Both the position numbers and the translations under genes were made by a program. From contig NZ_JASHJL010000007.1 of the NCBI RefSeq assembly GCF_030733205.1, positions 124,001 to 188,000 on the forward strand: a stretch of DNA of 64,000 nt. The letters are read 5' to 3'. Shown here piece by piece: positions 1-64,000 of this stretch. Below the pieces are notes generated by a model. The model saw nothing but the letters and a program-made list of their open reading frames with translations, made no database searches and was not told the DNA's origin. The stretch's first letter is position 1. Every line of letters begins with the position of its first letter. Source of the DNA: Mameliella sp. MMSF_3455 (GTDB lineage: Bacteria; Pseudomonadota; Alphaproteobacteria; Rhodobacterales; Rhodobacteraceae).

Positions 1-1530
1 CACCCGCAGCACCAGGTCACGGCCCACGGTTTCCGACACCTTGACCGCCGGGATGTTCAGCGACTTCTCCAGCGCCTCGGCCAGGCTCACCCGGCCGTAA
101 TGCTGGCGCGAATAGTTCTCGGGGCACCACTGGCCGGAACCGGGGATGTTCAGGCAATGGGGTTCGTCGACGACCGTATCCAGCGGCGAATAGCCCAGTT
201 CCAGCGCCGTGGCATAGACGAAGGGCTTGAAGGCCGATCCGGTCTGGCGCACCGCCTGCGTGGCGCGGTTGAACAGGCCGGTGGCATCGGTGTCGCGCCC
301 TCCGACCATGCCGCGCACGGCGCCGTCCGCCGACATCACCACAACCGCCACCTGCGCCTTGGACCCTTCGCGCACCTTTTCGGCAAAGACCTTGTCGACC
401 GCTGCGGCGGTGGCGCGCTGGATCCGCTGATCCAGCGTCGTCTCGATGATAACGTCCTCTGTCGTGTCGCCGATCAGGTAGTCCATGTCCGACGACATGA
501 TCCAGTCGGCGAAATAGCCGCCGCCCAGGTTGCGCGCGCCCTGCGCCAGCACCGCCGGGTTCTGCTGGTAGTGGCGCATGTCCTCTTCGCCAAGATAGCC
601 CTGGTCATGCATCAGTCGCAGCACCGTGGCCGCACGATCCTGGCTGCGCTGGAGGTTCGATGTCGGCGCCAGCGTCGAAGGCGCGGTCAGCAGCCCCGCC
701 AGCATCGCCGCCTCGGCCGGGTTCAGCGCGGCTGCCGGCTTGGCGAAATAGCGCTGTGCTGCCGCCTCGGCCCCATAGGCCCCGCCGCCCATGTAGGCGC
801 GGTTCAGGTAGATCGAGAGGATCTCGTCCTTGGTGTACTTGGCCTCCATCGCGATGGCATAGATCGCTTCCTTTGCCTTGCGCGACAGCGAACCTCGCCG
901 GCAGTCGGCAACGTAGTCCGCCTCGGACTCCCACTCGTCCGGGTCGTACTGCACGCCCAGGCACAGCAGTTTCGCGGTCTGCTGGGTGATCGTCGAGCCG
1001 CCGTGCCCTTGCAAGGGGCCGCGCCCCTCGCGCAGGTTGATGCGGATCGCGCTGGCGACGCCGCGCGGGCTGACGCCGAAGTGCCAGTAGAATCGCCGGT
1101 CCTCTGTGGCCACCACCGCGTTCTTGAGATGCTCGGACACGGTGTCCGCCGTCACCGCGCCGCCGAACTGGTCGCCGCGCAGGGCAAAGACCTTGCCATC
1201 GCGGTCCAGCAGCGTCACCGAGCCCCGCGCGCGCCCGTCCGTCACCTCCGACAGTTCGGGCAACCCGCTGTAGACGTACAGCACCGCAGATCCCAGGATC
1301 AGCGCCACCACCACCGTCGCCGACAGCGTCACGCGCCAGATCAGCCGCAGGATCCAACGCAGGATGGTGCCGAAAAAGCCCAGAATGCCGCCGCGCCGCT
1401 GCCGCCGGACGGGTTTGCGCCGCTGGCTTGTCTTGCGGCCGCGCGCCGGTTTCGCGGCGGGTTTCTGCGCTTTGCGCGGATAGCGCCTGTCGGCCACCAA
1501 GCGGCCGGATTTGCCCTTCGAGGAACTCAT
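1..1530 (-). CDS. Bifunctional penicillin-binding protein (class A, PBP1-like), 3' end outside window
   Basis: Peptidoglycan glycosyltransferase/transpeptidase that polymerises and crosslinks the murein sacculus from the inner membrane. The start ATG lies at 1530; the C-terminus runs off the window. Residues 1-48 are very basic and cytoplasmic, followed by one membrane anchor (about 50-88). The glycosyltransferase domain shows the ATEDRRFYWHFG motif with catalytic Glu143 and a GGSTITQQ motif; the transpeptidase domain carries the serine motif SAFK near residue 431. The final assignment among PBP1A, 1B and 1C needs the missing C-terminus. It is divergent from glnK, with an AT-rich gap between them. 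Confidence 0.9.
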   Translation of the reverse strand, partial: MSSSKGKSGRLVADRRYPRKAQKPAAKPARGRKTSQRRKPVRRQRRGGILGFFGTILRWILRLIWRVTLSATVVVALILGSAVLYVYSGLPELSEVTDGRARGSVTLLDRDGKVFALRGDQFGGAVTADTVSEHLKNAVVATEDRRFYWHFGVSPRGVASAIRINLREGRGPLQGHGGSTITQQTAKLLCLGVQYDPDEWESEADYVADCRRGSLSRKAKEAIYAIAMEAKYTKDEILSIYLNRAYMGGGAYGAEAAAQRYFAKPAAALNPAEAAMLAGLLTAPSTLAPTSNLQRSQDRAATVLRLMHDQGYLGEEDMRHYQQNPAVLAQGARNLGGGYFADWIMSSDMDYLIGDTTEDVIIETTLDQRIQRATAAAVDKVFAEKVREGSKAQVAVVVMSADGAVRGMVGGRDTDATGLFNRATQAVRQTGSAFKPFVYATALELGYSPLDTVVDEPHCLNIPGSGQWCPENYSRQHYGRVSLAEALEKSLNIPAVKVSETVGRDLVLRV

Positions 1531-1632
1531 CGAGATCTGCCCGTCACTCTTCTTTGGTCCCGACTCTACCCGTCCCGAGCGTGAATGTTGACCATCGCCG
1601 AGCGTCAGAGTAGTTTATTTTGTGACTAAATT

Positions 1633-1661
1633 TTGTGCGAGAATTTTTGATAGATTAAAAA
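1633..1661 (+). promoter_or_regulatory. Candidate promoter in AT-rich gap upstream of glnK
   Basis: The stretch 1612-1672 is conspicuously AT-rich against its GC-rich surroundings. Within it TTGTGC (1633-1638) and TAAAAA (1656-1661) are 17 bp apart and could serve as -35/-10 for glnK-amtB. The -10 match is only moderate. No good sigma-54 element with the GG/GC spacing was found, so nitrogen control, if present, would need to act on a sigma-70 type promoter. Confidence 0.3.
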
Positions 1662-1783
1662 ATAGACGCTCGCGCCCGAAAATTTGCCCGAAATCCGGGC
1701 CGATCCCTTCATTTTGCGGCCACGGACCAGTTTTGCTGCGGGTGCAATGCAGGGGCGACCCTGCCAGACCGAAGGGGACCAAG

Positions 1784-2122
1784 GTGAAACTGATCATTGC
1801 AACGATCAAGCCGTTCAAGCTGGAAGAGGTGCGGGAAGCCCTCACCGGCATCGGCGTGCGCGGCATGATGGTAACGGAAATCAAGGGCTTCGGCTCTCAG
1901 TCCGGCCATACCGAAATCTACCGCGGCGCAGAATACGCCGTGAATTTCGTGCCGAAAATCAAGCTCGAAATCGTCGTGTCGTCGTCGATGACCGACCAGG
2001 TGATCGAGACCATCAAGACCACCGCGCAGACCGGCAAGATCGGCGACGGCAAGATCTTCGTGCTCGACGTTCAGCAGGCCGTGCGCGTGCGCACCGGCGA
2101 AACCGACGCAGACGCGCTCTGA
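1784..2122 (+). CDS. glnK: PII signal protein GlnK
   Basis: Small trimeric nitrogen/2-oxoglutarate sensor that, in this family, binds and blocks the ammonium channel AmtB when nitrogen is plentiful. The GTG start at 1784 gives the canonical 112 aa; an upstream in-frame ATG would add a non-homologous extension. The T-loop is intact with Tyr51, the residue uridylylated by GlnD, in RGAEYAVNF. It sits 30 bp upstream of amtB in the same orientation, the classic glnK-amtB pair, which is why GlnK is preferred over GlnB. Confidence 0.95.
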   Translation: MKLIIATIKPFKLEEVREALTGIGVRGMMVTEIKGFGSQSGHTEIYRGAEYAVNFVPKIKLEIVVSSSMTDQVIETIKTTAQTGKIGDGKIFVLDVQQAVRVRTGETDADAL

Positions 2123-2152
2123 AGCGCGCAGTTCATCATGAGGGATAACGAC

Positions 2153-3487
<1,335 letters not shown>

Positions 3488-3521
3488 GGTTCTCCTTCCT
3501 CTCAGTTCTTGTGACCACTGG

Positions 3522-3547
3522 CCCGGGCGCTCGCGCCCGGGTTTTTT
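3522..3547 (+). terminator. Rho-independent terminator of glnK-amtB
   Basis: Perfect 9-bp stem CCCGGGCGC/GCGCCCGGG with a 2-nt TC loop, followed directly by a run of six T, 34 bp after the amtB stop codon. Confidence 0.9.
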
Positions 3548-3670
3548 CGTGCCGGAACATCGGAAGCAGCCCTTGGTCCGGCTCTGCTTCCTGGCGGGCT
3601 TGCATCCGGGCTGCGTGACTGAAACCATGGGTTCCCTTGGGGAAAGGCTGCCGACAATCAGAGGGGCCCG

Positions 3671-4126
3671 ATGATATCTCACGACTTCCTGGAGGTGCCG
3701 GGCGTCCGGTACTGGCGCATGTCGGGCGAGATTGACCTGGACGCGGCGAACGAGGCCTTCGTCGCGGTCCGGGCCGCTGGCGGTCTTGCCGCGGACATGA
3801 CCCGTCCGGTGGTCTTCGACATGCGCGAGGCCGACTTGGCGCGGTTCACCGGCGAAGACATGCGCCGCTATTCGACCCGGCTCAGGGCGCAGGGCTTCGG
3901 CGCGACCGGCGCCCTTGCCGCCTATGTCATGAGCAACGACACCAACTTTGGCATGATGCGGATGTCCGCCACCTATTTCGAGTTGTCTGGCGTGCGAAAG
4001 CAGGAGAACACGATGGTGACGCTGGACATCTCCGAGGCGGTGGAATGGCTCATTGCCCGCGCCGGGATTCCCGACGAACATCAGGCGCCCGTGCGGCGCT
4101 TTCTGCACCGTGATCCGCGCGCATAG
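3671..4126 (+). CDS. STAS/SpoIIAA-like hypothetical protein
   Basis: A 151-aa cytoplasmic protein with no signal peptide or membrane segment. The alternation of hydrophobic strands and amphipathic helices, with opening GVRYWRMSGEIDLD and a PVVFDMREADL strand, resembles the SpoIIAA-like STAS fold used in anti-sigma antagonists and uncharacterised single-domain proteins. No phospho-acceptor serine in the usual D-S-[ST]-G context is evident. It follows the amtB terminator and is monocistronic by position. Function unknown; the fold assignment is an inference from pattern only. Confidence 0.7.
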   Translation: MISHDFLEVPGVRYWRMSGEIDLDAANEAFVAVRAAGGLAADMTRPVVFDMREADLARFTGEDMRRYSTRLRAQGFGATGALAAYVMSNDTNFGMMRMSATYFELSGVRKQENTMVTLDISEAVEWLIARAGIPDEHQAPVRRFLHRDPRA

Positions 4127-4151
4127 TCCTGGGAATCAACCCAGGCGGGTG

Positions 4152-4163
4152 TTTTGTACAAAA
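4152..4163. promoter_or_regulatory. Palindromic operator-like site 1 (TTTTGTACAAAA)
   Basis: Perfect 12-bp palindrome in the gap between two convergent genes. It shares 11 of 12 bases with the core of site 2, whose centre is exactly 30 bp away. TTGTNNAA-type palindromes are typical of GntR/FCD regulators, and an FCD regulator gene ends 136 bp downstream. Confidence 0.55.
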
Positions 4164-4177
4164 TGCTGAAATCGACG

Positions 4178-4197
4178 TACGTTTTGTATAAAACGTA
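4178..4197. promoter_or_regulatory. Palindromic operator-like site 2 (core TTTTGTATAAAA)
   Basis: TACGTTTTGTATAAAACGTA: 8-bp perfect arms around a GTAT centre. The site lies on the same face of the helix as site 1 (30 bp, about three turns), as expected for cooperative binding of two dimers. No convincing promoter or gene start was found adjacent to either site. Confidence 0.55.
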
Positions 4198-4298
4198 TAT
4201 GGCGCATGGGGCTCAAACCCGGGGCCGGGTGCATGGTTTGCCCAAAGACCGGGCGCGCCTCCTGGTCAGTCTTTCTGACCGCACCGGCGGGTGGGGCT

Positions 4299-5069
4299 CT
4301 AGCGGCGTTCGCTTTCCCGACGAAGCCGCTGGCGTGCGATGGCCTCGTTCTTTTCGGCGGTCCTGTCCGCGCTCAGAGCCGCCTCGACGTAATCCAGATG
4401 CGCCTCGACCGCCGCTCGCGCCCCGGCGGCATCGCGCGCCTGCAGCGCGTCGTTGATGGCGCGGTGCTGGTCCAGCAGGCTCGTTCTCGTGGTGCGCTGC
4501 TTGAACATCACCTGGCGGTTGTAGAACACGCCTTCGCGCAGCAACTGGTACATCGACCGCATCATGTGCAGCATGATGACGTTGTGGCTGGCCTCGATGA
4601 TCGCCAGGTGAAACTCGGCGTCCAGCCCGGCCTCTTCGGCCGGGTTCCGCTTGACGTGGGCCGCCTCCATCTTGGCGAAAACCGCTGCGATCACGGCGAG
4701 ATCGCTGTCGGTGCCGTGGATCGCGGCGCGTTCGGCGGCCAGCCCTTCCAGGTCGCGTCGGAAGGACAGGTAGTCAAACACCGCCTCGTCGTGATTGGCA
4801 AAAAGCTGGATCAGCGGTTCGGAAAAGGCCGATCCCAGCACGCCGGTGACAAAGATGCCCGCGCTGGCCTTGGAGGTCAGCAAGCCGCGCGCCTGCAATT
4901 CCGACACGGCCTCGCGCAGTGAGGGCCGCGAGACGCCAAGCTGTTCCGACAGATCACGTTCCGAGGGCAGGCGCTCGCCGGGGCGCAAAACGCCGCGAAG
5001 GATCAGCAGCTCGATCTGCCGGACAACGGTTTTCGAGAGCTTCTCGGCCTGGACTTTTTCGAAGGGCAT
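4299..5069 (-). CDS. GntR-family transcriptional regulator, FadR/FCD subgroup
   Basis: DNA-binding regulator of 256 aa: an N-terminal winged helix (about 15-80, with RLPSERDLSEQLGVSRPSLREA) and a C-terminal all-helical FCD ligand-binding domain (about 100-235) that in this family binds organic acids. The start at 5069 is supported by GGAAGGA 6 bp upstream; a longer reading to 5150 lacks this. It lies 49 bp downstream of moaE on the same strand, but function in molybdopterin synthesis is not implied. The effector is unknown; lactate- or pyruvate-type regulators are the nearest in feel. Two candidate operators lie beyond its 3' end. Confidence 0.88.
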   Translation of the reverse strand: MPFEKVQAEKLSKTVVRQIELLILRGVLRPGERLPSERDLSEQLGVSRPSLREAVSELQARGLLTSKASAGIFVTGVLGSAFSEPLIQLFANHDEAVFDYLSFRRDLEGLAAERAAIHGTDSDLAVIAAVFAKMEAAHVKRNPAEEAGLDAEFHLAIIEASHNVIMLHMMRSMYQLLREGVFYNRQVMFKQRTTRTSLLDQHRAINDALQARDAAGARAAVEAHLDYVEAALSADRTAEKNEAIARQRLRRESERR

Positions 5070-5118
5070 GGCGCGTTCCTTCCGCTGGTCAGGAGAAGTT
5101 ACCAAAACCCGCCCGCTG

Positions 5119-5562
5119 TTACCACCGCCGCAACGCGTCCTCGTCCTCATCCCGTGCCGCGACCCAAGTCTTTGATTTCGCGCTGAATTCTTTCTTCCAG
5201 AACGGCGCGCGCGACTTCAGGTAATCCATCAGGAACTCCGCCGCTTCGAAAGCATCCTTGCGGTGCGGCGCCGCCGTCGCGACCATCATGATCTGTTCGC
5301 CCGGTTCCATCCGGCCATAACGGTGGATCACCAATGCATCCCCCAAAGACCAGCGCTCGACCGCCTCTTTGGCAATCTTTTCAAGGGCTTTCTCGGTCAT
5401 GCCGGGGTAGTGTTCGATCTCCATCGCGTCCAGCCCGCCGCCCTTCTGATCGCGCACGATGCCGGTGAAGGTGACGACCGCACCCATGTCGTGCCGACCG
5501 GCCGCGAACCGCGCGGCTTCGGCACCGAAATCGAACGGGGGCTCCTGGACGACGACGCGCAT
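5119..5562 (-). CDS. moaE: Molybdopterin synthase catalytic subunit MoaE
   Basis: Large subunit of molybdopterin synthase, which inserts two dithiolene sulfurs into precursor Z (cPMP) in Moco synthesis. Length 147 aa is normal. Catalytic lysines are seen as Lys116 and Lys123 in LKSRAPFWKKE, matching the spacing of the E. coli pair. It follows moaD with a 5-bp gap in a pgsA-moaD-moaE operon, so the two subunits are probably made together. Confidence 0.95.
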   Translation of the reverse strand: MRVVVQEPPFDFGAEAARFAAGRHDMGAVVTFTGIVRDQKGGGLDAMEIEHYPGMTEKALEKIAKEAVERWSLGDALVIHRYGRMEPGEQIMMVATAAPHRKDAFEAAEFLMDYLKSRAPFWKKEFSAKSKTWVAARDEDEDALRRW

Positions 5563-5567
5563 GGCCC

Positions 5568-5813
5568 TCAGCCCCCCGTCATCGGCGGAAAGAAGGCCAC
5601 TTCGCGCACCCCCGCCAAGGGGGCATCGAAATCCGTCAGCTCCTGGTCCACGGCCACACGCAGGGCGCTCAGGTCATCGAAGGCAGCGGCATAGCGCTCT
5701 TCGCGTGCGCGCAGTTCCTCGACCAGGGCGGCCACTGTCGCGGCCTGGGTCTCGACCTTTTCGCGCGGCAGGCCGATCCTCTCGCGCACCCAGGCGAAAT
5801 ACAGCACATCCAT
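5568..5813 (-). CDS. moaD: Molybdopterin synthase sulfur carrier subunit MoaD
   Basis: Ubiquitin-fold sulfur carrier, 81 aa, ending in the obligatory Gly-Gly that is adenylated and thiocarboxylated before sulfur transfer to cPMP by MoaE. The start at 5813 (MDVLYFAWVRERIG) overlaps the pgsA stop by one base (TGATG), indicating translational coupling; a longer reading to 5861 would run into pgsA. Confidence 0.94.
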   Translation of the reverse strand: MDVLYFAWVRERIGLPREKVETQAATVAALVEELRAREERYAAAFDDLSALRVAVDQELTDFDAPLAGVREVAFFPPMTGG

Positions 5814-6478
5814 CAGCGATCCTCCTTCAGAAAGGGCAGGGCCTTGCGGAAGTAGTCCCAACCCGTGACCAGCGTCAGCGCCGCGGCAATCCAGAGCAGG
5901 GTCAGCCCGCCCTTGCCGGACCAGATCATGCCCTGCAGCTTCCAGCGCAGGCCAAGGTCGTCCTCGATCTCGCCATCGAGAATCTGGCCGATGATCTGGT
6001 CGTCCATGCCCATGCTCGACACAACAAGATAGTGTTCAAAGACGCCTTGTGCAAAGAGCACGGCAATGGCCACCATCTGCGCCGTGGTCTTCCACTTGGC
6101 CAGCTTGGTGACTTTCAGCGTGCCGGCGGTATCACCGAGGTATTCCCGCAAGCCGGAAACAAAGACCTCTCGGAAGAGGATCACTGTGGCCGGCAGGACC
6201 AGCCAGGGCGACCAGGAGGAAAACCCGACGATCACCATCAGCGCGATGACCACCATCGCCTTGTCGGCGATCGGGTCCAGCATGGCGCCCAGCTTGGTTT
6301 CCTGCTGCCAGCTGCGGGCCAGATGGCCGTCCAGCCAGTCCGTCACGGCGGCCCCCAGGAATAGGATCAGCGCGGCCCAGTCCGCCAGCGGCCGCGAGAA
6401 GTACAGGAACATCACCGCAACGCCGGGAGCGGCGAGCAGGCGCAGGATGGTGAGAAGGTTGGGCAATGTCAGTTTCAT
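5813..6478 (-). CDS. pgsA: CDP-diacylglycerol-glycerol-3-phosphate 3-phosphatidyltransferase
   Basis: Integral membrane enzyme that makes phosphatidylglycerol phosphate from CDP-diacylglycerol and glycerol 3-phosphate. The CDP-alcohol phosphotransferase signature DGx2ARx8Gx3Dx3D is complete at residues 50-72 (DGHLAR...GAMLDPIAD). The start at 6478 (MKLTLPNLLT) gives 221 aa, slightly longer than the E. coli enzyme because of a loop near residues 150-175. First gene of a pgsA-moaD-moaE unit. Confidence 0.94.
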   Translation of the reverse strand: MKLTLPNLLTILRLLAAPGVAVMFLYFSRPLADWAALILFLGAAVTDWLDGHLARSWQQETKLGAMLDPIADKAMVVIALMVIVGFSSWSPWLVLPATVILFREVFVSGLREYLGDTAGTLKVTKLAKWKTTAQMVAIAVLFAQGVFEHYLVVSSMGMDDQIIGQILDGEIEDDLGLRWKLQGMIWSGKGGLTLLWIAAALTLVTGWDYFRKALPFLKEDR

Positions 6479-6570
6479 CGCAGCCTCTCTAACCGGTTCT
6501 CGGGCAAGGGGGAAGGCTTGCACGCATGGTCCCGACACCCCACCTTTGGACGAGGCAAAGCGGGGGTATC

Positions 6571-6957
6571 ATGCGTGGACTCATCCTGGCGGGACTTCTT
6601 TCGGCGCTTGTCCCGGGCGCCTGGGCGGGCATGACCCTGCACCCTGAACAGGCGCGTTGGGTGCTGAAGAGCATGGGCGGCGCGGCGGTGGATTTCGACG
6701 CGTCGCTGGACCTGACCATGCCCGGCACGGTGAACGGCAAGGCGCCCTGCAACAGTTTCGGTGGCAAGGTCGAAGGGGCATGGCCCGAACTGAGCTTTGG
6801 CCCGTTGCGGATGACCCGCCGGGCCTGTCCAGAGCTGGCGCAGGAGAACGCCTTTGTCATGGCTCTTCAGAAGGTGACGCAGGCAGAGCTGCGCGATGAC
6901 CAACTGGTCTTGCGCGACGCGGAGGGCGGCGAACTGGTGTTCAGACCCGCGCCCTGA
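6571..6957 (+). CDS. META (HslJ-like) domain secreted protein
   Basis: A 128-aa protein with a clear Sec signal peptide (cleavage near VPGAWA) and one META domain, recognised by the [12 protein letters not shown] strand and a following MTRRACPEL segment. HslJ-type META proteins are periplasmic or outer-membrane stress proteins of unclear biochemistry. No lipobox is present. ATG 6571 is preceded by CGGGGGT. Its 3' end overlaps convergently with recO by 17 bp. Confidence 0.82.
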
Positions 6958-7666
6958 GCCGCGCGATCAGGGCGGCGCGCGCGGGCGGCAGAGGCTTGTC
7001 GCGCAATTGCGCGGCCAGCCGGTTTTCCATGAAGTAGCCCGTTGTTTCCAGGGCAGTCAGGATTTCGCCATCCCCGGCCTCGCCTGCTCCGCGCAGGACC
7101 GGCGGCAGGGGCAGCAATCTGTCGGCCCAGTCCCCGGCCCCCTGCGCGGTCACGGCGCGGCCAGACCGGGGAGAGACGAAATCCAGCCCCTCTGTCGCGC
7201 CGGTGACGGCGCATTGGGTCAGGTCGAGGCCGAACCCCATTTCCTCGAGCAAGGCCAGTTCCCATTGCAGGTAGGCCAGGGGCCAGAGATCCGGGCGATC
7301 CAGCAGGTCCAGCAGCCGTTCGGAGCGTTCGTAGAGCGCCGGGTGCGGTTCGCGTTCGGGCAGGCAGAAGGCCAGCAGCGCGGTGACCGCGTTGAGCCCG
7401 GCCAGCGCCAGCCGGTCCCTCAGCGCGGCGGCGGCGCGCGAACGTTCGGGTTCGGCTGTGAAGCTGCCGATATGATCCTCGAGCCGCGCCCGCCATGACA
7501 GGTCGAGCTGCGCGCCGGGCTGAAGGTGCGGCGCCAGCTTGCGCGAGGTGCCGCCCCGCAAGACGCCCGCGTGACGGCCATGTTGCGGCGTGAAGACCTC
7601 GAGGATCAGCGAGGTCTCGCCGTGTTTCCGCGTGCTGAGAAGTATGCCCGTGTCGCGCCAGTCCAT
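6941..7666 (-). CDS. recO: DNA repair protein RecO
   Basis: Recombination mediator that loads RecA onto SSB-coated single strands together with RecR and RecF. The N-terminal OB fold is visible ([34 protein letters not shown]), followed by the helical region. Start 7666 gives 241 aa, normal for alphaproteobacteria. It lies downstream of era and DUF1491 on the same strand, a gene order conserved in Rhodobacterales, but a hairpin repeat separates it from DUF1491 here. Confidence 0.93.
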
Positions 7667-7745
7667 GCGCCGAAAGATCGGCCCGCGCGCACCGATTGGC
7701 AAGCCGTGATCCAATGGTGCAGCCGGCGGCTGCGCTGGATGTCTC

Positions 7746-7793
7746 GGCCCCTTTTCGGGGCCTCGGGCATGAGTATTTCGGGAGAGAAGAAAC
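7746..7793 (+). repeat. Intergenic hairpin repeat, copy A
   Basis: Hairpin GGCCCC-TTTTC-GGGGCC (7746-7762) followed by a tail containing GAGTATTT and GGAGAGAAGAAA. The same plan (GC hairpin plus GTATTT...AGAAGAA tail) recurs at 49426-49491 and, inverted, at 25477-25522 and 63680-63741. This copy lies between DUF1491 and recO and may also end transcripts. Confidence 0.6.
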
Positions 7794-7800
7794 GTGCGGG

Positions 7801-8130
7801 TCAGGCCAGGGCGGGATCGTCGAGCAGGTGGCGGCCCTGGCGGTCTTCGACCTCGATCACCCAGAGGTCGGGATCGAAACGGCGTTGGCGCGTGATGGTT
7901 TCATCGACCTCAGTTTCCGGGCCGGAAGTGAGGTCGGTCCACTTGCGGTCGCCGCTGGCGAGGTCGAAGCCGCGGGTGAAGGCGCGGGCCCGGCCGTCGA
8001 GCGTGTTGAGCTTGACCAGGACGGCGCCGGCCGTGTCGTCGCCGTGGGCAGTGACGAAGGCGGGAATGTCCATCAGGCGAAGCCGGGCAAGGTAGGCATC
8101 CACCCAGAACCGCGCGGTCAGCCGCGCCAT
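7801..8130 (-). CDS. DUF1491 family protein
   Basis: A 109-aa cytoplasmic protein of a family confined largely to alphaproteobacteria, recognised by [18 protein letters not shown] and the [19 protein letters not shown] strand. Function is unknown. Its ATG overlaps the era stop codon (ATGA), so it is translationally coupled to era; this pairing is conserved and suggests a link to ribosome maturation, an inference only. Confidence 0.88.
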
Positions 8131-9038
8131 CAGGCGTTGCCGTCGCGAAAGTCGAGCCCCATTTCCGAGTAGCGTTCCGCCTCTTCTAGCCAGTTCTCGC
8201 GCACCTTGACCTGCAGGAAGAGATGGATGGGACGATCGAGAAATTCGGTCAGTTCCTCGCGGGCGGCCTTGGAGATGGCCTTGATCGTCTCGCCCTTGTG
8301 GCCCAGCACGATGCCCTTGTGCCCGTCCCGGGCGACGTAGACCACCTGGTCGATGCGGGCGGAGCCGTCCTTGCGCTCTTCCCAGCTCTCGGTCTCGACG
8401 GTCAGCTGGTAGGGCAGTTCCTGGTGCAGGCGCAGGGTCAGTTTCTCGCGCGTGATCTCGGCGGCGATCATGCGCATCGGCAGGTCTGCGATCTGGTCTT
8501 CGGGGTAGAGCCAGGGGCTTTCGGGCATTTCATTGGCCAGCCAGCTGCGCAGGTCCTCGATCCCGTAACCCTTTTCAGCGGAGATCATGAAGGTCCGGGC
8601 AAACGCGTAGCGTTCGTTTATGGCCTGGGTCAGGGCCAGGAGGGCCGGTGCCTCGACGCGGTCGATCTTGTTGATGGCCAGGGCGACGGTGCGGTTCTGT
8701 GGCAGGTCCTTCAGGCCTTCGAGGATGCTTTCGACGCCTTCGGTGATGCCTCGGTGGGCTTCGATCAGCAGCACGATGACATCGGCATCGGCGGCGCCGC
8801 CCCAGGCGGCGGCGACCATCGCGCGGTCCAGCCGGCGGCGCGGTTTGAACAGGCCCGGCGTGTCCACGAAGACCAGCTGGCTGTCGCCTTCCATCGCCAC
8901 GCCGCGGATGCGGGCGCGGGTGGTCTGGACCTTGTGGGTCACGATGCTGACCTTGGCCCCCACCATCGCGTTGGTGAGGGTGGATTTGCCTGCGTTGGGC
9001 TCTCCGATGAGGGCGATGAAGCCGGCGCGTGTGGTCAT
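8130..9038 (-). CDS. era: GTPase Era
   Basis: Essential GTPase that binds the 3' end of 16S rRNA during small-subunit assembly. G1 GEPNAGKST (12-20), G3 DTPG (59-62), G4 NKID (123-126), G5 SAEK, and a C-terminal KH domain with GHKGETIK (246-253) are all present; 302 aa is normal. It normally follows rnc directly, but here a transporter gene intervenes. Confidence 0.97.
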   Translation of the reverse strand: MTTRAGFIALIGEPNAGKSTLTNAMVGAKVSIVTHKVQTTRARIRGVAMEGDSQLVFVDTPGLFKPRRRLDRAMVAAAWGGAADADVIVLLIEAHRGITEGVESILEGLKDLPQNRTVALAINKIDRVEAPALLALTQAINERYAFARTFMISAEKGYGIEDLRSWLANEMPESPWLYPEDQIADLPMRMIAAEITREKLTLRLHQELPYQLTVETESWEERKDGSARIDQVVYVARDGHKGIVLGHKGETIKAISKAAREELTEFLDRPIHLFLQVKVRENWLEEAERYSEMGLDFRDGNA

Positions 9039-9126
9039 GACAGATCTGTCCGAATGCGATTTCGAATTGCTTCCCCTAGGCCAGATGCGGCGTCAAGGCC
9101 AGAGGATTCGCATGTGGCGGGCCGTC

Positions 9127-10017
9127 TCAGGGGGGTGCGCGGTCGACGGAGGCCCTGTTCCGCCCGTCGCGCCAGAGCGAATAGATGCCCGAGGCGACGA
9201 TCAGCGCCGCGCCTGTCAGGGTTATCGTGTTGGGGCGTTCGCCGAAGACCGTGTAGGCCAGGACCAGCGCCACCAGCAGTCGGGAATAGCGGAACGGGGC
9301 CACGACAGAGACCTCGCCGGTGCGCATGGCGGCGGTGAGAGCGGTATATCCGACCACCCCGGCGATCGCAGTGCCGCAGATCATCGCCGTGGCGGGCAGG
9401 CTTGGCAGGCTGGGCGCGGGTTCGAAGGCCATGATGACGAGGCCGGCGAAGGTGACGACGGCAAAACCCAGCACGCCCAGTTGCGAAGGGCGGATATGTG
9501 CGGGGGCGGTGCGGGTGGCCACATCGCGGCCCGCAAATCCGATCATGCCGAGCAGGGCAAAGACGGCGTTTGCCTCGATCCCCGAGGGGGAGGGGCGGAT
9601 GATCAGCAGCACGCCCGCGAAGCCCACGGCTGTGGCCAGCCAGCGGTGCGGGCCGATGCGTTCGCCCAGGAACAGCCCGGCGGACAGCATGACCACCAGC
9701 GGCGCGGCCTGCAGGATGGCGGATGTCGTGGATAGCGGCGTGTAGGCCAGGCTGAGGGCAAAGAAGAGCCGGCCCAGGATCTCGAACCCGGTGCGGATCA
9801 GCAGGCCCTTTTGCAGGTAGGCCGGATCCCAGAGTGGCACGCCCCGGCGCCGCGCTTGCACGGCGTAGATGGTCACCGCCAAGAGGCCGAATTGCACCGT
9901 GCCGAGGCCGGGAGAAATCCCGCCGGAGCCGGTGGCGGCCTTGAAGAAGGCGTCCTCGACCCCGAAGCCAAGCATGGCGAGCATCATCCAGAGGCTGCCC
10001 TTGAGATTGTCGGTCAT
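9127..10017 (-). CDS. EamA/DMT-family permease
   Basis: Ten-helix drug/metabolite transporter superfamily protein of 296 aa with two tandem EamA halves (about 5-140 and 150-285). Start 10017 (MTDNLKGSLWMM) is chosen over 10059 because it begins at the first membrane segment. Substrate cannot be read from sequence; relatives export amino acids, amines or purine-like metabolites. It is inserted between rnc and era with 192- and 88-bp gaps, so it probably has its own promoter. Confidence 0.87.
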   Translation of the reverse strand: MTDNLKGSLWMMLAMLGFGVEDAFFKAATGSGGISPGLGTVQFGLLAVTIYAVQARRRGVPLWDPAYLQKGLLIRTGFEILGRLFFALSLAYTPLSTTSAILQAAPLVVMLSAGLFLGERIGPHRWLATAVGFAGVLLIIRPSPSGIEANAVFALLGMIGFAGRDVATRTAPAHIRPSQLGVLGFAVVTFAGLVIMAFEPAPSLPSLPATAMICGTAIAGVVGYTALTAAMRTGEVSVVAPFRYSRLLVALVLAYTVFGERPNTITLTGAALIVASGIYSLWRDGRNRASVDRAPP

Positions 10018-10209
10018 GCGCGCCCCCTGCGTTGAGATGTGTATAGCGGTACAGCGCATTCATCTGCTCGACCAGAGTCTGTGTATGGGCTGGCTGTGCG
10101 CGGTTGTCGGGGAACGGTGGCCGAACAGGTGCGATTTCGGTCCTGTGACCTCGTGTTGTGCGCCTCGCCCGGGGTGGCCCCTTTCAGAGACAGGGGGACG
10201 GGACCTGGC

Positions 10210-10890
10210 TCAGGTGGTCAACTTGTCCAACAAGGTCCGGGCCGCCATCTGCTCTGCCTGGCGCTTGCTGCCTGCGGTCGCTTCGGCAGAGGTGCCGTCG
10301 GGCAGGCGGACCTCGATGGTGAAGACCGGAGCATGATCCGGACCGCTACGGGCGGTTTCGACGTATTTGGGCGGCTGGTGGCCGCGCGCCTGCGCCCATT
10401 CCTGCAATGCGGTCTTGGCGTCCTTGGCGTCCTCTTCGACGGCGTCGATGCGTTTGTCCCAAAGGCGCAGGATCAGGGCGCGCGCGGCCTCGAACCCGGC
10501 GTCCAGGTAGACCGCGGCAATCACCGCTTCCATCGCGTCCCCCAGCAGCGCCATCTTGCGCCGCCCGCCAGAGAGTTGTTCCGACCGGCCCAGTTTCAGA
10601 GCGTTGCCGATGCCGACCTGGCGCGCGACGTCGGCGCAGGTTTCCTTGCGCACCAGGGCGTTGAACCTGGGTGCCATCTGACCCTCGGTCGCGGCGCGGT
10701 CGCGTTCCAGCAGGGCTTCGGCCATGACCAGACCCAGAACGCGATCGCCGAGGAACTCCAACCGCTGGTTGTCCTCGCGCCCCGGTCCGGACATCGAGGC
10801 ATGGGTGACCGCACGACGCAACAGGCGCGGGTCGGCGAAACGGTGGCCCAGCGACTCTTGCAGGGCGATGAGTTCGGCGGATACCTTCAT
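10210..10890 (-). CDS. rnc: Ribonuclease III
   Basis: Double-strand-specific endoribonuclease that processes rRNA precursors and structured mRNAs. The signature [10 protein letters not shown] occupies residues 41-50, and the C-terminal double-stranded RNA-binding domain spans about 155-226 ([18 protein letters not shown]). The 226-aa length is standard. ATG 10890 overlaps the stop of the upstream signal peptidase gene (ATGA), indicating coupling in a lepB-lepB-rnc operon. Confidence 0.96.
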
Positions 10891-11855
10891 TCGATTGTCC
10901 TCAGCAGACGCCCTTCGCGCCCTTCCTGCGAATAGAGCACCAGACGCACCCGACCTGCAACATGGCTCAGGGGAACCAGCCCGACACCGCCCGATCTCCG
11001 GGGGATGCGGCTGTCCAGCGAATTGTCGCGGTTGTCGCCGAGGACAAAGATATGCCCATCGGGAACGCGGAATTCGACGGTGCCGTCGGTGCGATGCGTG
11101 CCGATGTTCAGCACGGTGTAGCTTTGGCCGCCGGGCAGGGTTTCGCGCGCGGCCTGTTTGATGCAGGGGGCGCCGGGTGCCGTTGGGGACAGGCAGCGCG
11201 GACGCGTTCCGATCATTGTGGGGCGGTTGGGTTCGTTCCAGTCTGGGAGGGGGGCTTGCGGCACCGGGGTGTCGTTCAGGATCACCTGACCATCGCGCAT
11301 CTGCACGCGGTCGCCGGGCAGCCCGATCACCCGCTTGATGAAGTCCAGCCCGCTGACCGGATGCCGAAAGACGATCACCGCGCCGCGTTCCGGAGCCGAA
11401 AAGCTGCGAGTGGCCAGCGCGTAGTCGCCGGGTTGAAGGGTAGGTGACATGCTGCCGGTCGGGATGATGTAGGGCGCCCAGAACACGCGACTGCCGATCA
11501 GGGCAACCATGACCCAGACAAGCGCCCGACCCGACTGGCTGAAGGGGCCCGGTGTGGCATCGGGCCGGTTGCTGCGGATTGCCATGATCGCCACCAGCGC
11601 AAGCGAGACCAGAGGGATCGCCAGGCCCCACATCCACCAGCCGGACCAGCCCATCGCGCGCAGGCGCCGCCGGGCATGCCCCCAGAACAGCAGGGTTGCC
11701 ATTGCAGCGGCCAGCGCCCCGACGGCCCCGGCCGGGCTGAGCGGGGACAGTCGGCCCTGCGCGACCAGCAGCGCAACCACCAGCACGGCGGCCAGAACGA
11801 ACCCGGCGCGGCCGGTCAGGCCGCGCCAGTCAAAGGCTTCAGTCAGAAAGCTCAC
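10887..11855 (-). CDS. Second signal peptidase I with polytopic N-terminal domain
   Basis: A type I signal peptidase (S26) paralogue of 322 aa. Catalytic dyad: Ser135 in PTGSMSPTL and Lys174 in [12 protein letters not shown]; box [11 protein letters not shown] is intact. Unlike the adjacent LepB, about 120 residues precede the catalytic core and form four predicted membrane helices; the opening [12 protein letters not shown] recalls DUF805-type domains. It overlaps the first lepB and rnc by ATGA on both sides. It is probably active; whether it has separate substrates is unknown. Confidence 0.9.
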
Positions 11856-12685
11856 TCGATCACTTGGAAGTACCGGTCGCTCCGCCAGGTCCAGAAGAAG
11901 AGCATCGACCGACCGGCGGAAGAGAACATGATCCGGTCAGCCCGACCGATCAGGTTCTCGTAGGGGACAAAGCCGACGCCATTGGCGATATTGGGCACGC
12001 GGCTGTCCGAAGAGTTGTCGCGGTTGTCCCCCATGAAGAAGTAGTGCCCTTCGGGAACCGTGTAGACCGGGGTGTTGTCGGATCCCTGCATGCCGATGTT
12101 CAGGATCGAATGGCTGACACCGTTGGGCAGCGTCTCGATCAGCTTTTCCTTGATGCAGGTGGCGCCGTCCCCGACCGTGCCGTTGGAACAGCGCGGGCGC
12201 AGGCCCTGCGGTCCTTGCGGCGCGGCCAGTTCCTCGAAGGTGCCATCCGGGGTCAGTTCGACCGGTTGGCCATTGATGTGCAGCACACCGTTGCGCATCT
12301 GGATGCGTTCGCCCGGCAAGCCGACCAGCCGCTTGATGAAGTCGCGCCCCGACACCGGGTGACGGAACACGACCACGTCGCCGCGCTTGGGCTCTCCACC
12401 AAAGAGGCGCTTGTTGTCGCCATCGGCCCAGCCACAGAAGTCCTGCGCGTCCACGTTGATGCCGAAACGCGGAATGATGATCGAGGGGCAGGAGGCATAG
12501 GAATAGCCATAGGCCATCTTGTTCACGAACAGGAAGTCGCCGATCAGCAGCGTGTCCTTCATCGATCCCGAGGGGATCCAGAAAGGCTGGAACAGGAAGG
12601 TGCGGAAGACGCCCGCGATCAGCAGCGCGTAGACAACCGTCTTGATGGTCTCGACGAGACCGCCCTTCTTTTCTTCCTTCGCCAT
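11852..12685 (-). CDS. lepB: Signal peptidase I
   Basis: Membrane-bound Ser/Lys protease that removes signal peptides from exported proteins. Start 12685 (MAKEEKKGG) gives 277 aa. A single N-terminal anchor (about 12-35) is followed by Ser41 in [10 protein letters not shown], Lys118 in [12 protein letters not shown] and [11 protein letters not shown]. First gene of the lepB-lepB-rnc unit; acpS lies further upstream, separated by the plus-strand protease gene. Confidence 0.96.
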
Positions 12686-12826
12686 GTGATCTGCCCTTTG
12701 CCTCACCTGTCCGGCGCTTCATGGGCGGCGGGGCAGGGCGTGTCAAGGCACGAGGGCCGGGCGTTGACCGGGCAGGGCAGCGCTTGCTACGGTTTGCGGA
12801 TTGTCAGGTCCGTCCGGGATTTCTTC

Positions 12827-14695
12827 ATGACCTTGCCTCGCCTTCTCGCCGCGCTGCTCTTCGTGCTAGCCGGACACGGTGCCAGCGCTTTCGAAGGTTG
12901 CAAATTCTCCTTTCGCATCGACACGCAAAGCTCGGCCCTTCAGGCGCTGATCCAAGGGGCATCGGAACGCGGCGGGTTCTGGCGCCCGATCACCGAGGCC
13001 CCGGACGACGTGCAGGATATCGCGCGTTATATCGGGCGCCTGGACGTCTGCCTGATGACGCCGGATGGCAAGCCTCGGACGGTGACGCTCAACGGTCAGA
13101 CCCGGACGCTGAAAAGCCCGCAGATGACCACCTGTACCGCGGCGCTCCTGCCCGGAAACCGCCTGCTGACCAACAACCACTGTTACTACAACGATGTCAT
13201 GGTCGCGGCGGGGTTCACCTTCGTTCAGGAGGCGCGTATCAACTTTGGCTATACGGCGGCGGATTTCACCGGCGACGTCAAGACTTATGCCGTCTCGACG
13301 CGCGAGCTTGCGCGGGATGAAAAGCTTGACGCGATGGTGCTGCAGATCTTCGGCGCGGATGCGAACGAGGCACTGGGCGGGCATGTGCCGATGGTGATGC
13401 AGCCGCGCGTGCGCCCGCGGCGCGCGCTGACGATGATCCACCATCCGAACGGCGATCCGCAGCAGTTCTCATCCGGAACCTGTCAGGTACACCCGGACCA
13501 GAGCAAGCTGCCCGAAGAGGCGTCGCAATTGCGCCATAGCTGCGAGACGACGGGCGGCTCGTCCGGCTCCCTTCTGCTGGATGCGCGCTCCTTGGCCGTT
13601 GTCGGCCTGCATAACCAGGGTGGGTTGCACGGGCGCGGCGGCTTTAACGGCGGGCACAAGATTGCTGCGGTCGAAGCAGCTTTGGGGCTGGGATTTCGGG
13701 CCAAGGCGGCGCCGGAGCCCGTTGTCATTCAAAAGCCGGACCCGGAAACCCTTGCCCAGGAGGCTCTGACCGAGGCGCTGCAGCTGGACGGCATCGAAGC
13801 GCGGCGCGCGGCGCTGGAAAACGTGGTTTCGCAATTTCCCGACAGCCGCGCCGCGAGAAGTGCCGGATTCACTTTGGACCTGATGATCTCAAAGCGCGAT
13901 CCTGAGGTCGAGGCCGCGGTGGCTCTGACCAAGGCTCTGTCGTTGCAAGGTGCGGCACAGACCCAAGCACTTTCGGACCTGCTTCAGGCGTATCCGGGCA
14001 CGACCGCCGCAAAAAGTGCAAGTACGTTCTTGACTACGGCAATGGCGTCCAAATCCGATACACCTGTAGCAGTTACCGACGGCCTAGCGCGGTTGGAACG
14101 GCCCGATGAAGCGCCCCGTTTCGATGGCAATACTCTGTTTGTCGCGGGCGCCAAGTTGACCGGCCATGGTGCTGTGCGTGTGGTTGGCGCAGATCCCGGC
14201 TCGGTGTTTCGGACCGGGGACATGGTTGTTCGGGTCGGGGGGGCCACCGTCGAGAGTGCGGCTAGCCTGTACTTGACGCTTTCCGGGGCTGCCCGGAAAA
14301 TGCAGGGCAGAATGAATGTTGAGGTTCTGCGCAACGGCCGAGGCCTTGGTGTGACTGTCCGCCTATCCGAAGTAGAGCAGGAGGTGGGAGCGACCTTACT
14401 TTCCCGTGCTCTTACCGACGGAGACTTTCGCTTTGACGGATATCGGCTCAGCTATGGCGAACTCGAATTCGGTGGTTCTGTTGCGGTCGAGGTGATCGGT
14501 GCCGGGGAAACCGCCCGGCTGCGGGTTGGGGATCGAGTTGTAAGCGTCGACGGTGAGCCCGTCCGAAGTGTGCCAGCGTTTTATCTCAGGCTACGCAAGG
14601 CATCGGGCCAGGGCAAATCTAACCTCAGACTGGGGGTTGCGCGTGCCGGGCGAACCTGGTCTGTCACGATGCCCGTGGGCCGACTGAAGCCCTGA
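12827..14695 (+). CDS. Secreted trypsin-like serine protease with two PDZ domains
   Basis: A 622-aa exported protein. Signal peptide 1-21; chymotrypsin-fold domain about 90-290 with probable triad His118 (TNNHC), Asp168 (KLDAM) and Ser246 (GSSGS); two helical repeats at about 310-400, each with a QFPDS/AYPGT-like turn; PDZ domains at about 430-515 and 535-620. The plan resembles HtrA/Deg proteases but with a helical linker before the PDZ pair. It is divergent from lepB and interrupts the acpS-lepB neighbourhood. Substrate and role are unknown; envelope protein quality control is a reasonable guess. Confidence 0.85.
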   Translation: MTLPRLLAALLFVLAGHGASAFEGCKFSFRIDTQSSALQALIQGASERGGFWRPITEAPDDVQDIARYIGRLDVCLMTPDGKPRTVTLNGQTRTLKSPQMTTCTAALLPGNRLLTNNHCYYNDVMVAAGFTFVQEARINFGYTAADFTGDVKTYAVSTRELARDEKLDAMVLQIFGADANEALGGHVPMVMQPRVRPRRALTMIHHPNGDPQQFSSGTCQVHPDQSKLPEEASQLRHSCETTGGSSGSLLLDARSLAVVGLHNQGGLHGRGGFNGGHKIAAVEAALGLGFRAKAAPEPVVIQKPDPETLAQEALTEALQLDGIEARRAALENVVSQFPDSRAARSAGFTLDLMISKRDPEVEAAVALTKALSLQGAAQTQALSDLLQAYPGTTAAKSASTFLTTAMASKSDTPVAVTDGLARLERPDEAPRFDGNTLFVAGAKLTGHGAVRVVGADPGSVFRTGDMVVRVGGATVESAASLYLTLSGAARKMQGRMNVEVLRNGRGLGVTVRLSEVEQEVGATLLSRALTDGDFRFDGYRLSYGELEFGGSVAVEVIGAGETARLRVGDRVVSVDGEPVRSVPAFYLRLRKASGQGKSNLRLGVARAGRTWSVTMPVGRLKP

Positions 14696-14712
14696 AAGCT
14701 CGCCATGGCGCA

Positions 14713-15114
14713 TCAGGTACAGGGCCGCGCATCGATCACGACGAAGGCCTGCGCCCAGGGGTGATCGTCGGTCAGGGTGACGTGGATGATGGCCTCGTAC
14801 CCCTCGGGCGTCATCGCCTCCAGCCGCTCTTTTGCCCAGCCTGTTACCTCCATCACCGGCTGGCCGGTGTGCAGGTTGCTGACAGCCATGTCCTTCCAGG
14901 CGATGCCCATGCGCAGCCCCGTTCCGAGCGCCTTGGAGCAGGCCTCTTTCGCAGCCCAGCGTTTGGCGTAGGTGCCGGGCGTATCCGCCCGGCGTTCGGC
15001 CTTGGCCTGTTCCACGTCGGTGAAGACGCGGTTGCGGAACCGGTCGCCGAAACGGTCAAGCGTGCCGGCGATCCGGTCGATGTTGGCCAGGTCGGTGCCG
15101 ATGCCAAGGATCAT
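14713..15114 (-). CDS. acpS: Holo-[acyl-carrier-protein] synthase
   Basis: Transfers 4'-phosphopantetheine from CoA to apo-ACP, activating fatty acid synthesis. Start 15114 (MILGIGTDL) gives 133 aa. The Mg/CoA-binding GIGTDL and [12 protein letters not shown] motifs are intact. It belongs to the conserved pdxJ-acpS-lepB-rnc-era chromosomal order, although here several extra genes are interspersed. Confidence 0.95.
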
Positions 15115-15181
15115 TGCGTCAGCCTCCTGCGGGCGGGTGGGAACCCGCCCCACAAACCCCGGCGCCGCGCCAAGGTCAAGA

Positions 15182-15640
15182 TCAGGGGAGGATGTCGCCG
15201 TCGATGACGCCGGTGGCCTGGTTGAGCGTAAAGCGCAGGGTCGCCGCGCCGGGCATGGCGGTGGCCGGGTCGTAGACGCTCACAGGGACGGTGAATGTCA
15301 GGCCCGTGGCGGGGTCGTAGTCGGCGGTCAGGGCGCCGAATTCCATCCCGGCAAAGCCCATGCCGTTCAGCCCGATCACCTTGCACTGACGGTCCCCCAG
15401 TTCCGAATAGGGCGGCGACAGCACCAGCATCCAGGCCCAGCCGGCGGCGGGCTCGATAGTGTCCATCAGCGCCAGGCGGGTCTTGCCGTTGGAAAAGGTA
15501 CGGCTGTGCGCCTCCCAGGGTTCGACGATGTTGCGGGCGCTGGCCTGCCAGTCGCAGTCCTGCACGGTGACGATGGTCTCTTGTGCCGCCGCAAGGGCCG
15601 GAAGCAGGACAAGGGGCAGGGCGCAGAACAGGCGTTTCAT
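15182..15640 (-). CDS. Hypothetical periplasmic protein
   Basis: A 152-aa protein with a typical signal peptide ([19 protein letters not shown]). Two cysteines of the mature part (in VQDCDW and RQCKVIG) could form a disulfide. It is mostly beta-strand in character with no recognised domain. Start 15640 is the first ATG that opens the signal peptide. It is 67 bp upstream of acpS on the same strand. I do not recognise it. Confidence 0.7.
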
Positions 15641-15750
15641 GGGGTTGATCCTTGTCAGAACGGCTTTTGCGCAAGGATAGCCCCTCCAGGACAAGGGGGC
15701 GAGGCGGGGATTTCCCGACTTTTCCCGACCCTCCCCGATCTTGCGGCTGT

Positions 15751-16584
15751 TCAGAAGCCGAGGCGCTGCAAGCGCCCGATCACCTTGCGGAAAATGACTG
15801 GCGGCAGGATTTCTTGCAGCATGTCAGCCCGCTTCACCTGCCGGTCGACTTGATCCCTCGTGCCGGGGCGGGGTTTGAACAGCGTCGTGTGGGATTTGCG
15901 CCTGTGGTCCCAGGTGGCGGTGTAGTAATACAGGGCCAGCGACATGCGGGGCTCCCCGTCGGGATGGTTCACCGTCTCGGGGTTGCCGTGCCACGTGTCG
16001 GACCCGGTGTTGAAGCAGCACATGCGGTTGAAAAGCGGCACGAAGCCCGCGACCTTTTCCGTCATGTCGGTGTTCCAGATCTCGAAGGAGCCGCCGTATT
16101 TCTCTTTCCAGCCCTTGTTCAGGTAGATCAGGATATTCAGCCGCCGTTCCAGGTTGAGCTTCTGATTGTGGTTGAAGTCCGCATGGATATCGAGGTGCCC
16201 GCCGTTGGCGACCACATGCACGCCGCCTCCCGCGAAATAGGGGTCCGGGATCAGCCCGTTGATGCCGGTCATCTCTTCGAGGAAGCGCACAAAGGGGCGC
16301 GAGTTCAAGACGTAGAACAGGTTGCGCGTGTAGGGCGGCAGGCGCTCCGGCAGGTAGCTGGATTTCAGCTTTTCCTGCGGGCGGTTGAACATGTCCTCGG
16401 CTTCGGGCAGCTGTTCCAGCTCTTCCAGGACCCGGTCCAGCACCTCTGCGGGCAGAAAATCGTCAAAGCTGCCGTAGGGATAGGGTTGGCGATCGCGATA
16501 GGTCGCGGCGGCGGCTGCGCCTGCCGCCTTGGCAGCCGTTGCGTCGATGGCAAGGGTTTCTGGATCCATTGGAATGACGGGCAT
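15751..16584 (-). CDS. 2OG-Fe(II) oxygenase (prolyl 4-hydroxylase-like)
   Basis: Non-haem iron dioxygenase of 277 aa. The iron-binding facial triad reads HAD (in DIHADFNHN) and a later His in DTWHGNP, with Arg in RMSLALYYY for 2-oxoglutarate. The family hydroxylates prolines or other side chains, and members near glycosyltransferases act on carbohydrate contexts. The ATG at 16584 with GAAGGT upstream is preferred; a TTG at 16656 would add 24 basic residues. Substrate unknown. Confidence 0.85.
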   Translation of the reverse strand: MPVIPMDPETLAIDATAAKAAGAAAAATYRDRQPYPYGSFDDFLPAEVLDRVLEELEQLPEAEDMFNRPQEKLKSSYLPERLPPYTRNLFYVLNSRPFVRFLEEMTGINGLIPDPYFAGGGVHVVANGGHLDIHADFNHNQKLNLERRLNILIYLNKGWKEKYGGSFEIWNTDMTEKVAGFVPLFNRMCCFNTGSDTWHGNPETVNHPDGEPRMSLALYYYTATWDHRRKSHTTLFKPRPGTRDQVDRQVKRADMLQEILPPVIFRKVIGRLQRLGF

Positions 16585-16697
16585 GACGGCACCTTCGGCA
16601 ATTGCAGGCGTTTTGGCCCGCTGTACCGGGGTTTTACGGCGAAAAAATGGAGGCAATCCCGCGGAGTGCTGTGAACCGAATGATCGATCCGCGCGGG

Positions 16698-17447
16698 TCA
16701 GCCGCGCGCGGCGTCCATCAGGCGGCGCATTTCCGCGATGGCCGGGCCGAGACCGCGAAAGATCGCCTCTCCCACCAGGAAGTGGCCGATGTTCAGTTCC
16801 ATGACCTCGGGAAATGCGGCGACGGGTTGCACGGTCTCGTAGGTCAGCCCGTGTCCGGCGTGTACCTCCAACCCCAGCGAATGCGCATAGGTGGCCATTT
16901 CACGCATCCGTTCCAGTTCCGCGTCGCGCTTGTCGACCTGCCCCTCGGCGTGGAAATCGCAATAGGCGCCGGTGTGCAACTCGATCACCTGCGCGCCGAT
17001 CCGGTGCGCGGCCTCGATCTGGCGCTGGTCGGCGGCAATGAAGATCGACACACGGCAACCGGCCTCTCGCAGGGGAGCGATGAAATGCGCCAGCTTGTTT
17101 TCTTCACGTGCCACCTCAAGCCCGCCCTCGGTGGTCTTTTCCTCGCGCTTTTCGGGGACGATGCAGACGGCATGCGGCTTGTGACGCAGGGCGATCTTCT
17201 GCATCTCGTCGGTGGCGGCCATCTCGAAATTGAGCGGCACGCTCAGGTTTTCCATCAGCCCGTCGATGTCCGCGTCCGAGATATGGCGCCGGTCCTCGCG
17301 CAGGTGCGCGGTGATGCCGTCGGCGCCGGCTTCCTCTGCCAGCTTGGCCGCCCGGATCGGATCGGGATAGGCGCCACCGCGCGCATTTCGCACGGTTGCG
17401 ACGTGATCAATGTTGACGCCAAGGCGCAGTTGTCCGGTTTGGGTCAT
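16698..17447 (-). CDS. pdxJ: Pyridoxine 5'-phosphate synthase
   Basis: TIM-barrel enzyme that condenses 1-deoxyxylulose 5-phosphate and 3-amino-2-oxopropyl phosphate to pyridoxine phosphate, the last ring-forming step of DXP-dependent vitamin B6 synthesis. [16 protein letters not shown] opens the protein, with [12 protein letters not shown] and ELHTGAYC loops intact; 249 aa is normal. It is part of the conserved rsh-to-era region. Confidence 0.96.
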
Positions 17448-17540
17448 GAAGGCGATCCCCGTTCTGGAATTTGATCAAAAGCTAGAGTGGCGGGCAGGAA
17501 AAAGAAAGCGGGAATCGGGTGGTTCCAGACGGCCCGGCGA

Positions 17541-18176
17541 TCACTTGGCCTCGCGCGCCTTTTTCTTCTTCAGCTCGGCCAGCTTGGCCTTGATGGCCCC
17601 CTTGCGGCGGTTCTGAAAGGCTGTGATCAGCGGCCGCGAGACATAGTAGGCGATGGTGGCCGCGATCAGACCGGGCAGGATGCCGCCCACCATGTAGGGA
17701 AAGAACACCTCGTCATAAAAGATCTTGAGGTGGCTCCAGTCGGTCTTGTCCGGGGTGAAAATGGCGATGAAATTGTCCCAGAGGTCTTGGCCCGCCTTGA
17801 CGAATTTCTTGCCTATGCTGCCGTGATCCTCATCCGCTTCGAGCCCCAGCAGCCAATACCCCGTCTTCATCGCGATCACGCCGATGGGCACATAGGTCAG
17901 CGGATTGCCGAAAAACGTCGACAGGATCGCCGCCAGGATGTTGCCCCGCATGATCCAGGCGATCAGCGCGGCGGTGAAGAAGTGAAACCCGTAAAAGGGC
18001 GTAAAGGTGGTCAGCACACCGGCAAAGATGCCGCGCGCGATTCTGTCGGGAGGATCGGGCAAGCGGTTGACGCGCAACTGGACATACCGCGCCGCCCGCG
18101 CCCAGCCGCCTCGTGGCCAGAGCACTTCGAGCACGATCCGGCCGATCGGCCGTCTGTCGCGTCTCTTGAAGACCAA
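17541..18176 (-). CDS. DUF2062 membrane protein
   Basis: A 211-aa protein with about three hydrophobic segments and a lysine-rich C-terminal tail (KKKKAREAK). The family is widespread and uncharacterised; GxFxGxxxTFTPFYGFHF and GNPLTY motifs mark it. I place the start at TTG 18176, with GAAAGG 6 bp upstream and 16 bp after the rsh stop; reading further upstream would run deep into rsh. It probably shares the rsh transcript. Confidence 0.82.
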   Translation of the reverse strand: MVFKRRDRRPIGRIVLEVLWPRGGWARAARYVQLRVNRLPDPPDRIARGIFAGVLTTFTPFYGFHFFTAALIAWIMRGNILAAILSTFFGNPLTYVPIGVIAMKTGYWLLGLEADEDHGSIGKKFVKAGQDLWDNFIAIFTPDKTDWSHLKIFYDEVFFPYMVGGILPGLIAATIAYYVSRPLITAFQNRRKGAIKAKLAELKKKKAREAK

Positions 18177-18192
18177 GCTGTGCCTTTCTTGC

Positions 18193-20343
18193 CTATTCTG
18201 CCGCTTCTGTCGCCGCAGCCGGAACGGATTCAAGCCCGGGGTCACGTCGACGGACGACAGCGGCCACATGGCTTTCCGCCTCCAGCGTGGAGATCAGGGA
18301 GTGCAGATGTTCCGCATCTCGCAGGTCGATGTCCATCATGAGGCGGTAAAAATCCGGTTTGCGGGCGATGAAATTCAGATCAGAAATATTGGCCTTGGTC
18401 TCGCCGATCAATGTGCAAATCCGTCCCAGCACACCAGCATCGTTGCCGATGGTGAGTTCGAGTGACACCGTATAGACGGCCGGGTGCTTGCCCTCCGCCC
18501 AATGCAGGTCCAGCCAGCGCTCTGTCTGGTCCTCGTGATCTGCCAGGGCGGCGCAGTCGATGGCATGGACGGCAACACCGTGGCCGCGATGCGCAAGCCC
18601 CACGATTCGTTCGCCCGGCAGGGGCTGACAGCACTTCGCCCGTTCGAATCCCTGGCCATGTTCCAACCCGACGACCGCGCGTTTCATCTCGATCTCGCCG
18701 TCGTCCTGGATCGCGAGGTTGGGATAGACCGCCTCGACCACCTCGGAGGTGGTCAGTTCGGCGCTGCCCAGCCGTGCAAGCAGGGTTTCGGTGTCGTCCA
18801 GTCGCAGCGTCGCCGCGGCCTTTTCCAGCACCTTGTCCGTCGCTTTCTTGCCGCGCGATTCGAAGGCGGCCCGGGCCAGTTCATGGCCCAGCTTGGCGTA
18901 GCGTTCCTTGTTGGCTTCGCGCAGGGCGCGGCGGATCGCTGATTTGGCTTTGCCCGTCGTCGCCATGTCCAGCCAGGTCGCCTGTGGCGCCTGGCCCTCG
19001 GCGGTGATGATCTCGACCGACTGGCCGTTCTTCAGCCGCGTCCACAGCGGCACGCGGATGCCGTCGACCTTGGCACCGACGCATTTGGACCCGATCCGCG
19101 TATGAATCGCATAGGCATAGTCGATCGGCGTCGCCCCGCGCGGCAGTTTCACCACGTCACCCTGGGGCGTGAAGCAGAAGACCTTGTCGGAATACATCTC
19201 CAGCTTGACCGCCTCGAGAAAGGCGTCGTGGTCTTCCTCGGCGTCGAACTGTTCGGTGACCGAGGCGATCCACTTGGCCGGGTCAACGGCAAAGCGGTTC
19301 TCTGCTCGCACGCCGTCGCGATAGGACCAATGGGCCGCAACCCCGGTCTCGGCGACCTCGTGCATTTCGCGGGTGCGGATCTGTACCTCGACCCGCTTGC
19401 CATCGCGCCCCGACACGGTGGTGTGGATAGAACGATAGCCGTTGGTCTTGGGCTGGCTGATATAGTCCTTGAACCGACCGGGGATGGATTTCCAACGCTG
19501 GTGGATGGCGCCAAGCGCGCCATAGCAGTCCGCCTCGGACCGGGTGATGACGCGAAAGCCGTAGATATCCGAGAGGCGGGAAAAGCCGATCTTCTTTTCC
19601 TGCATCTTGCGCCAGATCGAATAGGGCTTTTTCGCGCGGCCAAAGACCTCGGCCTCGACACCTGCCTTTTCCAGCTCGTGGCGCATGTCGGTGGTGATGC
19701 GCTGCACCACGTCGCCGGTTTCACGCTGCAGGGTGATGAAGCGGCGGATGATGCTGTCGCGGCCCTTGGGGTTCAGCACGCGAAAGGCGTGGTCCTCCAG
19801 TTCCTCGCGCATCCACTGCATGCCCATCCGGCCTGCCAGAGGCGCATAGATGTCCATCGTCTCGCGCGCCTTCTGCACCTGCTTGTCGGGGCGCATGGCG
19901 CGGATGGTGCGCATGTTGTGCAGCCGGTCGGCCAGCTTGACCAGGATCACGCGCAGATCCTTGGACATGGCCATGAACAGCTTGCGAAAGTTCTCTGCCT
20001 GCTTGGTCTCGGAACTGGACAGCTGGAGGTTGGTCAGCTTGGTGACGCCATCGACCAGGTCGGCGATCTCGCGCCCGAAACGCCGTTCGACCTCGGCAAA
20101 GGTCGAGCGCGTGTCTTCGATCGTGTCGTGCAGCAGGGCGGTGACGATGGTGGCGTCGTCGAGCTGTTGCTCGGTCAGGATCGCCGCCACCGAGACCGGA
20201 TGCGAAAAATAGGGCTCGCCCGACTTGCGGAACTGCCCCTCGTGCATCTCGCGGCCATAGTCATAGGCCGCGATGATCAGATCTGCGTTGGTGCGCGGAT
20301 TGTAGTTGCGGACGAGATCGACGAGGTCTTCTGCCGAGATCAT
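18193..20343 (-). CDS. Bifunctional (p)ppGpp synthetase/hydrolase (RelA/SpoT homologue)
   Basis: Long-form Rsh enzyme of 716 aa, the usual single stringent-response enzyme of alphaproteobacteria. The N-terminal HD hydrolase domain has HDTIEDT (72-78) intact, so hydrolysis is expected; the synthetase domain (about 240-350) shows RAKKPYSIWRKM and YGFRVITRS. TGS (about 390-450) and C-terminal ACT (about 620-700) domains follow. It lies 28 bp after rpoZ, as in many bacteria where omega subunit and Rsh are coupled. Confidence 0.96.
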   Translation of the reverse strand: MISAEDLVDLVRNYNPRTNADLIIAAYDYGREMHEGQFRKSGEPYFSHPVSVAAILTEQQLDDATIVTALLHDTIEDTRSTFAEVERRFGREIADLVDGVTKLTNLQLSSSETKQAENFRKLFMAMSKDLRVILVKLADRLHNMRTIRAMRPDKQVQKARETMDIYAPLAGRMGMQWMREELEDHAFRVLNPKGRDSIIRRFITLQRETGDVVQRITTDMRHELEKAGVEAEVFGRAKKPYSIWRKMQEKKIGFSRLSDIYGFRVITRSEADCYGALGAIHQRWKSIPGRFKDYISQPKTNGYRSIHTTVSGRDGKRVEVQIRTREMHEVAETGVAAHWSYRDGVRAENRFAVDPAKWIASVTEQFDAEEDHDAFLEAVKLEMYSDKVFCFTPQGDVVKLPRGATPIDYAYAIHTRIGSKCVGAKVDGIRVPLWTRLKNGQSVEIITAEGQAPQATWLDMATTGKAKSAIRRALREANKERYAKLGHELARAAFESRGKKATDKVLEKAAATLRLDDTETLLARLGSAELTTSEVVEAVYPNLAIQDDGEIEMKRAVVGLEHGQGFERAKCCQPLPGERIVGLAHRGHGVAVHAIDCAALADHEDQTERWLDLHWAEGKHPAVYTVSLELTIGNDAGVLGRICTLIGETKANISDLNFIARKPDFYRLMMDIDLRDAEHLHSLISTLEAESHVAAVVRRRDPGLESVPAAATEAAE

Positions 20344-20371
20344 GTCAGCACCACACCGCCGGCCCGGGGGC

Positions 20372-20725
20372 TCAGCCCTGGCCCTGCGCCTCCATCAGCG
20401 CGCGCAGCAGCTTTTCTTCGGACATGTCGTCTTCTTGCGGCTTGTCCTGCTCTGCACCCATCAGCAGGGCCATCGCGTCTTCTTCGGGTTCGTCGACCTC
20501 GATCTGGGTCTGGTTCGACTCGATCAGACGCTCGCGCAGCTCGTCGGCGGACTGGGTTTCCTCGGCGATTTCGCGCAGGGCGACCACCGGGTTCTTGTCA
20601 TTGTCGCGGTCGACCGTGATCGCGGCACCGGAAGACACTTCGCGCGCACGATGCGCGGCGAGCATCACCAGTTCGAACCGGTTCGGGACCTTGTCGACGC
20701 AATCTTCTACCGTCACGCGTGCCAT
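20372..20725 (-). CDS. rpoZ: RNA polymerase omega subunit
   Basis: Small RNA polymerase subunit that helps fold and hold beta-prime and contributes to ppGpp binding. The start [20 protein letters not shown] and HRAREVSSG are diagnostic. The 117-aa length reflects an acidic C-terminal extension common in Rhodobacterales. It is co-oriented with and just upstream of rsh, and carries its own candidate promoter in the gap to folK. Confidence 0.96.
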
Positions 20726-20769
20726 GAAAAGCGCTCCGTTATCCTGTTACGAGGGCCTCAGAAAGGCAT

Positions 20770-20798
20770 GACATAACGTGCCCTTGCCCGGGATACAA
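20770..20798 (-). promoter_or_regulatory. Candidate sigma-70 promoter of rpoZ-rsh
   Basis: On the minus strand TTGTAT (20793-20798) and TATGTC (20770-20775) are separated by 17 bp, with the predicted start about 37-40 bp upstream of the rpoZ ATG. Confidence 0.45.
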
Positions 20799-20822
20799 GG
20801 GGGGATGCCATCACAAGGCCCG

Positions 20823-21383
20823 TTACAAGGCGCTGACGTCGGCAAGGTCCTGCCCGGGCAGGGCTGCCAGCATCTCTTTCACCGTAGCGCCTGTCAGCGG
20901 ATGGCGCCAGTCCGATGCGATGTCGGCCAGCGGCACCAGCACGAAGGCGCGGTCCTGGATGCGCGGATGCGGCAGGATCAACTCGCCTGGGACGTCTTTC
21001 GTCTGTCGCTCCAGCGGCAGATTGCGCCAATGCGCCTGGCCCTCGGGATCCGGGCGCACAAGGTCACCGGCGGCCAGCAGGTCGAGGTCCAGCGGTCGGC
21101 TGGCCCACCGCGTCCCGCGGGTTCGACCGAACTCCGACTCGATGGCGTGGAGGATATCCAATACTACCTGAGGGTGAGTGGGGCCGGTCGCTGCCACGCA
21201 CGCATTCACGAAGTCCGGCCCGTTGCCGGGCGGGAAACAGGGGGTTGCGAAAAACCGGCTGACCCGGCGCAGACGCAGCCCGGAAGCAGTCATCGCGGTC
21301 AATGCCGCGGCCAGGGTGTCGCTGCTGCCGCCCGCGCTGGACGGCAAGTTTGAGCCGAGTGCTATAAGGAATTCTTGTGCCAT
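20823..21383 (-). CDS. folK: 2-amino-4-hydroxy-6-hydroxymethyldihydropteridine diphosphokinase
   Basis: HPPK of folate synthesis, transferring pyrophosphate from ATP to 6-hydroxymethyl-7,8-dihydropterin. Diagnostic segments: IALGSNL at the start, RTRGTRWASRPLDLDLL (HPPK signature with the Asp pair), and LPHPRIQDRAFVLVPL. Length is 186 aa. It sits upstream of rpoZ on the same strand and is divergent from the NYN gene. Confidence 0.94.
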   Translation of the reverse strand: MAQEFLIALGSNLPSSAGGSSDTLAAALTAMTASGLRLRRVSRFFATPCFPPGNGPDFVNACVAATGPTHPQVVLDILHAIESEFGRTRGTRWASRPLDLDLLAAGDLVRPDPEGQAHWRNLPLERQTKDVPGELILPHPRIQDRAFVLVPLADIASDWRHPLTGATVKEMLAALPGQDLADVSAL

Positions 21384-21422
21384 TTGCCCTAACGTACTAT
21401 CCTTTTGGGACTTCCCCGCGCC

Positions 21423-21450
21423 TTGCGAAGCGCGGAAAAAACAATAATGT
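21423..21450 (+). promoter_or_regulatory. Candidate promoter of the NYN-domain gene
   Basis: TTGCGA (21423-21428) and TAATGT (21445-21450) are 16 bp apart, with an A-run in the spacer, about 70 bp upstream of the coding start. A short (CACT)3-like tandem repeat at 21471-21485 lies in the presumed 5' leader. Confidence 0.35.
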
Positions 21451-21520
21451 TAGCCGGACGCGCCCGCTACCACTCACTCACTCACGGACTTGGCGGGCCG
21501 ATTGGACGAAAGGAAATTTT

Positions 21521-22093
21521 ATGTTCTACAAGGACGAACGGCTTGCGCTGTTCATAGATGGCTCCAATCTCTACGCTGCGGCCAAGGCTCTCGGGTTTGA
21601 TATCGACTACAAGCTCCTGAGACAGGAATTTGCACGTCGTGGCAAGATGGTTCGGGCCTTCTATTATACGGCGCTTCTGGAGAACGATGAGTACTCTCCG
21701 ATTCGCCCTCTGGTTGATTGGCTCCACTACAACGGCTTCACGATGGTGACCAAGCCCGCGAAGGAGTACACGGACAGCCAGGGGCGTCGCAAGGTCAAGG
21801 GCAACATGGACATCGAGCTGACGGTCGATGCGATGGAGCTGGCCCCGCGGGTGGATCACATCGTGCTCTTCTCCGGTGACGGCGACTTCCGTCCGCTGGT
21901 CGAAAGCCTCCAGCGGCAGGGCGTGCGGGTTTCGGTGGTCTCGACCATCCGCTCGCAACCCCCGATGATCGCCGACGAGTTGCGCCGCCAGGCCGACAAC
22001 TTCATCGAGCTCGACGAGCTGCGTGAAGTCATCGGCCGCCCGCCGCGCGACAACCAGGTCGAACGCAACTTCGAGGTCGCCTCGAGCAAGTAA
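21521..22093 (+). CDS. NYN domain RNase (LabA/DUF88 family)
   Basis: A 190-aa PIN-like nuclease fold protein. The acidic cluster expected for metal-dependent RNA cleavage is present: Asp13 (FIDGSNLY), Asp97 (GNMDIEL), Asp120 and Asp122 (SGDGDFRPL). ATG 21521 is preceded by AAAGGAAA. Family members include cyanobacterial LabA and bacterial DUF88 proteins, whose RNA targets are mostly unknown. It is divergent from folK and ends at a clear terminator. Confidence 0.9.
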   Translation: MFYKDERLALFIDGSNLYAAAKALGFDIDYKLLRQEFARRGKMVRAFYYTALLENDEYSPIRPLVDWLHYNGFTMVTKPAKEYTDSQGRRKVKGNMDIELTVDAMELAPRVDHIVLFSGDGDFRPLVESLQRQGVRVSVVSTIRSQPPMIADELRRQADNFIELDELREVIGRPPRDNQVERNFEVASSK

Positions 22094-22170
22094 GACCATA
22101 GGCCGCCGTGCCGAAACCCGCTCCACAGGGATGAGGGAGCGGGGACAGGGTAGGGCGGCCCGAAACGGAT

Positions 22171-22202
22171 GGGACGGTGCGCTGCGCCGTCCCTTTCCTT
22201 TT
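22171..22202 (+). terminator. Rho-independent terminator after the NYN gene
   Basis: Stem GGGACGG/CCGTCCC with inner GC pairing, followed by TTTCCTTTT, 78 bp after the stop codon. Confidence 0.75.
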
Positions 22203-22315
22203 GGCCCCCCTTTGGGCCGGTTCCTTGGCCTGTCCGGCTTGGGCAAAGGGGCACACTGGACGAGCAGGGGCCAAGGTCTTAGGTCAGGGACAAGCACAGG
22301 ACGAAAGGCCGCGCG

Positions 22316-23272
22316 ATGACTGACAGACTGCCGCCACTCACTCTTTACCTTGCCGCGCCTCGCGGGTTCTGCGCCGGTGTCGACCGGGCCATCAAGATCG
22401 TGGAAATGGCGTTGGAGAAATGGGGCGCGCCGGTCTACGTCCGGCACGAAATCGTCCATAACAAATACGTCGTCGATGATCTGCGCGCCAAGGGGGCCGT
22501 CTTCGTCGAGGAACTGGAAGACTGCCCTGACGACCGCCCTGTGATCTTTTCCGCGCATGGCGTGCCAAAATCCGTTCCGGCCGAGGCGGCCAAGCGCGAG
22601 ATGATCTATGTCGACGCCACATGCCCGCTGGTCTCCAAGGTGCATATCGAGGCCGCCCGCCACCACGAGAACGGGTTGCAGATGATCATGATCGGCCATG
22701 CCGGCCACCCAGAGACCGTGGGGACCATGGGCCAGCTGCCCAAGGGTGAGGTGCTGCTGGTCGAAACGGTCGAGGACGTGGCCCGTGTCGAGGTGCGAGA
22801 CCCCGAGCGCCTTGCTTTCGTCACTCAGACGACGCTGTCCGTCGATGACACGACCGACATCGTGGCTGCACTCAAGGCGCGGTTCCCGGCCATCGTCGGC
22901 CCGCACAAGGAAGACATCTGCTATGCCACCACCAACCGCCAGGAGGCGGTCAAGGCGCTGGCGCCAAAGGCGGACGCGCTCTTGGTTGTGGGCGCCCCCA
23001 ATTCCTCGAACTCGAAGCGCCTGGTCGAGGTCGGGCGACGTGCGGGCTGTGCCTACTCGCAGCTTGTCCAGCGGGCCACAGATATCGACTGGCGTGCGCT
23101 GGACGGCATCGCATCGGTGGGGATCACCGCTGGTGCCTCCGCGCCGGAGGTGTTGATCGAGGAGGTCATCGACGCCTTCCGCGCCCGCCACGACGTCACG
23201 GTCGAATTGGTCGAAACGGCGCAGGAAAACGTCGAGTTCAAGGTGCCGCGCGTGCTGCGCGAACCGGCCTGA
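22316..23272 (+). CDS. ispH: 4-hydroxy-3-methylbut-2-enyl diphosphate reductase
   Basis: Last enzyme of the MEP isoprenoid pathway, an Fe-S protein converting HMBPP to IPP and DMAPP. The three cluster ligands are visible: Cys19 (RGFCAGV), Cys103 (ATCPLVSK) and Cys202 (ICYATTNRQ). The 318-aa length is normal. It is followed by DUF3429, a methyltransferase and rnhA in one orientation with short gaps, suggesting a shared transcript. Confidence 0.97.
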
Positions 23273-23279
23273 TCCGCCC

Positions 23280-23732
23280 ATGTCCCGGATCCCCCGCTCT
23301 GCCCTGATCCTTGGCCTGGCCGGCGTGCTGCCTTTTGTCTGGGGTGTGCTGACCCTGCTTTCGCCCGGCCTGCACGATTGGGGCCAGGGTGCCCTCGGCG
23401 CGCGTTTCGTCGGCCCCTATGTCCAGCTGTTCTACGGCGCGGTCATCCTCTCCTTCATGTCCGGCGTGCTGTGGGGATTTGCCACCAAGGCCGAGGGACG
23501 TCGCGCGACCACAGGCTACGTGCTCTCTGTCCTTCCCGCGCTCTGGGCCTTTTTCACCACGGGCGGAGGCGAGACCGCAGCCGCGCTCAACCTGACATTC
23601 GGGTTTCTCGCCTTGTTGCTGCTGGATGCGGCCTTCTGGCGCTGGGGGCTGGCGCCGCCCTGGTGGATGCAGTTGCGCATCCTTCTGACGGCGCTGGTCG
23701 TCGCTTGCCTGCTGCTTACCGCATTGCTCTGA
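23280..23732 (+). CDS. DUF3429 membrane protein
   Basis: A 150-aa inner-membrane protein with five predicted helices and the family features LGLAGVLPF and YGAVILSFMSGVLWG. Function is unknown. It begins 7 bp after the ispH stop, so it is almost certainly co-transcribed with ispH. Confidence 0.85.
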   Translation: MSRIPRSALILGLAGVLPFVWGVLTLLSPGLHDWGQGALGARFVGPYVQLFYGAVILSFMSGVLWGFATKAEGRRATTGYVLSVLPALWAFFTTGGGETAAALNLTFGFLALLLLDAAFWRWGLAPPWWMQLRILLTALVVACLLLTALL

Positions 23733-23773
23733 ACCGGCTTGCGAAGGGCGCCGGAAAAGGCCAGACCACATCC

Positions 23774-24364
23774 ATGACAGACCGTGAAACCATCCGTATC
23801 TACGACAGCCGGGCGCAAGACTACGCCCGGGTCACCGCTTCTGGCGTCCCGGACGCCACCCTGCGGGCCTTCATCGAGGCGCTGCCCACAGGGGCGCATG
23901 TGCTTGATCTCGGCTGCGGTCCGGGCCTCTCGGCGCGCCACATGGCCGCTGCCGGATGCCACGTCGAGGCGTGGGATGCATCCGCCGCGATGGTGGAACT
24001 GGCGTCGGCCCATCCTGGAGTGACCGCGCGCCAGGCGGATTTCGATGCACTGGATGTCGTGGCGGCCTATGACGGCATCTGGGCCAACTTCAGCCTGCTG
24101 CACGCCCCGCGCGAGGCCATGCCACGCCATCTGGCGGCCATTCACCGCGCGCTGAAGCCCGGCGGCCTCTTCCACATCGGCGTGAAGTCCGGCTCGGGCA
24201 GCCAGCGCGACGACCTTGGCCGCCTCTATACCTACTACACCGAGGCCGAACTGGCGGGCCTGCTTCGGGCCGCGGGTTTCACCCCCGGTGCCTTCCGTCA
24301 CGGCGAGGACCTCGGCCTGGACAATGTCATGGCCCCCTGGATCACGGTGACCGCGCATGCCTGA
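23774..24364 (+). CDS. Class I SAM-dependent methyltransferase
   Basis: A 196-aa protein with a Rossmann methyltransferase core: motif [10 protein letters not shown] (about 43-51), an acidic residue after strand 2 (EAWDAS), and the post-II segment [11 protein letters not shown]. Start 23774 is the first ATG after DUF3429. The substrate cannot be inferred; similarity is to UbiE/COQ5-like and small-molecule methyltransferases. Its 3' end overlaps rnhA by 8 bp. Confidence 0.87.
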
Positions 24365-24809
24365 ACTTTTTGCCTATACCGATGGCGCCTGTTCCGGAAA
24401 TCCCGGTCCCGGGGGATGGGGCGCCTTGCTGCGGGCGATGGATGGCGAAACGGTCGTAAAGGAGCGCGAGCTGAAAGGCGGCGAGGCACAGACCACCAAC
24501 AATCGGATGGAACTGCTGGCCGCGATCAACGCATTGGAAAGCCTTGCCCGGCCCTCGACCATCACCGTCGTGACCGACAGCGCCTACGTCAAGAACGGCG
24601 TCACCGGCTGGATCCACGGCTGGAAGCGCAACGGGTGGAAGACTGCCGCCAAGAAACCGGTCAAGAATGTCGAACTCTGGCAGAGGCTGGACGAGGCGCA
24701 AAAGCGCCATGACGTGACCTGGGAGTGGGTCAAGGGCCACGCCGGCCACCCGGAAAACGAGCGTGCCGACGAATTGGCGCGCGCGGGCATGGCGCCCTTC
24801 AAGAAATGA
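24357..24809 (+). CDS. rnhA: Ribonuclease HI
   Basis: Degrades RNA in RNA-DNA hybrids. The DEDD catalytic set is intact: Asp9 ([14 protein letters not shown]), Glu52 (NNRMELLA), Asp74 (VVTDSAYV) and Asp138 (NERADELA). Length 150 aa. It overlaps the methyltransferase gene and is followed 13 bp later by a TRIC-like channel gene. Confidence 0.97.
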
Positions 24810-24822
24810 GCGGATCCCGCGC

Positions 24823-25443
24823 ATGAGCCTGCTGGTCCTGCTAGATTATGCCGCTGTCTTGGTCTTTGCGCTGACCGGCGCGCTGGTTGCCAGCCGCGCG
24901 CAGCTGGACATCGTTGGCTTTGCCTTTCTCGCCGGTCTGACGGGGCTGGGCGGGGGAACCTTGCGCGACACGCTGTTGAACCGCACGCCGATCTGGATTG
25001 CCGACCAGACCTATCTTGCGGTTGTGACAGGCGCTGCCGTGCTGGTCTTTTTCACGGCCCACCTGCTGGAAAGCCGGATGCGCGCGATCCTCTGGCTGGA
25101 CGCGCTGGCGCTGGGTATCGCCGTGGCCGCCGGGGCCGGGGTGGCGCAGGGGCTGGGTCAGCCCGTGGGCGTCGTGCTGGTCATGGGAATCGCCACAGGC
25201 TGTGCCGGCGGTCTGGCCCGCGACGTGGTTGCCAACGAACTGCCGCTGGTGCTGAAACAAGGCGAACTTTACGTCACCTGCGCTCTTGCAGGATCGCTGG
25301 CCGGTGTCCTGGCCACGCGGGCGGGCGCCTCGCCCGCGGTCAGCGCCGGATTGGTGGCACTGGTGACCATCGGGCTCCGCGCCGGGTCGCTGACGTTGGG
25401 CTGGCGCCTGCCGGTCTACCGGCCACGCCCGCCGCGACAGTGA
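24823..25443 (+). CDS. TRIC cation channel family protein (UPF0126)
   Basis: A 206-aa protein with seven hydrophobic segments built from an internal repeat; the paired glycine motifs GLGGGTLRDTL and GCAGGLARDVV mark the two halves. Prokaryotic homologues form trimeric monovalent cation channels. The earlier YadS-like name is equivalent. ATG 24823 follows rnhA closely, so it is likely in the same operon. Confidence 0.88.
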   Translation: MSLLVLLDYAAVLVFALTGALVASRAQLDIVGFAFLAGLTGLGGGTLRDTLLNRTPIWIADQTYLAVVTGAAVLVFFTAHLLESRMRAILWLDALALGIAVAAGAGVAQGLGQPVGVVLVMGIATGCAGGLARDVVANELPLVLKQGELYVTCALAGSLAGVLATRAGASPAVSAGLVALVTIGLRAGSLTLGWRLPVYRPRPPRQ

Positions 25444-25476
25444 CCACGGGGCCTGTGTCGTCCGTCCCCTGTGCCG

Positions 25477-25522
25477 TTTCTTGGTGAAAATCGCCCGGGG
25501 CGCGCGAGGGGCTGGCCCCCTC
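25477..25522 (-). repeat. Intergenic hairpin repeat, copy C (inverted)
   Basis: On the minus strand a GAGGGG/CCCCTC hairpin is followed by CCCCGGGCGATTTTCACC and AAGAAAC, matching the plan of copies A, B and D. It lies between the convergent TRIC-like and C-S lyase genes, a position suited to ending both transcripts. Confidence 0.5.
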
Positions 25523-25545
25523 GCATCAGCCTTTAGGATTGACCG

Positions 25546-26721
25546 TCATTGCAGGTCGGCAAAGGCCTCTTGCAGGCGTTCGACGGCCAGGGCGACCCGG
25601 CTGCGCGGGGTGGCAAAGTTGAAACGTAGGAAACTCTCCCCGCCTGTCCCGAAGGTATTGCCGTGGTTCACGGCGATCCGGGCCTCCTTTTCCACCCGCC
25701 GGGTGAACTCCTCGGGAGCCATGCCCGTCCCCGCGAAGTCGACCCAAGCCAGGTAGGTCGCCTGCATCGGCATCGAGGTCACGCCCGGAATCGCGTTGAC
25801 GCCCTCGTCGAACAGCCGCCGGTTGCCATCTAGGTAGGCGCAAAGCTCATCGACCCAGGCGGCGCCCTCGGGCGAATAGGCGGCGGTGGCGGTCACCATG
25901 CCAAAGGAATTGGGCGACATGCCCAGCCCCGCCATGACGTCGCCAAAGCGTTTGCGCAGGGCGGTATCGGGAATGATGACATTGCCGATATGGCTGCCCG
26001 CCATGTTGAAGGTCTTTGTGGTGGCCGACATCATCACCAGCCGGTCCTCGATGCCGGCGTCGACCTTGGCCATAGGAATGTGCTTTTCGCCCGGCATCAG
26101 CAGGTCATGGTGGATCTCGTCCGAGACCAGCACAAGGTCATGCCGCTTTGCGAATTCGGCAAGACCGCGCAATTCCTCCTCTGTCCAGACCCGGCCGCCG
26201 GGATTATGTGGAGAACAGAGCATCACCAGCTTCTCACGCCCGGTCATCATGCCGTCGTAGGCGTCGAAATCCATTTCGTAACGACCGTTGTTCATCACCA
26301 GCGGGCATTCCACCACCTCGCGCCCCGCAGCGCGGATGACTCGGGCAAAGGCATGGTAGACCGGCGTGAACAGCACCACGCCGTCCCCCGGCTCGGTGTA
26401 GGCCTGCAGGCACAGGCCCGTCCCGTTCACCAGCCCATGCGTGGAAAAGATCCAGTCGGGCGAGATTTCCCAGCCGTGCCGCTCGTCCAGCCACCAGCGG
26501 ATCGCGTCACGATAGGCGGTGTCGGGCCCGAAGTAGCCGAACAGCCCGTGATCGACCATCCGCTGCAGGGCCGCGCGGACGCAATCGGGCGGACGGAAAT
26601 CCATGTCTGCGACCCACATTGCCAGCCCGTCCTCGGGCGAGACGCCATAGGCCTTTTCCATCATGTCCCACTTGGTCGAATGCGTGCCCACGCGGTCGAT
26701 GTCCTCGTCAAACCGGCTCAT
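25546..26721 (-). CDS. PatB/MalY-type PLP C-S lyase (cystathionine beta-lyase-like aminotransferase)
   Basis: Fold-type I PLP enzyme of 391 aa. The Schiff-base lysine is Lys236 in SATTKTFNMAG; N-terminal MWVADMDF and CSPHNPGGRVW are typical of the PatB/MalY branch, which cleaves cystathionine or other cysteine conjugates. ATG 26721 follows a GTG that could also serve; GGGGCAGG upstream favours the ATG. It stands alone, convergent with the rnhA operon. Confidence 0.88.
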   Translation of the reverse strand: MSRFDEDIDRVGTHSTKWDMMEKAYGVSPEDGLAMWVADMDFRPPDCVRAALQRMVDHGLFGYFGPDTAYRDAIRWWLDERHGWEISPDWIFSTHGLVNGTGLCLQAYTEPGDGVVLFTPVYHAFARVIRAAGREVVECPLVMNNGRYEMDFDAYDGMMTGREKLVMLCSPHNPGGRVWTEEELRGLAEFAKRHDLVLVSDEIHHDLLMPGEKHIPMAKVDAGIEDRLVMMSATTKTFNMAGSHIGNVIIPDTALRKRFGDVMAGLGMSPNSFGMVTATAAYSPEGAAWVDELCAYLDGNRRLFDEGVNAIPGVTSMPMQATYLAWVDFAGTGMAPEEFTRRVEKEARIAVNHGNTFGTGGESFLRFNFATPRSRVALAVERLQEAFADLQ

Positions 26722-26824
26722 CACCTGCCCCTTTCTGCATCTACGCGGCGCAGGCTATCCTGACGGGTGGCAGGTGCAAGGGGCCGCGCTTGCCTATATC
26801 GTCCGCCATGCTTAAATCGGGCGC

Positions 26825-27352
26825 ATGAAACGGCCGATCCTCATTCACCCCGACCCTCGCCTGAAAAAGGTCTGCGCCCCCGTCGACGATCTGTCAGACG
26901 ATCTGCGCGCCCTTTCGGATGACATGCTGGAAACCATGTATGCCGCGCCGGGCATCGGGTTGGCCGCGCCGCAGATCGGTATCCTGTCGCGGCTGATCGT
27001 GCTGGATTGCGCGAAAAAGGACGACGGGGACGAGGCACGCCCCCTGGTCATGTTCAACCCGCAGGTGGTGGCCAGCAGCGATGAATGCAACGTCTACGAG
27101 GAAGGCTGCCTGTCGATCCCCGACCAGTATGCCGATGTCGAACGACCCAAGGTGGTAGACGTTGAATGGCTTGACCGCGACGGCAAGCTGCAGCGCGAAA
27201 CCTTCGACGGGCTCTGGGCCACCTGTGTCCAGCACGAGATCGACCACCTCGACGGCAAGCTGTTCATCGACTACCTGAAACCGCTCCGGCGGCAGATGAT
27301 CACCCGCAAGATGGTCAAGCTCAAGAAAGAGCGGGCGCGGGAAAAGGCGTGA
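26825..27352 (+). CDS. def: Peptide deformylase 1
   Basis: Removes the formyl group from nascent protein N-termini. All three motifs are intact: GIGLAAPQ (43-50), EGCLS with metal ligand Cys95, and HEIDH with His137, Glu138 and His141. It is 175 aa with a basic C-terminal helix (KLKKERAREK), which in this family contacts the ribosome. First of four overlapping genes def-def-def-fmt, so it is the presumed housekeeping copy. Confidence 0.96.
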   Translation: MKRPILIHPDPRLKKVCAPVDDLSDDLRALSDDMLETMYAAPGIGLAAPQIGILSRLIVLDCAKKDDGDEARPLVMFNPQVVASSDECNVYEEGCLSIPDQYADVERPKVVDVEWLDRDGKLQRETFDGLWATCVQHEIDHLDGKLFIDYLKPLRRQMITRKMVKLKKERAREKA

Positions 27353-27852
27353 GCATTCTTCCGATCCTGAAATGGCCCGACCCGCGCCTGGCCCAGCCCT
27401 GTGCCCCGGTCCAGGAGCCCGCCGCACTCGAGGCGCTGGTGACGGACATGTTCGAAACCATGTACGATGCGCCCGGTCGTGGCCTTGCCGCGCCCCAGGT
27501 CGGCGTAATGCAGCGATTCTTTGTCATGGACGCGGGCTGGAAAGAGGGCGACATGACCCCGCTCGTCTGCATCAACCCGGCGATCCTGTCGGCCTCTGAC
27601 GAGCAGGCGGTGTCAACAGAGGGCTGCCTCTCCGTTCCCGGCGTGACCGCGGAGGTGACCCGCCCTGCGACGATCACGCTTGCCTTCACAGATCTTACGG
27701 GCACGGCGCAGCGACTGACCCTGACCGGGTCAGAGGCGACGATCGCCCAACATGAATACGACCATCTCGACGGGGTGTTGCATTTCGACCGGCTGGACCC
27801 GGCCGGGCGCGATGCGCTCCTGGCGGCCTACGAAGCGGGGCAGGACGCATGA
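27349..27852 (+). CDS. def: Peptide deformylase 2
   Basis: Second deformylase paralogue, 167 aa, starting at GTG 27349 and overlapping def1 by 4 bp. Motifs are complete for catalysis (EGCLS with Cys93; QHEYDH with His135, Glu136, His139), and motif 1 reads GRGLAAPQ with Arg in place of the usual Ile/Val. It lacks the basic ribosome-binding tail of def1. Probably active; perhaps with different substrate or target range. Confidence 0.93.
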   Translation: MSILPILKWPDPRLAQPCAPVQEPAALEALVTDMFETMYDAPGRGLAAPQVGVMQRFFVMDAGWKEGDMTPLVCINPAILSASDEQAVSTEGCLSVPGVTAEVTRPATITLAFTDLTGTAQRLTLTGSEATIAQHEYDHLDGVLHFDRLDPAGRDALLAAYEAGQDA

Positions 27853-28343
27853 GCGTACGCCCTTTCGTCCCATGGCCCGACAAGCGCCTGCGCACCGCCG
27901 CCGCCCCGGTCGAGCAGATCACCGACGAGATCCGTGCCATCTGGGAGGACATGATCGACACGATGGAGGCCATGCCCGGCGTCGGCCTTGCCGCGCCACA
28001 GATCGGCGTGATGTTGCGGCTTGCGGTGGTCGATGCCTCTGACGAACGTGGCAAACCCCTGCGCATGGCCAACCCCGAGATCCTGCACGCCTCCGTCGAG
28101 TTCCGGGACCATGACGAGGCCAGCCCCAACTTGCCCGGTGTGCACGCGAAGATCAGCCGTCCGCGCGCCGTGACCGTCACCTATACCGACCCGCAGGGCA
28201 TGAAGGTGCGCAAGGATCTGGTCGGTCTCTGGGCCACTTCGGTCCAGCACCAGATCGACCACCTGAACGGGCGGATGTATTTCGACCGGCTCAGCAAGAT
28301 GAAACGCGACATGCTCTTGCGCAAGGCCCGCAAACGCGGCTGA
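27849..28343 (+). CDS. Peptide deformylase-like protein 3, probably inactive
   Basis: Third paralogue, 164 aa, overlapping def2 by 4 bp. Motif 1 GVGLAAPQ is kept, but motif 2 reads EASPN (metal ligand Cys replaced by Ser92) and motif 3 reads HQIDH (catalytic Glu replaced by Gln135). By the known mechanism it should bind metal poorly and not hydrolyse formyl groups. The reading frame is intact and a basic tail (RKARKRG) resembles def1, so it is conserved protein rather than debris. A regulatory or ribosome-docking role is possible but unproven. Confidence 0.9.
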
Positions 28344-28408
28344 CGCCATCTGGTCCCGCCCGCCTGCCTGCGTTACACCCGCGACACGATCATCGCAGGA
28401 GCAGGTAC

Positions 28409-29320
28409 ATGCGCGTTGTCTTCATGGGCACCCCCGATTTCTCTGTCCCGGTCCTCGACGCGCTGCATGCGGCGGGCCATGACATCGCCTGCGTCTATTG
28501 CCAGCCACCGCGTCCCGCCGGACGTGGCAAGAAGGACCGCCCCACCCCGGTGCATCAGCGCGCCGAGGCACTGGGCCTGCCGGTCCGTCATCCCGAAAGG
28601 CTGAAATCGCCCGAGGACCAGGCCGCATTCGCCGAGTTGAACGCCGACTTGGCGGTTGTTGTCGCCTACGGGTTGATCCTGCCGCAGCCGGTGTTGGATG
28701 CGCCGAAACTGGGCTGCCTGAATATCCATGCCTCCCTGCTGCCCCGCTGGCGCGGTGCGGCCCCGATCCACCGCGCGATCATGGCCGGAGATGCCGAAAC
28801 CGGCGTCTGCATCATGCAGATGGAGGCCGGCCTCGACACCGGCCCGGTGCTGCTGCGCGAGGCCACGCCCATCGGTGCCACGGAGACGACCGGCGAATTG
28901 CACGACCGGCTCAGCCAGATGGGTGCGCGGCTCATCACCCAAGCGCTCGACCGGATCGACGACCTCGTGCCCGAACCCCAGCCCGAGGAGGGCGTCACCT
29001 ATGCCGACAAGATCGACAAGGCCGAGGCCGCCGTAGACTGGACGCGCCCCGCGGAAGAGATCTCGCGCCAGGTCCGCGGACTTGCGCCCTTTCCCGGCGC
29101 CTGGACCACGCACAAGGGGGACCGGATAAAGCTGCTGGGCGCCGAACCGGCAGACGGGCAGGGCGCGCCGGGCGTGCTGCTGGACGATTGCTTTGCCGTG
29201 GCTTGCGGAACCGGCGCCCTGCGCATCAGCCGCGCGCAACGGGCAGGCAAGGGCGCGCAGGACGCGGCAACCTTTCTGAACGGTTTTCCACTGCCCAAGG
29301 GCACACATCTGGGCGGCTGA
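28409..29320 (+). CDS. fmt: Methionyl-tRNA formyltransferase
   Basis: Formylates the initiator Met-tRNA using 10-formyltetrahydrofolate. The 303-aa protein shows the N-terminal [14 protein letters not shown], the catalytic [17 protein letters not shown] loop (His107 region) and the C-terminal OB domain. It lies 65 bp downstream of the three deformylases, so formylation and deformylation are encoded together. Confidence 0.97.
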
Positions 29321-29378
29321 ACCTCTGGGCATCGCGCGCCCGTGCCCCTATCGTGATCCCGGACCCAAGGAGACCCCT

Positions 29379-29621
29379 ATGTTCCCCACCCTGATCGGCA
29401 CCGTGGTCATCGCCGGGATCACCGGCTATCTCTCCGAGAAATCGGGATTTACCAGGAACGGCATCCTGTCCAGCATCATCATCTGCATCGGCGGTGCCTT
29501 CCTGTTCTATTTTGTCACCATCATGTTCGGCATTGGTTTTCGCAGTCCGGGCCTGAATGCCATTCTCTCTTCAATCGGCGCGCTGATCATCGTGCCGACG
29601 CACTGGCGGCGCCGCAGATGA
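29379..29621 (+). CDS. Small glycine-rich membrane protein
   Basis: An 80-aa protein with three predicted hydrophobic segments and a basic tail (WRRRR). The pattern GTVVIAGITGYL resembles GlsB/YeaQ/YmgE (transglycosylase-associated) stress membrane proteins. AAGGAGA precedes the ATG at a good distance. Function unknown. A second protein of similar type follows at 29757. Confidence 0.72.
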   Translation: MFPTLIGTVVIAGITGYLSEKSGFTRNGILSSIIICIGGAFLFYFVTIMFGIGFRSPGLNAILSSIGALIIVPTHWRRRR

Positions 29622-29756
29622 CCCCGGGTGGCGCCATGTCACGCCCATTGCCATCGGCACAAAGGGCCGGGCGCATTTCCGGGGCTTCCCCCTAGGCGCC
29701 GCCGTCCCGCTCGCCTATCCTGCCCGCAGAGACGCGCCCGCCCAAGAGGAGCATCC

Positions 29757-29990
29757 ATGCCTATTGTCTGGCTCATCATTATCGGCGCCGCCGCCGGTTT
29801 CCTTGCCACCCGCATGATGAAGATGGATACCGGCATCCTGCCGACCATCGCCATCGGCATCGGCGGCGCGCTGATCGGCGGCCTGATCCTGCGGTTTCTG
29901 CTGACCGTGACGGGGCTATTGGCCGGACTCGTTGGCGCCGTGCTGGGGGCGCTCCTGCTGATCTGGGTCTGGCAGACCTTCATGCGCTAG
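29757..29990 (+). CDS. GlsB/YeaQ/YmgE-like membrane protein
   Basis: A 77-aa protein with three hydrophobic stretches rich in Gly (IIIGAAAGFLATRMM, GIGGALIGGLILRF, GLLAGLVGAVLGALLL). The arrangement is that of transglycosylase-associated proteins, small stress-induced inner-membrane proteins of unknown mechanism. AAGAGGAG precedes the ATG. The neighbouring 80-aa gene suggests a duplicated pair. Confidence 0.75.
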   Translation: MPIVWLIIIGAAAGFLATRMMKMDTGILPTIAIGIGGALIGGLILRFLLTVTGLLAGLVGAVLGALLLIWVWQTFMR

Positions 29991-30086
29991 GTGTGCATGT
30001 GCGCCTGCACAGACCTCCTGCGCGCCTATCGGCCTTGGTGCGCAAGCTTTGTGGTTCTAACTCCTTGCCAGCCAAAGGAGGATAGT

Positions 30087-31076
30087 ATGGGACAACTTGT
30101 TGACGGCACCTGGCACGAAGGCTGGTATGATACGGGAAAGACCGGCGGCAAGTTCGTGCGCTCGGAGTCGAGCTGGCGCAACTGGATCACCGCCGATGGC
30201 GCACCGGGCCCCACGGGCGAGGGCGGCTTCAAGGCGGAACCGGGCCGTTATCACCTCTATGTCAGCTATGCCTGCCCCTGGGCGCATCGCGCGCTGATCT
30301 TTCGCCGGCTCAAGGGGTTGCAGGACCTGATCACGGTCAGCGCCGTACATCCGGACATGCTGGGCGACGGCTGGACATTCGACACCGATAGCAAGGGGGC
30401 TACGGGCGACACGCTCTATGGTCTGCCCTACCTGCGTGACATCTATACCAAGGCCGACCCGCAGGCGACGACCCGCGTCACCGTTCCCGTGCTATGGGAC
30501 AAGCAACGTGAAATCATCGTCTCGAACGAAAGTGCCGAGATCATCCGCATGTTCAACAGTGCCTTCGACGGGATCACCGGCAACACGCAAGATTTCTGGC
30601 CCGAGGCTCTGCGCGAAGCGATCGAGCCGATCAATGCGCGCATCTATGACACGCTGAACAACGGCGTCTACAAGTCGGGCTTTGCGACCACGCAAAAGGC
30701 CTATGACGACGCTGTACACCCGCTTTTCGAAACGCTGGACTGGATCGAGGATCGGTTGTCACACAACCGGTACCTGATGGGGGACGCAATCACAGAGGCC
30801 GACTGGCGGCTGTTCACCACGCTGATCCGCTTTGACAAGGTCTATCACGGTCACTTCAAGTGCAACCGGGCGCGGATCGTCGATTTCCCGAATCTCTGGG
30901 CCTATACCCGTGAACTGTACCAGTGGCCGGGCGTGGCGGAGACGGTGAATTTCGACCATATCACGCGGCATTACCACTATAGCCACGAAACGGTGAACCC
31001 GCACCGCATCGTGCCCGTGGGACCGGACCTGGATCTTGACGCGCCGCATGGGCGTGACAAGCGGCGCGCGGCCTGA
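30087..31076 (+). CDS. Glutathionyl-hydroquinone reductase (Xi-class GST)
   Basis: Reduces glutathionyl-hydroquinones using glutathione, an Xi-class GST of the YqjG/PcpF/ECM4 type. The catalytic Cys63 lies in the class motif CPWAHR, and the C-terminal helical domain with DAITEADWRLFTTLIRFD is typical. Start 30087 follows AAAGGAGGA and gives 329 aa, normal for the class. Monocistronic by position and convergent with the pseudo-receiver gene. Confidence 0.93.
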   Translation: MGQLVDGTWHEGWYDTGKTGGKFVRSESSWRNWITADGAPGPTGEGGFKAEPGRYHLYVSYACPWAHRALIFRRLKGLQDLITVSAVHPDMLGDGWTFDTDSKGATGDTLYGLPYLRDIYTKADPQATTRVTVPVLWDKQREIIVSNESAEIIRMFNSAFDGITGNTQDFWPEALREAIEPINARIYDTLNNGVYKSGFATTQKAYDDAVHPLFETLDWIEDRLSHNRYLMGDAITEADWRLFTTLIRFDKVYHGHFKCNRARIVDFPNLWAYTRELYQWPGVAETVNFDHITRHYHYSHETVNPHRIVPVGPDLDLDAPHGRDKRRAA

Positions 31077-31082
31077 GCCGCG

Positions 31083-31445
31083 TCAGCCCGTCCGGGCGTA
31101 GTGCCTGACCATCGTCGCGAGATCGTCGGGAGAGGTGCTGCTGGGCAGAAAGGCGCAGGCATTGGCGCAAAGGTTGAAGATCGACCCGTCCGAAAAGAAG
31201 GTCGTATTGGTGACGAAGATGATCCGCGCTTCGGGTTGGCGATATTGCGCCAGGTCGGAGACGGCCAGCGCGTTGCCGCCTTCCAGCACCACGTTCAGGA
31301 TGATGATGTCGAAATTCTGAGCCGCAAGCAGGTCAAAGGCGGCCTCCTCGGTGGCGGCCGTCCAGACTTGGGCACCTCCACGCTGGATATGCCTCTTCCA
31401 CAGCTGAGCCAACGGCTCGCTGTTTTCCACGATCAGCACGTTCAA
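31083..31445 (-). CDS. Stand-alone pseudo-receiver domain protein
   Basis: A 120-aa CheY-like receiver with no output domain. The fold is clear (NVLIVEN, FDIIILNVVLEGG, ARIIFVTN), but the phospho-acceptor Asp is Asn51, the N-terminal acidic pair is reduced to Glu7, and the conserved Lys before Pro is absent (FLPSS). Phosphorylation is therefore unlikely. Start is TTG 31445 with GGAGAG 4 bp upstream; a longer reading to 31511 lacks homology. No histidine kinase is adjacent. It probably acts by protein-protein contact. Confidence 0.82.
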   Translation of the reverse strand: MNVLIVENSEPLAQLWKRHIQRGGAQVWTAATEEAAFDLLAAQNFDIIILNVVLEGGNALAVSDLAQYRQPEARIIFVTNTTFFSDGSIFNLCANACAFLPSSTSPDDLATMVRHYARTG

Positions 31446-31483
31446 GCGACTCTCCTCGCACCCAGCACTGGGGTAGAATATCC

Positions 31484-31537
31484 CCTGTGAACCGTTCCTT
31501 GTCTTCATCATGTGTTCACAGGAGTGAAGAAACGGTT
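31484..31537. promoter_or_regulatory. Nested inverted repeats in the divergent gap before the pseudo-receiver gene
   Basis: CCTGTGAAC (31484-31492) and GTTCACAGG (31514-31522) form a perfect 9-bp inverted repeat; AACCGTT (31490-31496) and AACGGTT (31531-31537) form a second, offset one. They lie 40-90 bp upstream of the pseudo-receiver start and about 160 bp upstream of the transglycosylase gene. This looks like a transcription-factor binding region; the factor is unknown. Confidence 0.45.
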
Positions 31538-31696
31538 AATTGCCATGAGAATTTTGAATAAAGGGTAAATACCCGTCTCGGTTGTCAGAGCCTGTCCCGT
31601 CGGAAACCTGCCACAAGTTGCCCTGAAAGCGAAGCGCGCTTGCCCCGGGCGCCGGTCTTGATACTGTGCCGCCAAACAGAGCAAACGAGGAATTCG

Positions 31697-32872
31697 ATGC
31701 GGTTTTCGGCAATTATCGGAGCGCTGATGCTGGCAGGCGCGGCGCAGGCGCAGGACGTGCCCTGTGGCGGAAGCTTTGGCGCCTTCGTCGACGGTCTGGC
31801 GCAAGAGGCTGTCACGCAGGGACATGATCCCGCCACGGTTCGGCAGTTTTTTGCCAGCGCGCAGCAAAGCAGCGCCGTGCTGAGGGCCGATCGCCGGCAG
31901 GGGATCTTTCAGGATCCTTTCATCACCTTCTCGCGCAAGCTGATAAGCCAGTACCGGCTGGACAAGGGACGCCAGATGGCGGACCGCTACGACTCCGTCT
32001 TCGACCGGATCGAACGCGAGTACGGCCTTTCCCGCGGTGTCCTGCTGGCCTTCTGGGCCTTCGAGACCGATTTCGGGGCCTTCCAGGGGGATTTCAACAC
32101 GCTCAACGCGCTGGTGACGCTGGCGCATGACTGCCGCCGCCCCGAGATCTTCCGGCCGCAGATATTCGCGGCTCTCAAGCTGTACGAGAACGGCGATTTC
32201 GACCCGCGCACCACAACTGGCGCCTGGGCCGGTGAGATCGGCATGGTTCAGATGCTCCCAAAGGACATCCTGATCAACGGCGTCGATGGTGACGGCGATG
32301 GCCATGTGACGCCCAAGACCTCGGCCCCCGACGCCCTGATGTCCGGCGCCAAGATGCTGTCGCACCTCGGGTGGCGCCCGAACGAGCCCTGGTTGCAGGA
32401 GGTCGAACTGCCCTCCGACCTGGACTGGTACGACACCGGCATGCACACCACCAAGACGGTGGCGGAATGGGAACAACTGGGTGTGCGCGGCAAGCACGGG
32501 GCGCTGGACGATGGTCGGCTGGAGGCATCCATCATCATCCCGCAGGGGCGCAAAGGGCCGGCCTTCATCGCCTATCCGAACTTCAGTGTCTATTTCGAAT
32601 GGAACCAGAGCTTTACCTATGTTCTGACCGCCGCCTACTTTGGTACCCGGCTGGAGGGCGCGCCGGTCTATGACGCGGGCAACCCCGAGCCCGGACTTTC
32701 CGGTGACCAGATGAAGCGCCTGCAGTCCAAGCTGGCCGCGCGCGGCTACGACGTGGGAGAAATCGACGGTATCCTCGGTGCGGGCACCCGCGGCGCGGTT
32801 CGCGATGTTCAGCGCGAACTGGGCTTGCCGGCGGATGCCTGGCCGACGCCTGCGCTGCTGAACCGGCTGTAA
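31697..32872 (+). CDS. Lytic murein transglycosylase (MltB family) with peptidoglycan-binding domain
   Basis: Cleaves the MurNAc-GlcNAc bond of peptidoglycan, forming 1,6-anhydro ends. Signal peptide 1-19, then an SLT_2/MltB catalytic domain with Glu123 in the AFWAFETDFGAFQG motif, and a C-terminal PG_binding_1 domain (about 335-391, LQSKLAARGYDVGEIDG). No lipobox, so it is soluble in the periplasm. It ends at a symmetrical terminator shared with adenine deaminase. Confidence 0.92.
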   Translation: MRFSAIIGALMLAGAAQAQDVPCGGSFGAFVDGLAQEAVTQGHDPATVRQFFASAQQSSAVLRADRRQGIFQDPFITFSRKLISQYRLDKGRQMADRYDSVFDRIEREYGLSRGVLLAFWAFETDFGAFQGDFNTLNALVTLAHDCRRPEIFRPQIFAALKLYENGDFDPRTTTGAWAGEIGMVQMLPKDILINGVDGDGDGHVTPKTSAPDALMSGAKMLSHLGWRPNEPWLQEVELPSDLDWYDTGMHTTKTVAEWEQLGVRGKHGALDDGRLEASIIIPQGRKGPAFIAYPNFSVYFEWNQSFTYVLTAAYFGTRLEGAPVYDAGNPEPGLSGDQMKRLQSKLAARGYDVGEIDGILGAGTRGAVRDVQRELGLPADAWPTPALLNRL

Positions 32873-32897
32873 TCGGGGCAAACCGTGTCCAGGTGAT

Positions 32898-32921
32898 GTT
32901 TCGGCCCATCCGGGCCGAAAC
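32898..32921. terminator. Bidirectional hairpin between transglycosylase and adenine deaminase
   Basis: Perfect 10-bp stem GTTTCGGCCC/GGGCCGAAAC with a 4-nt loop, 26 bp after the plus-strand stop and 24 bp from the minus-strand stop. The stem's own TTT/AAA ends are the only U-run. Confidence 0.6.
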
Positions 32922-32944
32922 CGTGCGGCGGACAGGGCGCTGCG

Positions 32945-34639
32945 TTACCCGATGATCTCGAAACGGTTCACGTCCACCATGCCCCGGTCGGTGATCTTGA
33001 GCGCCGGGATCACCGGCAATGCCAGGAAGGCAAGTTGCAGGAAGGGTTCTTCCAGCGCCACGCCCAGCGACTTCGCCGCCGCCCTCAGGTCGACCAGCCG
33101 GGCGCGGACTTCCTCGAAGGGCTCTAGGCTCATCAGGCCGGCCACGGGCAGCGCCAGCTCGGCCCGGACCTCGCCATCTCGGGCCACCACGAAACCGCCT
33201 TCGATCTCGGACAGCCGATTGGCGGCCACGGCCATATCGGCATAGTCCACGCCGACGCAGGCGATATTGTGGTGGTCGTGGCAGACGGTCGAGGCAATCG
33301 CCCCGGCCTTCAGGCCAAAACCCTTCACAAACCCCGTGGCGATATTCCCGTTCTTGCCGTGCCGCTCCACCACCGCGATGCGCACCAGGTCGCGGGTGAC
33401 GTCCGGCGCCTTGTCACCGTCCACGATGGCAATGTCCTCGTGCAGGTGGTCGGTCAGGATCTGGCCCTCGCGGATGCCGATGACATCCGTTTCGACACGG
33501 TTGGCCCGTGCCCGGAAATTTTCGGGTGAAACCTGCGGCGCCTTGACCGAAGCGCGCCCCACAGGCGCCACCGTCTCGCGTGCGGAAAACGCCGCCTCCG
33601 AAAGCATGACGCCGCCCGCCAGCACCATCTGCGCGTCGCAGGCGTCCAGCGAGCCGACGGCGACGATATCCGCCCGTTTGCCTGGGGCGATCATGCCGCG
33701 ATCTTTCAGGCCAAAGGCCTCGGCGGCCGAAAGGCTGGCCGCGCGGTAAACCGACAATGGCGAGCACCCCAGCCGGATCAACTCTCGGATCATGTAATCA
33801 AGGTGCCCGTGTTCGCCGATGTCCAACGGGTTTCGGTCGTCGGTGCAGAGGCACATGTAAGGCGCCGTTCGTTCATTCAGCAGCGGTTGCAGCGCATTCA
33901 GGTCCTTGGAGACAGAGCCTTCGCGGATCAGCACCCGCATCCCTTTGCGCAGCTTTTCCAGGGCCTCTTCCGCGCTGGTCGCTTCGTGTTCGGTCCGGAT
34001 GCCCGCCGCGACATAGGCGTTCAGGTCCTTGCCGGACAACAGGGGGCAATGCCCGTCCACATGGCCGCCCTCGAACAGGCGCAGCTTGTCCATGCAGGCG
34101 GGATCACGGTGGATCACGCCGGGAAAATTCATGAACTCCGCCAGACCCAGGCCCGACGCGTGCCCCATCAGCCCGGCAATCTCCGCGGCGGTCAGTTCGG
34201 CTCCCGCGGTTTCCATATGGGTCGAGGGCACGCAGGACGACAGCTGGACCTTAATGTCGATCAACGTATGGCGGCTGGCCTGCTGGAAATAGCGCACGCC
34301 GGCCTCGCCGATCACGTTGGCGATTTCATGCGGGTCGCAGATCGCCGTCGTTACCCCGCGCGGCCCCACGCACCGGTCGAACTCGAAAGGTGTGACCAGC
34401 GAGGACTCGATATGCAGATGGGTGTCGATGAACCCCGGCACCAAGATCAGCCCAGTGACGTCGATCACCTCGCGGCCTTCGTAGCGGTCCAGGGTGCCGA
34501 CGATTGTGTCGCCGGAGATGGCGACGTCGCCGTCGAGCAACTCTCCGGTCATCAGGTCGAACACCCGCCCACCGCGCAGCACCTTGTCCGCCGGTTCATC
34601 CCCGCGCCCCTGCGCGATGCGTCGTTCCAGATCCGCCAT
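32945..34639 (-). CDS. ade: Adenine deaminase
   Basis: Amidohydrolase converting adenine to hypoxanthine and ammonia in purine salvage. Metal-binding HLHIESS, the HGHCPLLSG segment and the C-terminal VCHDHHNI motif fit the Ade family; 564 aa is normal. Start 34639 ([11 protein letters not shown]) is chosen because upstream residues are non-homologous. It is divergent from choX with a 158-bp gap. Confidence 0.95.
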
Positions 34640-34797
34640 GACTCTGCCTTTCGAAAACTGCTTCGTGCCGGATGATGGCACAGCGCCCGGTCCCCTGCGA
34701 GGGCTTACGCCGCCGCAACCAAGCCGACCCATCCGCCGGTTGCAATGGACCCCAAGGCACGATCTACTTGCGCGCAAAACCAACCAGGGAGACTTCC

Positions 34798-35718
34798 ATG
34801 AAAAAGACCCTCACTTCCGCACTTGCGCTGAGTCTTGTTGCGGGAACCGCGATGGCCGATTGCGGCACCGTCACCTTTTCGGACGTGGGCTGGACCGACA
34901 TCACTGCCACCACCGCCGCCACCACGCTGGTGCTGGACGCGCTGGGCTATGAGACGGATATCAAGGTGCTGTCCGTTCCGGTGACCTATACCTCGATGGC
35001 CGAGGGCGACATCGACATTTTCCTTGGCAACTGGATGCCGACGATGGAGGCCGATATTGCCCCTTACCGCGAGGCAGGCACGGTCGAGACCGTCCGCGAC
35101 AACCTGCAGGGGGCAAAATACACCCTGGCCACCAATGCCGCCGGCGCCGCGCTGGGGATCGCGGATTTCGCCGATATCGCCGACCATGCGGATGCGCTGG
35201 ACGAAACGATCTATGGCATCGAACCGGGCAACGACGGCAACCGCCTGATCATGGACATGATCGACGCGGATGCTTTCGGCCTCAGCGAATTCGAGGTCAA
35301 GGAAAGCTCGGAACAGGGGATGCTGGCGCAGGTCGGGCGCGCGGTCAGCCGCGATGAGCCCGTGGTATTCCTGGCCTGGGAACCGCACCCGATGAACGCC
35401 AACTACGACCTGACCTACCTGACCGGCGGCGACGATTATTTCGGTCCGAACCTGGGCGGCGCGACGGTCTATACCAACACCCGTGTCGGTTACGTCGATG
35501 AATGCCCCAACGTCGGCGCTTTGCTCAAGAACCTCGAGTTCAGCCTGGCGATGGAAAACGAGATCATGGCCCTGATCCTCGACGAGGGTGAAGACCCCGA
35601 GGATGCCGCCAGGACCTGGCTGTCGGCCAACACCGGCGTTCTGGACGGTTGGCTGGACGGCGTGACCGCGATCGACGGTGGCGACGCCAAGGCCGCGGTC
35701 ATGGACGCGCTGAAGTGA
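34798..35718 (+). CDS. choX: Choline ABC transporter substrate-binding protein
   Basis: Periplasmic binding protein of the OpuAC/ProX superfamily, 306 aa. Signal peptide 1-20 (ending AMA), then DVGWTD, LGNWMPT and [11 protein letters not shown], which supply aromatic residues of the quaternary-amine cage. Assignment as choline-specific ChoX rests on similarity and on the choW/choV genes nearby. It ends at a GC-rich hairpin before an antiparallel GST gene, so choX is transcribed apart from choWV. Confidence 0.9.
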
Positions 35719-35725
35719 TCCGGGC

Positions 35726-35745
35726 GGGGGCGCCCAGGCGCCCCC
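35726..35745. terminator. GC-rich hairpin between choX and the GST gene
   Basis: Perfect 9-bp stem GGGGGCGCC/GGCGCCCCC with a CA loop, 8 bp after the choX stop and 18 bp from the GST stop. There is no U-run, so termination is presumed from position. Confidence 0.5.
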
Positions 35746-35762
35746 GTTCAACGTCGCCTGGA

Positions 35763-36398
35763 CTAACTCTCGTCCTGTTGCGGCATCAGGGCATTGTCCA
35801 TGTCCTGCGCCCGGACCGCCGCCTCGCGTCGCATGATCCGTGCGACATAGGGGCCAAAGTTGGTTCGGTCGGGCAAGCTGCCGAACTCGCGCCCCCAGGC
35901 GATCTGCGAACCCAGGTAGACATCCACCGCCGAGAACGTATCGCCCAGCAGGTAAGTCCGCCCGTCCGACAGCAGCCCATCCAGCGTATCCGTCACCGCC
36001 TCGAGGTTGCCCCAGCCGGCGCGGCCAAAGGACTGTTCATCCTGCGTGTCAAAGCCGAAAGAGGCCGCGGTCACTGCCGCCTCGACCGGCCCCGCGGCAA
36101 AGAACAGCCAACGATAGTAAGCGCCCCGCGCGATCGCCCCCGGCTCTGGCGCCAACCCGGCCTCGGGAAAGGCATCCGCCAGATAGGCGCAGATCGCCGC
36201 GCATTCCGTGATGATGGTCTTGCCATGCACCAGGGTCGGTACCTTGCCCATCGGGTTCAACGCCCTGTAGGTGGGGGCTTTCATCTCCGGACCGTACTGC
36301 AGGACCTCCGTCCGGTAGGGAACGCCGGTTTCTTCCAGCATCCAGCGGGCGATGCGCCCCCGCGACATGGGGTTGGTGTAAAGGGTGATGTCACTCAT
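35763..36398 (-). CDS. Glutathione S-transferase family protein
   Basis: A 211-aa GST with an N-terminal thioredoxin fold (about 1-80: SDITLYTNPMSRGRIARWML, NPMGKVPTL, TECAAICAYLAD) and a C-terminal helical domain (SAVDVYLGSQI). The catalytic residue is probably Ser12 or Arg13 in NPMSRGR. It is encoded antiparallel between choX and choW and splits the choline transporter genes; no mechanistic link to choline uptake is implied. Confidence 0.88.
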   Translation of the reverse strand: MSDITLYTNPMSRGRIARWMLEETGVPYRTEVLQYGPEMKAPTYRALNPMGKVPTLVHGKTIITECAAICAYLADAFPEAGLAPEPGAIARGAYYRWLFFAAGPVEAAVTAASFGFDTQDEQSFGRAGWGNLEAVTDTLDGLLSDGRTYLLGDTFSAVDVYLGSQIAWGREFGSLPDRTNFGPYVARIMRREAAVRAQDMDNALMPQQDES

Positions 36399-36529
36399 GA
36401 TCTCTCTCCGAGGTCCATGTTCTCAGGCTCGCACGTCGGGCGCCCGTCACCAAGCGTCAATCGCTAAACCCGCTTCACATCTGACCGAACAGCCCCCATG
36501 CTTGGCCCGGGAACGGAAAGGGATGACAT

Positions 36530-37363
36530 TTGGACTGGCTGACCGAGCACAAGCTCCCCGTAGGTGATGCCGCGGAGGCGGTCTTCGACTGGTTGCAGGA
36601 ACACGGAGGATGGTTTTTCGACGGCATGGCCGTGGCGATGGAGGCGCTGATCGACGCGATCCTGTGGCTTCTGCAGACGCCGCACGAGATGCTGGTCGTG
36701 CTGCTGTTCGCCGCCGCCACCGCCGCGTTGCACCGCAGTTGGCAGGTGCCGCTAATGGTCTTGCTTGGCTTTCTCTTCATTCTCAACCAGGGGTACTGGG
36801 AAGAAACGACCGAAAGCCTGACTCTGGTGCTCTCGGCCTGCGTGGTCTGCATGGGGGTGGGCGTGCCCATCGGCATCTTTGCCGCCCACAATCCCGGCCT
36901 CTATCGGTTCCTCCGTCCGGTTCTCGACCTGATGCAGACGCTGCCCACCTTCGTCTACCTGATCCCGGCCATCGTCTTTTTCGGGATCGGCATGGTGCCG
37001 GGCCTGATCGCAACCGTGATCTTTGTCGTGCCCGCGCCCATACGCCTGACGCATCTCGGCATATCCTCGACACCCAAGTCGCTTTTGGAGGCTGCGGATG
37101 CCTTCGGCGCCACGCCCGGACAGAAGCTGTGGAAGGTCGAGCTGCCAAGCGCGCTGCCGCAGATCATGGCCGGGCTGAACCAGACCATCATGCTGTCGCT
37201 GTCGATGGTTGTGATCGCGGCGCTGGTGGGCGCCGACGGGCTGGGCGTGCCGGTTGTGCGCGCGCTGAACCGGGTCGACACGGGTCTCGGGTTCGAAGCG
37301 GGGCTGATCATCGTCGTCGTCGCCATCATGCTTGATCGTGCGCTGCGGGTGGGTGGCAAATGA
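36530..37363 (+). CDS. choW: Choline ABC transporter permease
   Basis: Integral membrane permease of 277 aa with about six helices and the BPD permease EAA-like loop EAADAFGATPGQKLWKVELP. It pairs with ChoV and ChoX in high-affinity choline uptake. The start is TTG 36530 preceded by AAAGGGAT; no in-frame ATG lies upstream near the site. The stop overlaps choV by 4 bp. It should have its own promoter in the 131-bp gap to the divergent GST gene. Confidence 0.9.
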   Translation: MDWLTEHKLPVGDAAEAVFDWLQEHGGWFFDGMAVAMEALIDAILWLLQTPHEMLVVLLFAAATAALHRSWQVPLMVLLGFLFILNQGYWEETTESLTLVLSACVVCMGVGVPIGIFAAHNPGLYRFLRPVLDLMQTLPTFVYLIPAIVFFGIGMVPGLIATVIFVVPAPIRLTHLGISSTPKSLLEAADAFGATPGQKLWKVELPSALPQIMAGLNQTIMLSLSMVVIAALVGADGLGVPVVRALNRVDTGLGFEAGLIIVVVAIMLDRALRVGGK

Positions 37364-38367
37364 CCGCTGTTTCCTTTGATAACGTCTCAATCATCTTCGG
37401 CGACCACCCCAAGCGGGCCCTGCCTCTGGCCGATGAAGGCAAGGACCGGGCAGAGATCCAGTCCGAAACCGGGCAGGTCCTCGGGGCGCACAACTGCTCG
37501 CTCGACGTGGAGGAAGGCGAAATCGTCGTTCTCATGGGGCTGTCGGGGTCGGGCAAGTCGACGCTGTTGCGCGCGGTCAACGGGTTGAACAAGGTCAGCC
37601 GGGGCGCGGTGCGGGTGACCTGCGGGGACGAGGTGACGGATGTCACCAATTGTTCCAAGAGCGCCCTGCGTCGTGTCCGGCAGGGGCATGTCGCGATGGT
37701 CTTTCAGCAGTTCGGCCTGCTCCCCTGGCGCACGGTGGCCGAAAACGTGGGTTTCGGCCTCGAACTGGCGGGGCAGGGGGCCGCGGATCGCGCCCGGACC
37801 GTCGAGCGCCAGCTGGCGCTTGTGGGCCTGGCGGACTGGGGGGATCGCAAGGTGGGCGAACTGTCGGGCGGGATGCAGCAACGCGTCGGCCTTGCCCGCG
37901 CCTTTGCCACCGATGCGCCGATCCTTCTGATGGACGAGCCGTTTTCCGCCCTGGATCCGCTGATCCGCAGCCGTCTTCAGGACGAACTGCTGGACCTGCA
38001 GAGCGAGCTGAAACGTACCATCCTGTTTGTCAGCCATGACCTCGACGAGGCCTTCAAGATCGGCAATCGCATCGCCATCATGGAAGGTGGCCGCATCGTT
38101 CAGACCGGCACCCCGCGCGAGATTTTCTCGAACCCCGCATCGGATTACGTCGCCGACTTCGTCGCCAACATGAACCCGCTGGGCGTGCTGACCGCGCGCG
38201 ACGTGATGGAAGCCGGCGCCGGGTCCATCGAGGTCGCGGCGGAAACGCCGATCCGCGACCTGATGCCAAGGCTGAAGGACGGTCCGTTGACCGTGACCGA
38301 AGCGGGGGAAGCGCTGGGGCGTGTGACCGCCGACAGCGTGATCGCCCGGCTCTGCTCGGGGACCTAG
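37360..38367 (+). CDS. choV: Choline ABC transporter ATP-binding protein
   Basis: ATPase subunit of 335 aa. Walker A GLSGSGKST, Q-loop FQQFGLLPW, signature LSGGMQQR, Walker B ILLMDEP and switch SHD are complete. The insertion before the Walker A (PLADEGKDRAEIQSETG) is typical of ChoV/OpuAA-like proteins. The C-terminal segment is short and lacks a full tandem CBS domain. The 3' end overlaps the antiparallel enoyl-CoA hydratase gene by 4 bp. Confidence 0.92.
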   Translation: MTAVSFDNVSIIFGDHPKRALPLADEGKDRAEIQSETGQVLGAHNCSLDVEEGEIVVLMGLSGSGKSTLLRAVNGLNKVSRGAVRVTCGDEVTDVTNCSKSALRRVRQGHVAMVFQQFGLLPWRTVAENVGFGLELAGQGAADRARTVERQLALVGLADWGDRKVGELSGGMQQRVGLARAFATDAPILLMDEPFSALDPLIRSRLQDELLDLQSELKRTILFVSHDLDEAFKIGNRIAIMEGGRIVQTGTPREIFSNPASDYVADFVANMNPLGVLTARDVMEAGAGSIEVAAETPIRDLMPRLKDGPLTVTEAGEALGRVTADSVIARLCSGT

Positions 38368-38972
38368 ACGATCAGCCCCTTGATCGCGCGGGCGTGGTCC
38401 GGCCCGGCGTCCACCGTGTCGGCGGTCAGCGCGCGCGCCTCGTCCAGCAGGTCGCCCTCGACCAGCCGGTCGACAAGGCCCCAGGTTTGCGCCTCTTCGA
38501 CGGGGATCTTCTGGCCTGCCATCAGGATCATCTTGGCCCGGGACGGCCCCACCAGTGCCACCAGGCGGCTGGGGTCCGACGGCTGGGGAAGAAAGCCCAG
38601 CTTCATCACCGGGTAAAAGATCTTGGCGCCGGGGACGGAAATCCGCAGATCACAGGCCAGTGCCATGCCCATCGCCCCGCCTGCAACGGTGCCGTTCAAG
38701 GCGCAGATCGTCAGGCCTGGGTGCCGGGCGATTGCCCCCGACAGCCGCTCCCACAGGGGCGAGACCGCCAGCCCGGACTTGGCCGCCTCCAGGTCTGCAC
38801 CGGCAGAAAAGACCTTTCCCGCGCCGGTCAGCACCAGCGCCCGCGCGCCCGTCTGCGCATCCTCGGCGATGTCGCACAGCTCTTCGAGCATCCAGGCGGT
38901 CAGAGAATTGGCCTTTTCCGGCCGGTCGATGGTGGCGATCCACAGCCCGCCGTCGCGATCCAGCCGGATCAT
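38364..38972 (-). CDS. Enoyl-CoA hydratase/isomerase family protein
   Basis: Crotonase-fold protein of 202 aa, shorter than the usual 255-260. The oxyanion-hole segments FSAGADLEAAK and NGTVAGGAMGMALACDLRI are present. The glutamate pair of true hydratases is not obvious (PVMKLGFLPQ segment), so the reaction is uncertain. ATG 38972 overlaps the upstream SDR stop (ATGA), indicating that the two act together. Confidence 0.85.
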   Translation of the reverse strand: MIRLDRDGGLWIATIDRPEKANSLTAWMLEELCDIAEDAQTGARALVLTGAGKVFSAGADLEAAKSGLAVSPLWERLSGAIARHPGLTICALNGTVAGGAMGMALACDLRISVPGAKIFYPVMKLGFLPQPSDPSRLVALVGPSRAKMILMAGQKIPVEEAQTWGLVDRLVEGDLLDEARALTADTVDAGPDHARAIKGLIV

Positions 38973-39724
38973 GCCAGTCCCACGGCCTTGCGAATGCTCT
39001 CGTCCCGCAGGGAAACCTCGTCCCCCAGCCAGCCGTCCGCCGCGTCCGAACACATCCAGACCAGGGTTTTCGCAACCCACTCGGGCGGGATATGGGCCGA
39101 CCAGTCAAGCTGGCTGACCGGGTTGATGCCGCTGGCCTTGATCTCGCGCTGCATCTGCGTGGCCACCGTCCCGGGCGAGAGCGAGATCGCCCGCATCCCC
39201 TGGTCGCGGTATTCCTTGTCCATCATCCGGGTCAGCATCAGCGCGCCGGCCTTGGATGAACAGTAGTGCGACCAGCCTTCGACCGGGCCATGTGCCGCGC
39301 CGGACCCGATGGTCAGCACCGTGCCGCCACCGGCTTCGAGCATGACGGGCAGCGCCGCGCGCATGCCATGGAACACCCCCTTGAGATTGATGTCGATGAC
39401 TTCGCCCCAGGCCTCGGGATCGGCATCGGCCATGCGTGCCACGGGTTCGATCACCCCGGCGTTGTTCACCAGGATGTCCAGCCCCCCATGCGCCTGCAGG
39501 CACTTGGACACCGCCTGTTCGACCTCCCAGTAGCGGGCAATGTCGCAGGGGATCGCCACCGCCTGTTCGCCGATCTCGCCGGCCAGGTCCGCGATTGCCT
39601 CGGCAGTGCGCGCCACCAGCGCCACCCGTGCCCCCGCCGCGGCGAATGCCCGCGCCGCCTCGGCCCCGATCCCGCGGCTTGCGCCCGTGATCAGCACCGT
39701 CTTTCCGTTCAGATCGCTGCTCAT
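38969..39724 (-). CDS. SDR family oxidoreductase
   Basis: Short-chain dehydrogenase of 251 aa. Cofactor motif TGASRGIG near the N-terminus, NNAG, and active-site Ser...YCSSK: the usual Tyr-x-x-x-Lys is read as Tyr-Cys-Ser-Ser-Lys in HYCSSKAGAL. Arg after strand 2 (VARTAE) suggests NADP preference. Operonic with the enoyl-CoA hydratase-like gene, which hints at acyl-CoA or ring-opening metabolism; substrate unknown. Confidence 0.9.
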   Translation of the reverse strand: MSSDLNGKTVLITGASRGIGAEAARAFAAAGARVALVARTAEAIADLAGEIGEQAVAIPCDIARYWEVEQAVSKCLQAHGGLDILVNNAGVIEPVARMADADPEAWGEVIDINLKGVFHGMRAALPVMLEAGGGTVLTIGSGAAHGPVEGWSHYCSSKAGALMLTRMMDKEYRDQGMRAISLSPGTVATQMQREIKASGINPVSQLDWSAHIPPEWVAKTLVWMCSDAADGWLGDEVSLRDESIRKAVGLA

Positions 39725-39878
39725 GCCCGGTCTCCTGCTAAAATAGGTGAATTGCGCCACAAAAAGGCGTCTCGCAACTGTCGTAATCGCTCAATAGTAT
39801 GGAATCCAGTCCCTTGACCGGCCCTCGGAAGGCCTTGACACTGCATACATTCGTTTGCCCCGACAGAGAGGAGAGATT

Positions 39879-41408
39879 ATGAAACGCTACGCAACAGCCT
39901 CGGCGCTGGCCATTGTTGCTATGGCCGGACAGGCTTGGGCCGATGTCACGCCCCAGCAGGTCTGGGACGACTTCGAAGCCTACATGTCCAACTTCGGCTA
40001 CCAGATCACCGCGACCGAGACGATGGAAGGTTCGTCGCTGGTGATCTCGGACATGACGATGGTCGTGACCATCCCCGAAGAGGATGGCCTTGTCCGCGTG
40101 ACCATGCCGCCGATGACCTTTGCCGAAGCCGGCGAAGGCAGCGTCGCGATCACCTACCCCGAGGTGGGCGAGGTCATGGTCTATTTTGTCGAAGACGGTG
40201 ACGAGGTTGTCGGCGAAGTCGCGCTGGAAATGACCCACACCGACCTCGAGATGCTGGTCTCGGGCAACCCTGGTGATCTGACCTACACCTACTCGGGCGA
40301 GCGTGTCGCGCTGGAACTGACCCGTGTCTTCAACCACGAGGACAACGAGGAATACGGCCGCGACATCATCAGCGCAACGATGAGCATGGGGCCGCTGTCG
40401 GGCACCTCGCACATCATGTTGGACGATGTGATGCGCAGCATCGAACAGGATATGACGATGGGCGACTTGGCCATCGACGTCAGTTTCGACGAACCCGATG
40501 GAGACGAGGCCTTTGCGTTCTCGATGAACCTTGCCGGTCTCAGCAGCACGGGCACCACCCGCCTGCCGCTGGATCTGGACGTCGACGACCCGACTTCGAT
40601 GTTCAAGAACGGCGGCATGGTCGACGCGGTGCTCAAGCACAACGGCGGCAAGACCGAGTTCAGCCTCGACGAAGGCGACGGCCCGACCACCGGCATGTTC
40701 AGCTCTTCCGGTGGCCAGTTCGGCGTGGCCGTGTCGGAAACCGACCTGTCCTACAGCCTCTCGGCTTTGGATCAGACCGTTGCAATGGCCGGCCCGGAAC
40801 TGCCGCTGCCGATCAACGCAGCCCTGGGCGAGGCCGGTTTCTCTCTGGTGATGCCGCTTTCTCCGTCCGAAGAGCCCCGCCCGGCGTCGCTGTCGCTGAC
40901 CCTTGGCGAGTTCACGATGGACGACATGCTGTGGAACATCTTTGACCCGGGCCAGGTGCTGCCCCGCGATCCGGCCACCGTTGCCTTCAGCCTGGACGCG
41001 ATGGTCACGCCCTTCGTCAGCCTGCTGGACCCCGAGTCGATGGAAAAGCTGGGCATGACCGGCGGTATGCCGGGTGAGCTGAACTCGCTGACGCTCAACA
41101 CCCTCGTGGTCGATGCGGTGGGCGCGATGGTCAAGGGCTCGGGCGCCTTCACCTTCGACAACACCGACCTGCAGACATTCGGCGGCGTTCCGCGTCCCGA
41201 GGGCAAGCTGGACGTGTCGATCGCGGGTGCGAACGGCCTTGTCGACAGCCTGATCTCGATGGGCTTGCTGCCCGAAGAGGACGCGATGGGCTTCCGCATG
41301 ATGATGTCGATGTTCACCGTGCCCGGCACCGACCCCGACACCGCGACGTCGACCATCGAGGTCAACGCCGAGGGTCACGTTCTGGCCAACGGCCAACGTA
41401 TCCAGTAA
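39879..41408 (+). CDS. DUF2125 family exported protein
   Basis: A 509-aa protein with a signal peptide (MKRYATASALAIVAMAGQAWA) and long beta-rich body, notably acidic and Met-rich. DUF2125 proteins are alphaproteobacterial envelope proteins of unknown function. ATG 39879 follows AGAGGAGAG. It is flanked by its own strong terminator and is probably monocistronic. Confidence 0.85.
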   Translation: MKRYATASALAIVAMAGQAWADVTPQQVWDDFEAYMSNFGYQITATETMEGSSLVISDMTMVVTIPEEDGLVRVTMPPMTFAEAGEGSVAITYPEVGEVMVYFVEDGDEVVGEVALEMTHTDLEMLVSGNPGDLTYTYSGERVALELTRVFNHEDNEEYGRDIISATMSMGPLSGTSHIMLDDVMRSIEQDMTMGDLAIDVSFDEPDGDEAFAFSMNLAGLSSTGTTRLPLDLDVDDPTSMFKNGGMVDAVLKHNGGKTEFSLDEGDGPTTGMFSSSGGQFGVAVSETDLSYSLSALDQTVAMAGPELPLPINAALGEAGFSLVMPLSPSEEPRPASLSLTLGEFTMDDMLWNIFDPGQVLPRDPATVAFSLDAMVTPFVSLLDPESMEKLGMTGGMPGELNSLTLNTLVVDAVGAMVKGSGAFTFDNTDLQTFGGVPRPEGKLDVSIAGANGLVDSLISMGLLPEEDAMGFRMMMSMFTVPGTDPDTATSTIEVNAEGHVLANGQRIQ

Positions 41409-41428
41409 GAGGCCTGTTCGGGGCCAGC

Positions 41429-41457
41429 AAAAGGGCGGGGATATCCCCGCCCTTTTT
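41429..41457 (+). terminator. Rho-independent terminator of the DUF2125 gene
   Basis: Fully symmetrical stem GGGCGGGGATATCCCCGCCC flanked by AAAA and TTTTT, so it can work on both strands: it also faces the convergent SDR gene ending at 41475. Confidence 0.88.
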
Positions 41458-41474
41458 CGTTCCTTTGATGTGGC

Positions 41475-42227
41475 TCAGGCCCGCAAAGCCGGCAGGCCCA
41501 CGCCCGTGGAATCGAACCCACCGTCCACCGACACGATCTGACCACTGACGTAGGACGCTTTCTCCGAGGCCAGAAAGACGATCACCTCGGCCAGCTCGCG
41601 TTCGCTGCCGTAGCGGTTCAGCGGAATCGAGTCGTGGTAGGCTTGGATGATCTCGGGGCTGTGCACGGCGATCGACAGCTTGGTCTTGACCGGCCCCGGT
41701 GCGACACAGTTGACCCGGATGCCGAATTCGCCCAGCTCGGCGGCGTGCTGCTTGGTCAGGTGGACGACCGCCGCCTTCGAGGTGCCATAGGCCACCCGCA
41801 GCGTCGAGGCGCGCAACCCGCTGATCGAGGCGATGTTGACGATGGCCCCATGCGTGTCCTTGAGGTAAGGCGTGACTGCCTGCGAACAGAGGAAGACGCC
41901 GTCCAGGTTGGTTTCCATCACCCGTCGCCACATCGCGAAATCGCAGTCTTCGATGGGGCCGAATTCGGCAACGCCCGCGTTGTTGATCAGCGCGTCGATG
42001 CGGCCGGCCCAGCCATGCGCCTCGCGCACCATCGCGGCCACGTCCTGCGGGTTCGACACGTCCCGTACCAGCGGCAGCACGTTTTCGCGCGTGGCGGTCT
42101 GCTTCAGCAACTCGTCCCCGTCGCGATCCAGCATCGCCACCTGCCAGCCGTTCTCCAGGAACAGGTCCGCCGTGGCCAGGCCGATACCGCGCGCGGCGCC
42201 GGTGACGATTGCGCATTTCTTGTCCAT
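41475..42227 (-). CDS. SDR family oxidoreductase
   Basis: A 250-aa short-chain dehydrogenase. TGAARGIG, NNAGV, catalytic Ser (IASISGL), Tyr-x-x-x-Lys (YGTSK) are intact; Asp after strand 2 (LDRDG) suggests NAD preference. The C-terminus VDGGFDSTG is typical. Genomic context gives no substrate. It lies 73 bp downstream of a UbiH-type gene on the same strand. Confidence 0.9.
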   Translation of the reverse strand: MDKKCAIVTGAARGIGLATADLFLENGWQVAMLDRDGDELLKQTATRENVLPLVRDVSNPQDVAAMVREAHGWAGRIDALINNAGVAEFGPIEDCDFAMWRRVMETNLDGVFLCSQAVTPYLKDTHGAIVNIASISGLRASTLRVAYGTSKAAVVHLTKQHAAELGEFGIRVNCVAPGPVKTKLSIAVHSPEIIQAYHDSIPLNRYGSERELAEVIVFLASEKASYVSGQIVSVDGGFDSTGVGLPALRA

Positions 42228-42300
42228 TGATGTCCTCCCGATCTTCTGCCGGGCACTCTAGGCAGGCCGCAGATCGGGGGGAAGCCCCGTCAGACGCGTG

Positions 42301-43512
42301 TCATGCCCGCATGAGGTCAGGCAGGTCGCCGGTCAACCCGGCCGCCTCGCGGATGAAACCGCGTCGCAAGTTGGGGGCGGCATTGATCGCCGCCATGCCG
42401 ATGTCGCGCGCGGCCCGCAGAAGCGGGTTGTCATTTGAAAACAACCGGTTGAACAGGTCGGTGGAGGCGGCGAGCGTCGCCGTGTCGAACCGCCGCCACT
42501 GCGTGTAGCGGTCCAGCACGCCCGGCGCCGCGATGTCCTCTCCGCGCCGCGCTGCATGTGTGATCACATGTGCCAGCACGGCGACGTCGCGCAGTCCCGC
42601 GTTCAGCCCCTGGCCCGCGATCGGATGCATCCGGTGCGCTGCATCCCCCACCAGCGCCACCCGGTCCGCCACGAAGGCCCGGGCCAGCGACAGGGTCAGC
42701 GGATAGGTGAATCGCGCGCCGGCCAGGGAGATCTCGCCCAGGAAGTCGCCGAAGCGCGGGCGCAGCACTTCAAGGTACTCTGCGTCCGGCAAGGCGTTGA
42801 TGGCCTTGGCCCGCGCGTCGGTTTCGCTCCAGACGATGCTGGAACGGTTGCCGGTCAGCGGCAGGATGGCCAGCGGTCCGGCGGGCAGGAACAATTGATG
42901 CGCCACGCCGTGATGCGGTTCCTCATGCGCGATGGCGCAGACGAGCGCTGTCTGACCATAGGTCCAGCCCATCCGCCGGATGCCTGCCCGGCGCGCGACA
43001 CCGCTTTTCTGCCCGTCCGCGCCCACGATCAGCCGCCCGCGCAGCACGGTCCCATCCGCCAGAGTGACCGCCGCGCCCTCGGGCGTGACCTCCTGCGCGG
43101 TGACAAGGCTTTCGGCGCGATGCTCGATCAGGTCCGATGCCGACAGCGCGACCAACAGGGCGCGGCGCAGGTAGCGGTCCTCGACCATGTAGCCCATCGG
43201 GCCGTCCTCGATCTCGGCACTGTCGAAATGCAGGCCCAGGAAGACGCCTGCATCGCCCACGCGTCCGTCCGAAACCTTGATCTTGTTCATCGGCTGGGCG
43301 TGATCGGCCAGCGCTCCCCAGATCCCCAGCCGGTCCAGCATCCGCTGCGACGACCTTGCCAGCGCGTAGGAACGGCCATCGAAATCCTCCGCCGCCCTCG
43401 TGTCGAGGGGCAGCGCATCCACCACGCAACTGCTCAACCCGGCCTGCGCCGCGGCCAAGGCAAGGGCGGGGCCGTTCAGTCCGCCGCCGACGATGATCAG
43501 GTCATGTTCCAT
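42301..43512 (-). CDS. FAD-dependent UbiH/UbiF/VisC-type hydroxylase
   Basis: Class A flavoprotein monooxygenase of 403 aa: N-terminal Rossmann GGGLNGPALALAAA, middle DG motif (IVGADGQKSGVARRAG), and C-terminal GDAAHRMHPIAGQGLNAGLRD, the pattern of ubiquinone-ring hydroxylases. Which ring position it modifies (C5, C6 or C1, or a broad UbiL-like enzyme) cannot be read. Start 43512 (MEHDLIIVGGG). It is divergent from the amidase gene. Confidence 0.9.
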   Translation of the reverse strand: MEHDLIIVGGGLNGPALALAAAQAGLSSCVVDALPLDTRAAEDFDGRSYALARSSQRMLDRLGIWGALADHAQPMNKIKVSDGRVGDAGVFLGLHFDSAEIEDGPMGYMVEDRYLRRALLVALSASDLIEHRAESLVTAQEVTPEGAAVTLADGTVLRGRLIVGADGQKSGVARRAGIRRMGWTYGQTALVCAIAHEEPHHGVAHQLFLPAGPLAILPLTGNRSSIVWSETDARAKAINALPDAEYLEVLRPRFGDFLGEISLAGARFTYPLTLSLARAFVADRVALVGDAAHRMHPIAGQGLNAGLRDVAVLAHVITHAARRGEDIAAPGVLDRYTQWRRFDTATLAASTDLFNRLFSNDNPLLRAARDIGMAAINAAPNLRRGFIREAAGLTGDLPDLMRA

Positions 43513-43596
43513 GAGCCGCAATATGAACTTGCGCGCGGGATTGTCCATGCGCCCGCCTGCCGCTACCGTCGCCGCGCGAGGACAGGAAAGACAAGC

Positions 43597-44925
43597 ATGA
43601 CGAATTGGACAGAGATGAATGCCGCGGACCTGGGACGAGGGATCGGCAGGAAAGAAATCGACCCGGTCGCGTTGACCGAGCATTTCCTGAATGAAATCAA
43701 CGCTCACCCCCTGCGTGACCGGATCTATGCCCGGCTGACCCCCGACCGCGCCCTCGCCGAGGCTGCCGCGGCGAAATCCCGGGCCGAGCGTGGATTGCGG
43801 ATGCATCCTCTGGACGGTGTGCCGATCAGCTGGAAAGACCTCTTCGATACCGCAGGCACGGTGACCGAGGCTGGCTCTGCTCTGTTGGCTGGCCGCATCC
43901 CCGCCCGCGATGCCGAGGTGCTGCGGACGGCGACGCAGAACGGGCTTGTATGCCTGGGCAAGACCCACCTGTCCGAACTGGCCTTTTCCGGTCTTGGTCT
44001 GAACCCGGTGACGGCCACCGCGCCCTGCGTGAACGATCCCGAAGCGGTGGCGGGCGGGTCGTCCTCCGGAGCCGCGGCCTCGGTCGCCTTCGGGCTGGCG
44101 CCAGCAGGCGTCGGCTCTGACACGGGCGGGTCCGTGCGACTGCCGGCCTGCTGGAATGACCTCGTGGGCCTCAAGACCACCTCCGGCAGGCTCAGCCTGG
44201 ACGGCGCGGTCCCGTTGATCGCCAGTTTCGACACGGTTGGGCCGCTGTGCCGCACGGTCGAAGATGCGGCGCTGATGCTCTCGGCGCTTGAAGGCGCGCC
44301 CGCGCCCGACCTGCGCGGGACCAGCCTGAAGGGACGCAGGTTCGCCGCGCTGCAGACCGTGGTCATGGACGACCTGGACCCAGCCCCGGCGCAGGCATAC
44401 GCCGCTGCGCTGGACAAGCTGCGCGCCGCAGGGGCCACCATCGAGGAACTGGACTTCCCCGAGATCATCACGCCACACGAACAGTCTGCCATGCTCTACA
44501 CCTCGGAGGCTTGGGCGACCTGGCGCGACGAGATCATGGCCCAGCCAGATGTCATGTTCGCGCCCATCCGCGAGCGATTCGAGGCCGGCGCCGCGCATTC
44601 CGCTGCCGATTTCGTTGCCGGCTGGAAAACCGTGCACGCCATGCGCGCCCGCTGGGCCGAGGTGACGGCGGGCTATGACGCTGTCCTGTGCCCGACCGCG
44701 CCGAACCTGCCGGAAAAGGTCGAAACCCTGATGGAACTGGGCGAGACCTATGTGCAGGCCAACCTGCGCACCCTGCGCAACACGCGGATCGGCAACCTGA
44801 TCGGTGGCGCCATTGTCACCCTGCCGACCGGCATACCGTCCTGCGGCATCTCGTTGATGGGCACGCCGATGGGCGAACATCACCTGTTGCGGATCGCTGC
44901 CGCCGCCGAGGCCGCCATCGGCTGA
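43597..44925 (+). CDS. Amidase (amidase signature family)
   Basis: Ser-cisSer-Lys hydrolase of 442 aa. Predicted triad Lys80 (ISWKDLFD), cis-Ser155 (GGSSSGAAA) and Ser179 (DTGGSVRLPA). GatA is excluded as the likely identity by divergent C-terminus and absence of gatC/gatB neighbours. Substrate is unknown; such enzymes hydrolyse small amides. ATG 43597 is 85 bp from the divergent UbiH-type start. Confidence 0.9.
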   Translation: MTNWTEMNAADLGRGIGRKEIDPVALTEHFLNEINAHPLRDRIYARLTPDRALAEAAAAKSRAERGLRMHPLDGVPISWKDLFDTAGTVTEAGSALLAGRIPARDAEVLRTATQNGLVCLGKTHLSELAFSGLGLNPVTATAPCVNDPEAVAGGSSSGAAASVAFGLAPAGVGSDTGGSVRLPACWNDLVGLKTTSGRLSLDGAVPLIASFDTVGPLCRTVEDAALMLSALEGAPAPDLRGTSLKGRRFAALQTVVMDDLDPAPAQAYAAALDKLRAAGATIEELDFPEIITPHEQSAMLYTSEAWATWRDEIMAQPDVMFAPIRERFEAGAAHSAADFVAGWKTVHAMRARWAEVTAGYDAVLCPTAPNLPEKVETLMELGETYVQANLRTLRNTRIGNLIGGAIVTLPTGIPSCGISLMGTPMGEHHLLRIAAAAEAAIG

Positions 44926-45065
44926 GATTTCCGCGCCACTGCGTCTTTGGCGCCACAGCGCCCCCCTGCAGGTCCTTGATTCTGGACAGAACCCCTCGTT
45001 TTTCCGTATCCTGCGGACAAACGCGGGGCACGCGAATGATCCCGCTACTTATTGAGGCAGTCACG

Positions 45066-46244
45066 ATGTTCCCCGAGCGGTTTTCGAACCTACCGGCCTA
45101 TGCGTTCCCGCGCCTGCGCGCGCTTCTGGATCATCATGATCCGGGCGGTTCTGTGCTGCACATGTCCATCGGAGAGCCGAAACACCCGTTTCCGGCATGG
45201 ATTTCCGAGATCATCGCGCGCCATGCCGCCGATTTCGGCCGCTACCCGCCGAACGAAGGCACCGCAGAGCTGCGCGGCGCCATCGCGGGCTGGCTGAACC
45301 GGCGTTACGGCGTCAGCCTCGATCCGGCGACGCAGGTCATGAACCTGAACGGCACGCGCGAGGGGCTGTACAATATCGGCATGGCGCTTTGCCCCGAGCA
45401 GAAGCGGGGCCAGCGCCCGGCGGTGCTGATGCCCAACCCGTTCTACCAAGTCTACATGATCTCGGCGATTTCGGTCGGGGCCGATCCTGTCTTTGCGCCC
45501 GCCACCGCCGAGACCGGGCACCTGCCGGACTTTGCCGGCCTGCCGGCCGAGGTTCTGGACCGCACCGCGCTGTGCTACATCTGCTCGCCCGCCAACCCGC
45601 AGGGGGTCATGGCGGACGAGGCCTATTGGCGCGAATTGATCGGCCTTGCGGAAAAGCACGACTTCCAGATCGTGGCCGATGAATGTTACGCCGAGCTGTA
45701 CCGCGACACGCCGCCCGCCGGCGCGCTGGAGGTGGCCGCGGCGATGGGCGCACATCCCGAACGGGTGCTGTCGCTGCATTCGCTGTCCAAACGCTCGAAC
45801 CTGCCGGGCCTGCGCTCCGGTTTCGTGGCGGGCGGGCCCGAAAGCATCGCGCGCCTGCGCCAGCTGCGGGCCTATTCCGGCGCCCCGGTGCCGTTGCCTC
45901 TGCAACATGTGTCAGAGGCGCTCTGGACGGACGAGGAACATGTGCGCGAGAACCGTGCGCTGTGGGCGCAGAAATACGCCCTGGCGGACGAGATCCTGGG
46001 CAATGTCCCGGGCTACATGTCCCCGCGGGCGGGCATGTTCGTCTGGTTGCCGGTCGAGGACGGCGAGGCGGCGACGTTCAAGCTGTGGACGGAAACCGGC
46101 GTCCGGGTCCTGCCCGGCGCCTACCTGTCGCGCGACACGGCGGATGGAAACCCGGGACAGGGGTACATCCGCGCGGCGCTTGTCGCGCCTCAGGACGAGA
46201 CAAGGGATGGGCTGACCCGGATCCGGGACTGCCTGTTCACATAA
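45066..46244 (+). CDS. Class I/II PLP aminotransferase, DapC-like
   Basis: Fold-type I aminotransferase of 392 aa. The PLP lysine is Lys242 within HSLSKRSNLPGLRSG, a segment characteristic of succinyldiaminopimelate aminotransferases (DapC) of lysine and murein precursor synthesis. ATG 45066 has GAGG 8 bp upstream; an earlier ATG at 45036 is poorer. It is followed 22 bp later by ftsK. The dap role is likely but not certain; an aspartate-type aminotransferase is the alternative. Confidence 0.87.
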   Translation: MFPERFSNLPAYAFPRLRALLDHHDPGGSVLHMSIGEPKHPFPAWISEIIARHAADFGRYPPNEGTAELRGAIAGWLNRRYGVSLDPATQVMNLNGTREGLYNIGMALCPEQKRGQRPAVLMPNPFYQVYMISAISVGADPVFAPATAETGHLPDFAGLPAEVLDRTALCYICSPANPQGVMADEAYWRELIGLAEKHDFQIVADECYAELYRDTPPAGALEVAAAMGAHPERVLSLHSLSKRSNLPGLRSGFVAGGPESIARLRQLRAYSGAPVPLPLQHVSEALWTDEEHVRENRALWAQKYALADEILGNVPGYMSPRAGMFVWLPVEDGEAATFKLWTETGVRVLPGAYLSRDTADGNPGQGYIRAALVAPQDETRDGLTRIRDCLFT

Positions 46245-46266
46245 TTAAAAAAAAGACGAGGCGAAG

Positions 46267-49200
46267 ATGGCATCTTTCCAGGCACGGGGCCGTGATCCCC
46301 TGTTCGACACCAACACCGCCGCGACGCTGGAAAAGCGCGGTCGCGAGCTGATCGGGCTGGCGCTGGTTGCGCTGGGGCTGATGGTGGCGGCCATGATCGC
46401 CTCGTACACGCCGGATGATCCGTCCTGGCTGTCGGCCACGGACGCGCCGGTGCAGAACTGGATGGGGCGGCTTGGTGCCTATGTCGCCGCGCCGCTGTTC
46501 ATGATCATCGGCCTCGGGACCTGGGCGCTGGCAGCCGTCTTCCTGGCCTGGGGGGGGCGCCTGGCCCTGCACCAGGGCAATGGCCGCGCCTTTTCCTGCC
46601 TGATCTTCTCGCCCATCTGGGTGGCGCTTTGTGCGGTCTATGCCTCGGGCCTGCACGAATCCGCCGGATGGACGCACCACTTTGGCCTTGGCGGGCTTTT
46701 TGGTGACATGATGATGGGCTCTGCTCTCAACGTGCTGCCCTTTGCCCCGGCGACGGGACTGAAGATCATGCAGCTGGGGCTGGGCGCCGGAATCCTCGCG
46801 CTGGGCGCCTTCGTGCTGGGCTTTACCCGCGAGGAGCTTAAATCGCTGGGTCGCTTCCTGCTGGTCAGCCTGGTCATGACCTACGCGACGCTGGTGCGCC
46901 TGATGGGACGGGGCGCCAGCGGCACGATGACGATGGCGCAGCGGATGCAGGCCGCCAATGCCGAACGCCGCGCCGCCCGGGCCGAGCGTCGGGCCGCCGC
47001 CGCCGAAGCCGCGCAAGAGGCCGATCTTCTCGCCACCGCCGAACCGGCGCCCGCCGCAGTGCCGCCTGCCTCGCGCGTGCTGCGTGCGGACATGGGCGTG
47101 CCGCCTTCGCCCGAGGCAGGGTTCTATGACCCGGACGAGGACATCCTCGAAGAAGCTCCTGCACCGCAGCCCGAGAAACAGGGCTTTCTGTCGCGCATGA
47201 TCCGCCGGGCGGACCCCGATCCGCTGCCGGAACCCGAGCTGGTCGAGGAGCTGATCGACCATGACGTCGACGTGCCGGGAGAGGATCGCATTCGCGCCAA
47301 GATCGCCCGTGCGGTGAAATCCCGCAGCACGGTGCTGCCGGGGCGCCAGACACCCGGCATCATGGCAGACAAGCCGTTGACCAAGGGGCGTGGCTATGGT
47401 CCGCAACCCATCGTCTTTCGCGACACGCCGCGCCAGCCTGCGCTGCCGCCCGAACCGCCGTTGACCGCGGCAGACCGCCCGTTGCCGCCCGAGCCGCGCC
47501 TCACCGCCGCCGAACCTGCGCCCGCGCCGGAAATGGCACCGGCCCCCCGGACCGCGCCCATCGCGGAAGAGGCTGCGGAACCGGCGCCGCGCGTTCTGCC
47601 GCGTATCCCGGTCGCGGAACCCGAGGTGGATGCCGAACTCTACTCGGACCTCAGCGATTTCGACGACTACGGCGCCCAGGATGACGTCGAGGACGACTAC
47701 GCGGACGAGGCCGAGGTGCTGAGCGACGACTACCAGCCGGAACCGGCCCCGCAGGCCGCGCCGCAGCAGCGAGCCGCCGTGCCGCTGCCGGAACCCAAGA
47801 AGGTGGTCCAGCAGCCGGTGCGCAAGCCCGTGCAGCCCTCAAGACGGGCCCAGGCCGAGGCCCAGCCGCAACTGCGCTTTGACGACGACAAGCCGGAATA
47901 CGAACTGCCGCCGCTTTCGCTGCTCATGTCGCCGGACAAGATCGAGCGCCATGTCCTGTCCGACGAGGCGCTGGAGGAAAACGCCCGGATGCTGGAAACC
48001 GTGCTGGACGACTATGGCATCAAGGGCGAGATCGTCAGCGTTCGCCCCGGCCCGGTTGTCACCATGTACGAACTGGAACCCGCGCCGGGCCTGAAGGCCA
48101 GCCGCGTCATCGGCCTGGCCGACGACATCGCACGGTCCATGTCGGCGCTCTCGGCCCGTGTCTCGACCGTGCCGGGCCGCAGCGTGATCGGCATCGAACT
48201 GCCCAATGACAACCGCGAGATGGTCTCGTTCCGCGAGATTCTGGCGGGCCGCGACTACGGTGACGGCAAGCACAAGCTGCCGCTGGCCTTGGGCAAGAAC
48301 ATCGGCGGCGAGCCTCTGGTGGCCAACCTTGCCAAGATGCCCCACCTGCTCATCGCGGGGACCACCGGCTCGGGCAAGTCGGTGGCGATCAACACCATGA
48401 TCCTGTCGCTGCTCTACAAGCTGTCGCCGGAAGACCTGCGGCTGGTGATGATCGACCCCAAGATGCTGGAACTCTCCGTCTATGACGGCATCCCGCACCT
48501 GCTGTCGCCCGTTGTGACCGATCCGAAAAAGGCCGTCGTCGCGCTGAAATGGGTCGTGGGCGAAATGGAGGACCGCTATCGCAAGATGTCCAAGATGGGC
48601 GTGCGGAACATCGACGGCTACAACAGCCGGGTCGAAGATGCGCTGTCCAAGGGCGAGATGTTCAGCCGCACGGTTCAGACCGGCTTCGACGATGAGACCG
48701 GCGAACCGGTGTTCGAGACCGAGGAATTCGAACCCAAGAAGATGCCCTACATCGTGGTCATCGTCGACGAGATGGCCGACCTGATGATGGTCGCGGGGAA
48801 AGAGATCGAGGCCTGCATCCAGCGTCTTGCGCAGATGGCGCGTGCTTCGGGCATCCACCTGATCATGGCCACGCAGCGCCCCTCGGTCGATGTCATCACC
48901 GGTACGATCAAGGCCAACTTCCCCACCCGGATTTCCTTCCAGGTGACGTCCAAGATCGACAGCCGCACCATCCTGGGTGAGATGGGGGCCGAGCAACTGC
49001 TGGGCATGGGCGACATGCTCTACATGGCGGGCGGGGCCAAGATCACCCGTTGCCACGGGCCGTTCGTGTCGGACGAGGAAGTCGAGGAAATCGTCAACCA
49101 CCTCAAGGCTTTCGGTCCGCCGGAATATGTCGGCGGGGTCGTTTCCGGCCCCGACGAGGAAAAGGCCGACAACATCGACGCGGTGCTGGGCCTGAACACC

Positions 49201-49413
49201 GGGGGCAATACCGGCGGCGAGGATGCGCTTTACGATCAGGCGGTGCAGATCGTCATCAAGGATCGGAAGTGTTCGACCTCCTACATCCAGCGCAAGCTGG
49301 GCATCGGCTACAACAAGGCCGCGCGCCTGGTCGAGCAGATGGAGGACGAGGGCGTCGTCAGCCCCGCCAACCATGTCGGCAAGCGCGAAATCCTGGTGCC
49401 GGAACAGGCCTGA
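46267..49413 (+). CDS. ftsK: DNA translocase FtsK
   Basis: Septum-anchored DNA pump that clears chromosome termini and activates XerCD. The 1048-aa protein has four N-terminal membrane helices (about 25-200), a long Pro/Ala/Glu-rich linker (about 210-560), the motor with Walker A GTTGSGKS (698-705) and Walker B VVIVDE (about 830-835), and a C-terminal gamma winged helix (from about 986) with [20 protein letters not shown] for KOPS recognition. It is followed by a repeat and lolA. Confidence 0.96.
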
Positions 49414-49425
49414 GACCGGAGCATG

Positions 49426-49491
49426 GAGGGGGCGCGGCCCCCTCTGCGCCTACGGCGCATTCACCCCCGGAGTATTTTTGCAGAGAAGAAG
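49426..49491 (+). repeat. Intergenic hairpin repeat, copy B
   Basis: Two hairpins (GAGGGGGC-GCG-GCCCCCTC at 49426-49444; TGCGCC-TAC-GGCGCA at 49445-49459) followed by TTCACCCCCGGAGTATTTTT and AGAGAAGAAG. This is the fullest copy of the family and lies 12 bp after the ftsK stop, suited to transcript termination or 3'-end protection. Confidence 0.65.
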
Positions 49492-49616
49492 CAGGGGCGG
49501 CGAGGGCATTGAAGGGGCGGCTTTCCGCCCCGATATTGACCTGCAAGAGGCCTGCTATCGCATAGCGCCGCGCGCTGTGCCATGTCAGCGGGCAATCCGA
49601 GCAGGAAGGACCAAAG

Positions 49617-50210
49617 ATGCTCCGCACCCTTTTCGCCACCCTGGCGTTTGTCACCCTTGCCGCGCCGCTCTCGGCGCAACAACTCTCTCTGAACGAGATC
49701 TCGCGTTACCTGAACTCGATCACCTCGGCCACGGGCATATTCACCCAGATCAATGCCGACGGCACGATCTCGACCGGCGACATCGCGATCAAGCGTCCGG
49801 GCAAGGTGCGTTTCGACTATAACCCGCCGGAGCGGGCACTGGTCATGGCCAGTGCCGGGGCGGTCTATATCCTCGATCGCAAGCTGGGTGCCCGACCGGA
49901 CACCTATCCGCTGCGCCAGACGCCGCTGTCGATCATCCTGGCGCGCCAGGTGGATCTGAGCCGCGCCGGCATGGTGGTGGGGCATGGGTACGACGGCACG
50001 GCGACAACCGTCACCGCGCAGGATCCGGACAATCCGGATTATGGCACCATCCAGATGAAGTTCACCGGCGCACCGGTGGAATTGCGGCAGTGGATCATCA
50101 CCGACGGCAATGGCAGCCAGACCACGGTGATCCTCGGCGGGCTGGAAAAGGCCGATCTGCCCAACAGCGTCTTCTCGATCGACAAGGAACTGTCCAAGCT
50201 CAAACGCTGA
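49617..50210 (+). CDS. lolA: Outer-membrane lipoprotein carrier protein LolA
   Basis: Periplasmic chaperone that ferries lipoproteins from LolCDE to the outer membrane. A 197-aa precursor with signal peptide 1-21 (ending LSAQQ) and the half-barrel pattern seen in TGIFTQINADGTISTG, GKVRFDYNPPE and a C-terminal VFSIDKELSKLKR. Placement after ftsK is common in Rhodobacterales. Confidence 0.94.
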   Translation: MLRTLFATLAFVTLAAPLSAQQLSLNEISRYLNSITSATGIFTQINADGTISTGDIAIKRPGKVRFDYNPPERALVMASAGAVYILDRKLGARPDTYPLRQTPLSIILARQVDLSRAGMVVGHGYDGTATTVTAQDPDNPDYGTIQMKFTGAPVELRQWIITDGNGSQTTVILGGLEKADLPNSVFSIDKELSKLKR

Positions 50211-50217
50211 GCTGATC

Positions 50218-50242
50218 GTGCGGCCCCGCGCGGGGGCCGCAC
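50218..50242. terminator. GC hairpin between lolA and the lipoprotein transglycosylase
   Basis: Perfect 10-bp stem GTGCGGCCCC/GGGGCCGCAC with a 5-nt loop in the 39-bp gap between convergent stops; no U-run. Confidence 0.5.
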
Positions 50243-50249
50243 GTCCGCC

Positions 50250-50843
50250 TTACCGTGCGGCGCGGCAGTTCCGGAGTTGCCGTTCGTAGAGCACCGCGCG
50301 CTCGCCGACCTGGGTCGAGACGCGCAGCAGCCAGGACTTGGCGTTGTAGCTGCCCCGACGATAGCCTGCGCGCCCCTCGTGGTAGGCAAGGTAGTGGCGC
50401 CGCGCGTCAGACATCGGGATGCCAAGCTCCTTGCGCGACAGATCCATGTACCAGCCCATGAAATCAGTCGCGTCGCGGATGTTGTCGCGGCGCGCGCCAC
50501 GCCGGCCCACGTCGGCCAGGTATTCGTCCCAGGTGCCGTCCAGCGCCTGGCTGTAACCGAAGGCCGAGCTTTGCCGGCCGATCGGGATCACGCCCAGGCT
50601 GTACCGGAAGGGGGTTCGCGCGTCGCTGTCGAACTTGCTCTCCTGGTAGATCGTTGCCATCTGGACGTGCACTGGTACGCCCCAGCGCCGTTCGGCACTG
50701 CGGAAGGCACGATAATATCCGGGTCGCTGTTCGAGAATCGAACAGGCGTTGTCCAGGTTGCGCGGAGACGTGCCAGATCCGCCGCCACCCCCACAGGAGG
50801 CCGCCAGAAGCACGATCACCAAGGCGCGAAGGACTCTGCTCAT
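50250..50843 (-). CDS. Lipoprotein lytic transglycosylase-like protein
   Basis: A 197-aa protein with a lipoprotein signal: MSRVLRALVIVLLAASC followed by a Gly stretch. The SLT-like fold is suggested by ATIYQESKFDS (Glu as probable catalytic acid) and FGYSQALDGTWDEYL. Later motifs AYHEGRAGY are consistent with lysozyme-like transglycosylases. Start 50843 gives the shorter, canonical signal; an upstream ATG at 50882 adds a basic segment. It is probably anchored in the outer or inner membrane. Confidence 0.85.
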   Translation of the reverse strand: MSRVLRALVIVLLAASCGGGGGSGTSPRNLDNACSILEQRPGYYRAFRSAERRWGVPVHVQMATIYQESKFDSDARTPFRYSLGVIPIGRQSSAFGYSQALDGTWDEYLADVGRRGARRDNIRDATDFMGWYMDLSRKELGIPMSDARRHYLAYHEGRAGYRRGSYNAKSWLLRVSTQVGERAVLYERQLRNCRAAR

Positions 50844-51092
50844 TTGCCACTCGCCTCGCTTTGTCTTTTTATTGATGCTCATTTTAGCTGATTGCGCCGG
50901 GCGAGGGAATCACATTTCCTCACGTCCAGCGGGTGGCCGCTGTTACCAGGCATGGCGTCGGGAAACCTGTGTCCTTGCCGCATGAATTGCACTGTTGGCG
51001 TGTGTTTCACAGAGTGTTTCCCGCCAATTTGAGGCGAAAGTTGGACAAGACACTGGCGGAAACGGTATCAAGGAGGCAGGAAGAGGTTCGTT

Positions 51093-51419
51093 ATGTTGCA
51101 CAATCGCGCGAAATATCACTTGGGTCAGGTTGTCCGCCACCGCAAGCACCCCTTCCGGGGCGTGGTGTTCGATGTCGATCCCGAATTCTCCAACACCGAG
51201 GAATGGTACGAATCCATCCCCGAGGACAGCCGCCCGTCCAAGAAGCAGCCCTTCTATCATCTGTTGGCGGAAAACGATCAGAGCTTTTACGTGGCCTATG
51301 TGTCCGAACAGAACCTCGTCGCCGACTATTCCGGCGAGCCGGTGGACCATCCCGATATTCCCGATCTCTTCGGCGCCTTCGAGGATGGTTCTTACGCGCT
51401 GCATTTCCAGATGAACTGA
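51093..51419 (+). CDS. hspQ: Heat shock protein HspQ
   Basis: A 108-aa hemimethylated-DNA-binding YccV-like protein, now known as HspQ, a Lon specificity enhancer and heat-shock protein in enterobacteria. YHLGQVVRHRKHPFRGVVFDVDPEF and FYVAYVSEQNLVADYSGEPV are diagnostic. AGGAGGCAGGAAGAGG precedes the start. No strict alphaproteobacterial RpoH promoter was found in the 249-bp divergent gap, so heat induction cannot be inferred from the sequence. Confidence 0.93.
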   Translation: MLHNRAKYHLGQVVRHRKHPFRGVVFDVDPEFSNTEEWYESIPEDSRPSKKQPFYHLLAENDQSFYVAYVSEQNLVADYSGEPVDHPDIPDLFGAFEDGSYALHFQMN

Positions 51420-51444
51420 GCGGGCCGTACCGGTCCGGGCGGGA

Positions 51445-52038
51445 TCATGCCGCCCGTGCAGCCCATGCTGCCGCCTCGTCCAGCCGGTCGTCGCCCCAGA
51501 ACAATTCGGCCCCCACGACGAAAGAGGGGCTGCCAAAGATGCCCAGGGCTTCGGCCTTGTCGGTTTCAGCGGTCAGCAGCTCTGTGCCTTCCTCGCCAGC
51601 GGCCCGGGCCAGCACTGCGGCGGGGTCCTGTCCCACGGCCCGCAGGCTGTCCGACAGGTTCGGATCGCTGCCCGCCTCCTGCCCCTCTATGAACCAGCGG
51701 CGGTAGGTCTCGATCGTGTAATCCTCTCCCCAGCCCTCTGTCATGCCCAGAACCGCCACCTTGTTGGCCAGGGGCAGGTCGGGCAGCGGGTAGGGGGCGG
51801 GCACATTGATTGGCAGACCGAAGAGCTCGGCCCGCCGTTCCATGTCGCGCCACATGTAGGCTGTCTTGATCGGCTTGTCGCGAAAGGGGATGTTGTTCTG
51901 GGCCATCATGATCCGGCGCACGTCAAAGGGACGCCATGTCACCTGCAGGCCGTGATCCCGCGCATACTCTCGCATCCGCGCGACTGTCAGGTAACTGTAG
52001 GTGCTGCCGATCGAATACCAGAAATCCAGCCGGGCCAT
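51445..52038 (-). CDS. DsbA-family 2-hydroxychromene-2-carboxylate isomerase-like protein
   Basis: A 197-aa kappa-GST/DsbA-fold protein. The active site is Ser12 in FWYSIGSTYSYL, with the family's GSPSFVVGAELFWGDDRL near the C-terminus. Relatives isomerise hydroxychromene carboxylate in naphthalene breakdown using glutathione. No aromatic degradation genes are nearby, so the natural substrate is unknown. Confidence 0.87.
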   Translation of the reverse strand: MARLDFWYSIGSTYSYLTVARMREYARDHGLQVTWRPFDVRRIMMAQNNIPFRDKPIKTAYMWRDMERRAELFGLPINVPAPYPLPDLPLANKVAVLGMTEGWGEDYTIETYRRWFIEGQEAGSDPNLSDSLRAVGQDPAAVLARAAGEEGTELLTAETDKAEALGIFGSPSFVVGAELFWGDDRLDEAAAWAARAA

Positions 52039-52100
52039 GTGGGAACCTCCTGCCGCCAGGTCAGTCTAGCGGCAGGCAGGGCAGGCTGTGAAGCCCCCGG

Positions 52101-53168
52101 TCACAGCGCGGCGCGCATGACGTCCAGAAATTCCGCGATTTCGGCCTCGGTCGTGGACCAGTTACACACCAGCCGCGCAAGCGCCGGGTCATCGGCGTTA
52201 TCGGGCGGGTTGCCCCAAAGCGCATAGACCGCACCCGCCGCCTGGGCTGCCTCGTGCGCCCGCAGGGGCGCGCGAAAGAAGAGCATGTTGGCGCGGGTCG
52301 GGTTCACGATCTCGAGGCCCATCTCCCCGAGGCCCCGAGCCAGCGCTTCGCAGCGGTCGTTGGCCTGTTGCGCCAGATCGCGCCAGAGGTCGTCCTCGAG
52401 GTAGGCCAGCATTTGGGCGGCGACGTAGCGGTGCTTTGAATAGAGATGGCCCGCGCGCTTCACCCGCAGCTCGAATTCTTGCGCCCGGGTAAACCCGCTG
52501 CTGGCGGGTGCCTCGGGATCGAAGATCACAACTGCCTCGGCGTCCATCAGCCCGTTCTTGGTGCCGCCGAAAACGGCGATGTCCACGCCTGCCTTCCAGG
52601 TCATCTCGGCCGGGGTGCAGCCAAGCTTGACGCAGGCGTTGGCAAAACGCGCGCCGTCAAGGTGCACCGGCAACCCGTATTCCCGCGCCACCGCACACAG
52701 CGCCCCGACATCGGACAGCGAATATACATTCCCGCCCTCGGTCACATTGGTGATCGAGACCGGACCGCGCTGCGGGCCATGCACGCCGCGGTTGCCTTCG
52801 CCCAGGATGGCGGTCCGCAGCGCAGGCGGCGTCATCACGTCGCCACCATGCACAAGCGTCAGCTTGGCGCCGCCGGTGTAGAACTCGGGCGCGTTGCACT
52901 CATCCTCGTGGATATGCGCGTGCTCGGAACAGAAGATCGTTTGGAATGGCGCACAGAGCGTGGCCAGCGACAGCGCATTCGCAGCTGTACCGGTGGCCAC
53001 CAAGTAGACCGCCGCGCCCGGCGCATCAAACAGGTCGCGGACCCGGTCGGCCACTTCTGCCGTAACGTCGTCAGCGCCATAGCTGGCCGCCGCGCCGCTG
53101 TTCACCCGCGCCAGGACGTCAAGAACCTGCTGCGGAACAGGGCTCGCATTGTCGGATGCAAAGTTCAT
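52101..53168 (-). CDS. Low-specificity L-threonine aldolase
   Basis: PLP enzyme that cleaves L-threonine (and allo-threonine) to glycine and acetaldehyde. The 355-aa fold-type I protein has SDNASP at the N-terminus, HLDGARFANA and the PLP lysine Lys204 in VFGGTKNGLM. The ATG overlaps the stop of the YcgN-like gene (ATGA). It is the last gene of a ribF-YcgN-aldolase unit. Confidence 0.9.
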   Translation of the reverse strand: MNFASDNASPVPQQVLDVLARVNSGAAASYGADDVTAEVADRVRDLFDAPGAAVYLVATGTAANALSLATLCAPFQTIFCSEHAHIHEDECNAPEFYTGGAKLTLVHGGDVMTPPALRTAILGEGNRGVHGPQRGPVSITNVTEGGNVYSLSDVGALCAVAREYGLPVHLDGARFANACVKLGCTPAEMTWKAGVDIAVFGGTKNGLMDAEAVVIFDPEAPASSGFTRAQEFELRVKRAGHLYSKHRYVAAQMLAYLEDDLWRDLAQQANDRCEALARGLGEMGLEIVNPTRANMLFFRAPLRAHEAAQAAGAVYALWGNPPDNADDPALARLVCNWSTTEAEIAEFLDVMRAAL

Positions 53169-53635
53169 AGCGGCTCCTCGATGATATGGTCTTCCCAGTC
53201 GTCCTCATCCACTTCGAACTCGGGCACCGTGCCGCCCTGCATCGAAACACCCGCCGCGTGAACGGAGTCCGGCGTGCCCGAGATCAGCGGGTGCCAATCG
53301 TACAGGGGCTTGCCCTCGAAGAGCAGCTTGTAGGCGCAGGTCTCGGGCATCCAGTAATGGTTCTTGGCGATGTTCGCGGGCCGCAATACGATGCATTCCG
53401 GCACGAACTGGTGCCGGATCTCGTACTGGGAACACCGGCAGGTGCTGTCGTCAAACAGGCGGCAGGCGACACGGGTCAGGGCCACCTCGCCGCTGTCCTC
53501 GTCCTCGAGCTTGTTCAGGCAGCATTTGCCGCAGCCGTCGCAAAGCGCCTCCCACTCGGCGTCCGACATGTCCTGCAGGCGCTTGCGCTCCCAGAAGCGC
53601 GGCGTCAGGCCTGTGCGGGCAATCGGGTCGGTCAT
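53165..53635 (-). CDS. YcgN-family cysteine cluster protein
   Basis: A 156-aa protein of the UPF0260/YkgJ-like group with a CxxCxxCC cluster (CDGCGKCCLNKL) and further Cys in TRVACRLFDDSTCRCSQY, probably binding zinc or an Fe-S cluster. The function is not established. Start 53635 overlaps the ribF stop by 4 bp and its own stop overlaps the aldolase start, so the three genes are tightly coupled. Confidence 0.88.
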   Translation of the reverse strand: MTDPIARTGLTPRFWERKRLQDMSDAEWEALCDGCGKCCLNKLEDEDSGEVALTRVACRLFDDSTCRCSQYEIRHQFVPECIVLRPANIAKNHYWMPETCAYKLLFEGKPLYDWHPLISGTPDSVHAAGVSMQGGTVPEFEVDEDDWEDHIIEEPL

Positions 53636-54564
53636 TCGGCGGCCAGGATCTCGCGCGCCTTCAGGCAGTCCGCGTCCATCTGGGTGATCAGCGCATCCAG
53701 CCCGTCGAATTTCAACTCGGGGCGCAGGTACTCGACCAGCCCGACCGACAGCGTCGCACCGTAGAGGTCGCCTTTGAAGTCGAAGAGGTAGGTTTCGATG
53801 TTGGGCACCTCGCCGTTGAACATCGGGCGGACCCCGATGCTGGCGGCGCCGCGATAGCTGCCCTTGTGCGGGCCGTCCCTTACGTCCACCAGCACGGCAT
53901 AGACGCCAAAATGCGGCGGATGCAGCCCGTCGATGGACATGTTGGCCGTGGGATAGCCCAGAACGCGGCCGCGCTGTTCGCCGCCCACGACCTTGCCTTC
54001 GATCCGGTGCCAATGGCCGAGCAGGGCCGCGGCATCGCGCGGGCGGCCCTCGGACAGCGCGTCGCGGATCGCGGTCGAAGAGACCTGAACGCCGCCGGTT
54101 TCCAAGAGGTTCGACACCGTCACGCCAAACCCCATCTCGGCGCCAAAAGCCTGCAGGTCCGCGACATTGCCCGCGCGACCCTTGCCGAAACAGAAATCCG
54201 CGCCGACGACCACGTTGGTCAGGCCAAAACCCTTGCAGATAACGCGGTCCGCGAATTCGCGCGGGGTCAGCGAGGCAAGGGCCGTGTTGAAATTCAACTG
54301 GTACAGCCGCTCGACGCCGAGCTTTTCAAGCCGCGCGGCGCGGGTTTCGGCGCTCATCAGGCGAAAGGGCGGAGAGTCGGGGGCGAAATACTCGCGAGGA
54401 TGCGGTTCAAAGGTCATCACGCCCAAAGGTGCCCCGGGCGCCGAACGACGCGCGAGGTCGATCACCGCCTGGTGGCCCAGATGGACGCCGTCAAAGTTGC
54501 CGATGGCGGCGCTGGCGCCCTGATCTTCGGGCCGGGTGTACTGATAGTCGTGAACGATCCGCAT
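53632..54564 (-). CDS. ribF: Bifunctional riboflavin kinase/FMN adenylyltransferase
   Basis: Makes FMN and FAD from riboflavin. The N-terminal adenylyltransferase domain has GNFDGVHLGHQAV and SSTAIRDAL; the C-terminal kinase has RVLGYPTANMSID. Start 54564 (MRIVHDYQYT) gives 310 aa, typical of the family. First gene of an overlapping ribF-YcgN-aldolase unit. Confidence 0.95.
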   Translation of the reverse strand: MRIVHDYQYTRPEDQGASAAIGNFDGVHLGHQAVIDLARRSAPGAPLGVMTFEPHPREYFAPDSPPFRLMSAETRAARLEKLGVERLYQLNFNTALASLTPREFADRVICKGFGLTNVVVGADFCFGKGRAGNVADLQAFGAEMGFGVTVSNLLETGGVQVSSTAIRDALSEGRPRDAAALLGHWHRIEGKVVGGEQRGRVLGYPTANMSIDGLHPPHFGVYAVLVDVRDGPHKGSYRGAASIGVRPMFNGEVPNIETYLFDFKGDLYGATLSVGLVEYLRPELKFDGLDALITQMDADCLKAREILAAE

Positions 54565-54700
54565 GCGTTTCCCGTTACCGGCACGCGCGCCCGTGCGCAA
54601 GCATCCCCCGGAGCGAGCGTGGCGCCAATGCCCCGATTCGTGATGCCGCCCGCGCGACGGTGCGCGGGCGGCAAGATAACCTGACCGCCTGAGGGCGAGT

Positions 54701-55015
54701 TCAGCCCTTGTCGGTCACGTTTTCCTTGAAGGACTTTTCGAACGCGGCCTGTTTGTCGGCCCCGGCCTCGGTCTGGAATTTATCTTTCCATTCGGAATAG
54801 GGCATCCCGTAGTAGATTTCGCGGGCCTCTTCCTTGCCCATCTCGATGCCTTTTTCGTTCGCCGCTTCCTGGTACCAGCGGCTCAGGCAGTTGCGGCAGA
54901 AACCGGCCAGGTTCATCATGTCGATGTTCTGCACATCCTGCCGGTCTTCCATCAGGTGCTGGCGCAACCGGCGAAAGGCCGCGGCCTCGATCTCGATGCG
55001 GGTCTGATCGTCCAT
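54701..55015 (-). CDS. DUF1244 family protein
   Basis: A 104-aa protein of an alpha/gammaproteobacterial family with three helices and a conserved NLAGFCRNCLSRWYQEAA segment containing a CxxC motif, and a YYGMPYSEWKDKFQ core. Function unknown. Start ATG 55015 has GAGGAG 8 bp upstream, while the GTG at 55024 lies too close to it. It follows the N-formylglutamate amidohydrolase gene by 5 bp. Confidence 0.88.
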   Translation of the reverse strand: MDDQTRIEIEAAAFRRLRQHLMEDRQDVQNIDMMNLAGFCRNCLSRWYQEAANEKGIEMGKEEAREIYYGMPYSEWKDKFQTEAGADKQAAFEKSFKENVTDKG

Positions 55016-55020
55016 CTCTG

Positions 55021-55770
55021 TCACTCCTCTTTCTCCGTCGCGGCGGCCAGCGCCTTTTCCAGCAGCGGCGCCAAGCGCGCCGCCCAGTGTCGCTGGCCGA
55101 CCTCTTCCTCGATCAGGTCGTTGCGGACCTCGATCAGCGTGTTCAGGCGGCCTGCGCCCAGGGCGTGGCGGTCGATCGCATCGCCGGGCAGGTGGCCGGG
55201 GTAGGGCTGGTTGCGTCCCACCACCAGATCGGGCTCTGCCCCCAGCATGTCAATGAGCGGATCTGACAGGCGCGCATCCCATGCGGCATGCAGCACGCCA
55301 ACATGCCAGGGCCGGGGGGGGCGGCCATGCAGTTGCGGCGTGAAGGAATGGATCGAGACGATGGCGGCATCTTCGCGCCGCGCCACCATTTTCGCCAAAG
55401 CGGCGTCGTAGGGGCGGTAATAGGCGTTCAGGCGGCGTTCCTTTTCCTCGGCGTCCGCATGGCGGTTGCCGGGGATCACCGAACCGTCGTACAGCTTCAT
55501 CAGCAAGGTCGGGTCGTCTTCGCCCCGGTTCGGGTCGATCACGAGGCGCGAGAAATTCGACAGCACAACCGGGGCATCCAGCAACTCGCCCAGTTCCCGG
55601 GCCACACCGGCGGCACCCACGTCGTAGGCGATGTGGCGCGCCATGTCAGAAACCGGCAGGCCGAGAGAGCCGCCAAGATCCGGCGGAACGATGTTGGCGG
55701 CATGGTCACAGGTGATCAGGAACCGGCTCTGGCGGGTTTCGCCGATGATCTGGCAGGGGGAATATGTCAT
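55021..55770 (-). CDS. N-formylglutamate amidohydrolase
   Basis: A 249-aa metal-dependent amidohydrolase of the HutG-like family. LITCDHAANIVP and VSIHSFTPQ carry the conserved histidines expected for zinc. In histidine breakdown this enzyme frees glutamate from N-formylglutamate, but no other hut genes are in the window. It is divergent from pyruvate kinase, and operonic with DUF1244 by spacing. Confidence 0.87.
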   Translation of the reverse strand: MTYSPCQIIGETRQSRFLITCDHAANIVPPDLGGSLGLPVSDMARHIAYDVGAAGVARELGELLDAPVVLSNFSRLVIDPNRGEDDPTLLMKLYDGSVIPGNRHADAEEKERRLNAYYRPYDAALAKMVARREDAAIVSIHSFTPQLHGRPPRPWHVGVLHAAWDARLSDPLIDMLGAEPDLVVGRNQPYPGHLPGDAIDRHALGAGRLNTLIEVRNDLIEEEVGQRHWAARLAPLLEKALAAATEKEE

Positions 55771-55930
55771 GGTCTCGTCGTCTTTGGCCCGCTACACATA
55801 TGCCAGTTGCGCGGCAAAGGGAAATACGGGATAAAGCGGGCGCCGTTAGCGGTAACGCCGCAACTGCATTTGCCAGAGCGCACCCATGGACGCGACTGGC
55901 CGCCACAGCCGACCGGGCAGGGAGAAAGAC

Positions 55931-57376
55931 ATGAAACGCGACCGTAACGTCAAGATCGTGGCCACGCTGGGCCCCGCATCCAACACCTACGAGATGATCC
56001 GGGCCCTGCACGAGGCCGGGGCGGATGTCTTTCGCCTGAACATGAGCCACGGCACCCACGAGGAAATCGAGGAGCGCCACAAGATAATCCGGCAGGTCGA
56101 AAAGGATCTGGACAGCCCGATCGCGATCCTTGCCGACCTCCAGGGGCCCAAACTGCGCGTCGGCGAATTCGCCAACGGCTCCGAAGAGCTGGAATGGGGT
56201 CAGAAATTCAGGCTCGACCTGGACGAAACGCCGGGCGACTCGACGCGGGTTCAGCTGCCGCACCCCGAGATCTTTGCTGCCCTGACCGGCGGGTCGCACC
56301 TTTTGGTCAATGACGGCAAGATCCGCTTGCGGGTGGCCGATTGCGGCAAGGATCACGCCAATTGCATCGTCGAGGCGGGCGGCACGATTTCCAACCGAAA
56401 GGGCGTGAATGTGCCCGACGTGGTGCTGCCCCTGGCGGCGCTCAGCGACAAGGACCGCCGCGACCTGGAGTTCGCCTGCGGGCTGGGCGTGGACTGGATC
56501 GCGCTGTCCTTCGTGCAGCGAGTTGAGGACGTCGAAGAAGCGCGGCGCCTGGTCTGGGGCCGGGCCGCGATTGTCTCGAAAATCGAGAAGCCCTCGGCAG
56601 TCGAGGCCTTCGACGAGATCCTCGAAGTTTCGGACGGGATCATGGTTGCCCGTGGCGACCTGGGGGTCGAACTGCCGGTGCAGGCGGTGCCGCCGATCCA
56701 GAAACGCCTGGTGCGCAAGTGCCGTGCGGCGGCCAAGCCGGTGATCGTCGCGACGCAGATGCTGGAATCCATGATCGAATCCCCGATGCCGACCCGGGCC
56801 GAGGTGTCGGACGTCTCCGGCGCCATCTACGAAGGCACCGACGCGATCATGCTGTCGGCGGAATCGGCGGCAGGTCAGTACCCGATCGAGGCCGTCACCA
56901 CGATGAACAACGTGGCCATATCGGTAGAGAGCGACCCGACCTACCGCGACGTTATAGAGGCCTCGCGCAATGCAGTCCGGACCTCTGTCGCGGACGGTAT
57001 CGTCGCTGCGGCGCGCGAGATCGCGGAGACGACGGAGATCAAGGCGATCTGCTGCTTTACCTCATCGGGCACCACCGCGGCGCTGGTTGCGCGCGAACGT
57101 CCCCGCGTTCCGATCATTGCCATGACCCCGATGACGGGCGCCGCGCGTCGCCTCTCGCTGACCTGGGGCACGCAATGCGTCATGACCGGCGAGCTGGAGC
57201 GGTTCAAGCAGGCGGTCGTCAATGCCGCCCGCGCCGCCCGTGCGCAAGGCTATGCCGGCGAAAAGGACCAGATCGTCGTGACTGCCGGCGTGCCTTTCAA
57301 CCAGCCGGGCACGACCAACATTCTGCGCGTTGCCCCCTGCAACGAGCGTTTGATCTTTTCGACAGATCCTGAATAA
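55931..57376 (+). CDS. pyk: Pyruvate kinase
   Basis: Glycolytic enzyme transferring phosphate from phosphoenolpyruvate to ADP. The 481-aa protein shows ATLGPASN, FRLNMSHG, SKIEKPSAVEAFDEI (catalytic Lys), VARGDLGVELP and C-terminal domain strand VVTAGVPFNQPGTTN. ATG 55931 follows AGGGAGAAAG. Length and motifs favour the type II PykA-like form. Confidence 0.96.
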   Translation: MKRDRNVKIVATLGPASNTYEMIRALHEAGADVFRLNMSHGTHEEIEERHKIIRQVEKDLDSPIAILADLQGPKLRVGEFANGSEELEWGQKFRLDLDETPGDSTRVQLPHPEIFAALTGGSHLLVNDGKIRLRVADCGKDHANCIVEAGGTISNRKGVNVPDVVLPLAALSDKDRRDLEFACGLGVDWIALSFVQRVEDVEEARRLVWGRAAIVSKIEKPSAVEAFDEILEVSDGIMVARGDLGVELPVQAVPPIQKRLVRKCRAAAKPVIVATQMLESMIESPMPTRAEVSDVSGAIYEGTDAIMLSAESAAGQYPIEAVTTMNNVAISVESDPTYRDVIEASRNAVRTSVADGIVAAAREIAETTEIKAICCFTSSGTTAALVARERPRVPIIAMTPMTGAARRLSLTWGTQCVMTGELERFKQAVVNAARAARAQGYAGEKDQIVVTAGVPFNQPGTTNILRVAPCNERLIFSTDPE

Positions 57377-57379
57377 CCC

Positions 57380-57398
57380 GCCCCCTGCAAGAGGGGGC
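57380..57398 (+). terminator. Hairpin after pyruvate kinase
   Basis: Perfect 7-bp stem GCCCCCT/AGGGGGC with a 5-nt loop, 3 bp after the pyk stop; no U-run. The following small gene starts 6 bp later, so it may be an mRNA-end or intercistronic hairpin rather than a full terminator. Confidence 0.4.
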
Positions 57399-57404
57399 AG
57401 GCCA

Positions 57405-57629
57405 ATGCATCCTGACATGATGCTGGTCACCGGCATGTTGCTGGTGGTTCTGTCCCTGCCGGCGATCTTCGCGGCCTGGGCCGACAACCGGGCGCCCCGT
57501 GTGGGCGCCCTCGTTTTGTTCGGGGGCGCCGGTCTCGTATTCTGGGCATTCCGTGAAAGGGAAGGCGGCTATCGCCTGCAGGATGTCCCTGACGCTGTCT
57601 ATGGCGTGATCGGTCAGATCCTGAACTGA
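57405..57629 (+). CDS. Small two-helix membrane protein
   Basis: A 74-aa protein with two hydrophobic segments (MMLVTGMLLVVLSLPAIFAA and VGALVLFGGAGLVFWAF) joined by WADNRAPR. It resembles small conserved Rhodobacterales membrane proteins of unknown function. Just 28 bp separate it from pyk. The start is weakly supported: GGGGGCAGG lies 4-8 bp upstream. Confidence 0.65.
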   Translation: MHPDMMLVTGMLLVVLSLPAIFAAWADNRAPRVGALVLFGGAGLVFWAFREREGGYRLQDVPDAVYGVIGQILN

Positions 57630-57637
57630 CCGCAGTT

Positions 57638-58789
57638 TCAGGAAGAGGGGCGGGGCTCCGCAGGCTCCTTTGCCGGATCCTGTTCCTGCTCCATCTCCAG
57701 GTCGAGGTCCGGCAGTCCTTCGCGGGACAACAGGATGGCCACCGGGCGCACGCGCGGGATATGCGAACAGATGATCATGATCGACACCATGATGGGCACC
57801 GCCAGGAACATCCCGACGATCCCCCACACCGCGGCCCAGAAGGCCAGGCTGGCGATGATGCCAAAGGAGGACAGGCGAAGGGTCTTGCCAAGCAGGAGAG
57901 GGTCCAGCACTTGACCCACGGTGAACTGGATCACCGTCACGATCGACAGGACCGTGAGGCCGGTAAAGGCGTCGCCGGTCTGGACGTAGCTGACCAGCGC
58001 GACCACAACCGTTGCCACGATCGAACCGATGTTGGGAATGAAGTTCAGGATAAAGGTCAGCACCGCCATCGGCATCGCCAGGTCCAGTGCAAAGACGGTC
58101 ATCACCGCGTAGACCAGCGCCCCGGTCACGGAACTGATGACCACCTTGACCACCAGATAGCGGTTCACCCTGTGGATGATCGAGGAGATGATCCGCTCGA
58201 CCCGGCGCGCACGCCGCTCATCGCCCATGAGACTGGCCAGCTTGGTCGGGAACCAGAGGCGTTCGAGGAACATGAACCCCACGAACAGCGTTACCAGCAC
58301 CGCACCCGAGGCGATGTTGCCAGCCTGTCCTGCCAGCGAAGACAGGTAGGGGCCCAGCTGGATCGACTTCATCCAGTCCAGAACGGCGGTCTCGACGTCC
58401 GCACCCATCCAGCCGACCATGTCCGCAACCGCCTGCTGGGCGGGGTCCGCGTATTGCAGGATCGTGATCACCACCGTGTTGGCCTGCGCGATGATGATCA
58501 GCGAGGCGGAGATCATGATCGTGGCGATCAGCAGGACGGCCAGAACCGAGGCGATCCAAATCGAGACCCGCGCGCTGCCGATGCGCATGCGTTGGAAATA
58601 GTTGATCGCGTCAGAGGTCAGCGAGAACAGCATGATCGCGATGGCCAGCGAGATCAGCAGGAACTTGGCCTGCACCAGCAGGAAGAGGATCACCGCGAAG
58701 GCGATGATGCCGAGGAACCAGGTCTGTGCCTTTCGGATTTCCGAAATTTCCGGGCGCGTTGACTGGTCTTGTTCGGGAGTGTCGGACAT
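57638..58789 (-). CDS. AI-2E family transporter (PerM-like permease)
   Basis: A 383-aa polytopic protein of the AI-2E exporter superfamily: two N-terminal helices (about 28-65), a third, an amphipathic central region (ILQYADPAQQAVAD), then four to five helices with the hallmark ILNFIPNIGSIVATVVVALV. Substrate is uncertain; relatives include YdgG/TqsA, PerM and Na+/H+ antiporters. Start 58789 (MSDTPEQDQ) is chosen over longer non-homologous readings. Confidence 0.88.
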   Translation of the reverse strand: MSDTPEQDQSTRPEISEIRKAQTWFLGIIAFAVILFLLVQAKFLLISLAIAIMLFSLTSDAINYFQRMRIGSARVSIWIASVLAVLLIATIMISASLIIIAQANTVVITILQYADPAQQAVADMVGWMGADVETAVLDWMKSIQLGPYLSSLAGQAGNIASGAVLVTLFVGFMFLERLWFPTKLASLMGDERRARRVERIISSIIHRVNRYLVVKVVISSVTGALVYAVMTVFALDLAMPMAVLTFILNFIPNIGSIVATVVVALVSYVQTGDAFTGLTVLSIVTVIQFTVGQVLDPLLLGKTLRLSSFGIIASLAFWAAVWGIVGMFLAVPIMVSIMIICSHIPRVRPVAILLSREGLPDLDLEMEQEQDPAKEPAEPRPSS

Positions 58790-58953
58790 TCGGGGGATTG
58801 GGAACTCTGATCTTTGTGGTTGCAAATGCACCGTGCGAGGATAGTGAGGTGTTCCGCTACGGGCAAGGACAGGTGCCGTCCCGTTTGCCGGAAGTGTCCC
58901 GCAGTGCCCGTTCACTGATCGCGCGTGGCCGTCCGGGTGGGGCGCTTCTGCCC

Positions 58954-58982
58954 TTGCCAAATCTCTTGCACCCTCCTATACG
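58954..58982 (+). promoter_or_regulatory. Candidate promoter of rpmI-rplT
   Basis: TTGCCA (58954-58959) and TATACG (58977-58982) are separated by exactly 17 bp. The predicted start lies about 58 bp upstream of the L35 start codon. Confidence 0.5.
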
Positions 58983-59048
58983 GCGCCTTCCAACCGCGCG
59001 GCCGGCCACCAGTGGCATGCCGAGTCGCGCCAAGTAACGGAGATTGAA

Positions 59049-59249
59049 ATGCCCAAGATGAAGACCAAGTCGAGCGCCAAGAAGCGCTTCAAGGTGAGCG
59101 CCAGCGGCAAGGTGCTGACGGCCCAGGCCGGCAAGCGCCACGGCATGATCAAGCGCACCAAGAAATTCATCCGCGATGCGCGCGGAACCACTGTCATGTC
59201 CAAGCCTGACGCGAAGATCGTCAAGCAGTACATGCCCTACGACCGCTGA
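59049..59249 (+). CDS. rpmI: 50S ribosomal protein L35
   Basis: Basic ribosomal protein of 66 aa beginning [20 protein letters not shown], with the usual [12 protein letters not shown] segment. It is followed by rplT after 15 bp. The translation factor gene infC, often the first gene of this operon, is not adjacent here; the upstream neighbour is the antiparallel AI-2E transporter. Confidence 0.97.
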
Positions 59250-59264
59250 TCAGGAGGATAAGAT

Positions 59265-59630
59265 ATGCCCCGTACCAAAGGCGGAACCGTTACCCACGCG
59301 CGTCACAAGAAGATCACCAGCCAGGCCAAAGGTTACTATGGCCGCCGCAAGAACACCTTCAAGGTGGCGGCACAGGCTGTCGACAAGGCGAACCAGTACG
59401 CCACGCGCGACCGCAAGAATCGCAAGCGCAACTTCCGCGCCCTGTGGATCCAGCGGATCAACGCAGCCGTGCGCGCGCATGACGAATCGCTGACCTACTC
59501 GCGGTTCATCAATGGCCTGACGCTGGCCGGCATCGAGGTCGACCGCAAGGTTCTGGCCGATCTGGCCGTGCACGAGCCCGAGGCTTTTGCCGCCATCGTC
59601 GACCAGGCGAAAGGCGCGCTGCCGGCCTGA
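59265..59630 (+). CDS. rplT: 50S ribosomal protein L20
   Basis: A 121-aa assembly protein binding 23S rRNA ([47 protein letters not shown]). AGGAGGATAAG precedes the start. In many bacteria L20 represses its own operon; no leader structure was resolved here. A strong terminator follows. Confidence 0.97.
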
Positions 59631-59654
59631 GCCGAGCGCAAGTGGAAATTTGAC

Positions 59655-59684
59655 AAAGGCCCGGGCGCATCGCCCGGGCCTTTT
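59655..59684 (+). terminator. Rho-independent terminator of rpmI-rplT
   Basis: Ten-bp stem GGCCCGGGCG/CGCCCGGGCC with a CAT loop, flanked by AAA upstream and TTTTCTG downstream, about 25 bp after the rplT stop. The rest of the gap to 59804 holds no gene that I can recognise. Confidence 0.88.
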
Positions 59685-59804
59685 CTGTTGCATGGGTGCC
59701 TTGAGAATGTGCCATCTGGGGGCCGTCCAGGGGGGCATGACACTCGCCAGTCGAGCGGAAAACGCGGCATTGAATCCCATTCTCCTTGCCTGGCCGGGTA
59801 CGTC

Positions 59805-59879
59805 GGTAACGTCGATCAACGGGAGAGCACCGGACTGTCTATCCGGGTGCTGCGGGGTCGAATCCCGTCGCGGTCGCCA
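59805..59879 (+). tRNA. Degenerate tRNA-like sequence (GTC at anticodon position), probably a pseudogene
   Basis: The 3' two-thirds folds as tRNA: D-loop AACGGGA, perfect 5-bp anticodon stem CCGGA/TCCGG with loop CTGTCTA (GTC at 59837-59839), 5-nt variable loop, T-arm GCGGG/CCCGT and encoded CCA (59877-59879). Defects: two mismatches in the acceptor stem, one in the D-stem, G for T54 in the T-loop, and U at position 37. Nominal identity Asp, but charging is doubtful. It may be a decayed copy or tRNA-like RNA. Confidence 0.45.
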
Positions 59880-59945
59880 CCGCCGCCTTTGCTTTTCCAG
59901 CACGCCCGTGCAAGTTGGGAGCCAAATGTCCCCGGCGCAGAATAC

Positions 59946-60671
59946 ATGACAACCAACGATCCTTTCCGTCACCACCCCGGCTTGCGCCCTCTGATCAAGC
60001 CGCGCGAAGACAGTTTTTTCGCGGATTTCCACATCGACAAGGCCATCGAGATCGGCAAGCTGCACGGGCGCGCCACGGACTGGATCCTGACCGAAGCCGA
60101 GATCGAGGCGGACAGGAAGCGAGCGCTGGCCGGGCGGATGGATCGCGACCTCTGGGTCTTTGCCTATGGCTCGCTGATGTGGGATCCGGGCGTTCGCTTT
60201 GCCGAGGTGAGGCGCGGCTTTGCCCCGGGGGCCGAGCGGCGCTTCATCCTCTTTGACATCAACGGCGGGCGCGGCACAGAAGATCAGCCGGGCCTGATGG
60301 CTGCGCTGGACACAGGGCAGGGATGTCACGGTCTGATCTTTCGGATCGCGGCCAAGGACGTGCCTGCCGAGACCCGCTGCCTCTGGCATCGCGAGCGGCT
60401 GGGCGAGGCCTATCTGCCGCGTTTCATTCCTGTCGAAACCGATCACGGCACCGAAGAGGCGCTTGCCTTTCTTGCCGACCATGCGGCGGGCAATATCAAG
60501 GGGGATCTGACCCACGAGGAGCAGGTGCGCCTGATCGCGACCGGTGAGGGATTTCTCGGCTCCAGCCGCGAATACCTTGAAAACCTCGCCACGCATTTCA
60601 AAGAGATGAAGATCGAGGATGCAGAGGTCACACGGCTCGTGACCGATGTGCGTGCCTTCGCCTCGGGCTAG
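59946..60671 (+). CDS. ChaC-family gamma-glutamylcyclotransferase
   Basis: A 241-aa glutathione-degrading enzyme that releases 5-oxoproline from gamma-glutamyl peptides. The nucleotide-fold loop VFAYGSLMWDPG is the family signature, with RRFILFDINGGRGTEDQPGL and the acidic THEEQ region following. Start 59946 gives a slightly longer N-terminus than ChaC from E. coli. It lies downstream of the tRNA-like element and upstream of pheS. Confidence 0.9.
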   Translation: MTTNDPFRHHPGLRPLIKPREDSFFADFHIDKAIEIGKLHGRATDWILTEAEIEADRKRALAGRMDRDLWVFAYGSLMWDPGVRFAEVRRGFAPGAERRFILFDINGGRGTEDQPGLMAALDTGQGCHGLIFRIAAKDVPAETRCLWHRERLGEAYLPRFIPVETDHGTEEALAFLADHAAGNIKGDLTHEEQVRLIATGEGFLGSSREYLENLATHFKEMKIEDAEVTRLVTDVRAFASG

Positions 60672-60753
60672 GCGCCGCCGTCCGGGGCAAAGCAAGGTTG
60701 CAAACCCGGCATGGCGGGGCTAACCCGTCGCGGGCAAGCCTGAGGGACGTGAT

Positions 60754-61827
60754 ATGGAAGACCTGCGCGAGAAATACATCGACCTGATTGCCAAGGCGGG
60801 CGACGAAGCCGCGCTCGAGGACCTGCGCGTGGCCGCAGTGGGCAAGAAGGGCGAGATCAGCCTCAAGATGCGTGAACTGGGCAAGATGAGCCCGGAGGAG
60901 CGGCAGGTCGCCGGCCCCGCGCTGAACAAGCTCAAGGACGAGATCAACGCAGCGCTCGCGGCAAAGAAGGCCGCACTAGCGGACGTCGCGCTCGAGGAGC
61001 GCCTGAAGACCGAATGGCTGGACGTGACTTTGCCGGGACGCCCGATGCGCCGCGGTACGATCCACCCGGTCAGCCAGGTCATGGAGGAGATCACCGCGAT
61101 CTTTGCCGACCTCGGCTTTTCCGTCGCCGAAGGGCCGCAGATCGACAGCGACTGGTACAATTTCGACGCGCTGAACATCCCTTCGCACCACCCGGCGCGG
61201 GCCGAAATGGACACGTTCTACATGCACCGCGCTGAGGGCGACAACCGCCCGCCGCATGTCTTGCGGACGCATACCAGCCCCGTGCAGATCCGCCACATGG
61301 AGGCGCACGGCGCCCCTTGTCGGATCATCGCCCCGGGCCGCGTCTACCGCGCCGACTATGACCAGACGCACACGCCGATGTTCCACCAGGTCGAAGGCCT
61401 CGCCATCGACCGCGACATCTCGATGGCGAACCTGAAATGGGTGCTTGAGGAATTCGTGAAGGCCTATTTCGAGGTCGACCACGTCGAACTGCGGTTCCGC
61501 GCCTCGCATTTCCCCTTCACCGAACCTTCTGCCGAGGTCGACATCCAGTGTTCCTGGGAAGGCGGCGTGCTGAAGGTGGGCGAGGGCGACGACTGGCTCG
61601 AAATCCTCGGGAGCGGCATGGTGCACCCGCAGGTGCTGAAGAACTCCGGCGTGAACCCCGACGAATGGCAGGGCTTTGCCTTCGGCATGGGGATCGACCG
61701 GATCGCGATGCTGAAATACGGCATCCCCGACCTGCGCGCCTTCTTCGACTCGGATCTGCGCTGGCTGCGGCACTACGGGTTCGCGGCGCTGGACGTTCCG
61801 ACGACGGCGGCGGGGCTTTCACGCTAA
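60754..61827 (+). CDS. pheS: Phenylalanyl-tRNA synthetase alpha subunit
   Basis: Catalytic alpha chain of the alpha2-beta2 enzyme, 357 aa. An N-terminal coiled coil (about 1-85) that binds tRNA is followed by class II motifs: motif 2 [18 protein letters not shown] and motif 3 [11 protein letters not shown]. The pheT partner begins 2 kb downstream, beyond three unrelated genes, rather than directly after it. Confidence 0.97.
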
Positions 61828-61897
61828 CAGAGCCTGCGCGTCGTCTGGCTCTTGGCGCCGGTGTATCTCCGGCGCAACTTGGCCATATGCAGTCACA

Positions 61898-61932
61898 CCG
61901 TCATATCGGAAGCATGTCTTTCGATATGACGG
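61898..61932. other. Long hairpin downstream of pheS
   Basis: CCGTCATATCGGAAG (61898-61912) pairs with CTTTCGATATGACGG (61918-61932): 15 bp with one G-U pair and a 5-nt CATGT loop. Its end overlaps a second possible stem ACGGGC (61929-61934)/GCCCGT (61944-61949), so the two are mutually exclusive. No U-run follows. Function unknown; 71 bp after the pheS stop. Confidence 0.6.
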
Positions 61933-62037
61933 GCTTCTCCACGGCCCGTCGTTAAAGCGCCCAACTGTACCAAGCCTCTGTCTTCACCGGCACTTCCGTG
62001 CAACTCTCCGACCAGTGATATCAAACGGAGACCTGCC

Positions 62038-62427
62038 ATGTTCCGCGCTCTCACCCTTGCCGCCCTTCTCGCATCTCCCGCCCTCGCCGATGAGGTCTGG
62101 GACAGCGCGCAAGGCCCTGTCGTCTACGAAGAGGACACCGGCGGCGCGGCGGTCCTGTCCTTCACGCATCCAAACGGCTATCCGGCCATGCTGGTCATCC
62201 CGGGATTGGCGGGCAACTACCAGGACCGCGCCGTGCACCGCGCCTTCTGGGTCGGGCAGGGGCCGGGCACTTGCTTTGCCGCCATGAGCCTCGGCGGTCA
62301 ACCCAGCCACGACTGGGGCGAGGCACTTGTCAGTTTCGACGGGCCCGCCTTCCCGACCTCCTTTACCCTCTCGCTGGGCGAATGCTTTGGCCCTATGACC
62401 ACATCCTTCCGGGCCCTCGCACGCTGA
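62038..62427 (+). CDS. Hypothetical secreted protein
   Basis: A 129-aa protein with a signal peptide (MFRALTLAALLASPALA) and a compact mature region with two cysteines (PGTCFAAM and GECFGPM), which may form a disulfide. I do not recognise a domain. It starts a three-gene stretch between pheS and pheT and is followed after one base by a YrhK-like gene. Confidence 0.68.
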   Translation: MFRALTLAALLASPALADEVWDSAQGPVVYEEDTGGAAVLSFTHPNGYPAMLVIPGLAGNYQDRAVHRAFWVGQGPGTCFAAMSLGGQPSHDWGEALVSFDGPAFPTSFTLSLGECFGPMTTSFRALAR

Positions 62428-62428
62428 C

Positions 62429-62710
62429 ATGACCCTCTTTACTCATGAAAACCGCCAGCGCAGCGCCGACGCGCGCCGCGTCTATGCCGCCTTCGAGATC
62501 GCCCATACAACCGTCGATTTCATCGCCGCCTTCTGTTTCCTGATCGGCTCGATCCTGTTTTTCTGGCCGGTCTGGGAGACGCAGGCGATCTGGCTTTTCG
62601 TCATCGGATCGGTCTTTTTCGCGCTGAAACCGACCCTTCGGCTGGTTCGCGAACTGCGGTTGGCGGCAATGGGCGACGCCGAGGACCTGGCGGAACGCTA
62701 CCGCGATTGA
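62429..62710 (+). CDS. YrhK-like domain protein
   Basis: A 93-aa membrane protein with two helices (FIAAFCFLIGSILFFWPVW and AIWLFVIGSVFFALKP) and the YrhK-type opening YAAFEIAHTTVDF. Function is unknown. Its start is one base after the previous stop, so the two genes are co-translated. Confidence 0.8.
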   Translation: MTLFTHENRQRSADARRVYAAFEIAHTTVDFIAAFCFLIGSILFFWPVWETQAIWLFVIGSVFFALKPTLRLVRELRLAAMGDAEDLAERYRD

Positions 62711-62757
62711 CGCCTGCCGGCCGACCGTGGCAGGCCGAGCGAAAGGGGAGGCACATG

Positions 62758-63627
62758 ATGTCCGGAACGCTCACCGTCGGCGCTGCGCAGTTCGGCAGCC
62801 GGATCGGCGATCTCGACGCCAATTTCGAGGAACACCACCGCTGGGTCAGCCGCGCGAAAGGCCTGGACCTGCTGGTCTTTCCCGAACTCAGCCTCGTTGG
62901 CCATTACGGTGCCGAGAACCTGCTGGACGTGACGATGAAACGGCACGATCCGCGCCTTATCGATCTCAGCCGGGCGGCGGGAGACACGATCCTGATCCTG
63001 GGCTTTGTCGAGGAAGGGCCGGCGGCGCAGTTCTACAATGCCGCGGGTGTCTACAAGGACGGCAAGCTGATCTATATCCACCGCAAGATCAACCTCCCCT
63101 CCTACGGCAAGCTGATCGAGACGAAATACTACGCCCAGGGCCGTTTCGTGGACACGCAGGAGATCACCGAGGACTGGCGGCTGGGCTTGCTGATCTGCGC
63201 CGACCTCTGGAACCCGGCGCTGGTGCACCTGGCCTTCCTGCACGGCGCGACACTGCTGGTTTCACCGATCTCCAGCGGGGTCGAGGCGGTCGGAGAGGCT
63301 TTCGACAATCCCTCCGGTTGGACCGCGACGATGCATTTCTACTCGATGATGTACGGCGCGCCCTCGATCATGGTGAACCGGACCGGTCCGGAAGAAGACC
63401 TGAATTTCTGGGGCGGCTCGCGGATCCTCGATCCGTTCGGCCATCCTCTGGCCATCGCCGGAAGGACCCCGGAGCTGATCACCGCCGAGCTGGATTATGC
63501 GCAGGTGCGCCGCGCCCGTGCCCTTTTGCCCACGGTGCGGGACAGCAACATTGGACTGGTCGAACGCGAGATGAACCGCCTGATTGACCGACTGGGTGTG
63601 CCTGACATCATCCGCGACGACGATTGA
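62758..63627 (+). CDS. Carbon-nitrogen hydrolase (nitrilase superfamily)
   Basis: Nitrilase/amidase-fold protein of 289 aa with the Glu-Lys-Cys triad: Glu43 (FPELSLVG), Lys110 (HRKINLPSYG) and Cys147 (LLICADLWNP). The substrate is uncertain; such enzymes act on amides, carbamoyl compounds or as glutaminase domains of NAD synthetase. ATG 62758 lies 6 bp after GGGAGG; an ATG at 62755 is only 3 bp away, so 62758 is preferred. Confidence 0.88.
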   Translation: MSGTLTVGAAQFGSRIGDLDANFEEHHRWVSRAKGLDLLVFPELSLVGHYGAENLLDVTMKRHDPRLIDLSRAAGDTILILGFVEEGPAAQFYNAAGVYKDGKLIYIHRKINLPSYGKLIETKYYAQGRFVDTQEITEDWRLGLLICADLWNPALVHLAFLHGATLLVSPISSGVEAVGEAFDNPSGWTATMHFYSMMYGAPSIMVNRTGPEEDLNFWGGSRILDPFGHPLAIAGRTPELITAELDYAQVRRARALLPTVRDSNIGLVEREMNRLIDRLGVPDIIRDDD

Positions 63628-63679
63628 TCCAGCGTCCGCCACCCGTGCAGGAACGAACCGATCTTGGCGTGTTTCAATG

Positions 63680-63741
63680 TTTCTTTGGGCATCCAGATAC
63701 CTCCGGGGGTGAAGGCCGCAGGCCGAGGGATCAGAGTCCCC
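63680..63741 (-). repeat. Intergenic hairpin repeat, copy D (inverted)
   Basis: On the minus strand: GGGACTCTGATCCC, then a GGCC-TGC-GGCC hairpin, then TTCACCCCCGGAGGTAT and a CAAAGAAAC end. The TTCACCCCCGGAG block is shared exactly with copy B. It lies in the 226-bp gap upstream of pheT, pointing away from pheT. Confidence 0.55.
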
Positions 63742-63853
63742 TTTTGCCCGCGGATCAAACCGGTGCGCCGCCCGAAGCCCACCCCCCTCTTTCCTCCCAT
63801 CACCCGATCCGCTAAGGACGGCGCGACGTGACGCATATGCGGGGCATGAAGCG

Positions 63854-64000
63854 ATGAAATTCACCCTCTCCTGGCTCAAGGAACACCTCGACACCGAAGC
63901 TTCGGTCGACGAGATCGCCGAGGCGCTGACCGATCTCGGCCTCGAGGTCGAGGAGGTCGTCGATCCGGCGAAATCGCTTTCCGCCTTTACGCTGGCCAAG
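63854..64000 (+). CDS. pheT: Phenylalanyl-tRNA synthetase beta subunit (5' part)
   Basis: Only the first 49 residues are in the window. [20 protein letters not shown] and [11 protein letters not shown] are the standard PheT N-terminus. The gene runs off the end of the window. It is separated from pheS by three genes and a repeat, so it probably has its own promoter. Confidence 0.92.

Follow-up and report, generated by a model that had tools for sequence, protein, structure and literature searches.

The closest well-described relative of the gene considered here is the Escherichia coli peptide deformylase Def, a type 1B member of the PF01327 family. In passages of Lamberioux et al. 2025 (PMC12690207), this peptide deformylase (PDF) contacts uL22 via L149, K150, R153 (which bonds to E52 of uL22) and K157, and 23S rRNA via K160 and R163, while passages of PMC8712518 describe the C-terminal helix of PDF as binding L22, in competition with methionine aminopeptidase (MAP). 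For the Salmonella enzyme, passages of PMC7683392 report that Cys90 is involved in binding the metal and needed for activity, that overexpressed C90S is of no help in a zinc-stress test, and that replacing Cys130 by Ser costs about half of the activity. Type 3 PDFs are, in passages of PMC12690207 and PMC5591237, PDF homologues in which motif residues are substituted and activity is weak or absent, and comprise inactive accessory forms in S. aureus and S. pneumoniae as well as archaeal and trypanosomatid forms; motif-deviant PDFs can be active, as exemplified by T. brucei type 3 (Lamberioux et al., PMC12690207). Where passages of PMC12690207 tie type 3 to altered motifs I and II, those of PMC5591237 speak of changes in one or several motifs.

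PDF genes are also known to cluster. According to passages of Lamberioux et al. 2025 (PMC12690207), PDF genes are clustered in 98.1% of Rhodobacterales reference species, with three such genes in 62.5%, and the rationale for this clustering is termed elusive; the clusters described have the same arrangement as the def1-def2-def3 cluster discussed below. The abstract, sections 6-7 and further passages of that paper make no mention of catalytic residues missing from the third copy. Our literature search, with supplements and most subscription papers outside its scope, likewise turned up, among the matches listed, no account of a dead third PDF copy shared by a whole lineage, and no report on expression or essentiality of this gene was recognized among the matches listed (supplements again outside the scope). 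Thus, having found no such report, we take the family-wide dead third copy to be apparently new, whereas clusters and inactive accessory PDFs were already known.

The window analyzed here, 64,000 nucleotides of Mameliella sp. MMSF_3455 (contig NZ_JASHJL010000007.1), carries three def genes ahead of fmt, with all genes of the cluster on the + strand and a 4-nt overlap at both def1/def2 and def2/def3. The first, def1 (26825..27352), is a canonical PDF by its motifs EGCLS and HEIDH and its basic tail, and is presumably the housekeeping enzyme; def2 (27349..27852) is a PDF with intact catalytic motifs that lacks the basic tail, evolves fast and is often missing; def3 (27849..28343) encodes a PDF-fold, probable pseudo-deformylase of 164 aa; and fmt, encoding methionyl-tRNA formyltransferase, lies 3′ of def3 at 28409..29320. 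An earlier note on this DNA had described three overlapping def genes preceding fmt, of which the third was intact but read EASPN for EGCLS and HQIDH for HEIDH while keeping GVGLAAPQ and a basic tail, and all of this is borne out. The note passed over Pro93, Asn94 and Ser131 of def3 and the lack of a basic tail in def2.

The genome of the window holds exactly three PF01327 matches, all inside the def cluster, with bit scores of 179 (def1), 171 (def2) and 142.6 (def3, residues 4-153), against a cut-off of 22.8. As def3 also passes the TIGR00079 equivalog cut-off (135.6 against 103.95 bits), automatic annotation can be expected to label it peptide deformylase, which is one enzyme too many; NF001159 likewise accepts it above cut-off despite the missing metal ligand and catalytic Glu. 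We regard def3 as a PDF-fold member that departs from two defining motifs, for which "peptide deformylase" should not be assumed as function. It shares with E. coli Def the fold, the motif-I Gly and Gln residues, the His residues of HxxDH, a helical C-terminus with basic docking positions, and the fmt neighborhood, and differs in having Ser for the metal Cys, Gln for Glu, Pro for Leu, Asn for Ser and Ser for a second Cys; it is expected to be inactive. Compared to type 3 PDFs, def3 is changed in motifs II and III and mostly keeps motif I, so that the two wordings disagree on it, the broad one in passages of PMC5591237 being able to include it. Type 3 C-termini vary in length in the latter passages, whereas the basic tail of def3 is conserved, and def3, unlike type 3, sits in a cluster with def1 and occurs nearly throughout the family as sampled.

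We collected def3 loci in two samples, the first being the window and the best 80 of 452 loci, which biases it to close relatives (the nearest named relatives, among these best 80 of 452, are two Mameliella records with 96% identity), and the second being 90 genomes of the family with one place each, made up of 30 loci and 60 regions picked among the matches listed. In the first sample, motif II reads E[AG]SP[NC] and motif III QHQ[IV]DH in 81/81 loci, with S92, P93, Q135 and S131 each present in 81/81. The second sample gave a def3 open reading frame in 84/90 cases, with S92, P93 and Q135 in 84/84 and S131 in 83/84; the six misses are pattern matches outside PDF genes, and five of the genomes concerned have def3 elsewhere, the exception being G318. 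Pooled, the samples comprise 165 def3 loci, or 160 distinct proteins (a few loci, the window included, occur in both), of which all 165 carry E[AG]SP[NC]...QHQ[IVL]DH and none a canonical motif II or III. Internal stops are found in 0/165, in loci that were collected as open frames, such that broken copies would escape this count.

The remodeling is centered on motif II (codons E90-A91-S92-P93-N94, 28116..28130, + strand) and motif III (S131-V-Q-H-Q135-I-D-H-L139, 28239..28265, + strand). Throughout the 165 loci, the motif II consensus EGCxS with its metal-ligand Cys is replaced by E[AG]SP[NC], and the HExDH consensus of motif III with its catalytic Glu by HQ[IVL]DH, and the additional changes of Leu to Pro93, Ser to Asn94 and a second Cys to Ser131 are fixed or nearly so. 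Asp137 is invariant, and so are both His residues of motif III, a pair that could still serve a metal or new chemistry. The motif I consensus G-x-G-x-A-A-x-Q (GVGLAAPQ in the window) is retained, with both Gly and the Gln in 165/165; its Ala-Ala pair is present in only 127/165, one Ala being Gly in the other 38, so that part of the def3 pocket appears looser (sequences labeled def1 have Ala-Ala in 78/79 and 80/85 cases in the first and second samples, respectively). A comparison of 81 def3 with 79 def1 sequences gives 18 positions that reach at least 90% conservation within each set but differ between the two; of these, A91, S92, P93, N94, L95, S131, Q135 and H88 belong to the active site or its immediate surroundings, H88 being presumably part of the S1′ pocket by E. 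coli numbering. Mean entropy within the motif shell (def3 residues 44-51, 88-96 and 127-139) is 0.23 in the 81 def3 sequences, compared to 0.77 elsewhere, and 0.08 compared to 0.82 in the 79 def1 sequences. As judged from these alignments, the def3 pocket is conserved in a new form, unlike what free decay would leave, with a shell looser than that of def1.

In PDF, Glu133 is the general base, and the backbone NH of Leu91 and Gln50 take part in the oxyanion hole, for which Pro93 at the Leu position would leave no backbone NH. We take S131 to be the equivalent of Salmonella Cys130, based on that protein having only two cysteines and on the presumed alignment. With Ser at both Cys sites, the Glu lost and Pro93 in place, deformylase activity is unlikely. 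Overall, we consider that deformylase catalysis has very probably been lost from def3, the metal-binding Cys being published as required (passages of PMC7683392).

What def3 retains, besides its fold, is the basic C-terminal helix (28290..28340, + strand), in which three conserved basic positions correspond to ribosome contacts of E. coli PDF. When tail positions are matched to E. coli by assumed numbering offsets, the equivalents of K150, K157 and K160 are each Lys or Arg in 165/165 def3 loci. The contact positions are basic in def3 and def1, while def2 retains none of them consistently, and median net tail charges are +8 for def1 (79 sequences), −1 for def2 (45) and +7 for def3 (81). The equivalent of R153 is, however, Met in 151, Ile in 8 and Arg in 6 of the 165 loci (def1 likewise has Met or Leu), such that docking of def3 may differ from that of the E. 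coli enzyme, and the equivalent of R163 frequently falls past the def3 C-terminal end. The suggestion that this copy may bind the ribosome is supported indirectly, by the conserved equivalents of K150, K157 and K160.

An AlphaFold2 model of def3 (62 aligned sequences) has a mean pLDDT of 93 and a pTM of 0.88, and the 50 PDB matches listed for it are all PDFs, with TM scores (query) of 0.84-0.93, for example 0.93 with an rmsd of 1.3 for 1lru_C, and about 0.9 for E. coli PDF.

We hypothesize, with about even confidence, that def3 encodes a pseudo-deformylase of ancient origin whose docking site would be the exit tunnel of the ribosome, where it would bind or gate without catalysis, the kept contact positions in the tail being the main ground for this ribosomal reading. 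By sequence, this PDF paralogue is without the metal-ligand Cys and catalytic Glu and has Pro at the canonical Leu, in a new pocket that is conserved, and it retains the fold, the motif-I Gly and Gln residues, the motif-III His pair and basic positions that in PDF serve docking near uL22. Def3, whose gene shares a cluster with that of Def1, could then occupy the PDF site at the exit tunnel without catalysis, where it would compete with or gate Def1, and perhaps also methionine aminopeptidase; in an alternative mode, it might briefly hold nascent N-termini. The outcome in either case would be a tuning of the timing of N-terminal processing. Counted against this reading is that 11/390 genomes manage without def3.

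Arx1 and EBP1, which are not known to have peptidase activity, may offer the nearest parallel. Both have the MetAP fold and are found at the tunnel exit in eukaryotes (passages of PMC10118133), and they resemble the proposed Def3 in being homologues of an N-terminal-processing enzyme sited at the exit tunnel, although their fold and domain of life are different, making this a likeness of working and not of family. In a more specific version, which we consider rather unlikely, Def3 would dock at the PDF site of the ribosome and use its remodeled pocket to read formyl-Met N-termini without cutting them, thereby gating Def1 and methionine aminopeptidase or passing uncleaved formyl-Met proteins to degradation; as part of this same unlikely reading, Def3 would be the founding member of a class of bacterial pseudo-enzymes at the exit tunnel, as a putative counterpart of Arx1/EBP1.

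The gene layout allows a different role, namely that def3 encodes a subunit without catalysis that stabilizes Def1 (or Def2) or acts on it allosterically, and whose output is matched by translational coupling. Among 79 of the 81 first-sample loci that show an upstream def gene, 57 overlap it by 4 nt, which would suit such coupling. The 84 clusters read comprise 45 of the form def1-def2-def3-fmt, 34 of the form def1-def3-fmt and 2 of the form def1-def2-def3, the remainder being 2 with a second copy labeled def1 and 1 that is truncated at the end of the region read, and the 34/84 without def2 show that def3 is retained where def2 is missing, which would suit a partner of Def1. Type 1 bacterial PDFs are, however, mostly monomeric, and the features that def3 conserves are the tail and the pocket, and we regard a subunit role as improbable.

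It is similarly doubtful that def3 still encodes an enzyme, a hydrolase whose chemistry or substrate has changed and which relies on His134 and His138 together with Ser92, Asn94 and Gln135, possibly with a metal that binds weakly. Such an enzyme would account for a motif shell conserved in new form with both His and Asp137 invariant, and there is precedent for activity in motif-deviant PDFs such as the T. brucei type 3 form (passages of PMC12690207), but it would have to function with metal ligand and catalytic Glu both lost, when Cys90 is required in Salmonella (passages of PMC7683392). Pro93 would moreover eliminate a backbone NH with a role in the mechanism of PDF.

Returning to def3 as a putative pseudo-deformylase at the exit tunnel, we assessed its distribution in 390 genomes that were sampled from the order and all belong to the Rhodobacteraceae. 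Of these, 380/390 contain the HQxDH pattern, compared to 8/390, by a hand count, for the pattern reversed. Both pattern matches in G318 lie outside PDFs, and this genome has a single PDF, such that at most 379/390 genomes have def3, seen directly in 89 of these 379 and assigned in the other 290 by the pattern together with at least two PF01327 matches. The 11/390 genomes without def3 are thus G318 and ten without the pattern, of which eight have one PDF and two have def1 and def2, all with canonical motifs; none of the 11 has three PDFs. In three genomes of one genus with sizes of 2.5-2.7 Mb (G063, G210 and G326), there is a single canonical PDF, both accessory copies having presumably been lost. 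By a hand tally, 9 genomes have one PF01327 match, 148 have two, 5 have four and, by subtraction, 228 have three. As the two-copy clusters read are def1-def3 (34), apart from the two def1 and def2 genomes, we infer that def2 is missing from about 155/390 genomes, compared to 11/390 for def3. A probable pseudo-enzyme beside def1 in up to 379/390 genomes makes the reason for PDF clustering testable, as well as the possible existence of a non-catalytic regulator of bacterial N-terminal processing at the exit tunnel.

Outside the family, we used a DNA pattern one codon longer (QHQxDH), which is blind to pseudo-PDFs with other substitutions, in a class and a phylum sample that overlap. It occurs in 5/5 family and 5/380 non-family genomes of the class sample, and in 15/15 family and 4/284 non-family genomes of the phylum sample, and all nine non-family matches in these 380 and 284 genomes lie in reading frames that are not PDFs. 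Plasmid or phage copies were considered and set aside: P0003 matches 1010 plasmid and 156 phage records, one of them at >60% identity, from Pseudorhodobacter, a genus also represented among the def3 loci (best 80 of 452).

Selection was estimated from dN/dS by the Nei-Gojobori method with our own script, on pairs that are non-independent and in many cases have high dS. At dS <0.6, <1.0 and <1.5, median values are 0.239, 0.208 and 0.184 for def1, 0.297, 0.227 and 0.191 for def3, and 0.446, 0.449 and 0.390 for def2, respectively, and the closest pairs, of the window with loci L004 and L005, give 0.06 and 0.04 for def3. Across the 44 loci with all three copies, dN of def3 is lower than that of def2 in 946/946 pairs, and lower than that of def1 in 39% of pairs. 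On these codon comparisons, def3 is under purifying selection and constrained nearly like def1, with the motif-intact def2 as the loose copy. By sequence, this amounts to a natural three-way split, with motifs and tail in def1, motifs only in def2 and tail only in def3. That def3 is a duplicate in decay or evolving neutrally, which persists by chance or just as a cluster spacer, is a reading to which we give next to no credence, since, for all that it is missing in 11/390 genomes, there are 0/165 internal stops (among open frames only), the signature is fixed family-wide, and dN/dS, at 0.04-0.06 in comparisons of the window with L004 and L005, is overall similar to that of def1. Signature fixation and dN/dS together lead us to reject a pseudogene. 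The earlier note had inferred a pseudo-enzyme and named a decaying allele as one outcome that would undo this; the pseudo-enzyme is well supported by fixed changes (Ser and Gln in 165/165, orthologues keeping Cys and Glu in 0/165), by purifying selection, and by the published finding that the Salmonella enzyme needs its metal Cys (passages of PMC7683392).

We note two separate observations on the second copy. Having intact motifs, no basic tail, fast evolution and an inferred absence from many genomes, def2 is perhaps a ribosome-independent deformylase, or on its way out. In one locus (L152, genome G010), the second PDF of the cluster, where def2 would stand, has HKLDH with Lys in place of the catalytic Glu, which was thus lost separately in this one lineage.

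The origin of def3 was examined in a FastTree tree of 115 sequences, comprising 33 labeled def1, 22 def2 and 33 def3 (a random subset of loci) and 27 PDFs of other families (from the 30 best in other alphaproteobacterial families, three of which the motif filter missed). The other families split from the Rhodobacteraceae PDFs with a support of 0.993. Within the latter, def3 forms one clade (33/33, support 1.0) on a stem of 0.68 and def2 another (22/22, 0.996), while def1 forms no clean clade (28/33) and the sister relation of def2 and def3 is weak (0.695). Rapid change along the stem and slow evolution thereafter are in keeping with a functional change in def3 early in the family.

Finally, the codons for Ser92 are AGY in 125/165 and TCN in 40/165 def3 loci, with, by a rough count on a FastTree tree, an estimated ~22 changes between the two classes, compared to TCN in 163/163 and 0 class switches for the motif-II Ser of def1. 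This suggests that intermediates were tolerated in def3 for a time, and we rejected the switching as clean proof of selection because, with def1 at 0 switches as yardstick, it cuts both ways. Variants with EASPC, found in L017, L050 and three second-sample loci, have a Cys at the usual Asn94, two positions past that of the former ligand.
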